From Alphaproteobacteria bacterium (GTDB lineage Bacteria > Pseudomonadota > Alphaproteobacteria > Micropepsales > Micropepsaceae): 64,000 bases of DNA. A program made the translations under genes and the position numbers. Every line of letters starts with the position of its first letter. The first letter of the stretch is position 1. Below the pieces are notes generated by a model. The model made no database searches. It had not been told where the DNA came from and saw only the letters and a list, made by a program, of their open reading frames with translations. Shown piece by piece: positions 1 to 64,000 of the stretch. The DNA lies in the NCBI GenBank assembly GCA_018971835.1, contig JAGWZW010000001.1, positions 31,488 to 95,487 of the forward strand. Reading direction: 5' to 3'.

Positions 1-2
1 CC

Positions 3-581
3 GACAGCCTGTACAGCGTTCTTGAAAATGCTGTTATTCCGGAATTTTATGATCGCGACGCGGAAGGCTTGCCGCGCAGGTGGCTCGGGCGCATCCGCCG
101 TTCGATGGCGGGATTGACCCCGGCTTTCTCGAGCACGCGGATGCTTCGCCAATATGTGGAGGATACCTATCTGCCGCTGGCGGCAGCGCTGCGCACCCGC
201 ATCGCCTCCGGCTGCGCCGCGGCCAAGGATATCCGGGCCTGGGCCGATCTATTGACGCGCCACTGGCCGAGCCTCCACATCGGCGATTCCACGGTGAGTA
301 ACAGCGAGGGCGTCCGGCGTTTCTCGGTGCCGGTCTTTCTGGGTGACGTGCCGGCTGCTTCAGTGCGCGTCGAGTTGTTCGCAGATGCCAGGGATGGCGA
401 TCCGGCCCAGATCGTCACCCTTCATCGCGAACGCGAAATTCCCGGCTCGGCCAACGGGTTCATCTATGCCGGCGAGGTCAAGACCACTCGTCCGGCCGCT
501 GACTACACCGTGCGCGCGGTTCCTGACCATCAGGGGGCATTCCTGCCCTCCGAGCTTCCGCTCATCGTCTGGCAGCGGTAG
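3..581 (+). CDS. glgP: alpha-glucan (glycogen) phosphorylase, C-terminal part, truncated by window start
   Basis: Frame 3 is open from the first base: DSLYSVLENAVIPEFYDRDAEGLPRRWLG...YVEDTYLPLA, typical of the GlgP C-terminus; followed by a glycogen operon. Confidence 0.85.
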   Translation, partial: DSLYSVLENAVIPEFYDRDAEGLPRRWLGRIRRSMAGLTPAFSSTRMLRQYVEDTYLPLAAALRTRIASGCAAAKDIRAWADLLTRHWPSLHIGDSTVSNSEGVRRFSVPVFLGDVPAASVRVELFADARDGDPAQIVTLHREREIPGSANGFIYAGEVKTTRPAADYTVRAVPDHQGAFLPSELPLIVWQR

Positions 582-855
582 TGCCAGAGGAGATGCGCGC
601 GGCCGTGATGCGCCTGGGCGGCGGCGTTACGGCCACGCGCGGCGGGACCGGCGGCGCCTGGACCGGATGAGGGCCGTCGCAGCGGAAAATCACATCCGAG
701 CGCGGGAGCCTGCTGTCGTGTTCGGTTTCCAGTTCCGCCCTGGCGCGCAGCCAATGCGTCAGTTCGGCGCCGCTGGGGCAGCCTTCGCGCTGCCAGATCA
801 GGTAGGAACGCAGGCGGATCTCATCGTCGGAAATTGTCGGTATCTGTTGAGCCAT
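562..855 (-). CDS. DUF2934 family small protein
   Basis: MAQQIPTISDDEIRLRSYLIWQREGCPSGAELTHWLRARAELE matches the DUF2934 pattern; start chosen at the internal ATG of ORF 562..906. Confidence 0.7.
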   Translation of the reverse strand: MAQQIPTISDDEIRLRSYLIWQREGCPSGAELTHWLRARAELETEHDSRLPRSDVIFRCDGPHPVQAPPVPPRVAVTPPPRRITAARISSGTTAARR

Positions 856-917
856 GACCACCTCCACCACCTCGGTACCCCATTCGTCGGGCGTGGCCGG
901 TACCACGCCGAAGCGTG

Positions 918-2429
918 CTACGATGCCGCCTGCCGGGCCTGATCGCCGCTATCGGACGACGGCGCGGCGGCGATGAGGCGCGGTTTGCCGCTGAGCATCC
1001 GGTAAAGAGCAATGTAATCGGTCGCGCTGGCGTTCCAGCTGAAATCCTGCGACATGGCCTGCAATTGCAAGCGGCGCCAGGCGAGCGGTTTGCCGAACAG
1101 TGCCAGCGCGCGGTCGAGCGCCTTCAGAAGTGCGGAAAGGCTCGGTTCCTCGAAGGCGAAGCCAGCGGCCATGCGCCCTTCCGGCGCGTCTGTCGTGGTG
1201 TCGGCAATGGTGTCGGCGAGGCCACCGGTACGCCGTACTACCGACAACGTGCCGTAACGCGCAGCATAAAGTTGCGTAAGCCCGCAAGGTTCGAACCTTG
1301 CCGGCGCCAGCAAGAGATCCGCGCCGGCCTGCAAGCGGTGGGCGAGCGGCTCGCTGTAGCCGATCTTGGCGCCGACGCGGCCGGGATATCGGTGCGCCGC
1401 TTCGACAAAGCCCGCCTCCAGCGCCGCATCGCCTTCGCCGACAGCGACGAACTGCGCGCCGGCTTCGACCAGGGCGCGAATGGCTTCGAGAACCACATCG
1501 GCCATCTTCTGATGAGCGAAGCGGCTGACAAAACCGACGAGCGGCGCCTCGCGGGCGATCTCGAGGCCCATGTCCTTCTGCAGGGCCGCCTTACACGGGC
1601 GCTTGCCGGAAAGATCCTGCGGGCTGAAGTTCCGCGCCAGATGCGGATCGGTGGCGGGATTCCATAGCGCATCGTCGATGCCATTGAGAATCCCGGAATA
1701 ATCGCCATAACGCTGGCGCAACAGACCGTCCAGGCCGCAGCCGAATTCCGGCGTCAGCGTTTCGCGGGCATAGGTGGGGCTCACCGTCGTTATGTGGTCG
1801 GCATAGCGGATCGCGGCCTTGAGGAACGAGACTTGGCCGTAAAATTCAAGGCCGTCGGTCGAGAAATAATGTTCAGGAACGCCGATCTGGGCCAGCACCT
1901 CGCGCGGGAAATTGCCCTGATAGGCGAGGTTATGGATCGTGAACACGCTGCTTGGCCGCGGCCGGCCCTGCATGCTGAGCAGCAGCGGCACCAGGCCGGC
2001 GTGCCAATCGTTGGCGTGGACGATATCAGCGTTCCAGCCGCAGATTTTTCCTTGCGCCGCATGCACCGCGACGTGGGACAGGAAGGCGAAACGCTGAGCA
2101 TTATCGGGCCACTCGCAGCCGGCCTCGTCCTGATAGAGGCCGCCGTTGCGCAGAAAAAGCGCCGGCGCATCGACCAGCCAGACCGGAATGCCCGTACCTG
2201 GAAGGGTTCCGGAAATCAGCGCGCCGCCCTCGACTCCGGCGATAACCGGCAGCGTCGTTTCGATTTTCGGATTTTTTAGCTGGGCCAGCGCGCCCGGATA
2301 GGCCGGCATCAGCAGGCGGACGTCGATCCCGCGCCGGGCTAGGGCGATGGGCAGGGCTCCCGACACATCCGCCAGCCCGCCAGTCTTGGCAAGCGGCTGG
2401 ACCTCCGATGTGACGAACAGAACGCGCAT
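918..2429 (-). CDS. glgA: glycogen synthase (ADP-glucose type, GT5)
   Basis: MRVLFVTSEVQPLAKTGGLADVSGALP N-terminus and RFEPCGLTQLYAARYGTLSVVRRTGGLADT motif. Confidence 0.95.
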   Translation of the reverse strand: MRVLFVTSEVQPLAKTGGLADVSGALPIALARRGIDVRLLMPAYPGALAQLKNPKIETTLPVIAGVEGGALISGTLPGTGIPVWLVDAPALFLRNGGLYQDEAGCEWPDNAQRFAFLSHVAVHAAQGKICGWNADIVHANDWHAGLVPLLLSMQGRPRPSSVFTIHNLAYQGNFPREVLAQIGVPEHYFSTDGLEFYGQVSFLKAAIRYADHITTVSPTYARETLTPEFGCGLDGLLRQRYGDYSGILNGIDDALWNPATDPHLARNFSPQDLSGKRPCKAALQKDMGLEIAREAPLVGFVSRFAHQKMADVVLEAIRALVEAGAQFVAVGEGDAALEAGFVEAAHRYPGRVGAKIGYSEPLAHRLQAGADLLLAPARFEPCGLTQLYAARYGTLSVVRRTGGLADTIADTTTDAPEGRMAAGFAFEEPSLSALLKALDRALALFGKPLAWRRLQLQAMSQDFSWNASATDYIALYRMLSGKPRLIAAAPSSDSGDQARQAAS

Positions 2430-2495
2430 AGCCAGCCTCGCCCGCTTGCCGCCCCCCCGCAACAACGCTTCTTGCAAACTCGGGATATCGTGGCA

Positions 2496-2509
2496 TTGAT
2501 TTTGATCAG
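2496..2509. promoter_or_regulatory. candidate FNR/FixK-type box TTGAT-N4-ATCAG
   Basis: TTGATTTTGATCAG in the glgA/glgB divergent intergenic region; 9 of 10 positions match TTGAT-N4-ATCAA; an FNR-type regulator is encoded in this window. Confidence 0.45.
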
Positions 2510-2572
2510 CCCGATGACAATACGTTATGTTTTATTTGCGCTGCATACAACAGATAAAGCTGTTTTCGGCGA

Positions 2573-4486
2573 TTGCTCGAAAAGGAGGCAGGATTGGATG
2601 CAATCGATGCAACCGTTCCGCTTCTCGGCGAACTGGATTTGTATCTCCACGCCGAAGGCCGCGATCTTTACAGCTATCGCAAGCTGGGTGCGCATCCCAG
2701 AACGATTGGCGGCGTGCCGGGAACGGCCTTCGCCGTGTGGGCGCCGAACGCGCGCCGCGTCAGCGTGGTCGGTGATTTCAACGCCTGGAGCGGGCAGCGC
2801 AATCCGATGCGCCGCCATTACGGCGCCGGGATATGGGAAACATTCGTGCGCGATGCCAAGCCGGGCGCGCGATACAAATTCGAGATCGAAGGCGCGCATG
2901 GCGGGGTTTTCCTCAAGGCCGATCCCTATGCCTTCGAAGCCGAATTGCCGCCGAACACGGCCTCGATCATTCGCGGCCTGCCGCAAACAGCACCGATGCC
3001 CGAAGGGCCGGCGGGCGACCGCCACGCGCCGGTATCGATCTACGAGGTGCACCTGGGCTCGTGGCGGCGCATGCCGGAAGACGGTGCGCGCCCGCTCGGC
3101 TACGCCGAACTTGCCGATCAGCTGGTTGCCTATGTTAAGGACATGGGCTTCACCCATATCGAATTGATGCCGGTTGCCGAGCATCCTTTCGGCGGTTCCT
3201 GGGGCTATCAGCCTACGGCCCTGTTCGCGCCCACGGCCCGTTACGGGACACCCGGCGCGTTCCGCGATTTCATCCGGGCCTGCCATGAAGCAGGGATTGG
3301 CGTGATCCTCGACTGGGCGGCCGGACATTTTCCCGCCGATCCGCATGGTCTTGCCCGGTTCGACGGTACGCATCTCTACGAGCATTGCGACCCGCGCGAA
3401 GGCCTGCACCCGGACTGGAATACCCTGATCTATAATTTCGGACGTAACGAGGTTTCGAATTTCCTCATGTCTAACGCGCTTTATTGGCTGGAGGAATTCG
3501 GGCTCGATGGCCTGCGCGTCGATGCTGTCGCCTCGATGCTCTATCGCAATTACAGCCGCAAGGACGGGGAATGGATCGCTAACAAGTTCGGAGGCCCCGA
3601 AAACCTGGAAGCCGTCGCTTTCCTGCACCGCCTCAACGAGCAGGTTTACGCCAGGCGTCCGCGCGCCCTGACCATTGCGGAAGAATCCACGGCCTGGCCG
3701 ATGGTGTCGCGGCCGACCTATCTGGGCGGCCTGGGCTTCGGCTACAAGTGGAACATGGGCTGGATGCACGACACGCTGGACTACATGAAGAAAGACCCGG
3801 TGCATCGCAAATACCATCACGACCGGCTGACCTTCGGTCTGCTCTACGCGTTTCACGAGAACTTCATCCTGCCGCTGTCACACGACGAAGTGGTGCACGG
3901 CAAAGGCTCGCTGCTCGGCAAGATGCCCGGCGACCGCTGGCAGAAATTCGCCAACCTGCGCGCCTATTACGGCTTTCTCTATACCCAGCCGGGCAAGAAG
4001 CTGCTGTTCATGGGCGGCGAGTTCGCGCAGGAGCGCGAATGGAGCCATGACGAGAGCCTCGATTGGCATCTACTCTCCGATCCGTTGCATCGCGGCGTTC
4101 AGGACATGGTGCGCGACCTCAACAAGCTCTATCGCGAGTTGCCCGCCCTTCACCGCCACGACTGCGAGCCGGAGGGCTTTTCCTGGATCGACTGCAACGA
4201 CCATGACGCCAGCGTGGTTACCTATCTGCGCTACGGCGCCGACGGCGACGATTTTGTCGTGGTCGCCTGCAATTTCACGCCGGTGGTCCGGCACGGTTAT
4301 CGCGTTGGCGTGCCAAAGGGCGGGCCTTACCGTGAAGTGTTCAATTCGGACGCCGCCTGTTATGGCGGCAGTAACGTCGGCAACGACGGCGCCGTCATCT
4401 CCAAGGCCGAGTCCGCGCATGGCCGGCCGTTCTCGTTGGCTTTGACGCTACCGCCTCTGGCAACAATTGTTCTCAAGCCGTCCTAG
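2573..4486 (+). CDS. glgB: 1,4-alpha-glucan branching enzyme
   Basis: [66 protein letters not shown]; probable TTG start. Confidence 0.95.
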
Positions 4487-4496
4487 GGAGGCGAAC

Positions 4497-6575
4497 ATGG
4501 CGCGGCGGCCGCTCAGCGAAGGCCGGCCACACCCGCTGGGTGCGACATTCGATGGCGAAGGCGTGAACTTTGCCTTGTTCTCCGCTCATGCCACGAAGGT
4601 AGAGCTTTGCCTGTTCGACGGCGCCGGCGGGCACGAGACGGCGCGGCTGGCGCTGCCCGAATATACCGATGAAGTCTGGCACGGCTATCTGGCTGGCGCG
4701 CGGCCGGGCCAGCGCTACGGCTATCGCGTGCACGGCAGCTACGATCCCTATGCAGGCCATCGCTTCAATCCACACAAGCTCCTGGTCGATCCCTATGCGC
4801 GTGCGCTCGACCGCAGCTTTGCCTGGAGCGATCTGGCCTGCGGTTACAGCTTCGGCGATTCCCGCGAGGATCTCTCATTCGACACAAACGATAGCGCCGC
4901 GGTCATGCCCAAAGGTATCGTGACGGACGATACCTTCGATTGGCAGGGCGATGCGCCGCCCAACACTCCTCTCTGCGAAACGGTGATCTACGAGCTTCAC
5001 CCGCGCGGCTACACGATGCTGCATCCCGCTGTTCCCGAAGCGCAGCGCGGAACCTTTGCCGGGCTGGCGCATCCCGACGTGATCGGCTACCTCCGTGCCC
5101 TAGGCATCACTGCCGTCGAGCTTCTGCCGGTCCATCCCGTCGCGGTCACGCGCAATCTTGCCTCCCACGGATTGGTGGATTACTGGGGCTACAACGCCTT
5201 CAACTTTTTTGCGCCCGAACCGCGCTACCTTTCGGGCGGCGAACTCTCCGAGTTCCGCCGCATGGTGCGCGCGCTGCACGCGGGGGGCATCGAGGTCATC
5301 CTCGATGTCGTCTTCAATCACACCGGCGAAGGCAGCGAACTTGGCCCCACGCTTTCGTTCCGGGGCATCGACAATGCGTCCTACTATTGCCTTGCCGAAG
5401 ACCGGCGGAATTATGTCGATTACACCGGCTGCCGCAACACGTTGAACCTGGAGCATCCGCGGGTGCTGCAGATGGTGATGGACTCGCTGCGTTATTGGGT
5501 CGAGGCGATGCATGTGGACGGCTTCCGCTTCGATCTTGCCGTCAGTCTGGCGCGCGCCAGGCACCATTTCTCGCAGCGTTCGCCGTTCTTTTCTGCGGTC
5601 GCGCAGGATCCGGTGCTGCGCAAGGTGAAGCTGATCGCGGAGCCCTGGGATCTCGGCCCGGACGGTTACCGGCTCGGCGGTTTCCCGCCGGGCTGGAGCG
5701 AGTGGAACGATCGCTACCGGGATACCGCGCGTCGCTTCTGGCGCGGCGATGGCAGGCAGACGGGCGAGCTGGCGTTCCGCCTTACCGGGTCGAGCGACCT
5801 GTTTGCCGGCCATGGGCGCCGGCCCACGGCGAGCGTCAACTTCGTCACCGCACATGACGGCTTCACGTTGAACGATGTGGTCAGCTACAACGTCAAGCAC
5901 AACGCGGAAAACCGCGAGGACAGCGCAGACGGCGCAAACGAGAACTACAGCTGGAATTGCGGTCACGAAGGGCCGAGCGAGGATCCCGGGGTCATCGCGC
6001 AGCGCGAACGGCAGAAGCGGAACCTGCTGGCGACCTTGCTGCTGTCGCGCGGCGTTCCGATGCTCACCGCCGGCGACGAGTTCGGCCGTACGCAGCGCGG
6101 CAACAACAACGCCTATTGCCAGGACAACGAGACAAGCTGGACCGACTGGCGGCTGGCCGAACGCAACACTTCTCTGCTGCGTTTCGTGCAAGCGCTGTTG
6201 CAGTTGCGCGCCGGCAATCCGGTCTTCCGCCTGCCGTCCTTCTTTCATGGCGAGCATATCGACGAAACGGGCATAAGAGATATCGTCTGGTTGACGCCGC
6301 CGGGCAGAGAGATGGCGGGGACAGACTGGAACGATCCCGATTGCCGCGCGCTGGCTGTTCGCTACACCGCCGATACCGGCGACTTTCTTCTGCTCTTGAA
6401 TGCCGGCGCGGACGCGCGCCCCTTCCATTTGCCGTCTGCCGGAGGCGGTTCAGGTTGGCGTAGCTGTATTGCCACCGATGCGGGGATGCCGGATGGGGCA
6501 AGGTATGGCAGCAAGGTTGTTGTCGCGCCCTGTTCGCTGGTCTTGCTCACCGCAGAACCGGCGGCGCGATCATGA
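4497..6575 (+). CDS. glgX: glycogen debranching enzyme
   Basis: GVNFALFSAHATKVELCLFD, HVDGFRFDLAVSLAR, FVTAHDGFTLNDVVSYNVKHNAENREDSADGANENYSWNCG. Confidence 0.95.
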   Translation: MARRPLSEGRPHPLGATFDGEGVNFALFSAHATKVELCLFDGAGGHETARLALPEYTDEVWHGYLAGARPGQRYGYRVHGSYDPYAGHRFNPHKLLVDPYARALDRSFAWSDLACGYSFGDSREDLSFDTNDSAAVMPKGIVTDDTFDWQGDAPPNTPLCETVIYELHPRGYTMLHPAVPEAQRGTFAGLAHPDVIGYLRALGITAVELLPVHPVAVTRNLASHGLVDYWGYNAFNFFAPEPRYLSGGELSEFRRMVRALHAGGIEVILDVVFNHTGEGSELGPTLSFRGIDNASYYCLAEDRRNYVDYTGCRNTLNLEHPRVLQMVMDSLRYWVEAMHVDGFRFDLAVSLARARHHFSQRSPFFSAVAQDPVLRKVKLIAEPWDLGPDGYRLGGFPPGWSEWNDRYRDTARRFWRGDGRQTGELAFRLTGSSDLFAGHGRRPTASVNFVTAHDGFTLNDVVSYNVKHNAENREDSADGANENYSWNCGHEGPSEDPGVIAQRERQKRNLLATLLLSRGVPMLTAGDEFGRTQRGNNNAYCQDNETSWTDWRLAERNTSLLRFVQALLQLRAGNPVFRLPSFFHGEHIDETGIRDIVWLTPPGREMAGTDWNDPDCRALAVRYTADTGDFLLLLNAGADARPFHLPSAGGGSGWRSCIATDAGMPDGARYGSKVVVAPCSLVLLTAEPAARS

Positions 6576-8683
6576 GCGATCATGCGCTTGCCCGGCTTGC
6601 CGAGGCCGCGGGGATCGAGGCGCGCTATTGGGACATCGAAGGCCGCCAGCACGAAACGACGCCGGAGACGATGCGCGCCCTGCTGCGGGCCTTTGGCCTT
6701 CGGGCTGAAAGTGGTGCAGAGATCGGCGAGAGCCTTGCCCTGCTGCGCGGGGAGCCGTGGCGCGAGATGGTGCCGCCGGTGCATATGATGCGCGAAGGCG
6801 AGGGGACTGCCATCGCGTATCGGGCACCGCCTGGAGAGGCGGGAAAGCTCGAATGGGCGATTGTCTGCGAAAACGGTGAACAGCGCACCGGCGTCTGCGA
6901 CCTTGCCACGCTGCCGGTCGAAGAGACGGGCGAGGCGGCGGGAATGGCGACAGCGCTGCGCAAACTGCCGCTGCCGGCTTTGCCTTTGGGCTATCATCAT
7001 CTCCGTCTTGCCGGAGCTGAGGCCGAAACGCTGCTGATCGTGGCACCGCCGTCGTGCCACCTGCCGGCTGGCTGGCCTAGACGGCGTTATTGGGGCCTTG
7101 CCGCGCAGCTCTACGCGCTGCGGCGCCGGGGCGATTGGGGGATCGGCGATTTCACCGCGTTGCGTGCGCTGATTGCGGGCGCCGGTGCGGCCGATGCCGT
7201 CGGCCTCAACCCGCTGCATGCGCTGTTCCGCGATGTGCCCGAAGCGGCGAGTCCTTATTCGCCGTCGAGTCGGCTTTTTTGCAATCCGCTCTATCTCGAT
7301 ATCGAGGCCGTCACCGAATACGCCGAGGCCCAGGTGGGAGCGCGCCGGCGGCACGTCGGCGCATTCGTCGATTACCGTTCGATCGCCGCGGAGAAATATG
7401 CCGTTCTCGAAACCATGTTCCGGGTCTTCCAATCGCGGCATCTCGCGGCCACGGACGCGCGCGCCGCGGACTTTCTCGCCTTCGTGGCGCAAGGTGGCGA
7501 GCCGCTGCGCAAATTCGCGCTGTTCGAAGCGCTCTGCGAGGCCTTCGGCAGCCACGACTGGCGGCACTGGCCGCTTTGGGCCCAGAACGCGGATTCGCCG
7601 GGAGCCCGTGCCTTCGCCGAAGACCACACATCGCGCATCGCTTATTCGCAATATCTGCAATGGCAATGCGATATGCAGCTCGGTGCGGCGTCTGCGCTGG
7701 CGCGCGAAAGGATGGCCATCGGGCTCTACGGCGATCTTGCCGTCAGCGTGGATACGACGAGCGCGGATCATTGGGCGGAGCGCAAGATCTTTGCCGGAGA
7801 GGCGCGCATCGGCGCGCCACCCGATCCCTTCAACGAACAGGGCCAGGAATGGGGCGTGGTGCCATTCGATCCGCGGGCGCTGCGCCGCAGCGGATATGGC
7901 TACCTCATCGCGCTTTTCCGGTCGGCCATGCGGCATGTCGGCGCGTTGCGCATCGATCATGTCATGGGCTGGCAGCGATTGTTTCTCGTTCCGGCCGGTG
8001 CGCCGGCGGCATCCGGCGCCTATGTGCGTTATCCGCTCGAAGATTTTCTTGCCATTGCGGCGCTGGAAAGCCGGCGCAATCAGTGCCTGCTCATTGGCGA
8101 AGATCTGGGCACGGTTCCGGCCGGCTTTCGCGAGCGCATGGCCGCGGCAAAACTGCTCTCCTGCCGCGTTTTCTATTTCGAGCGTGACGGCGCCCGCTTC
8201 CGCAGGCCGCAAGAATTTCCTCTGCTTTCCGCCGTCTCCGCCACCACGCACGATCTGGCGACGCTGCGCGGTTATTGGCTGGGCGAGGATATCGCCGTAA
8301 AGGCAAGGCTGGGCGTGCTCGCTATGGACGAGGCGGCGCGGGCGCGAACGGCACGCGCCGAAGACAAGCGACTGATGCTGGAGGCGCTGCGCGACGAAGG
8401 CGTGCTACCTGCCGATCTTGATTTGGCATATGCAACTGCGGAGCTATCGCCCGCCCTGGCGGCGGCGATCCATGCCTATCTTGCGCGTACGCCCAGCCTG
8501 TTGTTTGTGGCGCAACTTGACGATCTCGCAGGCAGTCTGGAGCAGACAAACCTGCCAGGAACCACCACCGAATATCCCAATTGGCGCCGCCGCCTGGCGC
8601 GCACACTTGAGGATCTGCTGGGCGATCCGGCAATCCGCGAGGCGATGGCGGCCATCGCTCGCGAGCGCGCCGGTCCGGTTTAG
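6572..8683 (+). CDS. malQ: 4-alpha-glucanotransferase
   Basis: ALRRRGDWGIGDF, ALRIDHVMGWQRLFLVP, IGEDLGTVPAGFRERM, NLPGTTTEYPNWRRRL. Confidence 0.93.
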   Translation: MSDHALARLAEAAGIEARYWDIEGRQHETTPETMRALLRAFGLRAESGAEIGESLALLRGEPWREMVPPVHMMREGEGTAIAYRAPPGEAGKLEWAIVCENGEQRTGVCDLATLPVEETGEAAGMATALRKLPLPALPLGYHHLRLAGAEAETLLIVAPPSCHLPAGWPRRRYWGLAAQLYALRRRGDWGIGDFTALRALIAGAGAADAVGLNPLHALFRDVPEAASPYSPSSRLFCNPLYLDIEAVTEYAEAQVGARRRHVGAFVDYRSIAAEKYAVLETMFRVFQSRHLAATDARAADFLAFVAQGGEPLRKFALFEALCEAFGSHDWRHWPLWAQNADSPGARAFAEDHTSRIAYSQYLQWQCDMQLGAASALARERMAIGLYGDLAVSVDTTSADHWAERKIFAGEARIGAPPDPFNEQGQEWGVVPFDPRALRRSGYGYLIALFRSAMRHVGALRIDHVMGWQRLFLVPAGAPAASGAYVRYPLEDFLAIAALESRRNQCLLIGEDLGTVPAGFRERMAAAKLLSCRVFYFERDGARFRRPQEFPLLSAVSATTHDLATLRGYWLGEDIAVKARLGVLAMDEAARARTARAEDKRLMLEALRDEGVLPADLDLAYATAELSPALAAAIHAYLARTPSLLFVAQLDDLAGSLEQTNLPGTTTEYPNWRRRLARTLEDLLGDPAIREAMAAIARERAGPV

Positions 8684-9960
8684 CCGATCAGGATCGCGCG
8701 AATGTCGTTGACATTGGTGAAAGTCGGGCCGGTGACGACCAGATCGCCCAGGGCGGCGAAGGCGTCGTAGCTCGCGTGGCGCGCCAGTAGGTTCCGCAGA
8801 TCGAGCCCGGCCGTTGCGGCACGGCGAAGCGTGTCCGGTGTGACGATGGCGCCGGCCGCGTTCTCCGTGCCGTCAATGCCGTCGCTGTCACCGGCGAGGG
8901 CCCAGATGTCCGGATGCTCGTGCAAGGAAAGCGCAAGCGAGAGCAGGAATTCCTGATTGCGCCCGCCCCGTCCGCCCGCGCTATTCGCCAGCGTCACGGT
9001 CGTCTCGCCGCCGGAAAGCAGCAGCGCCGGCGCTGCTGCGGGCTGGCCGTGCCGCGCGCAGGATTTGGCGATTCCCGCCATGACGACGCCGAGCGCTGCC
9101 GCCTCGCCCTCGATGGCATCGCCGAGGATCAGCGGCGTGAGGTTGGCGCCACGCGCAACATCCGCAGCGGCGCGCAAGGCCGTCATGGCGGACGCGATCA
9201 CATGCACCTCGCCCTCCGCCGGTTCAGGTGGCGGCAGGTTCCGCCCAATATAGGCCGCGACGGTTTCGGGGAGCGTCAGCCGGTAACGTGCCGTGATCTC
9301 GCGCACCTGCGATGCGGATGGCGGCGCGCCGAGGGTCGGGCCGGAAGCGACATCCGCGGGATTGTCTCCGGGGATATCGCTGATCACCAGCGTGACGATC
9401 CGCGCCGGCGCGGCGGCGGCGGCGAGCCGTCCGCCCTTGACCGCGGAGAGATAACGCCGCATCGCATTGATCTCGTGGATCGGCGCACCGGAGGCGAGCA
9501 ACTGGCGCGTGACATCCGCCTTGTCCGCCAGCGTGATGCCGCCGGCGCCCAGCGCCATTGTCGCCGAGCCGCCGCCAGAGGCCAGCATGAGCACCAGATC
9601 GGACGGGCCGAGGTGCGAGAGCGCCTGCAGGATGCGCCGCGCCGCTGCTTCGCTGTTGGCATCCGGTACGGGGTGGCCCGCCTCGATCACCTCGATGCGT
9701 GCGGTCGGCTGGGCGTGGCCGTAGCGCGTCGCCACCACGCCGGTGAGCGGCACGTCAGGCCAGGCCGCTTCGACGGCCGCCGCCATGCGGGCCGAAGCCT
9801 TGCCGGCCCCGACGACCACGCAGCGGCCCTTTGGCTTTTGGGGCAGGTGTGCGGCGAGGGTGGTGAAAGGATCGGCGCTCTTCACCGCGGCGTGAAAAAC
9901 GGCGAGGAGGATTTCGCGCGCCCAAACATCGGAAAATCTGGCATCTGAGAACCGGTTCAT
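8680..9960 (-). CDS. glycerate 2-kinase (MOFRL/GckA family)
   Basis: VVGAGKASARMAAAVE, LMLASGGGSATMALGAGG, LLLSGGETTVTLANSAGGRGGRNQEFLLSLAL, ALAGDSDGIDGTENAAGA. Confidence 0.9.
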   Translation of the reverse strand: MNRFSDARFSDVWAREILLAVFHAAVKSADPFTTLAAHLPQKPKGRCVVVGAGKASARMAAAVEAAWPDVPLTGVVATRYGHAQPTARIEVIEAGHPVPDANSEAAARRILQALSHLGPSDLVLMLASGGGSATMALGAGGITLADKADVTRQLLASGAPIHEINAMRRYLSAVKGGRLAAAAAPARIVTLVISDIPGDNPADVASGPTLGAPPSASQVREITARYRLTLPETVAAYIGRNLPPPEPAEGEVHVIASAMTALRAAADVARGANLTPLILGDAIEGEAAALGVVMAGIAKSCARHGQPAAAPALLLSGGETTVTLANSAGGRGGRNQEFLLSLALSLHEHPDIWALAGDSDGIDGTENAAGAIVTPDTLRRAATAGLDLRNLLARHASYDAFAALGDLVVTGPTFTNVNDIRAILIG

Positions 9961-10259
9961 GAGGTCGCCTTGCCGCGTTCGCCCAGCGTTGCGGAATCTG
10001 GTTTCCGAGTGTCTGCCGTGAATCAGGTAACCCGGCTGGTATTGATAGCGCAACTCACTAATGGCTATCGGTCCGGCAAAGCTGGTTTCTGTCAGTCGCT
10101 AGCAAAAGATTCAGATATGGCGACAGTATCGCGACTGTGATGCAGATGCGAGTAAAGGCAGCGACCCTTTGTATTGATAATGAATGCTGCGCGTCGAATT
10201 GCTTGCCGATTTTCTTTCGCGCGCGTTAAACTATTTTCACCAAGGACTCACATCGTTCG

Positions 10260-10469
10260 ATGAGGATCAAGATGTTCAAGATTGCCTTGTTGATCTGGGT
10301 TATGGCTGGAGTGACGCTGGCGGGCAGCCTCATTCTGATTGCGCTGGTGATGCCGGGCTTCGGACAATCGGAAATGCAGATGATTCCGATTGCCGGAATC
10401 GCCGGATTTCTTATCGCGATGCCTTTGTCGTATTTGCTCGCCAAGCGCATTTCGCATCCCGCACATTGA
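10260..10469 (+). CDS. small two-TM-helix membrane protein
   Basis: 69 aa with two hydrophobic stretches (IALLIWVMAGVTLAGSLILIALVMPGF; IPIAGIAGFLIAMPLSYLLA). Confidence 0.5.
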   Translation: MRIKMFKIALLIWVMAGVTLAGSLILIALVMPGFGQSEMQMIPIAGIAGFLIAMPLSYLLAKRISHPAH

Positions 10470-10593
10470 ACGCGGTTGCGCTTCTATTGAGCATCTGGTT
10501 CCGCGCCGGCTGATTTCGCCGCCAATGTGGTTCTGCGTCATGCGGCTTGGCGGCATGGTGCAGAGCACGTGCGGATAGCCGTTCCTCCCGGGA

Positions 10594-12624
10594 TCAGTTG
10601 GTTTTCTTGGCGGCGATGGCGCGGCGCACGGCTTCGGCCACGTTCTCGGGCGTGAAGCCGAAATGGGGGAAGAGATCCTTGGCGGGCGCGGATTCGCCGA
10701 AGCGGTCGATGCCCACCACTGCCTCGCGGCAGCTGGCATAGAAGCCCCAGCCGCGCGTGGTGCCGGCTTCGACCACGGCGGTCGGCAGGCCGGGCGGCAG
10801 CACGGCGTCGCGCCAGGCCTTGTCCTGCCGTTCGAAGGCTTCGACCGACGGCAGCGAGACGAGGCGCACGGTAATGCCCTTGGCCTTCAGCGACTCCGCC
10901 GCCGCGCGCGCCAGTGAAACTTCCGAGCCGGTGGCGATGATCGCCGCATCCAGCTTCGCGCCCATATCGGCGAGGATGTAGCCGCCTTGGGCGATTCCGG
11001 CCTCGGTCTTGGCGCCGCGCGGCTGCGGCGCGAGATTCTGGCGCGAGAGGATCAGCGCGGTCGGCCCATCCCGGCGTGCCAGCGCCGCCGCCCAGGCTGC
11101 CGCCGTCTCGGCCGCATCGCACGGCCGCCAGACGTCGAGATTGGGGATCAACCGGAGCGATTCCACATGCTCGATCGGCTGGTGTGTGGGGCCGTCCTCG
11201 CCCAGGCCAATGGAATCGTGGGTCAGCACATAGATGACGCGCTGGCCCATCAGCGCGCTCATGCGCATGGCGTTGCGCGCGTAATCGGTGAAGACCAGGA
11301 AGGTCGCCACATAGGGAATGAAGCCGCCGTGCAGCGCGATGCCGTTGGCGATGGCCGACATGGCGAACTCGCGCACGCCGAAAAAGATGGTGTTGCCGGC
11401 GGGGTCGCGCGTCAGCGGGCGCGAGCCCTTGTGCCAGGTGAGGTTGGAATGGGCGAGGTCGGCGGAACCGCCGATCATCTCCGGCAACGCGGCGGCAAAA
11501 GCGGTGAGGGCGTTCTGGCTGGCCTTGCGGCTGGCGATGTTTTCCGCCTTCTGCGCAGTGGAGGCGACAGCCGCCGCTGCCATCTCGGGGAACTCGACCG
11601 GCAGGTCGCCGGCGATGCGGCGCTCGAATTCGGCGGCGAGGTCGGGAAAGGCTTTCGCGTAGCGCGCGAATGCCGTCTTCCATTCCTGCTCGTTTGCAGC
11701 GCCGACGTCTTTGCCGTTCCAGGCGTCATAGACATCCGCCGGAATCGCGAAGGGCGCATGATCCCAGCCGATTGCCGCGCGCACGCGCGCCGCTTCCTCG
11801 GCGCCGAGCGGGGCGCCATGCGTATCCTGATGGCCTTCCTTGCCGGGCGAGCCGCGGCCGATCCGGGTCTTGCAGCAGATCAGCGTCGGCTTCTCGCCGT
11901 TGGCGGTCGCTACGGCGATGGCTACGTCGACGGCGGCCGGGTCGTGGCCGTCCACGTCGCGGATCACCTGCCAGCCATAGGCTTCGAAGCGCTTCGGCGT
12001 ATCGTCCGGAAACCACTCGGCGACATTGCCGTCGATCGAGATGCCGTTGTCGTCGTAGAGCGCGATCAGCTTGCCGAGGCGGAGGCTGCCGGCGAGCGAA
12101 GCGGCTTCGTGGCTGATGCCTTCCATCATGCAGCCGTCGCCCAGGATGACGAAGGTGCGGTGATCGACCACCGTATGGCCGGGGCGGTTGAACTGCGCCG
12201 CCAGCGTCTTCTCCGCGATGGCCATGCCGACCGCATTGGTGAAACCCTGGCCGAGCGGGCCGGTGGTGGTCTCCACGCCGGGCGTCATGCCGTGTTCGGG
12301 ATGGCCGGGAGTCTTGGAGCCGAAGCGGCGGAAGCGTTTCAATTCCTCCAGCGGCAGATTGTAGCCGCTCAGATGCAGCAGCGAGTAGAGCAGCGCCGAG
12401 GCATGGCCGTTGGAAAGCACGAAGCGGTCGCGGTCCGGCCAAGCCGGATTCGCGGGATTGTGCTTGAGGTGGCGGCGCCATAACACGCTCGCCACTTCGG
12501 CCAGCCCCATCGGCGCACCCGGATGGCCGCATTTGGCTTCCTCCACCATGTCCATCGCCAGGATGCGCAGCGCATCGATGGCCTGCCGCTCCAGCCGGGT
12601 TTCCGGCGTTTCCCTCATGTTCAT
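10594..12624 (-). CDS. cbbT: transketolase
   Basis: [78 protein letters not shown]; start placed after prk (longer ORF runs out of frame through prk). Confidence 0.95.
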
Positions 12625-12635
12625 GGCCTTCCTCC

Positions 12636-13502
12636 TCAGGCGGCGCGCCGCTTCTTTTCGATCAGTTGCAGGATGATGGGCGTCAGGATGAGCTGCATGG
12701 CCAGGTCCAGCTTGCCGCCCGGAATGACGATGGAGTTGGCACGCGACATGAAGCTGCCCTGGATCATCTTGACCAGATAGACGAAGTCGATGCCGCGCGG
12801 ATTGCGGAAGCGGATCACCACCATCGATTCGTCGGGCGTCGGGATCCAGCGCGCGATGAAGGGATTGGAGGTGTCCACCGTCGGCACGCGCTGGAAGTTG
12901 ATGTCCGTCTCCGTGAACTGCGGGCAGATGTAGTTCACATAGTCGGGCATGCGGCGCAGGATGGTGTCGACGATGGCCTCGCGCGAATAGCCGCGGTCGG
13001 CCTTGTCGCGATGGATCTTCTGGATCCATTCGAGGTTGATCACCGGCACCACGCCGATCTTGAGATCGGCATGCTGGGCGGTATTGACCTCGTCGGTCAC
13101 CACCGCGCCGTGCAGGCCCTCGTAGAACAGCAGGTCCGAATTGGCCGGCAGCGGCGACCAGTCGGTGAAGGTGCCCGCCGGGCTGCCCAGAACCTCCGCC
13201 TCCTCGGCGCTATGCACGTAATGCCGCGTGCGGCCCGTGCCGGTGGCGCTGTATTGCGCAAACACGGCCTCCAGGTCTTCGAGGATGTTCGCTTCGGGCC
13301 CGAAATGACTGAAATGGTTGTGGCCTTCCCTGGCCATCATCTTTTTCATCTCGACGCGGTCGTAGCGATGGAAGGCGTCGCCCTCGATGAAGGCGGCCTC
13401 GATCTTCTCGCGGCGGAAAATCTGCTCGAAGGTCTTCTTGACTGACGTGGTGCCCGCGCCCGACGAGCCGGTCACCGAAATGATGGGATGCTTGATCGAC
13501 AT
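12636..13502 (-). CDS. cbbP: phosphoribulokinase
   Basis: [33 protein letters not shown]-loop, [52 protein letters not shown]. Confidence 0.97.
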
Positions 13503-13513
13503 CGGCTCAGCTC

Positions 13514-14557
13514 CTATGCGCGAAACAGGCCACGGCGGCCGAACAGCGGCGAGCGTTCGCCGATGGAGGGCGGCCAGACGTGATAGCGTTCCAGCCGGTC
13601 CACCTCCTCACGCGAACCGAACAGCAGCGGCACGCGCGCGTGCAGGTTCGCCGGCGAGGTGTCGAGCAGCGGTCCCTGCCCGGTGGAGGCGCTGGCGCCG
13701 GCCTGCTCCATCAAGAGGGCGATGGGATTGCCTTCGTAGACCAGGCGCAGCCGCCCGCTGCCGTAGCCGGGGCGGGCATCGCCCGGATAGAAATAGACGC
13801 CGCCGCGCATCAGGATGCGGTGCGCCTCCGCCACCATCGAGGCGATCCAGCGCATGTTGAAGTTCTGCCCGCGCGGGCCATCGCTGCCGGCAATGCAATC
13901 GTCGAACCAGTTCCGCACCGCGTCGTCCCAGTGACGGTAGTTGGAGGCATTGATTGCGAATTCCAGGCTGCGCGGTGGAACCTTCATGCCCGCTTTGGTC
14001 AGAACGAACTCGCCCGTCTTGCGATCGAGCGTGAACATGTCGGTGCCGTCGCACAGCGTCAGCACCAGCGTGGTCTGCGGGCCGTAGAGCACGTAACCGG
14101 CAGCGAGCTGGGCGCGTCCGGGCTGGAGGAACGGCGCCTCCGGGCCTTCGTGCTCCGGCAGAACGGGTAGGATCGAGAAGATCGTGCCCACCGAGACGTT
14201 GGTATCGATATTGTTGGAGCCGTCGAGCGGATCGAAGGCCACCACCAGCGGCGCGCCGGCGTTGAGGGCCACGGGCGCGGCCATCTCCTCGCTCGCCAGC
14301 GCGGCGACGGGCGCGGACTTGAGCGCCTCGATCAGCATGGCGTTGGTGCGAAGGTCGATTTCCTTCTGCACGTCGTTGCCTTCGCCGGCGCCGAGTTCGG
14401 CGGCGAGATCGCCGGCCAGCGGCCCCGCGGCGATCAGTTCGGCAATGTCGCAACAGGCGCGTGCGATGGCGGCGACGGTTTCGGCCACGGGCTTGCGCGC
14501 CGCGTCGCTGCCGGCCCAGCGGGCGAGATGATCGGAAAGGGGAATGCGGTCTTCCAT
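13514..14557 (-). CDS. cbbF: class I fructose-1,6-bisphosphatase
   Basis: NDVQKEIDLRTNAM, VVAFDPLDGSNNIDTNVSVGTIFSI, GGVYFYPGD, GSREEVDRLERYH. Confidence 0.95.
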   Translation of the reverse strand: MEDRIPLSDHLARWAGSDAARKPVAETVAAIARACCDIAELIAAGPLAGDLAAELGAGEGNDVQKEIDLRTNAMLIEALKSAPVAALASEEMAAPVALNAGAPLVVAFDPLDGSNNIDTNVSVGTIFSILPVLPEHEGPEAPFLQPGRAQLAAGYVLYGPQTTLVLTLCDGTDMFTLDRKTGEFVLTKAGMKVPPRSLEFAINASNYRHWDDAVRNWFDDCIAGSDGPRGQNFNMRWIASMVAEAHRILMRGGVYFYPGDARPGYGSGRLRLVYEGNPIALLMEQAGASASTGQGPLLDTSPANLHARVPLLFGSREEVDRLERYHVWPPSIGERSPLFGRRGLFRA

Positions 14558-14577
14558 ATCGGTCCTCGCTATCGTCG

Positions 14578-15498
14578 CTATGAAATCGTTTCGCTGAATA
14601 CGCGGCTGGCGCGGATGTCCTCGGCTTCGATGGTTTGCAACGCCTCGCGATCCACTACCCCGCCGGTTTCGCACAACCGCTGCGCCTGCCTGAGCCGGGC
14701 GCGGTCGAAGGCGTTGCGGATGGAGCGGGCGTTGGCGAAATTGGACTGTGCGCGCCGCCTGGCGATGTAAGCGACCAGCGCCTCGTGCGCGGCCGGGCTG
14801 AAGCGGTAATGGCCTTCGCGCGCGAAGCTCTCGGCGATGGTGAACAGCTCCTCGTTGCTGTAATCCGGAAAATCGATGTGGTGCGCGATGCGCGAGCGGA
14901 AGCCGGGATTGGACGCGAAGAAGGTGTCCATCCGTTCCTTGTAGCCGGCGAGGATCACCACCAGATCGTCGCGCTGGTTCTCCATCACCTGCAGCAGAAT
15001 CTCGATGGCCTCCTGGCCGTAGTCCTTCTCGTTCTCCGGGCGGTAGAGGTAATAGGCCTCGTCGATGAAGAGCACGCCGCCCATAGCGCGCTTCAGCACA
15101 TCCTTGGTCTTGGGCGCGGTGTGGCCGATGAACTGGCCGACCAGATCGTCGCGCGTTACCGACACCAGATGGCCTTTGCGGATGTAACCCAGCCGATGAA
15201 GAATGCTCGCCATGCGCAGCGCCACCGTGGTCTTGCCGGTGCCGGGATTGCCGGTGAAGGCCATGTGCAGGGTTGGCGCTTCGGATTGAAGGCCCATGCG
15301 CTCGCGCGCGCGCGTCACCAGCAGGAAGGCCGCAATCTCGCGGATGCGGCGTTTGACGGGGGCAAGGCCCACCAGATCGCGGTCCAGCTCTTCCAGCAGG
15401 GCGTCGATCTCGGTTTCGGCGCGCAGGGCCTTCAGGTCGATGGCCTGCTGCGCCTCCGTTTCGATGATCTCTGCTGCGGTGGGCCTGTCCATGTTCAT
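14578..15498 (-). CDS. cbbX: red-type RuBisCO activase, AAA+ protein CbbX
   Basis: [77 protein letters not shown]. Confidence 0.97.
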
Positions 15499-15506
15499 GC
15501 GCGCCG

Positions 15507-15938
15507 TTACCGTTTGCCGTTCGTGTAGCGCTCGCCCTCCGGCCGCTCGGTGGCATAGGGGCGGATCTGGTAGTGCGTCGTGCGGCCTTTGCCCTTGGTG
15601 CGTTCGAGCGCAAAGCCGGGCTCGTATTTCGGCCGCTGCACGATGAAGGAGTGGCGCACCGCCTCCCAGAAGCGGCTCGAATCGAAGCCGTTGACGCGGA
15701 TATAGGCGTTCGGGTTGGCATCGCGGCAGGCGCGGATTTCCACCATCACGCCCGCGGGATCGCGCAGATCGAACATGGGCTGGCCCCACATTTCCCAATA
15801 GGTGTTGCGCGGGTGGATGTCGTCGGTGAACTCCACACTCACCGCCCAGCCCTTGTCGAGGCAGTAGGCCACCTGCCTGGCGATCTGCTCGTCGGTGAGA
15901 TCGGGCAGGAAGGAGAAGGCGCCCTGGGTCACGCGCAT
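15507..15938 (-). CDS. cbbS: RuBisCO small subunit (red type)
   Basis: [57 protein letters not shown] with C-terminal extension typical of red-type SSU. Confidence 0.97.
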
Positions 15939-15961
15939 GATCTTGACTCCTCTTTTTTGCT

Positions 15962-17519
<1,558 letters not shown>

Positions 17520-17521
17520 CG

Positions 17522-18463
17522 ATGCGGAACGTCACCCTCAAGCAATTCCGGCTGCTGACCGCGGCGGCGCGCGGCGGCAGCTTCGTCGCCGCGGCCGAGG
17601 CCTGCCATCTCACGCCGCCGGCCGTCACCATGCAGATGCGCCAACTGGAAGACGAGGCGGGCATGGCCCTGTTCGAGCGTCAGGGCCGCAGCTTCGCCCT
17701 CACTCAGGCGGGGCGCGAGGTGCTGGCGGCGGCGGAAAAGATCGAGGCGGTGCTGGCCGATCTCGGCGCCGGGCTGGCGGCGATGAAGTCGCTCAAGAGC
17801 GGGCGGGTGACGGTGGGCGCGGTTTCGACTGCAAAGTATTTCGTGCCGCGCATGCTGGCGGCGTTCGAGAAGCAGCAACCGGATATCGACATCGAACTGG
17901 TCATCGGCAACCGCGCCGAAACCATCGCCGCCTTCAAGGACGGCCGCTTCGACGTCGCCGTGATGGGCCGCCCGCCAGAGGATGTGGAGGTGGAAAGCGC
18001 CCTGATCGGCGACAACCCGCACGTCATCATCGCGCCGCCCGATCATCCGCTGGCGGGGCAGAAGCACCTTCCGGCGTCCGCGCTGGCCGGCGAGACGGTG
18101 CTGACCCGCGAGACGGGATCGGGCACCCGCATGCTGGCCGAGCGGTTCTTCGAAGACGCGGCCGTCAGCCCGCGCATCGGCATGGAGATCACCTCCAACG
18201 AGACTATCAAGCAGGCGGTGATGGCGGGCCTCGGCATCGCCTTCATCTCCGCCGACACCATCGAGGCGGAGATCGCGGACGGCCGTCTCGCCGTGCTGGA
18301 CGTCATCGGCCTGCCGATCGTGCGGCAGTGGTACGTGGTGCGCCCGGCCGCCAAGCGGCTGATGCCGGCGGCGCGGGCGCTGCGCGACTTCCTCACCAGG
18401 GAAGGCAGAGGGCTGCTCCCTGCGCTCAAGCCCGCGCGGCCGAAATCAGGCCGGAAGGCATAG
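17522..18463 (+). CDS. cbbR: LysR-family regulator CbbR
   Basis: MRNVTLKQFRLLTAAARGGSFVAAAEACHLTPPAVTMQMRQLEDEAGMALFERQGRSFALTQAG; divergent from cbbL. Confidence 0.93.
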   Translation: MRNVTLKQFRLLTAAARGGSFVAAAEACHLTPPAVTMQMRQLEDEAGMALFERQGRSFALTQAGREVLAAAEKIEAVLADLGAGLAAMKSLKSGRVTVGAVSTAKYFVPRMLAAFEKQQPDIDIELVIGNRAETIAAFKDGRFDVAVMGRPPEDVEVESALIGDNPHVIIAPPDHPLAGQKHLPASALAGETVLTRETGSGTRMLAERFFEDAAVSPRIGMEITSNETIKQAVMAGLGIAFISADTIEAEIADGRLAVLDVIGLPIVRQWYVVRPAAKRLMPAARALRDFLTREGRGLLPALKPARPKSGRKA

Positions 18464-18468
18464 GCCGT

Positions 18469-18918
18469 TCACTTCCCGGCGTGAACCAGGGTATAGGCGA
18501 AGTCGTATTCGGTGCCCTTGGGGTTGCGCGGATGCAGTTTCATCTCGCCGCGCACGTCCCGGTATTTGCCGGTGCCGCCCGTGACGGCCAGCATGGAGTC
18601 GCCGCCGTCCACATCCGGGCCCTGTACCATGATCTGCCCGTCCTTGAGCTTCAGCGTCCAGTAGCATTCATAGGCCGTGCCGAGGGTGATGCGGATGCAG
18701 AAGCCCTGGTCGGTGCCGACCTTGGTCTTGTTCGCTGCATCATAGACCTCGTTGGCGAAAACCAGCAGGTCGCCGAGATTCTTCTCGGCCTTGCCCAGAT
18801 GGGCGGTGGTGTCGCTGGTCGCGTGTTCGACGACGGTGAAGCTTTCCGCCAGCGCGGGCGTAGCCAGAAAAAGCGCGGCGCCGAGCGCCAACAGCGAATT
18901 TGCCAGAATCGGTTTCAT
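18469..18918 (-). CDS. secreted allene-oxide-cyclase-like barrel protein
   Basis: Signal peptide MKPILANSLLALGAALFLATPALA then FTVVEHATSD...YECYWTLKLKDGQIMVQGPDVDGGDSMLAVTGGTGKYRDVRGEMKLHPRN. Confidence 0.6.
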   Translation of the reverse strand: MKPILANSLLALGAALFLATPALAESFTVVEHATSDTTAHLGKAEKNLGDLLVFANEVYDAANKTKVGTDQGFCIRITLGTAYECYWTLKLKDGQIMVQGPDVDGGDSMLAVTGGTGKYRDVRGEMKLHPRNPKGTEYDFAYTLVHAGK

Positions 18919-18931
18919 TTCTCTCTCCCTT

Positions 18932-20401
18932 TTAGTCTTGTGCCAGTTTCCAGGCATCGCCGGCCGGCGCGGTGCCGTGATCGTAGGGCCGGCCCAACAC
19001 CATGTAGAGCGCGCCGATGCCGACGATCCCCAGCCAGGTGATGCTCATCGCGTAGTTCAGGTACCACGGTGCGGCGGGCGTGCGCGGCCACAACATGTCG
19101 ATGATGGCGCCGATACCGTAGACGAGTGCGATCAGGTTGACCGCCAGGCCCCATCTGCCCAGCGTGAAGCGGCCGCCGGGTTTCCAGCCGCGCAGCCGCG
19201 CGGTCAGCGCGCCCAGCACGATCATCTGGAACGCGGCATAGATGCCGATGATGGCGGAGTTGACGATGGTGCCGATGGCGCTCTGGAAAAACAGCCCCAG
19301 GCACACGATCACCGCCGCCACGATGCCCGACATGGCCAGCGCCCGCGTCGGCACATGGGTGTGCGGAGAGATGGCGGAGAGATAGTCGTTGGCCACGATC
19401 ATCCGGTCGCGCGCATAGGCGAAGACGAGGCGGCTGGTCGCGGCCTGCAAGGACAGGATGCAGGACATGAACGACACCATCACCACCGCCACCACCAGCT
19501 TGGCGCCGAGGGAGCCGAAGACGGACAGCAGCAGTGCCTCCACCGGATCGGTCAGCTTGCCGGAGATCACCGCGCCGATATCGGGCTGGGCCAGGATCAG
19601 GGCGAAGCACACGAACGCCGCCGCCGTCATGCCGACATAGATCGTCATGCGCATGGCGCGCGGAATGGCGACGCCTGGATTGGGCGTTTCCTCCGCCACG
19701 TCGCCACAGGCCTCGAAGCCGTAGCAGGTGAAGAGCCCCACCACCGCCGCCGCCATGAAGGCGGGGAAGTAGCTGCCGCCCGCGCCGATGCCGAAAGTGT
19801 CGAACACCACGGCGAAGGGCTGGTGCCGCTGGAACAGCAAAAGATAGCCGCCGACCACGATGGCGCCGAGGATCTCGCAGACGAAGCCGAACATCGCCAC
19901 CCGCGCCAAAAGCTTGGTGCCCGCGAGATTGACGGCGGTGGACAGCGCGATCAGCCCCAGCGCGATGGCCGTGGTGATCATCGGCGTGTCGGTGAAGCCC
20001 AGCAGCGTCGCCAGAAACGGCCCGGCGCCCACCGCCACCGCCGCGATGGTGGTGAAGAGGGCCCAGCCATAGATCCAGCCCGCCATCCAGGCCCAGCGCT
20101 TGCCCACCAGCCGGCGCGCCCAGGGATAGAGCCCGCCGGAAATCGGAAACTGTGATACCACTTCACCAAAAATCAGGCAGACGAGAAACTGTCCCGCGCC
20201 GGCCAAGAAATAGGACCACAACATCGGCGGGCCGCCGGTGGAAAGGCCGAGGTCGAAGACCGAATAAACCCCCACCACCGGCGAGAGATAGGTGAAGCCG
20301 AGGGCGAAATTCTCCCACAGGCTCATCGAACGGTCGAATTTCGCCGTGTAGCCCAGCGCTGCCAGTTGCGCGGCATCGGCATCCTTGGTTTCTGCCTGCA
20401 T
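18932..20401 (-). CDS. APC-superfamily amino acid/amine permease
   Basis: 489 aa polytopic protein; LGFTYLSPVVGVYSVFDLGLSTGGPPMLWSYFLAGAGQFLVCLIFGEVVSQFPISGGLYPWA. Confidence 0.88.
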   Translation of the reverse strand: MQAETKDADAAQLAALGYTAKFDRSMSLWENFALGFTYLSPVVGVYSVFDLGLSTGGPPMLWSYFLAGAGQFLVCLIFGEVVSQFPISGGLYPWARRLVGKRWAWMAGWIYGWALFTTIAAVAVGAGPFLATLLGFTDTPMITTAIALGLIALSTAVNLAGTKLLARVAMFGFVCEILGAIVVGGYLLLFQRHQPFAVVFDTFGIGAGGSYFPAFMAAAVVGLFTCYGFEACGDVAEETPNPGVAIPRAMRMTIYVGMTAAAFVCFALILAQPDIGAVISGKLTDPVEALLLSVFGSLGAKLVVAVVMVSFMSCILSLQAATSRLVFAYARDRMIVANDYLSAISPHTHVPTRALAMSGIVAAVIVCLGLFFQSAIGTIVNSAIIGIYAAFQMIVLGALTARLRGWKPGGRFTLGRWGLAVNLIALVYGIGAIIDMLWPRTPAAPWYLNYAMSITWLGIVGIGALYMVLGRPYDHGTAPAGDAWKLAQD

Positions 20402-20483
20402 CCCAGCCCTCCCGAAAGCAGCGCTATTTCTGGACCTGTGATCGCAAATCTGTCAACCTGCCGGCCGTTTTCCGGAGGTTCTC

Positions 20484-21911
20484 ATGACACTCGATCTTCG
20501 TATCGGCGATCAATTCGAAGCAGGGGACGGACCGGCGGAGCAGGTGCTCAATCCACGCACCGGCGCGGTGATCGCGGAGGTAGCCGAAGCCTCGCCCGGT
20601 CAGGTGGATCGCGCGGTGGCGGCGGCCGATGCCGCGTTTGCCACCTGGTCGCGCACCACTCCGGCGGAGCGCGCGGCGGCCTTGCTGAAACTGGCAGATT
20701 TGATCGAGCGCGAGGCGGAAGGCTATGCCGACCTTGAAGCCCTGAACTGCGGCAAGCCGCGCCATCTGGTGCTGGCGGACGAGATGCCCGCCATCGTCGA
20801 TTGCTTCCGTTTCTTCGCCGGGGCCGTGCGCACGATGCACGGGCCGGTAGCAGGCGAATATCTGCCCGGCTTCACCTCCATGATCCGGCGCGATGCGATC
20901 GGCGTGGTGGGTTCGGTGGCGCCGTGGAACTATCCCCTGATGATGGCGGCGTGGAAACTGGCGCCGGCGCTGGCCGCCGGCAACACGGTGGTCTTGAAGC
21001 CGTCGGAGCAGACGCCGCTGACCGCACTCAAGCTGGCGCATCATCTGGCCGAGGCACTGCCCGAGGGCGTGGCCAATATCGTCACCGGCCGCGGGGCCAG
21101 CGTGGGCCAGCATCTGATTGCGCATCCCAAAGTGGCGATGATCTCGCTGACCGGCGACGTCGGCACCGGGCGCATGGTGCTGGCGGCGGCGCAGGCGACG
21201 GTGAAGCGCACGCATCTGGAGCTGGGCGGCAAGGCGCCGGTGATCGTGTTCGACGACGCGGATATCGAGGCGGTGGTCACGGGCCTCAGAACCTTCGGCT
21301 ATTACAATGCCGGGCAGGATTGCACCGCGGCCTGCCGCGTCTATGCGCATGCGAAGATCTACGACCGGCTGGTGGCCGATCTGTCGGCTGCCGCCTCTTC
21401 GCTGCGTTTCAATCAGGCGGACGATAGCCAGAACGAAATCGGCCCGCTGATTTCGGCGCGCCAGCGCGAACGCGTTGCCGGTTTCGTCGCGCGCGCCGGC
21501 GAGGCTCGGCATATCGAGATCGCTGCCGGCGGCAAGGCGCCGGACGGTCCCGGCTTCTATTTTCAGCCCACCGTGGTGGCCGGCGCACGGCAGGACGACG
21601 AGATCGTCCGCCGCGAAGTGTTCGGACCGGTGATATCGGTCACCCGCTTCACCGATGAAGCGGAGGCCCTGTCGTTCGCCAACGACTCCGATTACGGCTT
21701 GGCATCGTCGGTGTGGACGAAGGATGTCGCGCGCGGTCTGCGGGCCGCGGCGCAGTTGCGCTATGGCTGCACCTGGGTCAACTGCCACTTCATGCTGACC
21801 AACGAGATGCCGCATGGCGGGCTCAAGCAATCCGGCTACGGCAAGGATCTCAGCAGCTATGCGCTGGAGGATTACACCGTGGCGCGGCACATCATGATCA
21901 ACACGCAATAG
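20484..21911 (+). CDS. aldehyde dehydrogenase (aminoaldehyde/betaine aldehyde type)
   Basis: [70 protein letters not shown] catalytic Cys. Confidence 0.93.
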
Positions 21912-21918
21912 GCGGGCG

Positions 21919-23871
21919 ATGACCAAAAAGACCGGCAAGACGGGGCCGGCGCGTGGGCGCGCGCTGGGCATGGACCGCGCCATCGACCGGCGCGATTTTC
22001 TGAACGGCATGGCAGTGAGTGCGGCGACGCTGGCCATGATGTCCAGGGCAGAAGCGCAGATCACGCCCGGCAACCAGCACATGCCGGGCTATTACCCGCC
22101 GCTCAGTCATGGCCTGCGTGGCAGCCATCCGGGTTCCTTCGAAGTGGCCCATGCCCTGCGCGACGGCACCTTCTGGGAGCATGCGAAGAAGCCGGAAGAT
22201 ACCCATGCGCTTTATGATCTGGTGATCGTGGGTGGAGGCATCAGCGGGCTCTCGGCGGCGTATTTCTATCGCCAGGCCAGGCCGCATGCCAAAATCCTCA
22301 TTCTCGAGAACCATGATGATTTCGGCGGTCACGCCAAGCGCAACGAGTATGACCTGAACGGCCGCCTGGAGCTGATGAACGGCGGCACCATGCTGATCGA
22401 CAGCCCCAGGCCCTACAGCAAGGTGGCCGCCGGGCTCATCGCCGTGCTCGGCATCCGGCCTGCCGTGCTGGCCAAGCAATGCGACAAGCCGGAAATCTAC
22501 CGCGGTCTTTCCTCTTCTACATTCTTCGACCGGGAAACCTTCGGCAAAGACGCGCTGGTCGTCGGCTGCGACCGCGAGAACTGGGGCGGCGGCACGGTGC
22601 CGTGGAAGGACTTTCTCGCCAAAGCGCCGCTCGACGCGCAGACGCAGGCCGATATCCTGCGCGTCGAGAAAGGCGAAGTCGACTGGATGCCAAACCTTGG
22701 CTCGGACGAGAAGAAGGACAGGCTTTCGCGCATGTCCTATCGCGATTATCTCAAGAACATCGTCAAGGTGAATGACACCACGCTGGCTTTTTTCCAGACG
22801 ATCACGCATGGCGAATATGGCGTGGGCATCGATGCCGAGCCGGCGCTCGACTGCTGGGGCTTCGGCTATCCGGGGTTCAAGGGGCTGAAGCTCAAGCCGG
22901 GCTCGACCGCGCGCATGGGCAATACCGCGGCGGGCTATCAGGATAATCCGGGGCTGCCCACCTTCCATTTCCCCGACGGCAACGCCAGCATCGCGCGGTT
23001 GCTGGTGCGCAACCTGATCCCCGACGTGCTGCCGGGCCATACGGCCGAGGATGTGGTGACCGCGCGTGCGAATTACGCAGCGCTCGACAAGGCAGGCGCG
23101 CCCGTCGCCATCCGCCTGTCCTCCACAGTGGTCGGCGTGCGCAATATCGGCTCGCCGGAGAACGCGAAGGGCGTTGAAATCGCCTATGCCAACGCCGGCA
23201 ATGTCTATCGCGTTCACGCGGCCAACTGCGTGCTGGCCGGCTGGAACATGATGATCCCCTATCTGTGTCCCGAATTGCCGGAGACGCAAAAAGAGGCGCT
23301 GCATGCGCTGGTGAAGATTCCGCTGGTCTATACCAGCGTGGCGGTGCGCAACTGGCAGGCCTGGCACCGGCTCGGCATCAAGAGCATCTCCGCGCCCGGC
23401 GGCTATTTCACGGGCTGCCAGCTCAACTGGCCGGTGGACGTCGGCGGATACCGGAGCGTGCGCTCGCCCGATGATCCGATGCTGCTCTTCATGGTGCGCA
23501 CGCCCGTCAAGCCCGGCCTGCCGGAGCGGGACCAGCATCGCGCCGGGCGCGCCGAGCTGCTCGCCACCTCGCTCGAAACCTTCGAGGAGAAGATCCGCGA
23601 CCAGTTGAACCGCATGCTGGGAGCCGGCGGCTTCGACGCCGCGCGCGATATCGTGGCCATCACCGTCAATCGCTGGCCGCATGGCTACGCCTACGAGTTC
23701 AACCCGCTGTTCGACGATTTCTCCATCCCGCCGGACAAGCGCGCCAATGTGATTGGCCGCCAGCGCTTCGGCCGGATTACCATTGCCAATTCGGATTCCG
23801 GCGCGGCGGCCTATACCGATTCCGCCATCGATCAGGCCTTCCGCGCGGTGAACGAGCTTCTGGCATTGTGA
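21919..23871 (+). CDS. FAD-dependent oxidoreductase with twin-arginine-like N-terminus, spermidine-dehydrogenase-like
   Basis: GMDRAIDRRDFLNGMAVSAATLAMMSRAEA, YDLVIVGGGISGLSAAYFYRQARPHAKILILENHDDFGGHAKRNEY. Confidence 0.75.
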   Translation: MTKKTGKTGPARGRALGMDRAIDRRDFLNGMAVSAATLAMMSRAEAQITPGNQHMPGYYPPLSHGLRGSHPGSFEVAHALRDGTFWEHAKKPEDTHALYDLVIVGGGISGLSAAYFYRQARPHAKILILENHDDFGGHAKRNEYDLNGRLELMNGGTMLIDSPRPYSKVAAGLIAVLGIRPAVLAKQCDKPEIYRGLSSSTFFDRETFGKDALVVGCDRENWGGGTVPWKDFLAKAPLDAQTQADILRVEKGEVDWMPNLGSDEKKDRLSRMSYRDYLKNIVKVNDTTLAFFQTITHGEYGVGIDAEPALDCWGFGYPGFKGLKLKPGSTARMGNTAAGYQDNPGLPTFHFPDGNASIARLLVRNLIPDVLPGHTAEDVVTARANYAALDKAGAPVAIRLSSTVVGVRNIGSPENAKGVEIAYANAGNVYRVHAANCVLAGWNMMIPYLCPELPETQKEALHALVKIPLVYTSVAVRNWQAWHRLGIKSISAPGGYFTGCQLNWPVDVGGYRSVRSPDDPMLLFMVRTPVKPGLPERDQHRAGRAELLATSLETFEEKIRDQLNRMLGAGGFDAARDIVAITVNRWPHGYAYEFNPLFDDFSIPPDKRANVIGRQRFGRITIANSDSGAAAYTDSAIDQAFRAVNELLAL

Positions 23872-23879
23872 GGAGCTGG

Positions 23880-25004
23880 ATGGACCTGCCGCAGCGCGAA
23901 ACGCACAGCCTGGCCGCCTGGCTCTATTCCGACCCGGGCTTCTTCGCGCTGGAGCGCGCGCGCCTGTTCCGCCAGAGCTGGCAGGTGGTCTGTCATGTCA
24001 ACGATGTGCCGGAGCCGGGCGATTATCACACGCTGGATATCCTCGGCGAAAAATATGTCACCTTGCGCGGGGCGGATGGCACCGTGCGCAGCTTCCACAA
24101 TGTCTGCCGCCACCGCGCCGCGCGGCTGGCCGATGGCCACAAGGGCAATTGCGGCCATCGCCTGGTCTGCCCGTATCACGCCTGGAGCTATGGCCTGGAC
24201 GGCGCGCTGAAAGCGGTGCCGGTCTGGCAGGGCTTCAAGGATCTCGATCTCTCCGCGCACGGTCTTTTTCCGCTCGATCAGGAGATCTGGCACGGCTTCG
24301 TGTTCGTGCGGCTGGAGCCGGGCCTACCGTCCGTCGCCGAGATGATGGCGCCCTATGAGGACGAGATCGCGCCCTATGGCTTCGAAACGATGGTGCCGCA
24401 GGGCCGGGTGACGCTGCGCCCGCGCGCCGTCAACTGGAAGAACGTGGCCGACAATTACGGCGATGCGCTGCATATCCCGGTGGCGCATCCGGGGCTGACG
24501 CGACTTCTGGCCGGCAGCTACCGCGTCGAGGCGCAGCCCTGGGTGGACAAGATGACCGGTACCGTTACCGGGCGGCCGTCGTCCAACTGGGCGGAGCGGG
24601 CGTACCAGTCGCTGCTTTCGAACTTCGATCATCTCGCCGAGGAGCAGCGCCGCGTCTGGAACTATTACCGGCTCTGGCCCAACATCGCCTTCGACGTCTA
24701 TCCCGACCAGATCGACTTCATGCAGTTCGTTCCCGTCTCGCCCACCGAAACCCTGATCCGCGAGATCGCCTATGTGCGGCCCGATCCCCGGCGCGAGGTG
24801 CGCGCGGCGCGCTATCTCAACTGGCGCATCAACCGCCAGGTCAATGCCGAGGACACGGTGCTGATCGGCCGCGTGCAGCAGGGCATGATGACCGATCGCT
24901 ACGTCAAGGGCCCGCTGTCGCCGGACGAGGTCTGCCTGGCCAGCTTCGCGCGGCGCCTCAAGGCCGCGATCCCCGAAGCGGCCCTGGATCATCCGCCCGC
25001 CTGA
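23880..25004 (+). CDS. Rieske [2Fe-2S] non-heme iron oxygenase, alpha subunit
   Basis: Rieske motif CRHRAARLADGHKGNCGHRLVCPYHAW; mononuclear Fe motif NWKNVADNYGDALHIPVAHPG; start overlaps end of previous gene. Confidence 0.92.
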   Translation: MDLPQRETHSLAAWLYSDPGFFALERARLFRQSWQVVCHVNDVPEPGDYHTLDILGEKYVTLRGADGTVRSFHNVCRHRAARLADGHKGNCGHRLVCPYHAWSYGLDGALKAVPVWQGFKDLDLSAHGLFPLDQEIWHGFVFVRLEPGLPSVAEMMAPYEDEIAPYGFETMVPQGRVTLRPRAVNWKNVADNYGDALHIPVAHPGLTRLLAGSYRVEAQPWVDKMTGTVTGRPSSNWAERAYQSLLSNFDHLAEEQRRVWNYYRLWPNIAFDVYPDQIDFMQFVPVSPTETLIREIAYVRPDPRREVRAARYLNWRINRQVNAEDTVLIGRVQQGMMTDRYVKGPLSPDEVCLASFARRLKAAIPEAALDHPPA

Positions 25005-25015
25005 ATCCGGAAGGC

Positions 25016-25030
25016 TTAAGGCCCGGTTAA
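25016..25030 (+). promoter_or_regulatory. candidate CtrA box TTAA-N7-TTAA
   Basis: TTAAGGCCCGGTTAA, 38 bp upstream of the deacetylase ATG; lies in a perfect 7+7 palindrome GGCTTAA-N7-TTAAGCC (25013-25033). Confidence 0.5.
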
Positions 25031-25068
25031 GCCCTGCACGCCATGATTGTGCTCGCACGGAGAAAATC

Positions 25069-26109
25069 ATGGGCAGCCGACTGGGACGTATGGGGCGCAA
25101 GCTCGGCGAATGGATTCCGCCGGGCGTGGCGCAGATTTTGGCCGAAGGGTTTGGCCGGCCTGCGGCCGTCTTCTTCCACGGCGTCGAGCCGGTGACGCTC
25201 GATTCCGACGTGCAGGTCAATCATCATGAAGCGCCGGTGTTTCGCGCCATCATGGCCGAGTTGCAGCGCAATTTCGACGTGCTGCCCGTGACATTGCTCG
25301 ACGAGGCGCTTTGCCATCCCGAACACCACCGGCGCACCGTGTTCCTGATGTCGGACGATGGCTACGCCAATACGCTCAGCACGGCGGCGCCGATCCTCGA
25401 GGAACTGGAACTGCCCTGGACGTTGTTCGTCAGTACCCATCACATCGACACGCGCGACCGCAACCCGGTCTTCCTGGCGCGCCTGTTTTTTTGTTGTATG
25501 CCGGCGGGCCGTTATGAGGTGCCGCATCTGCCGGCGCTGGAACTTGAAGGCCCCGAAACCCGCGAAGCCATGACCCAGGCTGGCACCGCCTGCCTTCACG
25601 GGCTCGACATGGACCGCGCCAATGAAGCCGTGGCGGCGATGGTCAAGGCGCTTGAACAGGCCGGTCTGGCCTCGCTGATCGAGCGGTTTTCCTCGGAGAG
25701 TTTCCTGACCTGGCCGCAGGTGCGCGAACTGAAGCGCCGTGGCGTGGAGATCGGCGCTCACGCACATTGGCATTGGCCGCTGAACGCCGCCCAGACCGCC
25801 GCGCAGCTGCGCGAACAAGCCCGCCGCCCACGCCAGCGCATCGAGGCCGAGATCGGTCCCTGCCGTTATTTCGCCTATCCGTTCGGCAATACCGGCGATG
25901 TGTCCCGCGCCGGCTGGCAAGCGGTGCGCGATGCCGGTTACGAGGCCGCGTTTACCACGGTCACGGGCACCCCGGAGGTGGAGCAGAACCGCTTCCTCCT
26001 GCCGCGTTACGGAATCGGGCCGGATGAGACGCATCTTGCTTCGCTGATTCCGCTCTTGTCGGCGGGCAACCGCCGGCTCATGCGCTGGCAGAAGGAACTG
26101 GCCGCTTAA
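25069..26109 (+). CDS. polysaccharide deacetylase (NodB-like)
   Basis: VFLMSDDGYANTLSTAAPILEELELPWTLFVSTHHID, GAHAHWHWPL (HxxxH), YFAYPFGNTGD. Confidence 0.85.
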   Translation: MGSRLGRMGRKLGEWIPPGVAQILAEGFGRPAAVFFHGVEPVTLDSDVQVNHHEAPVFRAIMAELQRNFDVLPVTLLDEALCHPEHHRRTVFLMSDDGYANTLSTAAPILEELELPWTLFVSTHHIDTRDRNPVFLARLFFCCMPAGRYEVPHLPALELEGPETREAMTQAGTACLHGLDMDRANEAVAAMVKALEQAGLASLIERFSSESFLTWPQVRELKRRGVEIGAHAHWHWPLNAAQTAAQLREQARRPRQRIEAEIGPCRYFAYPFGNTGDVSRAGWQAVRDAGYEAAFTTVTGTPEVEQNRFLLPRYGIGPDETHLASLIPLLSAGNRRLMRWQKELAA

Positions 26110-26302
26110 CCATCGGCCGTTTCTTGCCTGTCCCAAAACTGGACATCTTAACGGTTCCGAAACGATACGCACCGCGCGCCGGCCGCGGCATCCGAAGAGT
26201 ATTTTCTTACCGATAGTACGGAATCGAGACATTTGAAGCCTCCCGCGCTGGCGCGGGCCCTGCACCCGGCTTCCTGCGAATTGAGCAGGATCGGGAACGC
26301 AG

Positions 26303-27022
26303 GTGAGCATCCATCACAATCTGGCGAAGACGGAGGCCGGTGCGGCCGTGCTGCCTGCGCCGGCGGTGGAGCGGACGCTGCGTCTGGTCGAGCCGTTGCG
26401 CGCGCCGGCGGCGCCGGCGTTCCGGCACCCCGCGCAGCGCACCGCCAAGCGCACGATCGATGTGATCTTTGCGCTGCTGCTGCTCGTTCTCTTCGCCCCG
26501 GTGATGTTTGCGGTCGCGCTTGCGATCAAGCTGGATACGCACGGAGCCGTGCTTTTCCGTCAGCAGCGCCTGGGCCTGAACGGCAGGCCGTTCTACATCC
26601 TCAAGTTCCGCAGCATGACCGTGGCCGAAGACGGCGACGCGGTGGTGCAGGCGCGCCGCAACGATCCGCGCGTCACGCGCGTGGGCGCGTTCCTGCGCAT
26701 GTGGAGCCTCGATGAGGTGCCGCAGCTTATCAATGTGCTTCGGGGCGAAATGTCCCTGGTCGGCCCCCGGCCGCATGCTCGCGCCCATGACGAACTCTAC
26801 GCCGCGCTGATCGGCCACTACACCGAGCGCCAGCGCGTCAAGCCGGGCATCACCGGCTGGGCGCAGGTGCATGGCTGCCGCGGCGAGACGCCCACCCTCG
26901 CCAGCATGCGCGCACGCGTCGATTACGATGTCTGGTACGCCGCCCACGCCGATATCGCGCTCGATTTCGAAATCCTGCTGCGCACGGCGATCGAGGTCTT
27001 CCACCACCGCAACGCCTATTGA
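26303..27022 (+). CDS. phosphoglycosyltransferase / undecaprenyl-phosphate sugar transferase
   Basis: [86 protein letters not shown] start. Confidence 0.93.
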
Positions 27023-27036
27023 CGGGGGCTGCGGAG

Positions 27037-27822
27037 ATGGCGCGGACCTATAAGGAAGTGATCGTCGGCGGCATCAAGATCGCCTGCCTGTCGCGGCGCG
27101 ATCTGGCCGGGCTGATGGTGGAGGAATGCTTGGCGGCGCGGCGGACGCCGATCCCGGCGCCGCGTCTGGTCGATGCCGCCAATGGCAACGCTATCGCCCG
27201 CGCGGCGGTGGACGCGGAGTTCCGCGCCCATTTCAAGGCCGCCGACATCATTCATGCCGACGGTCAGCCGGTGGTGCTGGCCTCGCGCCTGCTCACCAAG
27301 GCGCCGATTCCGGAGCGCAGCGCCACCACGGACTATTTTCTCGATGCGGCGGCGGTGGCCGAGGCCCACGGCCTCAGCTTCTTCCTGCTCGGCGGCACCG
27401 AGAGCGTGAACGCGCGCTGTGCCGAGATCCTTCAGCAGCGTTATCCGGGCCTGCGCCTCGTCGGCCGCCGCAATGGCTATTTCGCCCGCGACGAGGAAGC
27501 GGCGGTGTGCGACGAGATCAACGCCGCCGGCGCCGATGTGGTGTGGGTGGGGCTGGGCGTGCCGCTGGAGCAGTCTTTCTGCGCCCGCAACAAGCACCGG
27601 CTCAAGGCGGGCTGGCTCATCACCTGCGGCGGCTGCTTCAATTACGTCACCGGCGATTATCCGCGCGCTCCGCAGTGGATGCAGCAGGCGGGGCTCGAAT
27701 GGCTGTTCCGCCTGCTGCGCGAACCGCGGCGGCTGTTCTGGCGCTATGCGGTCACCAATCCGCGGGCGATCTTCCTGATGCTGACGCGCACGGTTTCACA
27801 GCCGGTGGTTACCGCGGCTTAA
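27037..27822 (+). CDS. WecG/TagA/CpsF family glycosyltransferase
   Basis: VDAANGNAIARAAVD, IIHADGQPVVLASRLLTK, ERSATTDYFLDAA, VVWVGLGVPLEQSFCARNKHRLKAGWLITCGGCFNYVTGDYPRAPQWMQQAGLEWLFRLLREPRRLFWRY. Confidence 0.93.
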   Translation: MARTYKEVIVGGIKIACLSRRDLAGLMVEECLAARRTPIPAPRLVDAANGNAIARAAVDAEFRAHFKAADIIHADGQPVVLASRLLTKAPIPERSATTDYFLDAAAVAEAHGLSFFLLGGTESVNARCAEILQQRYPGLRLVGRRNGYFARDEEAAVCDEINAAGADVVWVGLGVPLEQSFCARNKHRLKAGWLITCGGCFNYVTGDYPRAPQWMQQAGLEWLFRLLREPRRLFWRYAVTNPRAIFLMLTRTVSQPVVTAA

Positions 27823-27850
27823 CCCTTCTTTCAGGGCCTTGGTGTCCGTT

Positions 27851-29164
27851 ATGAGCATGACCAGCGAGAGTACCAGCCTGGAGGGCATTGCTGCCGTTGC
27901 GCAGGCGCGCGGGAGCCTGGTGGCGCGCCTTCTGCCGCTGGTCCGGCGCTACGCTCTTTCGGCCGGCGGGCCGCTCACCACCTCGGCGGCGCATTTCATC
28001 ACCTCGATGATCCTGCTGCAGGCGCTGGCGCCGGCCGATTTCGGTCTCTTCGCCTTTCTGCTGATCGTGGTGCCGTTCTGTCTCAGCCTCAGCGGTTCGC
28101 TGGTGGCGGCGCCCTTCGTCTGCGATTTGCGGCGGACCGGCAGGGTGGAGGCCGCCTCGCAGGCCACCCATCTGAAGGTCAATCTGGTGTTGTCGGCGCT
28201 GGCGGCGGTGGTGGTCGGCGCGGCGATAGCCGTCAACGGCGCAGGCCCCATCACCAGTCTTCTCCTCGGTCTTTACGGCGGGGTGATGGTGTTGCGCGCC
28301 TTCGGTCGTTCCTGCGGCTATGTTCTGGACCGTCCGGCGCGGGTGCTGGCGAGCGATGTGACTTACGGCACGTCGCTGGTTCTTGGCTTGGCGGCGCTGA
28401 TGGCGCTCGGCGCGCTGACGATGGTGCATGCCGCGGCGGTCCTGCTGGCTGCGGCGTTGCTCGGCTTCGTCAGCCTGGGGCGGCATCATCTCGCGCGCCA
28501 GTTGCTGCCGGGCCGCGCTGGCGGGCTGAGGGATTATGCCGGCTCGTGGCGCGAGCTGGCGCGTTGGGCGATGATGGGGGTCGTCCTGACGGAGTTCACC
28601 ACCAACGCTCATGCCTATGTGGTCACCTTCATTGCTGGGCCGAAGGCCTTTGCGCTGCTGGCGCTGGGCGCGTTGGTGATGCGGCCGGCCTCGCTGGTGC
28701 TCTCCGCCCTGCCGGATATCGAGCGTCCGCGCATGGCCAAGAAGATCGGCACGAACGACATCTCGGGCGCCTTCCGCACGGTAACGGAATTCCGCTACGC
28801 CGCCATTGCCATCTGGCTTGGCACGCTGGCGCTGGCGGCGGCGATCCTTGGCTGGTTTCCCGAATTGCTGCTGAAGAAAGGCTATGACGAAACACAGGTG
28901 CTGATGGTGGTCGCGCTGTGGGGCGTGATCCTGGCGGTGCGCACTCTGCGCACGCCGGAATCGGTGCTTCTGCAGGCGGCGGGCGAGTTCCGCGCGCTGG
29001 CCGGCGTCAGCCTGTGGTCGAGCCTGACGGCGATGACCCTGACGCTGGCGCTGCTGCGGGCGTTCGGGCCGGTCGCGGCGCTGGGCGGCATCCTGGCCGG
29101 TGACCTCGTGATGGCGGTGCGGATTCATGCGCTGACGGCGCGCTGGAAAGTGCGCCATGACTGA
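27851..29164 (+). CDS. polysaccharide flippase-like polytopic membrane protein (Wzx type)
   Basis: Multiple hydrophobic helices (LLQALAPADFGLFAFLLIVVPFCLSLSGSLVAAPFV) and position in EPS operon. Confidence 0.75.
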   Translation: MSMTSESTSLEGIAAVAQARGSLVARLLPLVRRYALSAGGPLTTSAAHFITSMILLQALAPADFGLFAFLLIVVPFCLSLSGSLVAAPFVCDLRRTGRVEAASQATHLKVNLVLSALAAVVVGAAIAVNGAGPITSLLLGLYGGVMVLRAFGRSCGYVLDRPARVLASDVTYGTSLVLGLAALMALGALTMVHAAAVLLAAALLGFVSLGRHHLARQLLPGRAGGLRDYAGSWRELARWAMMGVVLTEFTTNAHAYVVTFIAGPKAFALLALGALVMRPASLVLSALPDIERPRMAKKIGTNDISGAFRTVTEFRYAAIAIWLGTLALAAAILGWFPELLLKKGYDETQVLMVVALWGVILAVRTLRTPESVLLQAAGEFRALAGVSLWSSLTAMTLTLALLRAFGPVAALGGILAGDLVMAVRIHALTARWKVRHD

Positions 29165-30080
29165 TATCACCATTGCCATTCCCACCTTCCGCCGCCCCAA
29201 GGGGCTGGCGCGGCTGTTGGCGTCGCTGGCCGAATTGCAGACCGACGCAGCCGTCACCGTGCTGGTCGGGGACAACGATGCCGAAACCCATCAGGGCTAC
29301 GATCTGTGTGCCGCGCTGAAGGACGAAGGCTACCGCTGGCCGCTGGAGGCGATCGTCGTGACCGAGCGCGGCATCTCGCAAAACCGCAGCGCGCTGGTGG
29401 CCCGTGCGCTCGAACGGCCCGGGATGCAATTCCTGGCGATGGTGGATGACGACGAGTGGGTACAGCCTGAGTGGCTGGAGGCGCTGCTGCGCGCGCAATC
29501 TCAATTCGACGCCGACGCCGTGGAGGGTCGCGTGATCGCCGTCTTCAAGGATGGCACCACCACCGGGCAATACGAAGGCATCGCCTATGACTGCGGGCCC
29601 AGCGGCAAGAAAGCGATCCTTCACAGCTCGGCCAATATCCTGGTGACCCGCCGCGTGCTGGAGCGGATGGCGCCGCCCCATTTCGATCCGCAATTCGCGC
29701 TCACCGGCGGCGAGGACAAGGAGTTCTTCGTGCGGTTGAAGGCGTTGGGCGCGCGCCTGGCCTGGTCGCGCGAAGCGGTCATCTATTCCGACGTGCCCCA
29801 GTCGCGCACCGGCGCCCGCTGGGCCTTCGCCCGCGCCTACCGCACCGGCAATTCGGACATGCGCGTGTTCCTCAAGCATCGTATTGGTACTGCGTCGCTG
29901 TTTGGCGAACTCGCCAAGATCGGTGGCGCGCTCTTGTTGTCGCCGCTGCTGGCTCTTATCCTCGCGCTCAGTCCGACTCGCCGCATGGCGGCGCTGCGCA
30001 AGTTCTGCCGTGCCGCGGGCAAGACGGCTGCGCTGTTCGGCAGTCACTACCAGGAATATTCTGTGATTCATGGCGAATGA
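29157..30080 (+). CDS. glycosyltransferase family 2
   Basis: MTDITIAIPTFRRPKGLARLLASLAEL, VLVGDNDAETHQG, QFLAMVDDDEWVQPEWLEALL. Confidence 0.88.
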   Translation: MTDITIAIPTFRRPKGLARLLASLAELQTDAAVTVLVGDNDAETHQGYDLCAALKDEGYRWPLEAIVVTERGISQNRSALVARALERPGMQFLAMVDDDEWVQPEWLEALLRAQSQFDADAVEGRVIAVFKDGTTTGQYEGIAYDCGPSGKKAILHSSANILVTRRVLERMAPPHFDPQFALTGGEDKEFFVRLKALGARLAWSREAVIYSDVPQSRTGARWAFARAYRTGNSDMRVFLKHRIGTASLFGELAKIGGALLLSPLLALILALSPTRRMAALRKFCRAAGKTAALFGSHYQEYSVIHGE

Positions 30081-31368
30081 CGGGCTGGCATTCGGACGGC
30101 AATCCAGGGGCGCGGCGCTGCCCGTCTGGCTGGTCGAGGCCGCCTTCGTCGCCTTTCTGCTCTTGGTCTTCGTCGGGCTGACGCCGTTCGCAGTGCGCAG
30201 CGGCGCCTTCGGCCTGTCCGCCACCACCGGCAGCGGCGATCTGATGCGCCAGGTCTGTTATCTCGCGGTGTTTGCCATGCTGGTCGCCGCCTCGGTGCAG
30301 AAGCGTGGCCTGATGGTCTTCACCGTGGTTCCGGTTTCGCTGCTGCTGCTGCTGATATGGTGCTTCGTCACCGCGGCCTGGGCGCCGGTGCCGGGGATCG
30401 TGATCCGTCGCGCGGGGCTGGAATTTGTCATCGTCTGTTCGGCGATGCTGGGCGTGGATGCGTTGGGCCCCAGACGCAGCCTCGAGCTGCTGCGCTATGT
30501 GCTGATCGGTGTGCTGATCGTGAACTGGATTTCCATTCCCGTCATCCCGCAGGCCAGGCATCTGCCGGGCGAAACCGATCCCAGCCTGGTCGGCGATTGG
30601 CGCGGCCTCTATTTTCAGAAGAACATCGCCGGCTCCGTTTGTGTGGTGACGGTGATGATCCTGCTGTTCTTCGCCTCGGAGCGTAAAAGCCAGCTCGATC
30701 TGCTGCTCGCGGCGGCGGCGCTGGGTTTCTTGGTGATGACGCGCTCCAAGACCTCGCTCGGCTTTCTGCCGGTGGTGATTTTTCTCGGCCTCGTCTATCG
30801 CTGGGCCTGGAAGCGCGAGCTCGACCGGCTGATCGTGACGATCTGCGCCGCTATCGTTCTCATTGCCGTGGCGGTCTTCGTGGCCACGCATGCCGCCCAG
30901 CTCTCGCGCATGCTGGAGAATCCGGCGGAATTCACCGGCCGCTCGGAGATCTGGCAGGCGGAGCTGCGCTATATCGCGGCGCATCCCTGGCTCGGCGCCG
31001 GCTACGGCACGTTTTCCGATACCGGCGGCGCTTCGCCGCTTTCCAATTATGTGATGAGCAAATGGGTCGAGAACGCGCCCCACGGCCATAACGGCTATCT
31101 CCAGCTGCTGGTGACGACGGGCGCGATCGGCTTTGCCTTGGCGATGCTGGCGCTGGTGATCCTGCCGCTCCTCACCCTCTACCGGCGCGATCCGGACAAT
31201 CTGGAGCTGAAAGCGCTGCTGTTCGCGATCTTCTGTTTCGTGGTGCTGCACAACTTCCTGGAATCCGACTATCTGGAGAGCGATGGCGTGATGTGGACCA
31301 CGCTGCTTCTGACCATCGCCATGCTGCGCGGCCTGCGCCCGCCTGCGGTGGCGGAGCGCCGCGCATGA
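30070..31368 (+). CDS. O-antigen ligase/polymerase-like membrane protein (Wzy type)
   Basis: Polytopic; LVGDWRGLYFQKNIAGSVCVVTVMI, FTGRSEIWQAELRYIAAHPWLGAGYGTFSD, HGHNGYLQLLVTTG. Confidence 0.85.
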   Translation: MANDGLAFGRQSRGAALPVWLVEAAFVAFLLLVFVGLTPFAVRSGAFGLSATTGSGDLMRQVCYLAVFAMLVAASVQKRGLMVFTVVPVSLLLLLIWCFVTAAWAPVPGIVIRRAGLEFVIVCSAMLGVDALGPRRSLELLRYVLIGVLIVNWISIPVIPQARHLPGETDPSLVGDWRGLYFQKNIAGSVCVVTVMILLFFASERKSQLDLLLAAAALGFLVMTRSKTSLGFLPVVIFLGLVYRWAWKRELDRLIVTICAAIVLIAVAVFVATHAAQLSRMLENPAEFTGRSEIWQAELRYIAAHPWLGAGYGTFSDTGGASPLSNYVMSKWVENAPHGHNGYLQLLVTTGAIGFALAMLALVILPLLTLYRRDPDNLELKALLFAIFCFVVLHNFLESDYLESDGVMWTTLLLTIAMLRGLRPPAVAERRA

Positions 31369-32288
31369 GCGTGGCGCCTCCGCTCTTCTCGGTGGTGATC
31401 CCGGTCTACAACCGGGCGGAGCTGCTGCGCGGCGCGCTCGAATCGGTGCGCGCGCAGAGTTGTCAGGATTTCGAGATCGTGGTGGTGGACGACGGCTCGG
31501 CCGACGATCCCGCGAAAACGGCGGCGGCGTTCGCCGATCCGCGCATCCGTTGCGTGCGGCAGCAGAACGCCGGCGCCAGCGCGGCGCGCAACCGCGGCAT
31601 CGACCTGGCACACGGGCGCTACGTCGCCTTCCTCGATTCCGACGACAATTTCCTGCCGCATCATCTGGAACGCATGGCGAGGCTGTTGGAGAACACCACG
31701 GACACCGCCGGCTTCGCCCGCATGATTGTGGACCGTGGCGACGGCCGCAACTTCCTGAAGCCGCCGCGCGGCCCGCGGCCGGGCGAGCACATGGCGAACT
31801 ACCTGCTGTGTGAGCGCGGCTTCGTGCCGACCATTACGCTGGTGGTGCCGCGCGAAATCGCGGCGCGCGTGCGCTATGACGAGACGGTCGGCTATGGCGA
31901 CGATGCGGATTTCGCCATCCGCCTCTATCTTTCCGGCTGCCAATTCGTGATGGCGGAGGAGCCGGGCGCGATCTGGCACGACGTGGCCACGCCCTCGCGT
32001 CTTTCGGCCGCCAGCAGCAGCAGGAGCCTGCTGCCCTGGCTCGCGCGCATGCGCCCTGTGATTCCGGCCCGCGCCTATTACGGCTGCCGCGGCTGGTACA
32101 TCGCCAAGGGCGTCGCCGCCACCAGCAAGGCCGCGGCGCTCAAGCTCTTTCTCTCTGCGCTGATCCATGGCGCTTACCGGCCCGCGCTGGCGGCGCGCAT
32201 CTTCCTGCAGATTTTCCTGCCGGATACAGCGTACCGGAGGCTCGCGGACTCGACGCTGCCGTCCAGCGCGGCCAAGACGCCATGCTGA
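31365..32288 (+). CDS. glycosyltransferase family 2
   Basis: FSVVIPVYNRAELLRGALESVRAQSCQDFEIVVVDDGSADD, NAGASAARNRGIDLAHGRYVAFLDSDD; ATGA overlap with upstream gene. Confidence 0.92.
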   Translation: MSVAPPLFSVVIPVYNRAELLRGALESVRAQSCQDFEIVVVDDGSADDPAKTAAAFADPRIRCVRQQNAGASAARNRGIDLAHGRYVAFLDSDDNFLPHHLERMARLLENTTDTAGFARMIVDRGDGRNFLKPPRGPRPGEHMANYLLCERGFVPTITLVVPREIAARVRYDETVGYGDDADFAIRLYLSGCQFVMAEEPGAIWHDVATPSRLSAASSSRSLLPWLARMRPVIPARAYYGCRGWYIAKGVAATSKAAALKLFLSALIHGAYRPALAARIFLQIFLPDTAYRRLADSTLPSSAAKTPC

Positions 32289-33355
32289 CCCGGCGCGCCT
32301 TGCTGGCTGCCGCGGCTGCGGCGCCGCTGCTGCCGGCGTTTGGAGAGACGATGCCGTCGCTGCGCAGCGCCGCGCGGGCCGCGGGCCGGCTCTATGGCTG
32401 CGCCACCGCGAATTACGAGCTGCAGCGCAGCGATTTCCGTCCCGTGCTGCTGCGCGAGGCGGGCGTCATCGTGCCCGAATACGAGATGAAGCGCGACGCG
32501 CTCGAGCCGGAACCCGGGCGCTACGATTTCTCCGCCGCCGACAAACTTGTGAAGTTCGCCGAAGATCACGATCTTGTCTTTCGCGGGCACACGCTGGTCT
32601 GGCATCTGAGCAATCCGCCGTGGCTGGAGGATCTGGTGCGCAGCACGCGCGACGAGCGCCTCTTCACTGCTCACATCGCGCAGGTGATAGGCCGCTATCG
32701 CGGGCGCATCGGCTCGTGGGACGTGATCAACGAAGTGCTGTCGCCGGCCGATGGCCGCGCCGATAATTTGCGGGACAGCTTCTGGCTGCAGACCTTCGGC
32801 CCCGGCTACATCGATGCCGCGCTCCATGCCGCGCGTGCCGCCGATCCGTCCGCCCAGCTCGTCTACAACGATTGGGGCTGCGAGCAGGCAGGGCCGTTCT
32901 ACGACTGCTTCCGCGCCGCCACGCTGAAGTTTCTCGAAGGGCTCAAGGCGCGATCCGTGCCGATCGATGCGCTGGGGCTGCAGGGCCATCTCGCCGCCTT
33001 CCGCGGCGGCATTGATGCCAGGGCGCTGTCGCGCTTTCTGGACGAGGTAAAGGCAATGGGCCTTCGCATCCTCGTCACCGAACTGGATGTCGATGACGGC
33101 CGCGGGCCGCTCGACATCGCCGTGCGGGACCGTTCCGTCGCCGACGCCGCGGCCCGCTTTCTCGATGTCGTGCTGGCGAACGAAGCCGTCGATCAGGTGC
33201 TGACCTGGGGGCTTTCGGATCGCTTCCTGCGCCAGCCGACCTTCGAGGAACGGCTGATCGGCTATGCACCGCGCACGCTGCCGCTGGATTACGCGTTCGG
33301 GCGCACGGCGATGTGGCGCGCCATGCGGCGCGCCTTCGCCGGCGTCAGGGCCTGA
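32282..33355 (+). CDS. glycoside hydrolase family 10 (endo-xylanase-like), exported
   Basis: Signal MLTRRALLAAAAAAPLLPAFG; acid/base GSWDVINEVLSP; nucleophile LVTELDVDD; HTLVWHLSNPPWL. Confidence 0.9.
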   Translation: MLTRRALLAAAAAAPLLPAFGETMPSLRSAARAAGRLYGCATANYELQRSDFRPVLLREAGVIVPEYEMKRDALEPEPGRYDFSAADKLVKFAEDHDLVFRGHTLVWHLSNPPWLEDLVRSTRDERLFTAHIAQVIGRYRGRIGSWDVINEVLSPADGRADNLRDSFWLQTFGPGYIDAALHAARAADPSAQLVYNDWGCEQAGPFYDCFRAATLKFLEGLKARSVPIDALGLQGHLAAFRGGIDARALSRFLDEVKAMGLRILVTELDVDDGRGPLDIAVRDRSVADAAARFLDVVLANEAVDQVLTWGLSDRFLRQPTFEERLIGYAPRTLPLDYAFGRTAMWRAMRRAFAGVRA

Positions 33356-34579
33356 TCAGGCCGCTGCTTTCAGCTGCCGCGCGCCCAGCCTGCGGGCAAG
33401 ATGCGCCGCAATGCGCGGCGCGGCAAACTCGGCCCCCACCATGAAGCGCAGCACCGGGCCGAAGGCGTTGGCCGCCGCGGGGCCGGTGAAATAGAGCCCG
33501 GGCACGGACGTCTCGAACTGGTCGCTGAGGACGGCGGTATTGGCTACCTGCGCGATGCGCGCCAGCAAATCCGGCTTGAGATAAGGCAGGCGATGCAACT
33601 CCGGCTTGAAGCCGGTGGCGGAAATGACGTGGTCGCAGGTCAGCGTCTCCTGCTCGCCGCCGGCATCGGCGACGCGCAGGGCCACGCGATCGCCTTCGGT
33701 CTGCGCGAACAGCAATTCGCGGCCGAGCAGGGCGGGAATGCGTCCGTCCACGCGGTCACGCATGAACCAGCCCGGCGCCGGGCCCAGGTGTCGTTCGGTG
33801 GCGCGCAGGCGCAGCTTTTCCGGCAGGCGATGGAACAGCAGCGGCGCGTTCACGCAGAAGAACGAGCGCCAGCCTGGCCCGATGCCGGTCGAAGGACTCT
33901 TGAGCTGGTTGAGCAGCGTGGCGGCAGCGGGATCAGGCGCATCGTGGAAACGGATGTGACTGGCGCGCGCCATGAGGCGCACGTTGGCGCCGCCGTCGGC
34001 CAGTTGCGCGGCCAGGTCGATGGCCGAAGCGCCGGCGCCCAGCACGATCACTTCCTTGCCCTTGAACGGCGCGCCGTCGCGATGGGCGAAGCTGTGCGAG
34101 GCCGCCCAGCCGGGCAGGCTCTTCAGCTGCGAGGCCATGTCGGCGAACCAGGTGATGCCCACGGCATTGACCACCTGACGCGCCTGCAGGCGTTCGCCGT
34201 TTTCCAGCTCCAGAATGAAACCGTTCGGATCCTGTTCCAGTGAGACGACGTTCTGTTCTTCCAGGTTGGCGGCGAAGCGCTTCTGGAACCAGCTCGCGTA
34301 GTCGTTGAACACGCCGAGCGGAACTGGCAGGCCCTGATCGGCATAGGCGATGCCGCGCGCCTGGCAGTAGGCGGCGAGCGTGGCGCCGGCGTTCGGCGCA
34401 TCGAGATTGGAGGCGAAGCCGTCGGACTTGAGCAGCATGTCCTTGGGCATATGTTCGCGCCAGCTCGACATCGGCTTGCCGAAAATACGGAAATCGATGC
34501 CGCGGGCATTCAGGTGGGCAGCGAGCGAAAGCCCGTAGGGCCCTGCACCGATCACGGCAACGTCACAAATCCTGGACAT
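33356..34579 (-). CDS. FAD/NAD(P)-binding oxidoreductase, flavin monooxygenase-like
   Basis: DVAVIGAGPYGLSLAAHLNARGIDFRIFG, KEVIVLGAGASAIDLAAQLADGGANVRLMAR, VISATGFKPEL. Confidence 0.85.
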   Translation of the reverse strand: MSRICDVAVIGAGPYGLSLAAHLNARGIDFRIFGKPMSSWREHMPKDMLLKSDGFASNLDAPNAGATLAAYCQARGIAYADQGLPVPLGVFNDYASWFQKRFAANLEEQNVVSLEQDPNGFILELENGERLQARQVVNAVGITWFADMASQLKSLPGWAASHSFAHRDGAPFKGKEVIVLGAGASAIDLAAQLADGGANVRLMARASHIRFHDAPDPAAATLLNQLKSPSTGIGPGWRSFFCVNAPLLFHRLPEKLRLRATERHLGPAPGWFMRDRVDGRIPALLGRELLFAQTEGDRVALRVADAGGEQETLTCDHVISATGFKPELHRLPYLKPDLLARIAQVANTAVLSDQFETSVPGLYFTGPAAANAFGPVLRFMVGAEFAAPRIAAHLARRLGARQLKAAA

Positions 34580-34776
34580 GGCAACCTCTCCAAAGTTTCG
34601 CGCCACGGCCCGCCGCTGTGTCGTTCTGGCCTGCCGGCCCGGTTCAAATCCCGGTTTGGCACGTCCGCCAGCGCTCTTTGGCCGTTTGTCCGGATTGTTC
34701 CATGAACCGTGCCAGACCCTGACCCGGCATGCCTCGTGCATGTGTGCTGGCGGAATTTACGGATCGCCCCTGCATC

Positions 34777-36015
34777 ATGAGCAGCAAGGTTCTGATCGTC
34801 GCCACCATGCCCTGGCCGTCGGCTGCCCGGCTGGCTGGCGCGTTCGCCGGGATCGGCTGGACGGCCGATGCGCTGGCGCCGGCGGGTGCGTCCGTTCACC
34901 GGAGCCGCTTCGCCCGGACCGTTCGCCGCCATAGCGCCTTTGCGCCCCTGGCGGCGCTGGCACGGGCGATCGCCGAATGCGCGCCCGATCTGGTCGTGCC
35001 GTGCGACGACCGCGCGGTACGCCAGCTCATCGCGCTCCATGACGCATGCACCGACCACGGCGACGATGCCGTGGCGGCGCTGATCGCCCGGTCGCTGGGA
35101 AAGCCGGAGCATTACGGCGCGCTGATGTCGCGCGCCCAACTGATGGCGGCGGCTGCCGCGGCCGGCATCGCCGTTCCGGCGACGCGGAGCATCGCCAGCC
35201 TCGACGATCTCGATACCGCGCTTGCCGCCGTTGGCCTGCCGGCGGTGCTGAAGGCGGACGGCAGCTGGGCCGGCGACGGCGTTGCCGTGGTCCACACGCG
35301 CGAAGAGGCCTATGACGCGTTCCGCCGCATGGCCCGGCCGCTGCCGCCGCTGCGGGCGCTGCTGCGCAGTTTCAAGCGCCGCGACGCGCATCACGTCGTC
35401 GAAGCGCTGGCCGCCCCGGCGCCGGTGCTGTCGGTGCAGCAATTCGTCTCCGGCGCGCTTGCCACCACGAGCTTTGCCGCCTGGCAGGGCGAGGTGGCGG
35501 CGGCGATCCATCTGGATGTGGCGGTGTCCTGCGGCCGCACCGGTCCGGCCTCGGTCGTGCGCTGCGTGGACGATCCGGTGATGGCCGAGGCGGCGCGAAC
35601 GCTGGCGCGGATGGCTGGGCTCAGCGGTTTTCACGGCCTCGACTTCATCCGCGACGGCGCCGGCAAGGTGCATCTGCTGGAGATCAATCCGCGCGCCACC
35701 CAGACGGCTGCGCTGGCGCTGGGCGAGGGCAAGGATCTCGTCGCCGGCCTCGCCGCGCGTGCCGCGGCGGCGGCGGTGCCGGCGCGCCGCGCTATTGGCG
35801 ACGCAGGATACATTGCGCTGTTCCCGCAGGAATGGGCGCGCGATCCGGCGAGCCCGCACCTTGCGAACGCATATCACGATGTGCCGTGGGACGATCCCGC
35901 TGTGTTGCGCCAGTGCCTGGACGGGCCCGGGAACAAAGCGCTGGCCGATTGGCGGGCGAAACAGCGGCGCGCTGCATCGCCTTTACGGCATTCACAGTGC
36001 TTAACAGCCGGTTAA
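34777..36015 (+). CDS. ATP-grasp domain protein (carboxylate-amine ligase-like)
   Basis: LVVPCDDRAVRQLIALHDA, LPAVLKADGSWAGDGVAVVHTREEA, GLDFIRDGAGKVHLLEINPRATQT. Confidence 0.85.
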   Translation: MSSKVLIVATMPWPSAARLAGAFAGIGWTADALAPAGASVHRSRFARTVRRHSAFAPLAALARAIAECAPDLVVPCDDRAVRQLIALHDACTDHGDDAVAALIARSLGKPEHYGALMSRAQLMAAAAAAGIAVPATRSIASLDDLDTALAAVGLPAVLKADGSWAGDGVAVVHTREEAYDAFRRMARPLPPLRALLRSFKRRDAHHVVEALAAPAPVLSVQQFVSGALATTSFAAWQGEVAAAIHLDVAVSCGRTGPASVVRCVDDPVMAEAARTLARMAGLSGFHGLDFIRDGAGKVHLLEINPRATQTAALALGEGKDLVAGLAARAAAAAVPARRAIGDAGYIALFPQEWARDPASPHLANAYHDVPWDDPAVLRQCLDGPGNKALADWRAKQRRAASPLRHSQCLTAG

Positions 36016-36016
36016 C
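36001..36016 (+). promoter_or_regulatory. candidate CtrA box TTAA-N7-TTAAC
   Basis: TTAACAGCCGGTTAAC, 103 bp upstream of the Wzc-like start; overlaps the ATP-grasp stop codon. Confidence 0.55.
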
Positions 36017-36118
36017 TATTGCCGCTCACCATATGCACGGGCGAATCCGTCCGTTGGCGCCGTCGGCGCCGGCGCCGGGGTTAACCAATTCGCAGCTAGC
36101 GCCCGGTTACATCAAGTC

Positions 36119-38269
36119 ATGTTCCTTCGCGGCACCACACCGGCCGGAGCGATTCCGGCAGAGTCCGGGCCGGCGGCAGCCGGAGCGCAGGACGGCGTGC
36201 CCGCGGGCACGTCGTTCGGTGTGCGCGATCTCGTGCGTGTGATGCGCGAGCGGCAGCGGTTGATCGTCGTCGTCGCCCTTTCGGTGCTGGCGTTGACGCT
36301 GCTGGTGCTGGCGGTGCTGCCAACGGTCTATTCGGCGTCCGCGGTGGTGATGCTCGACCAGCGCAAGAACAACGTCGCCGATCTTTCAGCGGTGCTCTCC
36401 GAACTGCCGACCGATACCGCCTCGCTGCAGAACCAGATTCAGATCCTGACCTCGCGCGATCTGGCGGGCACGGTGGTGGACCGGCTGGACCTGATCCACG
36501 ATCCCGAATTCAATCCGGCGGCAAAGGCAGCCCCGCACGCACCTTCGCTCAATCCACTGAGCTGGTTCGGCGGCCACGCTGCACCGGATGCGCCCGGTCA
36601 GCGCGAAGCGGCCATCGATGCGCTGCTGCATCATCTGTCTGTCGATGCCATCGGGCTTTCAACCTCGATGGACGTGCGCGTCACGGCGTCGAGCGCGGAA
36701 AAAGCCGCGCGCGTCGCCAATGCCGTGGCCGATGCCTACGTCGCCGGGCAGGTCAGGATGAAATCCGCAGCCGCAGACAAGGCCACGGCTTGGCTGACCC
36801 GCCGGGTCGCGCAGCTCTCCGATCAGGTGCAGGCCGCCGATGCGGCGGTGGAGAACTACAAGGTCGCGCACAGCCTGAACCTGGCGGCCGACGGCACCTC
36901 GCTCACCGATCAGCAGCTTGCCACCATCAGCACGCAGTTGGTGCAGGCTCAGGCCGATCTCGCCGCCAAGGAAGCGTCCTACAACCGCATCAAGGCGCTG
37001 GTGGCCTCCGGCCACGCCGCCGACGTTTCGCAGGTGGTGGCCTCGCCGCTGATCGTGCAGCTGCGCACGCAGGAAGCCGATCTCACCCGCACGATCGCCG
37101 AATATGCCACGCGCTATGGTCCGCTCCATCCCAAGATGGTCGCGGCCAAGTCGCAGCGCAGCGATCTCGAGAACAAGCTGAACATGGAAGTCGAGCGCAT
37201 CGAAGGTTCGCTCGAAAGCGACGTGGAGGAGGCCAGGGCCCAGATCGCCTCGCTCAACGACAGCTTCCGGCGCACCGAGCGCGAAGCGGCGACGCAGAAT
37301 CTGACGATGGTGAAATTGAAAGCGCTGCAGGCCGATGCCGCCTCCACGCGCAGCATGTACGAATCCTTCGTCACCCGCCTGCGCCAGACGCAGGACCAGG
37401 AAGCCATCCAGATGCCCGATGCGCGCGTGATCTCGCCGGCGCCGGTGCCCGCTGCGCCCAGCGGGCCGCATCGTGTGCTGATCTTCGCGGCGGCGGTGCC
37501 GGTATCGCTGCTGCTGGGCTTGCTGGCGGCATTGCTGGCGGAACGCTACCGGCTTCCGCTTGCGACGGCGGCTACGCAAAAGCGCGAACCCAAAGCGGCA
37601 CCGGTGCGCGTGCCGGTGTTCGCGCGCGTCAAGGACGCCGCTTCGGTCCGCGCGGCCGATGCGGCGATCGACTGGCCGGGCAGCGCCTTCGTGCAGGGCA
37701 TGGCGGACCTGATGCAGACGCTGGTGGCACCGCCGCGCGGCGCGCGCCCGCGAGTGGTGGCGCTGACCGCGCTCAATGCCGAGGAAGGCAAGACCGCCGT
37801 GGCGCTCGGCCTGGCGCGCATCGCCGCCCGCAGCGGCTGGAAGGTGGTGCTGGTGGATGGCGATCTCAGCCGCGCGCCCGTCGCCCACACGCTCGGCTGC
37901 CGGCGCATCGTTTATGGTATCCTCGATGCGATGCGCGGCAGCGCGCCGCTCAGTCATTGCTTCGTCAAGGATCCGCGCTCGGGCGCGCTGCTGCTTTCGA
38001 ACCTGGCGCCGGTCGCCAATGCCGATGCGGTATGGACCTCGCAGGTGGCGCGGCGCCTGTTCGCGCATCTGCGCGACAGTGCCGATCTCGTCCTCGTCGA
38101 TGCCACGCCGTTGACGCAGCCGGGACAGGCGCAGGCGCTGTTGCGCCAGGCCGATGCGGTGCTGCTGGTGGCCGATCCGCGCCGCACGCCGGAAGCCGCG
38201 GTGGACGCCGCCGGCCGCACGCTCGCCGCCATGCAGGCGCCGCCCGCGCGCGTGGTGCTGGTGGAATAG
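36119..38269 (+). CDS. Wzz/GumC-type polysaccharide co-polymerase fused to BY-kinase-like P-loop domain
   Basis: N-terminal Wzz domain (VYSASAVVMLDQRKNNVADLSAVLSELPTDTASLQNQIQILTSRDLA), coiled coil, C-terminal VVALTALNAEEGKTAVALGLARIAARSGWKVVLVDGDLSRAP. Confidence 0.9.
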   Translation: MFLRGTTPAGAIPAESGPAAAGAQDGVPAGTSFGVRDLVRVMRERQRLIVVVALSVLALTLLVLAVLPTVYSASAVVMLDQRKNNVADLSAVLSELPTDTASLQNQIQILTSRDLAGTVVDRLDLIHDPEFNPAAKAAPHAPSLNPLSWFGGHAAPDAPGQREAAIDALLHHLSVDAIGLSTSMDVRVTASSAEKAARVANAVADAYVAGQVRMKSAAADKATAWLTRRVAQLSDQVQAADAAVENYKVAHSLNLAADGTSLTDQQLATISTQLVQAQADLAAKEASYNRIKALVASGHAADVSQVVASPLIVQLRTQEADLTRTIAEYATRYGPLHPKMVAAKSQRSDLENKLNMEVERIEGSLESDVEEARAQIASLNDSFRRTEREAATQNLTMVKLKALQADAASTRSMYESFVTRLRQTQDQEAIQMPDARVISPAPVPAAPSGPHRVLIFAAAVPVSLLLGLLAALLAERYRLPLATAATQKREPKAAPVRVPVFARVKDAASVRAADAAIDWPGSAFVQGMADLMQTLVAPPRGARPRVVALTALNAEEGKTAVALGLARIAARSGWKVVLVDGDLSRAPVAHTLGCRRIVYGILDAMRGSAPLSHCFVKDPRSGALLLSNLAPVANADAVWTSQVARRLFAHLRDSADLVLVDATPLTQPGQAQALLRQADAVLLVADPRRTPEAAVDAAGRTLAAMQAPPARVVLVE

Positions 38270-38270
38270 T

Positions 38271-41087
38271 TTAGCGCAGCGCTTGTTCGAACGCGGTGCG
38301 CAGGGCCTGAAGCCCGGCGTTGACTTCCTTCAGATGCACGCGCAGCGCCCGCCGCCCGCGCTCGTTGAGCACGGCGAAGTCGCCCAGCGCCTGCGCCCGT
38401 TCGACGGCGTCGAAGCTGAGCTTGTGCCCGGGGATTTCCAGCACATCCTGGTGCTCGCAGGTGACGACCAGGAAAACGCCGGTGTCCGGCCCGCCCTTGT
38501 AGGCCTGTCCGGTCGAATGCAGGAAGCGCGGCCCGAAGCCGAGGCAGGTGGCGTTCTTCTTCGCGTTGCGCAGCGCCTCGCGCATGGTCTGGAACGGCGC
38601 ATCGTTGTCGGCGCACTGTTCGATGAAGGCGAGGAAGGCGAAGTAGTCGTGCGCGTTGAGGCGCGCCAGATGCGCTTTCAGATAGGCGGCGATGCTGTTT
38701 CGTGTGCCCAGCGCGCTGCGGTTGGCGGCATCGGCGTAGAGCGCTAGGCCGCCCGCCTCGAAGAACGGTGCCTCCTGCGGCAGTTCGCCGGTCTTCTCGT
38801 AGGTGGCGGTCAGTTCGCGCGTCTCGACCTTGGCGGATTCGACGTCGGGCTGGTCGAACGGATTGATGCCCATCACCGCGCCGGCCACCGCCACCGCGAT
38901 CTCCCACATAAAGAAGATCTGGCCGAGCTGGAAGGAATCCTCGATCACGATGCGGATGACGGGATGGCCGTGATCCTCCAGCGCCTTGATGCCTTCGGTA
39001 TCGCCGACGCCGGCTTGGCGCAGATGCACGAAGACGCGGTCCTCGCCATAGGCTTCCGGTGTCCCCAGCGGCTCGCGGTCCACCGGGATCAGGCCTTTGC
39101 CCTGCTTGCCGGTGGATTCGGCGATGAGCTGTTCGAGCCAGGTGCCCATCGTTTCCAGTGCGTCCGAGGCAACGATGGTGATCTTGTCGCGCCCGCACTC
39201 CGTGGCCAGCGTGCCCAGCGTGAGGCCAAGGCGCACGCCGGGGTTGGCTACCGGCGGCACCAACGGGCCGCAGCTCGTGACCATGCGCTGGGTTTCGCCC
39301 AGAAAGCGGGCGAGGTCGAGGCCGAGCGCCGCGCCCGGCACCAGGCCGAACTTGGAGAGCACCGAATAGCGTCCGCCGATGGCGGGCGCGCCGTGGAAGA
39401 TTTCGGCGAAATGGTTCTCGCGCGCCACCGCCTCCATCGACGAGCCGGGATCGGTGACGGCGACGAAGGCCGCGCCTGCGCGCCTGGCATCGGTCGCCCT
39501 GAGCGCGCGGTTCCAGAAATAGTCCTTGAGCAGGTTGGGCTCGAGCGTCGAGCCCGATTTGGAGCAGACGATGAACAGCGTCGTCGGCACCGTGATCTTG
39601 TCCTCTACCGCCTTGATCTGGTCGGGATCGGTGGAATCGAGGATGTGGAGCTGCGGCCAGCCTTCGCGATGACCGAAGCTGTCGGAGAGCACGGCCGCCC
39701 CCAGGCTCGATCCACCCATCCCGAGCAGCACCACGTCGGTCAGGTGCGCGTGGCCGATAGCATCGCGGAATTTGACGAGCTGGTTCTGATTGGCTTGCTC
39801 CTGCCCGACGATGTCGAGCCAGCCCAGCCAGTTGGCCTCGCCGGAGTCGGTCCACAGTGTGGCGTCGCGCGCCCACAGCCGGCGCCCGCCGCCGGCCTTG
39901 GTCCACTCGGCGATTTTCTTCTTCACCGCGTCCGCAGCCGGGCCGAGGGCCTCGCTGACCTGTGCCACGGCGCTGTCGAGCAGCTTGAGGCGCTTGCACG
40001 CCAGCGCGGCGTAGAGCCGGTCGCTGGCCTCGGCGAATTTGGCCACACCGTCCTCGACCAGATCTTCCGTCACCGCGTCGAGCGAGATGCCGTTGTCGGC
40101 CAGGGCCTTGAGCGTGGCCTTCGCTTCCTCGATGTCGTCCTCGATGGTGGCCGCGACGGTGCCGTGGTCGCGGAAAGCGGCGAGCGTTTCCGGCGGCATG
40201 GTGTTGACGGTGTCGGGGCCGATCAGCGTGTCGACATAGAGCACGTCCGGATAGGCCTTGTTCTTGGTGCTGGTGGAGGCCCAGAGCAGGCGCTGCGGGC
40301 GGGCGCCGCGCGCCGCCAGCTTCTCCCAGCGCGGGCCGGAGAAGATCGTCTTGTAAAGCTGGTAGGCCAGCTTGGCGTTGGCCACCGCCACCTTGCCGCG
40401 CAGCGCCGCGAGAGCATCGGGCTTGGTGGAGACTTCCAGCAGCTGGTCGATCAGCGCATCGACTTTCGTATCGATGCGGCTGACGAAGAAGCTGGCCACG
40501 CTCGCCGCGCGGGACAGATCGGCATCGGCCGGCAGCGCCTCCAGCCCTTCGAGATAGGCGCGCGCCACCTCGCCATAGGTTTCACAGGAGAACAGCAGGG
40601 TGACGTTGATATTGAGGCCGCGGGCCGTCAGCGCGCGGACCGCAGGGATGCCGGCCTTGGTGCCCGGCACCTTGATCATCAGGTTGGGGCGGTCGATCTC
40701 GGCGGCGAGCGACAGCGCCTCTTCGATGGTGCCCTGCGTATCGTCGGCCAGATAGGGCGAGACTTCGAGGCTGATGAAGCCGTCTTGGCCCTTGGTCTGG
40801 TCATGGACCGGCCTCAGGGCGTCGGCCGCACCCTGGATGTCATGCACGGCGAGCCGGCGATAGATGGTGCCCACATCCTCGCCGGCTGCCACGGCGCGGG
40901 CGATGTCCTCGTCGTATTCCTTGCCGCTGGTGATGGCCTTCTCAAAGATCGCGGGGTTGGAGGTCATGCCGGCGATTCCATCGGTCTCGATCAGCCGGGA
41001 GAGTTCGCCGCTCTCGATCATGCCGCGCGCCAGCGTATCCAGCCACACGGACTGGCCGATGCGTTCGAGATCCTTGAGCCTGTTCAT
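38271..41087 (-). CDS. bifunctional transaldolase / glucose-6-phosphate isomerase fusion
   Basis: Transaldolase N-half (GMTSNPAIFEKAITSGKEYD, PNLMIKVPGTKAGIPAVRALTARGLNINVTLLFS) and PGI C-half (LLGMGGSSLGAAVLSDSFG, FIVCSKSGSTLEPNLLKDYFW, NPFDQPDVESAK). Confidence 0.96.
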   Translation of the reverse strand: MNRLKDLERIGQSVWLDTLARGMIESGELSRLIETDGIAGMTSNPAIFEKAITSGKEYDEDIARAVAAGEDVGTIYRRLAVHDIQGAADALRPVHDQTKGQDGFISLEVSPYLADDTQGTIEEALSLAAEIDRPNLMIKVPGTKAGIPAVRALTARGLNINVTLLFSCETYGEVARAYLEGLEALPADADLSRAASVASFFVSRIDTKVDALIDQLLEVSTKPDALAALRGKVAVANAKLAYQLYKTIFSGPRWEKLAARGARPQRLLWASTSTKNKAYPDVLYVDTLIGPDTVNTMPPETLAAFRDHGTVAATIEDDIEEAKATLKALADNGISLDAVTEDLVEDGVAKFAEASDRLYAALACKRLKLLDSAVAQVSEALGPAADAVKKKIAEWTKAGGGRRLWARDATLWTDSGEANWLGWLDIVGQEQANQNQLVKFRDAIGHAHLTDVVLLGMGGSSLGAAVLSDSFGHREGWPQLHILDSTDPDQIKAVEDKITVPTTLFIVCSKSGSTLEPNLLKDYFWNRALRATDARRAGAAFVAVTDPGSSMEAVARENHFAEIFHGAPAIGGRYSVLSKFGLVPGAALGLDLARFLGETQRMVTSCGPLVPPVANPGVRLGLTLGTLATECGRDKITIVASDALETMGTWLEQLIAESTGKQGKGLIPVDREPLGTPEAYGEDRVFVHLRQAGVGDTEGIKALEDHGHPVIRIVIEDSFQLGQIFFMWEIAVAVAGAVMGINPFDQPDVESAKVETRELTATYEKTGELPQEAPFFEAGGLALYADAANRSALGTRNSIAAYLKAHLARLNAHDYFAFLAFIEQCADNDAPFQTMREALRNAKKNATCLGFGPRFLHSTGQAYKGGPDTGVFLVVTCEHQDVLEIPGHKLSFDAVERAQALGDFAVLNERGRRALRVHLKEVNAGLQALRTAFEQALR

Positions 41088-41165
41088 GATCCGGTTCCGT
41101 TCTGACGGGGGCCCAGCCCCCCGTTTTCGGTGGCCGCACCTAGCACAGGCAGGCGCCGGAGTCTC

Positions 41166-41202
41166 CCTTCCTGCCGAAGCGTCGCAGGCTGCGGCAGGAA
41201 GG
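41166..41202. repeat. perfect 11-bp inverted repeat (hairpin) between the beta-barrel gene and tal-pgi
   Basis: CCTTCCTGCCG (41166-41176) - 15 nt - CGGCAGGAAGG (41192-41202); no T-tract, so terminator status uncertain. Confidence 0.6.
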
Positions 41203-41216
41203 CCGTCCGGGGCGGC

Positions 41217-42677
41217 TCAGCCGTTCAGCGCCGTGACGAGCGACAGTCCGACGGTGGGGGCGTCGGCCTGGCTATTCCCGACATGGTCGATCAGGCCGTT
41301 CGCGCGGCTTCCGGAATAGAAAATATCCCGCCGATCCGTAGTGCCGGCGAGCCCGTCCACATGGAAGCGCAACGAGAACGGGCCCGGATCGTACTGCACG
41401 AAGGCGCCGAAACTGCCGCTGCTGGTGACGGTGCTGAGTTCAGCAGCCTGATAATAGGAGGTCTGGGCGCCCAGTGTGCCATTAAGCCCCCAGGTCAGAT
41501 GCTGCTGTGGCATCGCATGGGTGAGGCTCAACTGGGTTTCCTGCGGGATTTCACCGGAAAGACTGTGTTCCCGGCCCGTGACGGGATCGCTGATCCACGA
41601 GTGCCGCCACACCGAGTTGGATGACACGCTGGTGGCCGGCAGGCCCAGCGCCGCCAGCGACAGGGTGAGCTGCGTGCGGATGCTCTGGGCGTTGCCGCCG
41701 GAGATGCTGGCTGGCGTTTCGCCGCTCGCTGCGGGCACCAGCGCGGTGGTGCTGTCGAGCGCGGCGTCGCGATAGGCAGTCTCAACGGAAATTCCGGAGC
41801 CCAGGGTCTGTTTCACGGCGACGTTGACGGCGCGCGCGCTGTCGGGCTTGAGGGGCATGTCCTCAGGCCGGCCGGTGGCGGCGACGTAGGCAGCGAAATT
41901 TCCGGGGTCGAGCGGGGTCACGGTCTTCTCGACGGAGACGGCGAGCTGGCTTCCCGTCCACGGCTTCAGCGTCACGCCCAGCCGCGGTTCCAGCGCCTGA
42001 TACTGGGTCCGGCCGCTGGCCGTGCCGTCCAGCGCCATGCTCGTTGCGGCGACGGCGACCTCGCCGTCCAGCGAGACGGCCGTGACCGGCGACCAGTTCG
42101 CCTTGGCGAAGGCGCGTTCGCTGCTGGTTTCGACGCGGGTTTTCTGTTGCTTGGCGCTGACCTGCCATTGGCCCTGGATGGTCGAGGTATCCTGGCTCTC
42201 CGCGCCCAGGGTCAGCCCCAGCGTCGTCAGCGGCCGCAGCGCGACGGTGCCGCGGCTGCTGTTCTGCTCGCTCTGCTGTTCGGAATAGAGAGAGGTGAGC
42301 GCGCCGGCCCGGGTGCCTTCGAACAGGCTGTGCCGGAAGCTCTGCGTTGCCTGCAAATCCCAGGTGGCGGGGCCGCTTTGCCAGTGCGTGTCGATGCTGA
42401 CCGCGCCGCTGCTCCAGGCATCGCCCTGCTGCGTGGTTTCGCTGTTGCCGGCGAGCGCGGTACCCTTGATGTCGGTGGTGACGCCGGCAAGTCCCAGCGT
42501 GAGATCGGCTTCGCCCTTGACACCCGGACTGTTTCCGGGCGCCGCGCCGCCGGAGATGCTGAGATCGGTGTCCGGCGCATGGACCTGTACGAGCGGTGCG
42601 CCGGCGGTGGCTGCCGCCAGCGTAGCTTGCGGACACACGGCCACAGCCGCAGCCAACCAGCGCCACGTTACACGCAT
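41217..42677 (-). CDS. putative outer-membrane beta-barrel protein, no plug recognised
   Basis: Signal MRVTWRWLAAAVAVCPQATLAAA; alternating amphipathic strands rich in T/S/Q/A through the protein. Confidence 0.55.
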   Translation of the reverse strand: MRVTWRWLAAAVAVCPQATLAAATAGAPLVQVHAPDTDLSISGGAAPGNSPGVKGEADLTLGLAGVTTDIKGTALAGNSETTQQGDAWSSGAVSIDTHWQSGPATWDLQATQSFRHSLFEGTRAGALTSLYSEQQSEQNSSRGTVALRPLTTLGLTLGAESQDTSTIQGQWQVSAKQQKTRVETSSERAFAKANWSPVTAVSLDGEVAVAATSMALDGTASGRTQYQALEPRLGVTLKPWTGSQLAVSVEKTVTPLDPGNFAAYVAATGRPEDMPLKPDSARAVNVAVKQTLGSGISVETAYRDAALDSTTALVPAASGETPASISGGNAQSIRTQLTLSLAALGLPATSVSSNSVWRHSWISDPVTGREHSLSGEIPQETQLSLTHAMPQQHLTWGLNGTLGAQTSYYQAAELSTVTSSGSFGAFVQYDPGPFSLRFHVDGLAGTTDRRDIFYSGSRANGLIDHVGNSQADAPTVGLSLVTALNG

Positions 42678-42837
42678 TGGGTTCCCGAAATCTCAGCCCA
42701 GGCTAAACCTGTGTGCTTGCTTAGCTTTTAACCGTCTTTTTTTTTCGAGGTAAAGCCTTTTGTGATGCCGCGGCGCATTTTCGCAAAAAATTCTTGGAGG
42801 CGCGCCGGATGATCTCTCGGGCGATCTCCGGAACGAT

Positions 42838-43467
42838 CTAATGAAACAGCCCGCTGCCCGTGAGGCCATCGAACACGAACTGCATGGCGAGCGCCGCCAA
42901 GAGGATGCCGGAGATGCGCGCGATGGCGTTGGCGCCGGTCACGCCCATGACCTTCACCAGCTTTCCGGCGGCCAGCATCGTCATCAATGTCAGCGCCAGC
43001 ACCACGGCAAGGCCGGCCAGCACCAGCGCGCCGTCCGTCAGGCTGCGGGCTTTGCCCATCAAGAGTACGATCGCCGTCATCGAGCCGGGGCCCGCAATCA
43101 GCGGGATGGCCAGCGGCACCACGGCGATGTCCGGCCGGTGGCGGGCTTCCTCTTCCTCGCCCTCGGTGATGGAGGAGACGCCGGAGTGTTTGGCCAGCAG
43201 CATGTCCGCCGCCACCATCAAGAGCAGGATGCCGCCCGCCGTGCGGAAGGCGGGCAGGCCCACGCCAAGCAGCCCCAGCAGCTCGTTGCCGCCGAAGGCG
43301 AAGGCCAGCAGCACCACCGCCGCCGTGGCGGTGGCGATGAGGGCCAGGCGCGTGCGCGCGACCGCGCCCTGGCCCGCCGTCAGCGCCACGAAGATCGGCG
43401 CCAGATCGACCGGCCCGATGGCCACGAACAGCGTGGTGACGGCAGTGAGAAAGAATTCGAACTGCAC
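42838..43467 (-). CDS. MarC-family integral membrane protein
   Basis: [54 protein letters not shown] start. Confidence 0.85.
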
Positions 43468-43597
43468 GCTTGCCCCTCCGGCGGCCGGGATTCGCGCCGC
43501 CGCTGCAGCTTGGCCGATCGGCGGGTGGCAGACAATCCTGGCCCGTTCGAGGCGCACAGGCTTGTCAACGCGGCGCGGACGCCCTAGAGAACGGCGG

Positions 43598-43672
43598 ACA
43601 TCAAGAGTTGGGCATTGCCCGACGCCAACCTGCTTCCCGAGCAAGGTGGCGCTCCCCGCGACGGGAGGATGT
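43598..43672 (+). ncRNA. candidate SAM-I-like riboswitch aptamer in the metA leader
   Basis: Four-way junction: P1 ACATC/GATGT, J AAGA, P2 GTTGGGC/GCCCGAC, P3 GCCAACCTGCT/AGCAAGGTGGC with unpaired AA opposite T, P4 CTCCC/GGGAG; AAGAG and CCAACC...AAGGTG resemble SAM-I core. Confidence 0.6.
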
Positions 43673-43744
43673 GGCCGGACCGGCAACCAAACGGGTCACG
43701 CCACTTTCGGTCTTGCCCTTTCGCGCCGTGGGATGGACCGAGAC
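43671..43744 (+). promoter_or_regulatory. candidate expression platform of the metA leader
   Basis: Hairpin GTGGCcgGACC/GGTCacGCCAC (43671-43704) competes with the P1 3' strand; TCGGTC (43707-43712)/GACCGA (43736-43741) plus CCC/GGG can pair with the metA ribosome-binding region. Confidence 0.45.
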
Positions 43745-44662
43745 ATGCCGATCAAGATTCCAGACAACCTGCCGGCCCGCGCCATTCTGGACGCGGAAGG
43801 CGTCATGGTCATGGGCGAGACCGATGCCATCCGCCAGGATATCCGGCCGCTGCGTGTGGGCTTGCTCAATCTCATGCCGAACAAGGCCCGGACCGAGACG
43901 CAGTTCGCGCGCCTGCTCGGCGCCTCGCCGCTGCAGGTGGAACTGACGCTGATCAAGATCACCAACCATGTGCCGCGCAACACCCCCAGCGACCACATCA
44001 TCTCGTTCTATCGCGACTGGCAGGACGTGCGCGGCGAAAAGTTCGATGGCCTGATCGTCACCGGCGCCCCGGTGGAGACGATGCCGTTCGAAGAGGTGAC
44101 CTATTGGGACGAGCTGCGCCGCATCTTCGACTGGACGCAGAGCAACGTCCACGGCGTCTTCTCGGTGTGCTGGGGCGCGCAGGCGGCGGTCCACCATTTC
44201 CACGGCATGCAGAAATACCTGCTGCCGCAGAAGATGTTCGGCGTTTACCGCCACCGCATCCTCGATCCGGTCTCGCCCTATCTGCGCGGCTTCTCCGACG
44301 ATTTCCTGATTCCCGTCTCGCGCTGGACCGAAGTGCGCAGCGGCGAAATTCCGGCGGCCAGCGGCATGAAGGTGCTGGCCGATGCGGAGGTTGCGGGCCT
44401 GTGCCTGCTGGATGACCCGGCGCATCACGCGCTGCACATGTTCAACCACATCGAATATGATACGAACTCGCTGGCCGACGAATATTTCCGCGATCTGGCC
44501 TCCGACAAGCCCGTCGCCGTGCCGTACGACTATTTTCCCGGCGACGATCCCAAGCGCCCGCCGCTCAACCGCTGGCGCAGCCATGCCCATCTGCTGTTCG
44601 GCAACTGGCTCAACCAGATCTACCAGACGACGTCGTTCGACCTGTCGAAGATCGGCCGGTAA
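43745..44662 (+). CDS. metA: homoserine O-acyltransferase, MetA family
   Basis: [89 protein letters not shown]. Confidence 0.96.
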
Positions 44663-45007
44663 CGGCGCGGCCCGGAAAGAGTTCACCTGTTTCCCCGCCT
44701 TACATTTCTCGCACCAGCGTCACGCTGTTGCGCGGGCGACACGTTGTCGGCGTAAGTGATCTGCGCGCCTTGAAGCCGGGCCTCGCCACTCCCATCTCCA
44801 CCTCGTGAAAAGATTGGAGTGTCCCATGTTCCTATCCCGGCGCGGCCGTCCGCGCGTGCTTGTGCGACGCTAACGCGAGGCCAGACAGGGCCAGGTGCAA
44901 CCTCGCGTGCATCTGTGCGGAAGGTATTCTGCAAGGCCTGTGGCGAAGCGAAGGTGCCGGCGGTTGCGCGTCAAACCGTTGATGGCCGGCCTGCCGTAGT
45001 TTCAAGC

Positions 45008-45129
45008 CGAAGGCGGCTCCGCCGGGCGCATCTGTTCTTCTCACCACTGAATTCACAATGCCCGGCAGCCGCCTTCGTTCTGTTTGCGACGAGTGGCGAA
45101 CAGACGAAACCCTGCGCGCCATTCGCCAC
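45008..45129. repeat. nested imperfect inverted repeats in metA/fadJ-like convergent intergenic region
   Basis: CGAAGGCGGCTccGCCGGG (45008-45026)/CCCGGCAGCCGCCTTCG (45061-45077); GTGGCGAA (45093-45100)/TTCGCCAC (45122-45129); plus a local hairpin around 45074-45107. Confidence 0.5.
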
Positions 45130-45134
45130 CGGCG

Positions 45135-47216
45135 TCACTTTAAGTCTCTGAAAGTCTTGCCTTCCGCCACCAGTTTTTCCAGCAGCGCGGCGGGCTTGAA
45201 ATCCGCGCCCATGCTGGCGTGCCAGGCGCGCATCTTCGCCAGCACCTTGTCGAGGCCGATGCTGTCGCCGTAATACATCGGGCCGCCGCGATAGACCGGC
45301 CAGCCATAGCCGTTGATCCAGACGATATCGATGTCGGACGCGCGGATGGCCTTGCCTTCCTCCAGAATCTTCGCGCCCTCGTTGATCATGGGATAGATGC
45401 AGCGCTCGAGGATTTCCTCGTCGCTGATCTTGCGGGGCGTGATGCCCTGTTTGGCGCGGAACTCGGTGATGATCTTTTCCGTGACGGGCGAGGGCGTGGC
45501 CTTGCGGTTCTCGTCGTAATCGTAGAAGCCGGCGCCGGTCTTCTGGCCGCGGCGGTCCATCTCGCAGAGGATTTCGCGCAAGGTGGAGCTGGAGGTTTTC
45601 TCCTTCACCCAGCCGATGTCGAGGCCCGCCAGGTCGCTCATGGCGAACGGCCCCATCGGCAGGCCGAAATCGTAAAGCACGCGGTCCACGTCCCACGGCA
45701 TGGCGCCTTCCAGCACCAGCTTGTTGGCCTCGCGCTGGCGCTGCGCCAGCATGCGGTTGCCGACGAAGCCGTGGCAGACGCCGACCAGCGCGGCGATCTT
45801 GCCGATGCGTTTGGCGGTCTTCATCGCGGTGGCGATCACCGGCTTGGCGGTCTTGGCGCCGCGCACCACTTCGAGCAGCCGCATCACATTGGCGGGCGAG
45901 AAGAAGTGCAGGCCCAGCACGTATTCCGGGCGCTTGGTGGAGGCGGCAATCTCGTCGACGTTCAGGTAGGACGTGTTGCTGGCCAGGATCGCGCCCTGCT
46001 TGACGATGGCGTCGAGCTTGCCGAACACCTCCTTCTTGATGTCCATGCGCTCGAACACCGCCTCGATCACCAGGTCGCAATCGGCCAGCGCGTTCATGTC
46101 GAGCGTGCCGGTGAGCAGGCCCATGCGCTTCTCGACATCCGCCATCGTCATGCGGCCCTTTCTGGCCGTGTTCTCATAATTCCTGCGGATGATGGCAAGG
46201 CCGCGGGTCAGCGCCTCCTCACTCGTCTCCACGATGGTTACGGCAATGCCGGCGTTGAGGAAGTTCATGGCGATGCCGCCGCCCATCGTGCCCGCGCCGA
46301 TCACGCCCACTTTCTTCACCGGGATTTCCGGCGTGTCGTCGGCGATGTCGGGCAGCTTCCAGACCTGGCGCTCGGCGAAGAAGACGTAGCGCTGCGCCGC
46401 CGATTGCGGGCCGGTCATCAGCTCCATGAACATCTTGCGCTCGGCCTTCAGGCCGTCATCGAAGGGCAGGTTCACCGCCGCCTCGATGCAGCGGATGTTG
46501 TATTCGGGCGCCAGGAAGCCGCGGAACTTGCGGGCGTTCGTCTTGCGGAACTCTGCAAATATCTCCGGCTTGCCACGCGCGGCTTCGACCTTGGCGTTGT
46601 TCTCGCGCACCTTTTTGAGCGGCCGGTTTTCGGCCACAACCGTCTTGGCAAATTCGATGGCGGTCGCGCGCAAGCCGTCCTCCGGCGCAAGCGTGTCGAT
46701 CAGGCCGGTTTCGAGGCATTTCTTCGCGTTCACATGCTTGCCGCTGGTCACCATGTCGAGCGCGGCTTCCACGCCGACGATGCGCGGCAGGCGCTGCGTG
46801 CCGCCTGCGCCCGGCAAGAGGCCGATGTTCACTTCGGGCAGGCCGCACTTTGCGCTGGGCACCGCCACGCGGTAATGCGCGCAGAGGGCCACTTCGAGGC
46901 CGCCGCCCAGTGCCGTGCCGTGGATCGCCGCCACCACCGGCTTGGGCGCATTCTCGATGATCTGCTCAAGATCGAAGAGGCTGGTGCCGGTCATCGGCTT
47001 GCCGAACTCGCTGATGTCGGCGCCGGCGATGAAGGTCTTGCCCGCGCAGATGAGCACGATGGCCTTGGCGGTGCCGTCGGCGATGGCTTGCCGGAAGGCT
47101 TCGGCCAGGCCGTCGCGCACCTGGCCCGAAAGCGCGTTCACCGGCGGCGAGTTCAGGGTGATGACGGCGATCTCGCCGTCGCGGGCAAGATCGGTCACCG
47201 GATTGATGGCGGTCAT
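45135..47216 (-). CDS. enoyl-CoA hydratase / 3-hydroxyacyl-CoA dehydrogenase multifunctional enzyme (FadB/FadJ type)
   Basis: IVLICAGKTFIAGADISEFGKP, ALGGGLEVALCAHYRVA, LPGAGGTQRLPR, KVGVIGAGTMGGGIAMNFLNAGI, LGLHFFSPANVMRLLEVVRG. Confidence 0.95.
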   Translation of the reverse strand: MTAINPVTDLARDGEIAVITLNSPPVNALSGQVRDGLAEAFRQAIADGTAKAIVLICAGKTFIAGADISEFGKPMTGTSLFDLEQIIENAPKPVVAAIHGTALGGGLEVALCAHYRVAVPSAKCGLPEVNIGLLPGAGGTQRLPRIVGVEAALDMVTSGKHVNAKKCLETGLIDTLAPEDGLRATAIEFAKTVVAENRPLKKVRENNAKVEAARGKPEIFAEFRKTNARKFRGFLAPEYNIRCIEAAVNLPFDDGLKAERKMFMELMTGPQSAAQRYVFFAERQVWKLPDIADDTPEIPVKKVGVIGAGTMGGGIAMNFLNAGIAVTIVETSEEALTRGLAIIRRNYENTARKGRMTMADVEKRMGLLTGTLDMNALADCDLVIEAVFERMDIKKEVFGKLDAIVKQGAILASNTSYLNVDEIAASTKRPEYVLGLHFFSPANVMRLLEVVRGAKTAKPVIATAMKTAKRIGKIAALVGVCHGFVGNRMLAQRQREANKLVLEGAMPWDVDRVLYDFGLPMGPFAMSDLAGLDIGWVKEKTSSSTLREILCEMDRRGQKTGAGFYDYDENRKATPSPVTEKIITEFRAKQGITPRKISDEEILERCIYPMINEGAKILEEGKAIRASDIDIVWINGYGWPVYRGGPMYYGDSIGLDKVLAKMRAWHASMGADFKPAALLEKLVAEGKTFRDLK

Positions 47217-47304
47217 TGGGCTTACTCCCTGCGATTTCTTGTGCAAAGCAACATGCGACGGCCGGACGGCCGGTGTCCAGCCGGCATGGCGAAGGGCGGG
47301 TGGC

Positions 47305-47967
47305 TCAGCCGCCCAGCACAGCGTCGGCGACGAAGGGGTTGGTCTTGCGTTCGAAGCCGAAGGTCGAAGTCTCGCCGTGGCCGGGCACGAAGCGCATGTC
47401 GTCGCCCAGCGGCCACAGCCTTTGGGTGATCGAATTGATGAGCTGCTCGAAGTTCCCGCCGGGCAGGTCGGTGCGGCCGATCGAGCCCTTGAACAGCACA
47501 TCGCCGACGAAGGCCAACTTCGCTGCCTGATTGTAAAAGACCACATGGCCGGGGGTGTGGCCGGGGCAGTGGCGCACGCCCAGCACCGCCTCGCCCACAC
47601 GGACCTCTTCGCCGTCTTCGAGCCAGCGGTCGGGCGCGCAGTTTTCAGCATCCGGAATGCCGAAGCGCGCGCCTTGCTCCGCCAGCGAATCGAGCAGGAA
47701 GCGATCGCCCGGGTTCGGCCCTTCGATGGGTACGCCCAGCTTCTGTGCCAACGCCGCCGCGCCGCCGGCGTGATCCATGTGGCCGTGTGTCAGCAGGACT
47801 TTCTCGACGGTCACACCTTTGGCGGCGATGGCGTGTTCGATGCGCGGCAACTCGCCGCCGGGATCGATCACCGCACCCTTCATGCTGGCCGGGCACCACA
47901 CCAGCGAACAATTCTGCTGATAGGGCGTTACCGGCAGGATTCCGGTGTTGACAGGTGCGTGGTTCAT
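47305..47967 (-). CDS. metallo-beta-lactamase-fold hydrolase (glyoxalase II-like)
   Basis: VEKVLLTHGHMDHAGGAAALA (HxHxDH), RHCPGHTPGHVVFY, FVGDVLFKGSIGRTDLPGGN. Confidence 0.93.
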   Translation of the reverse strand: MNHAPVNTGILPVTPYQQNCSLVWCPASMKGAVIDPGGELPRIEHAIAAKGVTVEKVLLTHGHMDHAGGAAALAQKLGVPIEGPNPGDRFLLDSLAEQGARFGIPDAENCAPDRWLEDGEEVRVGEAVLGVRHCPGHTPGHVVFYNQAAKLAFVGDVLFKGSIGRTDLPGGNFEQLINSITQRLWPLGDDMRFVPGHGETSTFGFERKTNPFVADAVLGG

Positions 47968-48192
47968 TTGATTGGTCCTAAGATTACGGGCAAGTCGCGC
48001 AGTGTCGATTTGGGACAGCAAGGCGAGATTGGGGTGAAACTTCGTTCAGATTCGTCTCTGCGATGTTGAATAACTTGTGGTTGTGTTTTGCGTGCCACAG
48101 TTTTGAACTAGCTTGGCGTTGATCGACGGGGTCCGTCTGGTAAAATTTAGGCTGGATTAAAAGGCGCTTTGGCGCCGCTTTGAAGGGGAGAG

Positions 48193-49557
48193 ATGGGGGT
48201 CGTGTCGCGTATTCGGCTGCTTTTGGCGGTATCGGTTGCCCTGGCGGGGTTGAGCGCCGGGTCGATCGGCCATGCCGCGCTGGCCGGAGACGCCGACTTC
48301 GTGAACCATGCCGGGCTTCTGGCCTCCACAGTCCAGGCCGATAGCAGCGTCTACGGCGTCCGCCCGATGGACAACCAAGCCATGCCGGCTGCCCTGGCGC
48401 CGTGGGACGTGCACGCCGATGGCGTGATGCCGGCCCCGCTCGCGGGTTCCTTCGGCCGTTTCGATACGCTGGTGTCCGACCAGTTCCGCACCGTAATGCC
48501 CTTTGCCGGTACTGTGGAAACGGCGCTCGGTCCGGTTTCGGCCTCGGGCTATGCGGTGCAGACCAATGCGCCGTGGCTTTTCGCAGACGAGGCGGCGCGG
48601 CTGGATTATGATCTTCAGGATTTCACGCTGTCCGCTGCGTTGGCGCCGGGGGTGAGGCTCAATTTCGGCTACAATGTCGATATGGCCGGCCGCTTCAATG
48701 GTTACGATCTGGCCGGCAATCGCGCTTATGACGGGCTATTTTATTCGGCGTCTGCACTGGCCAGCCCCTACGCCAGCCTGACGGACGGGGGCAATTTCGT
48801 CGGTGCTACCATCGCACTGGCCAACGATCTGCACGTGAATCTGACGGCCGCGTCCCTGTCTCCGCGCCAGGCCGATTTCACGGTTCCCTCGGCGCTGCGG
48901 CTGATTGAGTTGCAGGGCCGCAACCCGACGCTCCAGCCGCGCAAGGCCCATTCGCTTCTGGCCAGCGTAGTGTGGGACTTCGCCAACTGGGGCGGCCTCG
49001 GCCTGACCGCCGGGCAGACCACCGAAGAAAACGGTCTTCTGGGGAATCCCGCCGCCGCGACGGATGCGCTGACCGGCACGGCCAAGACGACGTCGGTCGG
49101 TCTATCCGCGCGCTTTGGCCTGGGTTCCGGCTGGGTGACTACGTTCTCCTATAACGAGGGTATTACCCAGCTCAACCTCAGGCCGGCCGGTGGCCTGCCG
49201 GCTTCGGATACCTTGCAAAGCCATGCCTATGGCATCGCCGTTGCCAAGCATGGGCTGTTCAGCGGCAACGATGCGTTGGGTCTGGCGCTCAGCCGCCCGT
49301 TGCAGAGCTATGGTACCAACGGCTCCGCACCGCTGGTGACGGTGCCGTCGCCCGGCACGCGTGAAACCTTGGTCGCGCGCGACCATTTGCTGCCGCCGAG
49401 CAATACACCGGAAACCGATGTTGAACTCGGCTATGTGACGACGTTCTTCGATGGGGCGCTGGCGCTGCAGGCCAATGCCGGTTATCAGATGAACTTGGCT
49501 GGCCAAAAGGGGCAGAACGCGATGACCGTTCTGTCGCGCGCCAAGATCAATTTCTGA
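48193..49557 (+). CDS. putative outer-membrane beta-barrel protein, C-terminal Phe
   Basis: Signal-like N-terminus; repeated amphipathic strands; ends ...NAMTVLSRAKINF, compatible with a BAM-recognised beta-signal. Confidence 0.5.
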   Translation: MGVVSRIRLLLAVSVALAGLSAGSIGHAALAGDADFVNHAGLLASTVQADSSVYGVRPMDNQAMPAALAPWDVHADGVMPAPLAGSFGRFDTLVSDQFRTVMPFAGTVETALGPVSASGYAVQTNAPWLFADEAARLDYDLQDFTLSAALAPGVRLNFGYNVDMAGRFNGYDLAGNRAYDGLFYSASALASPYASLTDGGNFVGATIALANDLHVNLTAASLSPRQADFTVPSALRLIELQGRNPTLQPRKAHSLLASVVWDFANWGGLGLTAGQTTEENGLLGNPAAATDALTGTAKTTSVGLSARFGLGSGWVTTFSYNEGITQLNLRPAGGLPASDTLQSHAYGIAVAKHGLFSGNDALGLALSRPLQSYGTNGSAPLVTVPSPGTRETLVARDHLLPPSNTPETDVELGYVTTFFDGALALQANAGYQMNLAGQKGQNAMTVLSRAKINF

Positions 49558-49574
49558 TCGCTTCCTGAAGCGCT

Positions 49575-50330
49575 TCAGTCCGCGCCGGCGGCGTCCACCA
49601 GCGCCGTCTCGTTCACGATCTCGAAGCTGTGCAGCGTCGGCAGGCGCAGGATGCCCTTCGACTTGAGGCGCGACAGTACCCGGCTCACCGTTTCGATTGT
49701 CAGGCCGAGATAGTCCGCAATGTCGGTCCGCGTCATAGGGATCTGCCACACCGCCTGGGTGTCCTTGGGAATCTCTGCAGCCTCACGCTGGGCGTCGCGC
49801 AGGTGCAGCAGGAACGCGGCCATGCGCTCGGTCGCGTTGCGCCGGCCTAGCGTGAAAACGAGATCGAGCGATGCCTCGATCACCCGCGCCGCCATCTGGC
49901 GGAAGCGCCGCTCCATCTCGGGGTAGGCTTCGAACAGCGGCTCCAGCTTCTTGCGTTCGAAGCGGCACAGCTCGCAGTCGGTCAGCGCTTCGACATTGAA
50001 GCGATAGAGCTGATCCGAGGAGAAGCCGATGAAATTGCCGGTGAGCAGGAAGGCCAGAATCTGGCGGCGTCCGTCGGCGCCCAGCCGCGTCATCATCAAG
50101 GTGCCGCTGACGACGTTATAAACGTGGTCGGAGGCGTCGCCGTCCAGAATCAGAGTCTCTTCCGGCCTCAGCTTCAGATGGGTGGAGATGGCGGCGAGCA
50201 GCTTCAGCTCGTTGTCCGGCACCCCGGCGCACAGATCGCTGGAGCGCGCCGGACAGCGGTAACAGACCAGCTCCATCGCCTGGGTGGAGCCGGCCGGATT
50301 CGAGCAGGAACTGGTCACGGGCGCGCGCAC
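49575..50330 (-). CDS. Crp/Fnr-family regulator with FNR-type N-terminal cysteines
   Basis: ELVCYRCPARSSDLCAG (C-X2-C-X7-C), cNMP fold, further Cys at DCELCRF, HTH MTRTDIADYLGLTIETVSRVLSRLKSKGIL. Confidence 0.92.
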   Translation of the reverse strand: MRAPVTSSCSNPAGSTQAMELVCYRCPARSSDLCAGVPDNELKLLAAISTHLKLRPEETLILDGDASDHVYNVVSGTLMMTRLGADGRRQILAFLLTGNFIGFSSDQLYRFNVEALTDCELCRFERKKLEPLFEAYPEMERRFRQMAARVIEASLDLVFTLGRRNATERMAAFLLHLRDAQREAAEIPKDTQAVWQIPMTRTDIADYLGLTIETVSRVLSRLKSKGILRLPTLHSFEIVNETALVDAAGAD

Positions 50331-50336
50331 TTAATC

Positions 50337-50358
50337 GGTGTCGCAGAGATACGACACC
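50337..50358. promoter_or_regulatory. 7-bp perfect inverted repeat upstream of the fnr-like gene
   Basis: GGTGTCG-N8-CGACACC in the fnr-like/ettA divergent intergenic region. Confidence 0.4.
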
Positions 50359-50458
50359 CCGGTCAAGTAAGGGTTAGTCGCACCATGTCGCATTCCTTCG
50401 TTGCAGGGGACGGCCCTCTTCGCTACAACGCCCGCCTTCCCTGCATCGGATGGAACCA

Positions 50459-52114
50459 ATGGCCGGACCGCAATTTGTCTATGTAATGAAGGGGTTGTCC
50501 AAGACCTACCCCGGCGGGCGGCAGATCCTGAAGGACATCTGGCTCAGCTTCTACCCCGGCGCCAAGATCGGCATCGTCGGCGTCAACGGTGCAGGCAAGT
50601 CCACCCTGATGCGCATCATGGCCGGGCAGGACAAGGAATTCACCGGCGAAGCCTGGGCGGCCGACGGTGTCACCACCGGCTACCTGCCGCAAGAGCCGCA
50701 ACTCGATCCGGCCAAGGACGTGCTCGGCAACGTCATGGACGGCGTGGCCGCCAAGAAGACGCTGGTGGACCGCTTCAACGAGATCGCCGCCAATTATTCG
50801 GACGAGACGGCCGAGGAGATGGCCGAACTGCAGGACAAGATCGAGGCCGCCGGCCTCTGGGATCTCGATTCCCAGGTCGAAATGGCGATGGACGCCCTGC
50901 GCTGCCCGGAGCCGGACGCGGATGTGTCCAAGCTCTCCGGCGGCGAGCGGCGCCGCGTGGCGCTGTGCCGTCTGCTGCTGGAGGCACCGGACATCCTGCT
51001 GCTGGACGAACCGACCAACCATCTGGATGCGGAATCGGTGGCGTGGCTGGAGCAGACGCTGCGCGAATACAAGGGCTGCGTGATCCTCGTCACCCACGAC
51101 CGCTACTTCCTCGATAATGTCACCGGTTGGATCCTGGAACTGGATCGTGGCCGCGGCATTCCGCATGAGGGCAACTACACCAGCTTCCTCGGTGTTCAGG
51201 AAAAGCGCCTGATCCAGGAAGGCAAGGAAGCCGAGGCGCGCGAACGCACCTTGGCGCGTGAGCGCGAATGGATTGCCCAATCGCCCAAGGCGCGGCAGGC
51301 CAAGTCCAAGGCGCGTATTAATGCCTATGAGGATCTGCTGGCCAAGTCGCAGGAGCAGCGCTCCGGCCCGGCCCAGATTCTTATTCCGGTGAGCGAGCGG
51401 CTGGGCAATGTGGTGGTCGAGGCCGAGGGGCTTTCCAAGGCCTATGGCGACCAGCTCCTGTTCGAGAATCTCACCTTCAAGCTGCCGCCGGGTGGCATTG
51501 TCGGCGTCATCGGGCCGAACGGCGCGGGCAAGACCACGCTCTTCCGCCTGCTCACCGGGCAGGAGAAGCCCGACAGCGGAATCTTGCGCATCGGCGATAC
51601 GGTGCATATGGGCTACGTCGATCAATCGCGTGACTCGCTCGATCCGAATAAGACGGTGTGGCAGGAAATCTCCGGCGGCACCGATATCCTCGAATTCGGC
51701 AAGCGCACCATGAACTCCCGCGCCTATGTCGGCGCCTTCAATTTCAAGGGTGGCGACCAGCAGAAGAAGGTGGGCCTGCTCTCGGGCGGCGAGCGCAACC
51801 GCGTGCATCTTGCCAAGCTGTTGCGCGGCGGCGCCAACCTTTTGCTGCTCGACGAACCGACTAACGACCTCGACGTCGAAACCCTGCGCGCGCTCGAAGC
51901 TGCGCTGGAAGATTTCGCTGGCTGCGCCATGATCATCAGCCATGATCGCTGGTTCCTAGACCGCATGGCCACGCACATGCTGGCCTTCGAAGGCGAAAGC
52001 CATGTCGAATGGTTCGAGGGCAATTTCGAGGAGTACGAGGCCGACAAGAAACGCCGCCTCGGCATGGATGCCGACACGCCCCACCGCATCAAGTACAAGC
52101 GGTTTGCGCGATAA
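50459..52114 (+). CDS. ettA: energy-dependent translational throttle protein EttA (ABC-F)
   Basis: VYVMKGLSKTYPGGRQILKDIWLSFYPGAKIGIVGVNGAGKSTLMRIMAG; two ABC domains; DKKRRLGMDADTPHRIKYKRFAR C-terminus. Confidence 0.96.
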   Translation: MAGPQFVYVMKGLSKTYPGGRQILKDIWLSFYPGAKIGIVGVNGAGKSTLMRIMAGQDKEFTGEAWAADGVTTGYLPQEPQLDPAKDVLGNVMDGVAAKKTLVDRFNEIAANYSDETAEEMAELQDKIEAAGLWDLDSQVEMAMDALRCPEPDADVSKLSGGERRRVALCRLLLEAPDILLLDEPTNHLDAESVAWLEQTLREYKGCVILVTHDRYFLDNVTGWILELDRGRGIPHEGNYTSFLGVQEKRLIQEGKEAEARERTLAREREWIAQSPKARQAKSKARINAYEDLLAKSQEQRSGPAQILIPVSERLGNVVVEAEGLSKAYGDQLLFENLTFKLPPGGIVGVIGPNGAGKTTLFRLLTGQEKPDSGILRIGDTVHMGYVDQSRDSLDPNKTVWQEISGGTDILEFGKRTMNSRAYVGAFNFKGGDQQKKVGLLSGGERNRVHLAKLLRGGANLLLLDEPTNDLDVETLRALEAALEDFAGCAMIISHDRWFLDRMATHMLAFEGESHVEWFEGNFEEYEADKKRRLGMDADTPHRIKYKRFAR

Positions 52115-52152
52115 GGTTTCGGCCCGGAATTGGATTAGATTTTTTGAATAGA

Positions 52153-52185
52153 AGAAGGGCCGGAGCGCCCCGCCCCGGCCCTTCT
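52153..52185. terminator. strong hairpin between ettA and the small minus-strand ORF, probable terminator
   Basis: Perfect 11-bp stem AGAAGGGCCGG/CCGGCCCTTCT, 11-nt loop; followed by GAAAAC rather than a T-tract. Confidence 0.55.
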
Positions 52186-52207
52186 GAAAACTCCCCTCGC
52201 ATCGTGA

Positions 52208-52288
52208 TCAGTGAATCAGACCGAACACAACTGCGGCCAAAAACACAAAGACGAGACTTACGGCGAGCGACTGTAGTTCGCGGGTCAT
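52208..52288 (-). CDS. 26-aa single-TM small protein
   Basis: MTRELQSLAVSLVFVFLAAVVFGLIH; GGAGGG Shine-Dalgarno 4 nt upstream of ATG (plus-strand ccctcc 52293-52298). Confidence 0.55.
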   Translation of the reverse strand: MTRELQSLAVSLVFVFLAAVVFGLIH

Positions 52289-52486
52289 GTGTCCCTCCAT
52301 GCTCTTTGAGCAAAACCAGTCTGCCTCGGAAAAAGAACTTCGGAAAGCCCAAAAAATGCTTGCGTCGAAACAATGTTTCGCCGCATTTCGCACTGCGATA
52401 TCAGGGAAGTGGCGGAAATCGTGGCTTTTCCGAGAGCCTGCACAAACGCTCCGTATGCGATTGAATAAAGTTCTGCGTACGGATAA

Positions 52487-56149
<3,663 letters not shown>

Positions 56150-56170
56150 TTTGTCCTAATGCTTGCGGCC

Positions 56171-56896
56171 ATGTCCATCTGGGGAAAACTGGGCGGGGCC
56201 GCCGCCGGATTTCTGCTCGGCGGCGGGCCGATCGGCGCGCTGCTGGGCGCCTTTGCCGGCCACATGCTGTTCGACCGCGACGACCTGCCGGCGGGCGAGA
56301 GCGCCGATGCGCCGGGCGTGGTCTTCACCATCGCCATCATCGCGCTGGGCGCCAAGATGGCCAAGGCTGACGGTGTCGTCACCAAAGACGAGGAAGATGC
56401 CTTCAAGCGCATCTTCCGCGTGCCGCCGTCGGAGGAGGCGAACGTCCGGCGCATCTTCAACCTGGCGCGACAGGACACCGCCGGCTTCGAGGTTTACGCC
56501 GCGCAGATTGCGCGCCTCTTCCGGGGAAACCCGGCGATCCTGGAAGACGTGCTGGACGGGTTGTTCGAAATCGCCAAGGCGGACGGCGTGCTGCATCCCG
56601 GCGAACTGGCCTTCCTCGAAGGGGTGGCCGACATCTTCGGGTTCACCCCGGGCGAGTTCCGCCGTATCCGGGCCTCCCATTTCGGGCCGGACGCCGCGGA
56701 CCCCTACGCCATCCTCGGCGTGGCGCACGATGCCAGCGACGACGAGATCAAGCGCACCTATCGCATGCTGGTGCGCGAGAATCATCCCGATAGTCTGATC
56801 GCGCGCGGCGTGCCGGAGGAGTTTGTCAAGCTCGCCAACGACAAGCTCGCCGCCATCAACACGGCCTATGAACGGATTGTGAAGGAGCGGAAGTAG
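56171..56896 (+). CDS. DjlA-like TerB + J-domain co-chaperone
   Basis: Glycine-rich N-terminal hydrophobic segment, TerB-like middle, DPYAILGVAHDASDDEIKRTYRMLVRENHPDSLIARG (HPD). Confidence 0.88.
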   Translation: MSIWGKLGGAAAGFLLGGGPIGALLGAFAGHMLFDRDDLPAGESADAPGVVFTIAIIALGAKMAKADGVVTKDEEDAFKRIFRVPPSEEANVRRIFNLARQDTAGFEVYAAQIARLFRGNPAILEDVLDGLFEIAKADGVLHPGELAFLEGVADIFGFTPGEFRRIRASHFGPDAADPYAILGVAHDASDDEIKRTYRMLVRENHPDSLIARGVPEEFVKLANDKLAAINTAYERIVKERK

Positions 56897-56979
56897 CAAA
56901 AGACGAGCAGGAGGCCGGGCGGCATTTGTCGCCGCACCAGTAGATGCGCTAGCTTCCCGCGCATTCTGGGAGGGCTGCC

Positions 56980-59900
56980 ATGCGCGCGTTGAAACTCTTC
57001 GTCATTGCTGCTGCTACGCTTTTTGCCGCGCCGGCCTTGGCCACCGCGGTGAACTCGTCGCTCTATGCCGGCCTGCAATGGCGCCAGCTGGGGCCCTTCC
57101 GCGCCGGTTGGGCCACCGTGGTGGCCGGGGTGCCCAATCAGCCCAATACCTTCTATTTCGGCGGCGCCGGTGGCGGCGTGTGGCGGACGGACAACGCGGG
57201 GCGCACCTGGCGGCCGGTGTTCGAGCATGGCCCGGCGGCGGCCATCGGGGCGCTGGCCGTGGCGCCCTCCGACCCGAACGTGATCTATGTCGGCACCGGC
57301 CAGGCGACGCCGCGCTACGATATCGGTGCCGGTTACGGCGTGTTCAAATCGACAGACGGCGGCGCGCACTGGCAATCGCTCGGCCTCAAGAATACCCGGT
57401 ATATCGGGCGCATCTGGGTCGATCCGCGAAACGCCAATGTGGTGCTGGCGGCGGCGCAAGGCCATTTCTTCGGGCAGAGCCCCGATCGCGGCATCTACCG
57501 CAGCACCGACGGCGGCAAGACGTGGAGCCATGTGTTGAAGATCGACGACCGGACGGGCGTGGTCGATCTCACGGCCGATCCGGGGAACCCGAAAATCCTG
57601 TTCGCCGCCGCCTGGGAGGCGCCGCAATATCCCTGGCTCAGCTATTTCAAGCCTGTGGCCGGTCCCGGCAGCGCGCTCTACAAATCGACGGATGGCGGGG
57701 TGACGTGGAAGCGGCTATCCGGCGGCGGCTGGCCCACCGGCGCGCTCGGCCGCATCTCCGTCGCGGCGACGCATGTGGGCAGGGCGACGCGCGTGTACGC
57801 CACGCTGGATGCGGGCAAGCAGAGCGGGCTCTACCGCTCCGACGACGGCGGCGCGCACTGGGCGCGCGTCAATCCCGAGGATGCCTTCACGGATTGGTAT
57901 TTCAGCCGCGTCACCATGGAGCCGAACGATCCGAACGTGGTCTATCTCGTTGGCCAGTCGATGCGCCGCTGCACCGACGGCGGCCGTCATTGCACCATTA
58001 TCAAGGGCTCGCCGGGCGGCGACGACTATCATTTCATCTGGATCAATCCCGCGCACCCCGATCACATTGCCACCGGCTCGGACCAGGGCGCGGTGGTGAG
58101 TGTGGACGGCGGCAAGACCTGGTCGAGCTGGTACAACCAGCCGACGGCGCAATTCTACCACCTCGCCGCCGACAACCGCTTTCCCTACTGGATCTATGCC
58201 GGCCAGCAGGACAGCGGCACGGTGGCCATCGCCAGCCGCAGCGATTACGGCACGCTGACCTTCCGCGATTGGCATCCAGTCGGCGGCGACGAGCGCGATT
58301 ACGACATCCCCGATCCCGTCGATCCGATGATCGTCTATGGCTCGGGCCTCGGCGGCCATGTCAGCAAATGGGACGGCCGCACCGGGCAGGTTGCCGACGT
58401 CACGCCCTGGCCCGAAGACGATTACGGCAAGCGGCCGACCAAAACCAGATACCGCTACATGTGGATGACGCCGCTGGTCGGTTCGGCCACAGGCAAGCCC
58501 GCGCTCTATCTGGGCGCGCAGGTGCTGTTCCGCACCGAAGACCGCGGCAAGAGCTGGAAGGTCATCAGCGGCGATCTCACCGGCAAGGTGGACGGCGCCA
58601 AGAATTGCGATGGCGATGTCACGCTGGCCGAGGCGAAGGATTGCGGCTATGGCGTGATCTCGGCCATAGCGCCTTCGCCGCGCCATGCGGATGAAATCTG
58701 GGCCGGCACGGACGACGGGCTGATCCAACTCACGCGCGACGGCGGTGCGCATTGGCAGAACGTTACACCGCCGGACATTCCGCTTTGGGGCAAGGTGCGC
58801 GCCATCGATGTTTCGGCGCTGCAGGATGGCGTCGCCTACGCCGCCGTCGATACCCATCGCATCGACGTCTTCCAGCCTTTGCTGCTGCGCACGCGCGACT
58901 ACGGCAAGACCTGGCAGAAGATCGATGCCGGGCTGCCGGCCAATCATCTGACGAGCGTGGTGCGCGCCGATCCGGTGAAGCCGGGGCTGCTCTATGCCGG
59001 AACTGACGCAGGCGTATTCGTCTCCTTCGACGATGGCGATCACTGGCAATCGCTGCAGCAGAATCTGCCCACGGCCTGGGTCACCGATCTGCTGGTGCAC
59101 GGGAACGACCTGATTGCCGCCAGCGAGGGCCGCGGCATCTGGGTGCTGGACGATGTTTCGCCGCTGCGCGGAATGCGCGCCGAGATTGCTGCCAAACCGG
59201 CCTATCTGTTCGCGCCCGCCCAGGCTTTCCGTGTGTATCCCGACAACAACAAGGACACGCCCCTGCCGCCCGAAACGCCAGTGGGACAGAACCCGCCCGC
59301 GGGTGCGATTATCGATTACTGGCTGGGCGCGAAGACGAAAGGCCCCGTGACACTCGAGATCCGCGACAATGGCGGCCAGGTCATACGTCGTTTCGCCAGC
59401 AACGAACCGGAGAAGCCGCCCAAGGCCGAGCGCTACTTCGCCGAGGACTGGACGCGGCCGCCGGAGGCGCTTTCCGCTGCGCCGGGCATGCATCGCTTTG
59501 TCTGGAATCTGCGTTATCCGCGGCCGGAGGCGATCGGATACAATTATTCCATCGCCGCGGTGTGGAGCGAAGGGACGCCGGTCAATCCCGCCGGCGCCTT
59601 CGTGCTGCCGGGCGATTATACCGTGGTGCTGACTGCAGGCGGCGAAAGCTATTCGGTGCCGCTCCATGTCGCTGAAGACCCGCGCGTGAGCGCGAGCATG
59701 GACGACCTCAGGGCTTCGCTCGTCCTGTCGCAACACCTCTATCAATCGCTGGCGCGCGCGCGGCAGGGCTATGGCGAAATGGCAGCCGTGCGGCACCAAC
59801 TCGATGCCCGCTTTCCGGCAAAGGCGAAGAACGCCCAGGCCGACGCGGTGCGCGCCGCCCTGGGCGAGGATGCGCAGTTCGAAGCCGCGAGCGCGGCTCT

Positions 59901-60141
59901 GGCGTCGCTCGAAACCGCGCTGGAATCGGCCGATGTCGCTCCGACCGCAGCGCAGGATGCGGACATGGCGCGCGCGCTCGCCGTGCTCGATAAAGCCGAT
60001 GCAGATTGGACCAACGCGAAAGCCGGCGCGCTCGCGGTATTGAATGCCGCGCTCGAAAAGGCGCAAGAAAGGCCGATCACGATTCCTCCGCCCGATAAGC
60101 TGGATGTCGAAGCGCCCGATCCGGGGCAGGATCTGCCCTAA
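56980..60141 (+). CDS. exported BNR/sortilin (VPS10)-like beta-propeller protein
   Basis: Signal peptide MRALKLFVIAAATLFAAPALA; repeated S/TDGGxxW blades (KSTDGGAHWQSL, RSTDGGKTWSHV, KSTDGGVTWKRL, RSDDGGAHWARV). Confidence 0.88.
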   Translation: MRALKLFVIAAATLFAAPALATAVNSSLYAGLQWRQLGPFRAGWATVVAGVPNQPNTFYFGGAGGGVWRTDNAGRTWRPVFEHGPAAAIGALAVAPSDPNVIYVGTGQATPRYDIGAGYGVFKSTDGGAHWQSLGLKNTRYIGRIWVDPRNANVVLAAAQGHFFGQSPDRGIYRSTDGGKTWSHVLKIDDRTGVVDLTADPGNPKILFAAAWEAPQYPWLSYFKPVAGPGSALYKSTDGGVTWKRLSGGGWPTGALGRISVAATHVGRATRVYATLDAGKQSGLYRSDDGGAHWARVNPEDAFTDWYFSRVTMEPNDPNVVYLVGQSMRRCTDGGRHCTIIKGSPGGDDYHFIWINPAHPDHIATGSDQGAVVSVDGGKTWSSWYNQPTAQFYHLAADNRFPYWIYAGQQDSGTVAIASRSDYGTLTFRDWHPVGGDERDYDIPDPVDPMIVYGSGLGGHVSKWDGRTGQVADVTPWPEDDYGKRPTKTRYRYMWMTPLVGSATGKPALYLGAQVLFRTEDRGKSWKVISGDLTGKVDGAKNCDGDVTLAEAKDCGYGVISAIAPSPRHADEIWAGTDDGLIQLTRDGGAHWQNVTPPDIPLWGKVRAIDVSALQDGVAYAAVDTHRIDVFQPLLLRTRDYGKTWQKIDAGLPANHLTSVVRADPVKPGLLYAGTDAGVFVSFDDGDHWQSLQQNLPTAWVTDLLVHGNDLIAASEGRGIWVLDDVSPLRGMRAEIAAKPAYLFAPAQAFRVYPDNNKDTPLPPETPVGQNPPAGAIIDYWLGAKTKGPVTLEIRDNGGQVIRRFASNEPEKPPKAERYFAEDWTRPPEALSAAPGMHRFVWNLRYPRPEAIGYNYSIAAVWSEGTPVNPAGAFVLPGDYTVVLTAGGESYSVPLHVAEDPRVSASMDDLRASLVLSQHLYQSLARARQGYGEMAAVRHQLDARFPAKAKNAQADAVRAALGEDAQFEAASAALASLETALESADVAPTAAQDADMARALAVLDKADADWTNAKAGALAVLNAALEKAQERPITIPPPDKLDVEAPDPGQDLP

Positions 60142-60560
60142 ACCGCGTAGCTGGAAAGCAGCAGGCTCGTCTCCGAGCCGGCGATGCCCTTGATCTGGCG
60201 GAGGCGCTGCAGCGCCTTGTCGAAGGCTTCGAGGCTTTCGGTATTGAGTTCGAGCACCAGATCCCAGCGGCCGTTGGTGGTGTGGATGGCCGCGATCTCG
60301 GGATAACCGCGCAACTGCTTGATGATGCGCTCGGCCCGCTCGCCTTCGACCGCGATCATGGTGATGGCGCGGATGCGCGGACCTTCGGCGCCGGCACGCA
60401 GGCGAACGGTGAAGCCCAGCAGCGTACCTTGCGCCAGCATCCGGTCGATGCGGTTCTGCACGGTACCGCGCGAGACGCCGAGCGCCTTGGCGAGGGCGGC
60501 AACGGGCGCGCGCGCGTCCTCTCGCAGGAGCGCGATCAGGCGGCGGTCAGTGTCGTCCAT
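60138..60560 (-). CDS. Lrp/AsnC-family transcriptional regulator
   Basis: MDDTDRRLIALLREDARAPVAALAKALGVSRGTVQNRIDRMLAQGTLLGFTVRL. Confidence 0.93.
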   Translation of the reverse strand: MDDTDRRLIALLREDARAPVAALAKALGVSRGTVQNRIDRMLAQGTLLGFTVRLRAGAEGPRIRAITMIAVEGERAERIIKQLRGYPEIAAIHTTNGRWDLVLELNTESLEAFDKALQRLRQIKGIAGSETSLLLSSYAV

Positions 60561-60570
60561 GTTTTGCCCA

Positions 60571-60624
60571 TTCTGTCATTTTGCCGACGTTGTGTGTCAT
60601 TATGACAGAAAATACGACATTTTA
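60571..60624. promoter_or_regulatory. candidate Lrp-family operator array
   Basis: TTCTGTCAT (60571-60579) / ATGACAGAA (60602-60610) inverted repeat, nested 13-bp palindrome TGTCATTATGACA (60595-60607), further half-site GACATTTTAC. Confidence 0.55.
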
Positions 60625-60716
60625 CAGCAGGTTGCTGGCTTTTCGTTAGCAGCCTTGCGGCGGATCATGATTCCAGCAGCGGCGGCGCACGTCGCGACCG
60701 TTACGAGGGATGAATG

Positions 60717-61613
60717 ATGAACCGCAAGCCGACGATTATGATCACCGATGCCGGCCATTTCGAAGTTTCCTATGTCATCAACCCGTGGATGACGCCCGAC
60801 GCCTGGTCGAAGGACCGCGAGGGCTATCGGCAGAAAGCGCTGGCAGCGTCGAATGCGCTCAAGGCGGCGCTGGAAGCAGCCGGCGCGGACGTGCTGAAGA
60901 TGGACGGTGCCGCTGGCCTGCCCGACATGGTGTTCCCCGCCAATGCGGGCATCGTACTCGACCGCCGCATGCTGGTGGCGCGTTTCCGCTATCCCGAGCG
61001 CCGGGGTGAGGAGGAATTGTTCCTTGAATTCTTCCGTGGCCTCAAGGCACGGGGGCTTCTGGATGTCGTCGAGCAGTTCCCCGAAGGCGTGTTTCAGGAA
61101 GGCGCGGGCGATTGCATCTGGGATGCGGGCCGCGGCCATTTCTGGGCCGGCTTCGGTCAGCGCTCGGTGCGCGAATCGATCCCGGTGATCGAGCGGTTTT
61201 TCGCCGCGCCGGCGGTGCCGCTGGAGTTGATCTCCGAGCGCTTCTATCACCTCGATGTCTGCTTCCTGCCGCTGTCGGGCGGTGAGGTGGTCTATTATCC
61301 CTCCGCCTTCTCCGAAGCTGCGAGGGATACGATCCGCGCCATCGTACCGCCCGAGCAGTTGATCGAGGCGAGCGACGAGGATGCCGCCGGTTTCTGCGTC
61401 AATGCCGTGAACATCGGCCGCAATATCGTGATGGCGACGCCGCCAGCGCGGCTGAAGGCGGTGCTGGCCGAGCGCGGTTATACCGTTCTGCCCGTGGATC
61501 TCGCGCCCTTCATGATGTCGGGCGGCGCGGCCTATTGCATGACACTCAGGCTCGACCGCGCGCACGAAACTACGAGCGCCGCGCCTGTCCTTGCTGCCCG
61601 CGCCGCGTCCTGA
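60717..61613 (+). CDS. DDAH/arginine-deiminase-like amidinotransferase-superfamily hydrolase
   Basis: PDMVFPANAGIVLDRRMLVARFRYPERRGEE, FYHLDVCFLPLSGGEVVYYPSAF, FMMSGGAAYCMTLRL catalytic Cys. Confidence 0.85.
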   Translation: MNRKPTIMITDAGHFEVSYVINPWMTPDAWSKDREGYRQKALAASNALKAALEAAGADVLKMDGAAGLPDMVFPANAGIVLDRRMLVARFRYPERRGEEELFLEFFRGLKARGLLDVVEQFPEGVFQEGAGDCIWDAGRGHFWAGFGQRSVRESIPVIERFFAAPAVPLELISERFYHLDVCFLPLSGGEVVYYPSAFSEAARDTIRAIVPPEQLIEASDEDAAGFCVNAVNIGRNIVMATPPARLKAVLAERGYTVLPVDLAPFMMSGGAAYCMTLRLDRAHETTSAAPVLAARAAS

Positions 61614-61631
61614 TCGCCGAAGGAGGACGAT

Positions 61632-62894
61632 ATGGCTCTTTCCACCCCAAAGCCCATGAACGACAGCCATCCGGTTTCAACGGCCGATTTCATCGCGCTG
61701 GAGAACCGCTACGGTGCCGCGAACTACAAACCGCTCGATGTCGTGCTGACGCGCGGCGAGGGTGTCTATGTCTGGGATGTGGAGGGCAAGCGCTATCTCG
61801 ATTGCCTGTCGGCCTATTCGGCGGTCAACCAGGGCCATTGCCATCCCAAGATACTGGCGGCGCTGAAGGCGCAGGCCGAACAGCTCACGCTCACCTCGCG
61901 CGCCTTCCGCAACGATCAGCTTGGACTCTTCTATGAAGAGCTGTGCGCGCTCACCCATTCGCACAAGGTGCTGCCGATGAATTCGGGCGCCGAGGCAGTG
62001 GAAACCGCGCTCAAGGTCGCGCGCAAATGGGGCTACGAGGTCAAGGGGGTGCCCGAGGGCCTGGCTGAGATCATCGTCTGTGCCGACAATTTTCACGGCC
62101 GCACGCTGTCGATCGTGGGTTTCTCCACTGATCCCTCGGCGCGTCACGGCTTCGGGCCGTTCGGGCCGGGCTTCAAGGTCATTCCGTTCGGCGATGCCAA
62201 GGCGCTGGAAGCGGCGATCACCCCCAATACCGTGGCGTTTCTGGTGGAGCCGATCCAGGGCGAGGCCGGCGTCATCGTGCCGCCCGCGGGCTATTTCAAG
62301 AAAGTGCGCGAGCTGTGCACGCAGCATCGCGTGGTGCTGATCCTCGACGAAATCCAGACCGGCCTCGGCCGGACCGGCAAGCTGCTTGCCGAGGAGCACG
62401 AGGGCATCGAATCCGACCTCACGCTGATCGGCAAGGCGCTCTCCGGCGGCTTCTATCCGGTATCGGCGGTGCTTTCCAATGTCGAGGTCATGGATGTTCT
62501 GAAACCGGGCGAGCACGGCAGCACCTTCGGCGGCAATCCATTGGCCTGCGCGGTGGCGCGGGCGGCGCTGCGCGTGCTCACCGAAGAAGGCATGATCGAG
62601 AATGCGGCGAAGATGGGCGCGCGGCTGCAGGCCGGCCTGCGCGCCATTAACAGCGACGTTGTCAGGGAGATTCGCGGGCGCGGTCTGATGGTCGCCGTAG
62701 AGCTTCAGCCTCATGCCGGCGGTGCGCGGCGCTATTGCGAAGCGCTGAAAACGCGGGGCCTGCTCTGCAAGGAGACGCACGGCCACACGCTGCGCATCAC
62801 GCCGCCGCTGGTGATCACGGCGGCGCAGGTGGACGCGGCGCTGACGGAGTTCGAAGGCGTCTTCGCTGGTGCGGGATTGGCGGCCCACGCCTGA
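61632..62894 (+). CDS. rocD: ornithine aminotransferase
   Basis: [115 protein letters not shown]. Confidence 0.95.
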
Positions 62895-63066
62895 GCGCCG
62901 CAACAGGTCAGTCGTGGCGCGGCCGCCTTTGCACACGAACGCGTGATTATGCGCCCTATGGCCGCCAAAGCAGGGCAATTTCATTTGCCTAGGTCGAGAT
63001 GTTCCCCCTAAGAATCGCGGGGTCCGGCGCGCCGTCCTGCGCCGCTCCGCTTGAGGGGATCTTCGA

Positions 63067-64000
63067 TGAAACGCGCCTATCTTCTCTTTGCCACCACAGT
63101 CCTGGCTGCCACGATCGCTTCCGCCACAGCGGCGGACGCGCCCAAGGCCGGACAGTCGAAAGCAGAAACCGGCAAGTCCTTCTTTTCGCCGACGGAAAGC
63201 AAAACCGGCGGGTCGGTGACGGTCGAGGGTCATACCATCGATTATCAGGCAGTGGCGGGTACCATTGTCGTACATCCCAAGGGCTGGGACGATGCGCCCC
63301 AGGAAAAGGACAGCAAAAACACCGATGCCGAAGCGTCGATGTTCTACGTCGCCTATTTCAAGAAAGGCGTGAAGCCGGGCGAACGGCCCATCACCTTCCT
63401 CTACAATGGCGGCCCCGGCTCCTCGACGGTGTGGCTGCACATGGGCGCCTTCGGCCCCAAGCGCGTGGTGACCAAGGACGATACGCACACGCCGGCGGCG
63501 CCTTATGGCCTCGTCAACAACGATTACAGCCTGCTCGACGCCAGCGATCTGGTCTTCGTCGATGCACCGGGCACGGGCTTCAGCCGCATCGCGGGCAAGG
63601 ATAAGGAAAAGGCATTCTACGGTGTGGACCAGGACGTCCATGCCTTCGCCGAATTCATTCAGGCGTTCGTTTCGAAATACAATCGCTGGAACTCGCCCAA
63701 ATACCTGTTCGGGGAAAGCTATGGCACGCCGCGCTCGGCGGTGCTGTCCGACCAGCTCGAAGAGAATTACAACATCGACCTCAACGGCGTGATCCTGCTT
63801 TCGCAGATTCTCAATTTCGACCTCAGTGTGGACGGGCCGGAAACCAATCCGGGTATCGACACCGCATACGAAGTCGCGTTGCCGACCTATGCGGCCACGG
63901 CCTGGTATCACCACAAGCTTCCCGGCAATCCCAAGGATCTCGATGCGCTGGTGCAGCAGGTGGAGCGTTTCGCGATGGGGCCGTATGCCTATGCGCTGTC
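63067..64000 (+). CDS. peptidase S10 (serine carboxypeptidase)-like, truncated by window end
   Basis: Signal peptide MKRAYLLFATTVLAATIASATAADA; PITFLYNGGPGSSTVWLHMGAFGPKRV; LFGESYGTPRSAVL nucleophile elbow. Confidence 0.9.

Follow-up and report, generated by a model that had tools for sequence, protein, structure and literature searches.

A predicted SAM-I/IV riboswitch in the metA leader of an alphaproteobacterium and a possible switching role for its P2 helix

We put at roughly 0.86 the probability that the 5' leader of metA in this alphaproteobacterial genome contains a SAM-I/IV riboswitch through which SAM favours a hairpin that hides the ribosome-binding region, lowering MetA production, and which can refold when SAM is low. 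By its sequence, the metA-leader element is a new instance of the known SAM-I/IV class and an ordinary member of it. In a cmscan search with all Rfam models over both strands of the whole 64,000-nucleotide stretch analysed here (the window), the RF01725 match at this locus (E = 2.4e-6 over the window; 68% GC) was the only Rfam match, one further, lower-scoring match of the same clan at the locus (name not shown) having been set aside; the aptamer occurs as a single copy in the genome assembly. The aptamer and the two genes that flank it are as follows.

43593-43700, + strand: SAM-I/IV riboswitch aptamer (RF01725), full length; cmscan 55.2 bits, gathering cut-off 41.1, model positions 1-99 of 99
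43745-44662, + strand: metA, homoserine O-acyltransferase, 305 aa; PF04204, 414.7 bits; start aligned with homologues
42838-43467, - strand: divergent marC-family gene; PF01914, 165.9 bits

The last aptamer base is 45 nt upstream of the metA start codon, and the metA product scores 446.2 bits with the NCBIfam model MetA_acetyl, just below its cut-off of 460.5. MetA carries out the first committed step of methionine synthesis, and metA is a classic SAM-repressed gene. In this genome the gene is very probably SAM-controlled through a known riboswitch class, which as annotation is of modest value; of greater use is a hypothesis, open to experimental test, on how SAM-I/IV aptamers signal to the gene. 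Elsewhere in the window, positions 38271-41087 (- strand) encode a fused bifunctional transaldolase/phosphoglucose isomerase (NF007080, 1372.9 bits).

A sequence-only reading had placed a compact SAM-I-like four-way junction at 43598-43672 and taken it for a SAM-sensing member of the SAM-I superfamily ahead of metA, an assignment that the RF01725 match supports at the level of sequence. Helices P1-P4 lie where that reading put them, all the pairs it listed are standard, and an unconstrained ViennaRNA fold of 43593-43700 gives the same four helices. The interval was rightly positioned but ended too early, as the element reaches to about 43700, and two elements just past its end had been overlooked, namely P5 and the 3' strand of the pseudoknot PK2. 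The complete set is listed here.

43598-43602, + strand: P1 5' strand ACATC, paired with GATGT at 43668-43672; in 37 homologues, 96.7% paired cells and double changes at two pairs
43603-43606, + strand: J1/2, AAGA, a SAM-I-type core junction; aligned to the model consensus CAUcAAGAG and conserved in homologues
43607-43623, + strand: P2, GTTGGGC-ATT-GCCCGAC, without internal loop, proposed anti-sequestor strand; covaries
43624-43650, + strand: P3, with the asymmetric AA/U core and a loop that donates to PK2; covariation and pair check
43636-43639, + strand: PK2 5' strand CCCG, in the P3 loop; standard pairs with 43692-43695
43652-43667, + strand: P4, CTCCC-CGCGAC-GGGAG; double changes at all five pairs
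43668-43672, + strand: P1 3' strand GATGT; model match and pair check
43674-43684, + strand: P5, GCCG-GAC-CGGC; double changes at three of four pairs
43692-43695, + strand: PK2 3' strand CGGG, paired with CCCG at 43636-43639; covariation

Because P5 and PK2 follow P1, the element is a full SAM-I/IV aptamer rather than a pseudoknot-less minimal SAM-I. The idea of a minimal SAM-I variant without pseudoknot, or of a new subclass, had its basis in the short P2, a continuous 7-bp helix with the 3-nt loop ATT, and in the absence of PK-1. That no pseudoknot joins the P2 loop to J3-4 had been read correctly, and this is a hallmark of SAM-I/IV (PMC6890682). A P2 loop of a few nucleotides is, however, normal for the class in the homologue alignment, P5 and PK2 are present and conserved outside 43598-43672, and the whole RF01725 model is matched with a score above the curated cut-off (55.2 versus 41.1 bits). 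The Rfam searches proposed at the outset gave a clear match to RF01725; RF00162 (SAM-I) had no match at E <= 10 in a genome-wide search, RF00634 (SAM-IV) had none at E <= 10 in a search at the metA-leader locus, and RF00521 (SAM-II) was absent from the genome under stricter filters and from the 64 kb window. We therefore reject the minimal or novel variant as highly improbable, and the claim to novelty falls with it, as the sequence-only reading had itself stated that a clear Rfam match would remove it.

Comparison with homologues supports these helices. Across 37 homologues, 18 of the 30 pairs in P1-P5 show double changes and 91.1% of cells are paired, with a covariation score of 0.255, values that none of 500 shuffles reached; slid registers of the same alignment were 32-45% paired. 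The covariation anticipated for P1-P4 is thus present, and all five helices contain covarying pairs. For PK2, P3 loops were matched against the 3' tail of the same sequence and against those of other sequences, which gave an own-versus-swapped z of 6.5 over 60 homologues and a z of 0.0 in the reversed-tail control. A chance fold within an intergenic gap might be suspected given the GC-rich region, 68% in the match, but the E-value over the window, the strong covariation and the recurrent position before metA refute it, and we consider its probability negligible.

The core points to SAM as the ligand. The P3 core, CAACCTGC...AAGGTG, is invariant or nearly so in the 37 homologues, and the RNA at 43593-43700 would be expected to bind SAM. 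The aptamer might instead sense a related ligand, such as SAH or another adenosyl compound, given that sequence by itself does not reveal which ligand is bound and that some copies in the same genus stand ahead of a beta-eliminating lyase gene rather than a known methionine gene. However, the SAM-I-type core (AAGAG, and AA opposite U in P3) fits the RF01725 consensus and is conserved in homologues, and the downstream gene here, metA, is one typically repressed by SAM, so that a different ligand appears very unlikely.

Between the aptamer and metA, the leader contains two further elements that bear on how the gene may be controlled.

43700-43704, + strand: GCCAC box, able to pair with GTGGC at 43671-43675 (P1 end and P5 start); paired in the unconstrained fold
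43705-43743, + strand: platform hairpin, TTTCGGTCT (43705-43713) with GGACCGAGA (43735-43743) plus a CCC/GGG inner helix; fold of 43696-43765

The GCCAC box is found in most metA leaders and, because it is nearly invariant across them, its pairing with GTGGC lies beyond covariation testing. The platform hairpin, in the predicted fold, covers the GGA-rich ribosome-binding region before the metA ATG at 43745. Its arms covary in 42 metA leaders (own versus swapped z = -4.7; reversed control +2.4), and Shine-Dalgarno-like bases are on average paired to 0.79 in the predicted platform folds of these leaders; the leader in the window has only weak Shine-Dalgarno-like matches. A hairpin over the ribosome-binding region with covarying arms supports translational control. 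The region of the hairpin 3' arm also contains an in-frame ATG, at 43733, which precedes the conserved start of metA by 12 nt.

A transcriptional SAM-I/IV switch, in which the SAM-bound RNA would favour a terminator and the alternative fold would be an antiterminator, finds a parallel in some non-metA homologues (for example, L050 and L055) in which a GC hairpin and, after it, a short run of T residues immediately precede the start codon. In the window, by contrast, no terminator-like site was found in 43440-43780, the hairpin lacks a T run and extends over the ribosome-binding region, and in most metA homologues about 40-50 nt separate the aptamer end from the start codon; we therefore regard transcriptional control as unlikely. 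No sigma-70-type promoter was recognised at the metA leader, which says little in this group.

The most likely function is a SAM-induced OFF switch acting on MetA translation, the direction of control (OFF with SAM) being deduced from the role of the gene. When plentiful, SAM would bind the P1/P3 core and stabilise P1, P5 and PK2; the downstream hairpin at 43705-43743 would then form and hide the ribosome-binding region, and less MetA would be made. When SAM is scarce, the aptamer would be unstable and the leader could refold, exposing the ribosome-binding region. In relatives, the likeliest competing partner in this refolding would be P2, which through its 5' arm and loop is complementary to the 5' arm of the sequestering hairpin, the segment given below.

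43707-43718, + strand: hairpin 5' arm, alternative partner of P2; leader-specific complementarity in relatives

When leaders are compared side by side, the hairpin 5' arm resembles the reverse complement of P2, as in L004 (P2 TTGGGTCGACGC, platform GCGTCGATCTAA) and L097 (P2 GGGCCGACG, platform CGTCGGCTC); in the window the matching segments are 43610-43614 with 43714-43718 (GGGCA:TGCCC) and 43619-43622 with 43707-43710 (CCGA:TCGG). Over 42 leaders, the duplex of P2 with its own platform has a mean energy of -17.8 kcal/mol, as against -15.6 kcal/mol with the platforms of other leaders, a difference reached in none of 20,000 permutations (z = -6.3; reversed-platform control -0.3). The other five aptamer elements gave z values between -2.2 and +0.9 against their own platforms. 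The P2 signal persists when each distinct P2 is represented by a single leader (z = -3.7) and within the GACG group (z = -4.0); in the CCGA subgroup, to which the leader in the window belongs, the own-versus-swapped signal was not significant (z = -1.2, p = 0.13). All 13 leaders with CCGA in the P2 3' arm have a platform containing TCGG, which occurs in none of the 29 others. On a MetA tree these two traits change together about four times, two of which are forced by well-supported branches, and with so few changes a Fisher p-value overstates the association; L127 entered this tree by a wrong frame, and its position there is meaningless. In 21 non-metA leaders the same test gave z = -3.9, but this set was left out as evidence because its reversed control also reached -3.2.

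On these grounds we propose, tentatively and at a little under even odds, that, in the absence of SAM, the P2 5' arm and loop of alphaproteobacterial SAM-I/IV riboswitches capture the 5' arm of the Shine-Dalgarno hairpin, and that the leader in the window is a weaker, compensated variant (CCGA in P2, TCGG in the platform). Switching through P2 in the window itself may occur, though the case for it is weaker than for the family. By fold energies that ignore PK2, magnesium and co-transcriptional order, folds made to contain the P2-platform pairing lie above the unconstrained fold by a median of 6.25 kcal/mol in the 42 leaders and by 8.4 kcal/mol in the window, and just 3 of the 42 have the pairing as their predicted ground state; given the 8.4 kcal/mol cost, simple equilibrium refolding via P2 is unsupported for the window. 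A P2 anti-sequestor would explain why the P2 sequence and the expression platform change together. In textbook SAM-I switches it is the P1 3' strand that switches; if the proposal is true, the part that moves would be the aptamer hairpin itself and not just the P1 3' strand. In the papers on SAM-I/IV consulted here, Trausch 2014 not among them, we found no earlier description of P2-platform pairing, and we claim no priority.

Among relatives, we considered the 80 closest MetA homologues kept from GTDB genomes, a sample chosen by MetA similarity and no census of the class, in which SAM-I/IV lies upstream of 44, as a rule about 40 nt ahead of the start codon, and SAM-II upstream of 4. SAM-I/IV ahead of metA is therefore a frequent arrangement among this MetA's nearest relatives, and among the closest alphaproteobacterial homologues it is much commoner than SAM-II. 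Carriers of the SAM-I/IV-metA arrangement include Brucella/Ochrobactrum, Sphingomonas, Azospirillum, Inquilinus, Kaistia and Xanthobacter; those with SAM-II are two Chelativorans, Pseudaminobacter and Mesorhizobium. Of 385 genomes sampled from the class, 35 contain RF01725; for the order the figure is 10 of 96. The initial remark, that SAM-II is the better-known riboswitch of metA leaders in alphaproteobacteria, agrees with Sinorhizobium meliloti, in which the SAM-II riboswitch upstream of metA reduces metA translation under high SAM (PMC9373788), but does not describe the 80 closest homologues.

The proteins closest to the MetA of the window (up to 79%) come from Sphingomonas, Inquilinus and Rhodospirillales. 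Within its own genus, two genomes (G020 and G024) encode MetA proteins only 63% identical to it and carry a different P2 type, and most genomes have neither the riboswitch nor metA. The riboswitch-metA unit (43593-44662 in the window; also L004 and L005) may move as a module.

Several copies stand ahead of other genes. Three loci from the same genus as the window (L006, L007 and L008) carry SAM-I/IV at 1501-1607 before a beta-eliminating-lyase/threonine-aldolase-like gene (PF01212 in L006) in place of a known methionine gene, and two more copies (L146 and L147) have aptamers near-identical to these. SAM control of a lyase would be surprising and may hint at a part in sulfur or methionine metabolism that has gone unrecognised. 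In four alphaproteobacterial loci from genomes of 1.3-1.4 Mb (L043, L047, L051 and L052), SAM-I/IV is without P4 and has a short A/T-rich linker instead; these copies are upstream of an OmpW-family gene (tested in L047), and a conserved block ending in GTGCACCCTAGATT lies between aptamer and gene. Six further non-metA copies (L038, L040, L046, L054, L055 and L058) precede short ORFs that directly follow a CCTCC...GGAGG hairpin; in some of these (for example, L055), GCGTCAGCCC precedes the 5' side of the hairpin and is the reverse complement of their P2 (GGGCTGACGC).

Compared with known SAM riboswitches, the window element shares with SAM-I (RF00162) the P1-P4 four-way junction and the same SAM-binding core, but it lacks the P2 internal loop/kink-turn and PK-1 and possesses P5 and PK2. 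P5 and PK2 are shared with SAM-IV (RF00634), which differs in having a split P2 (P2a/P2b) and PK-1 and no P4 (PMC6890682), whereas the window element has a simple P2, P4 and no PK-1. SAM-II (RF00521) of alphaproteobacterial metA leaders occupies the same gene context and probably does the same job with an unrelated fold. SAM-I/IV is distinguished from SAM-IV by an undivided P2, the absence of PK-1 and the presence of P4 (PMC6890682), and the variant was defined by the missing internal loop in P2 (PMC2864571); the window element fits both descriptions on every point. The crystallised SAM-I/IV RNA (PDB 4L81), the sequence of which is quoted in PMC5393176, has the same layout as the window element, with P4, P5 and PK2. 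With SAM-I/IV (RF01725), the element thus shares the full model, P1-P5, PK2, a P2 without internal loop, the lack of PK-1 and a methionine gene downstream, and it differs in sequence detail only, its P2 loop having 3 nt and its P4 helix 5 bp.
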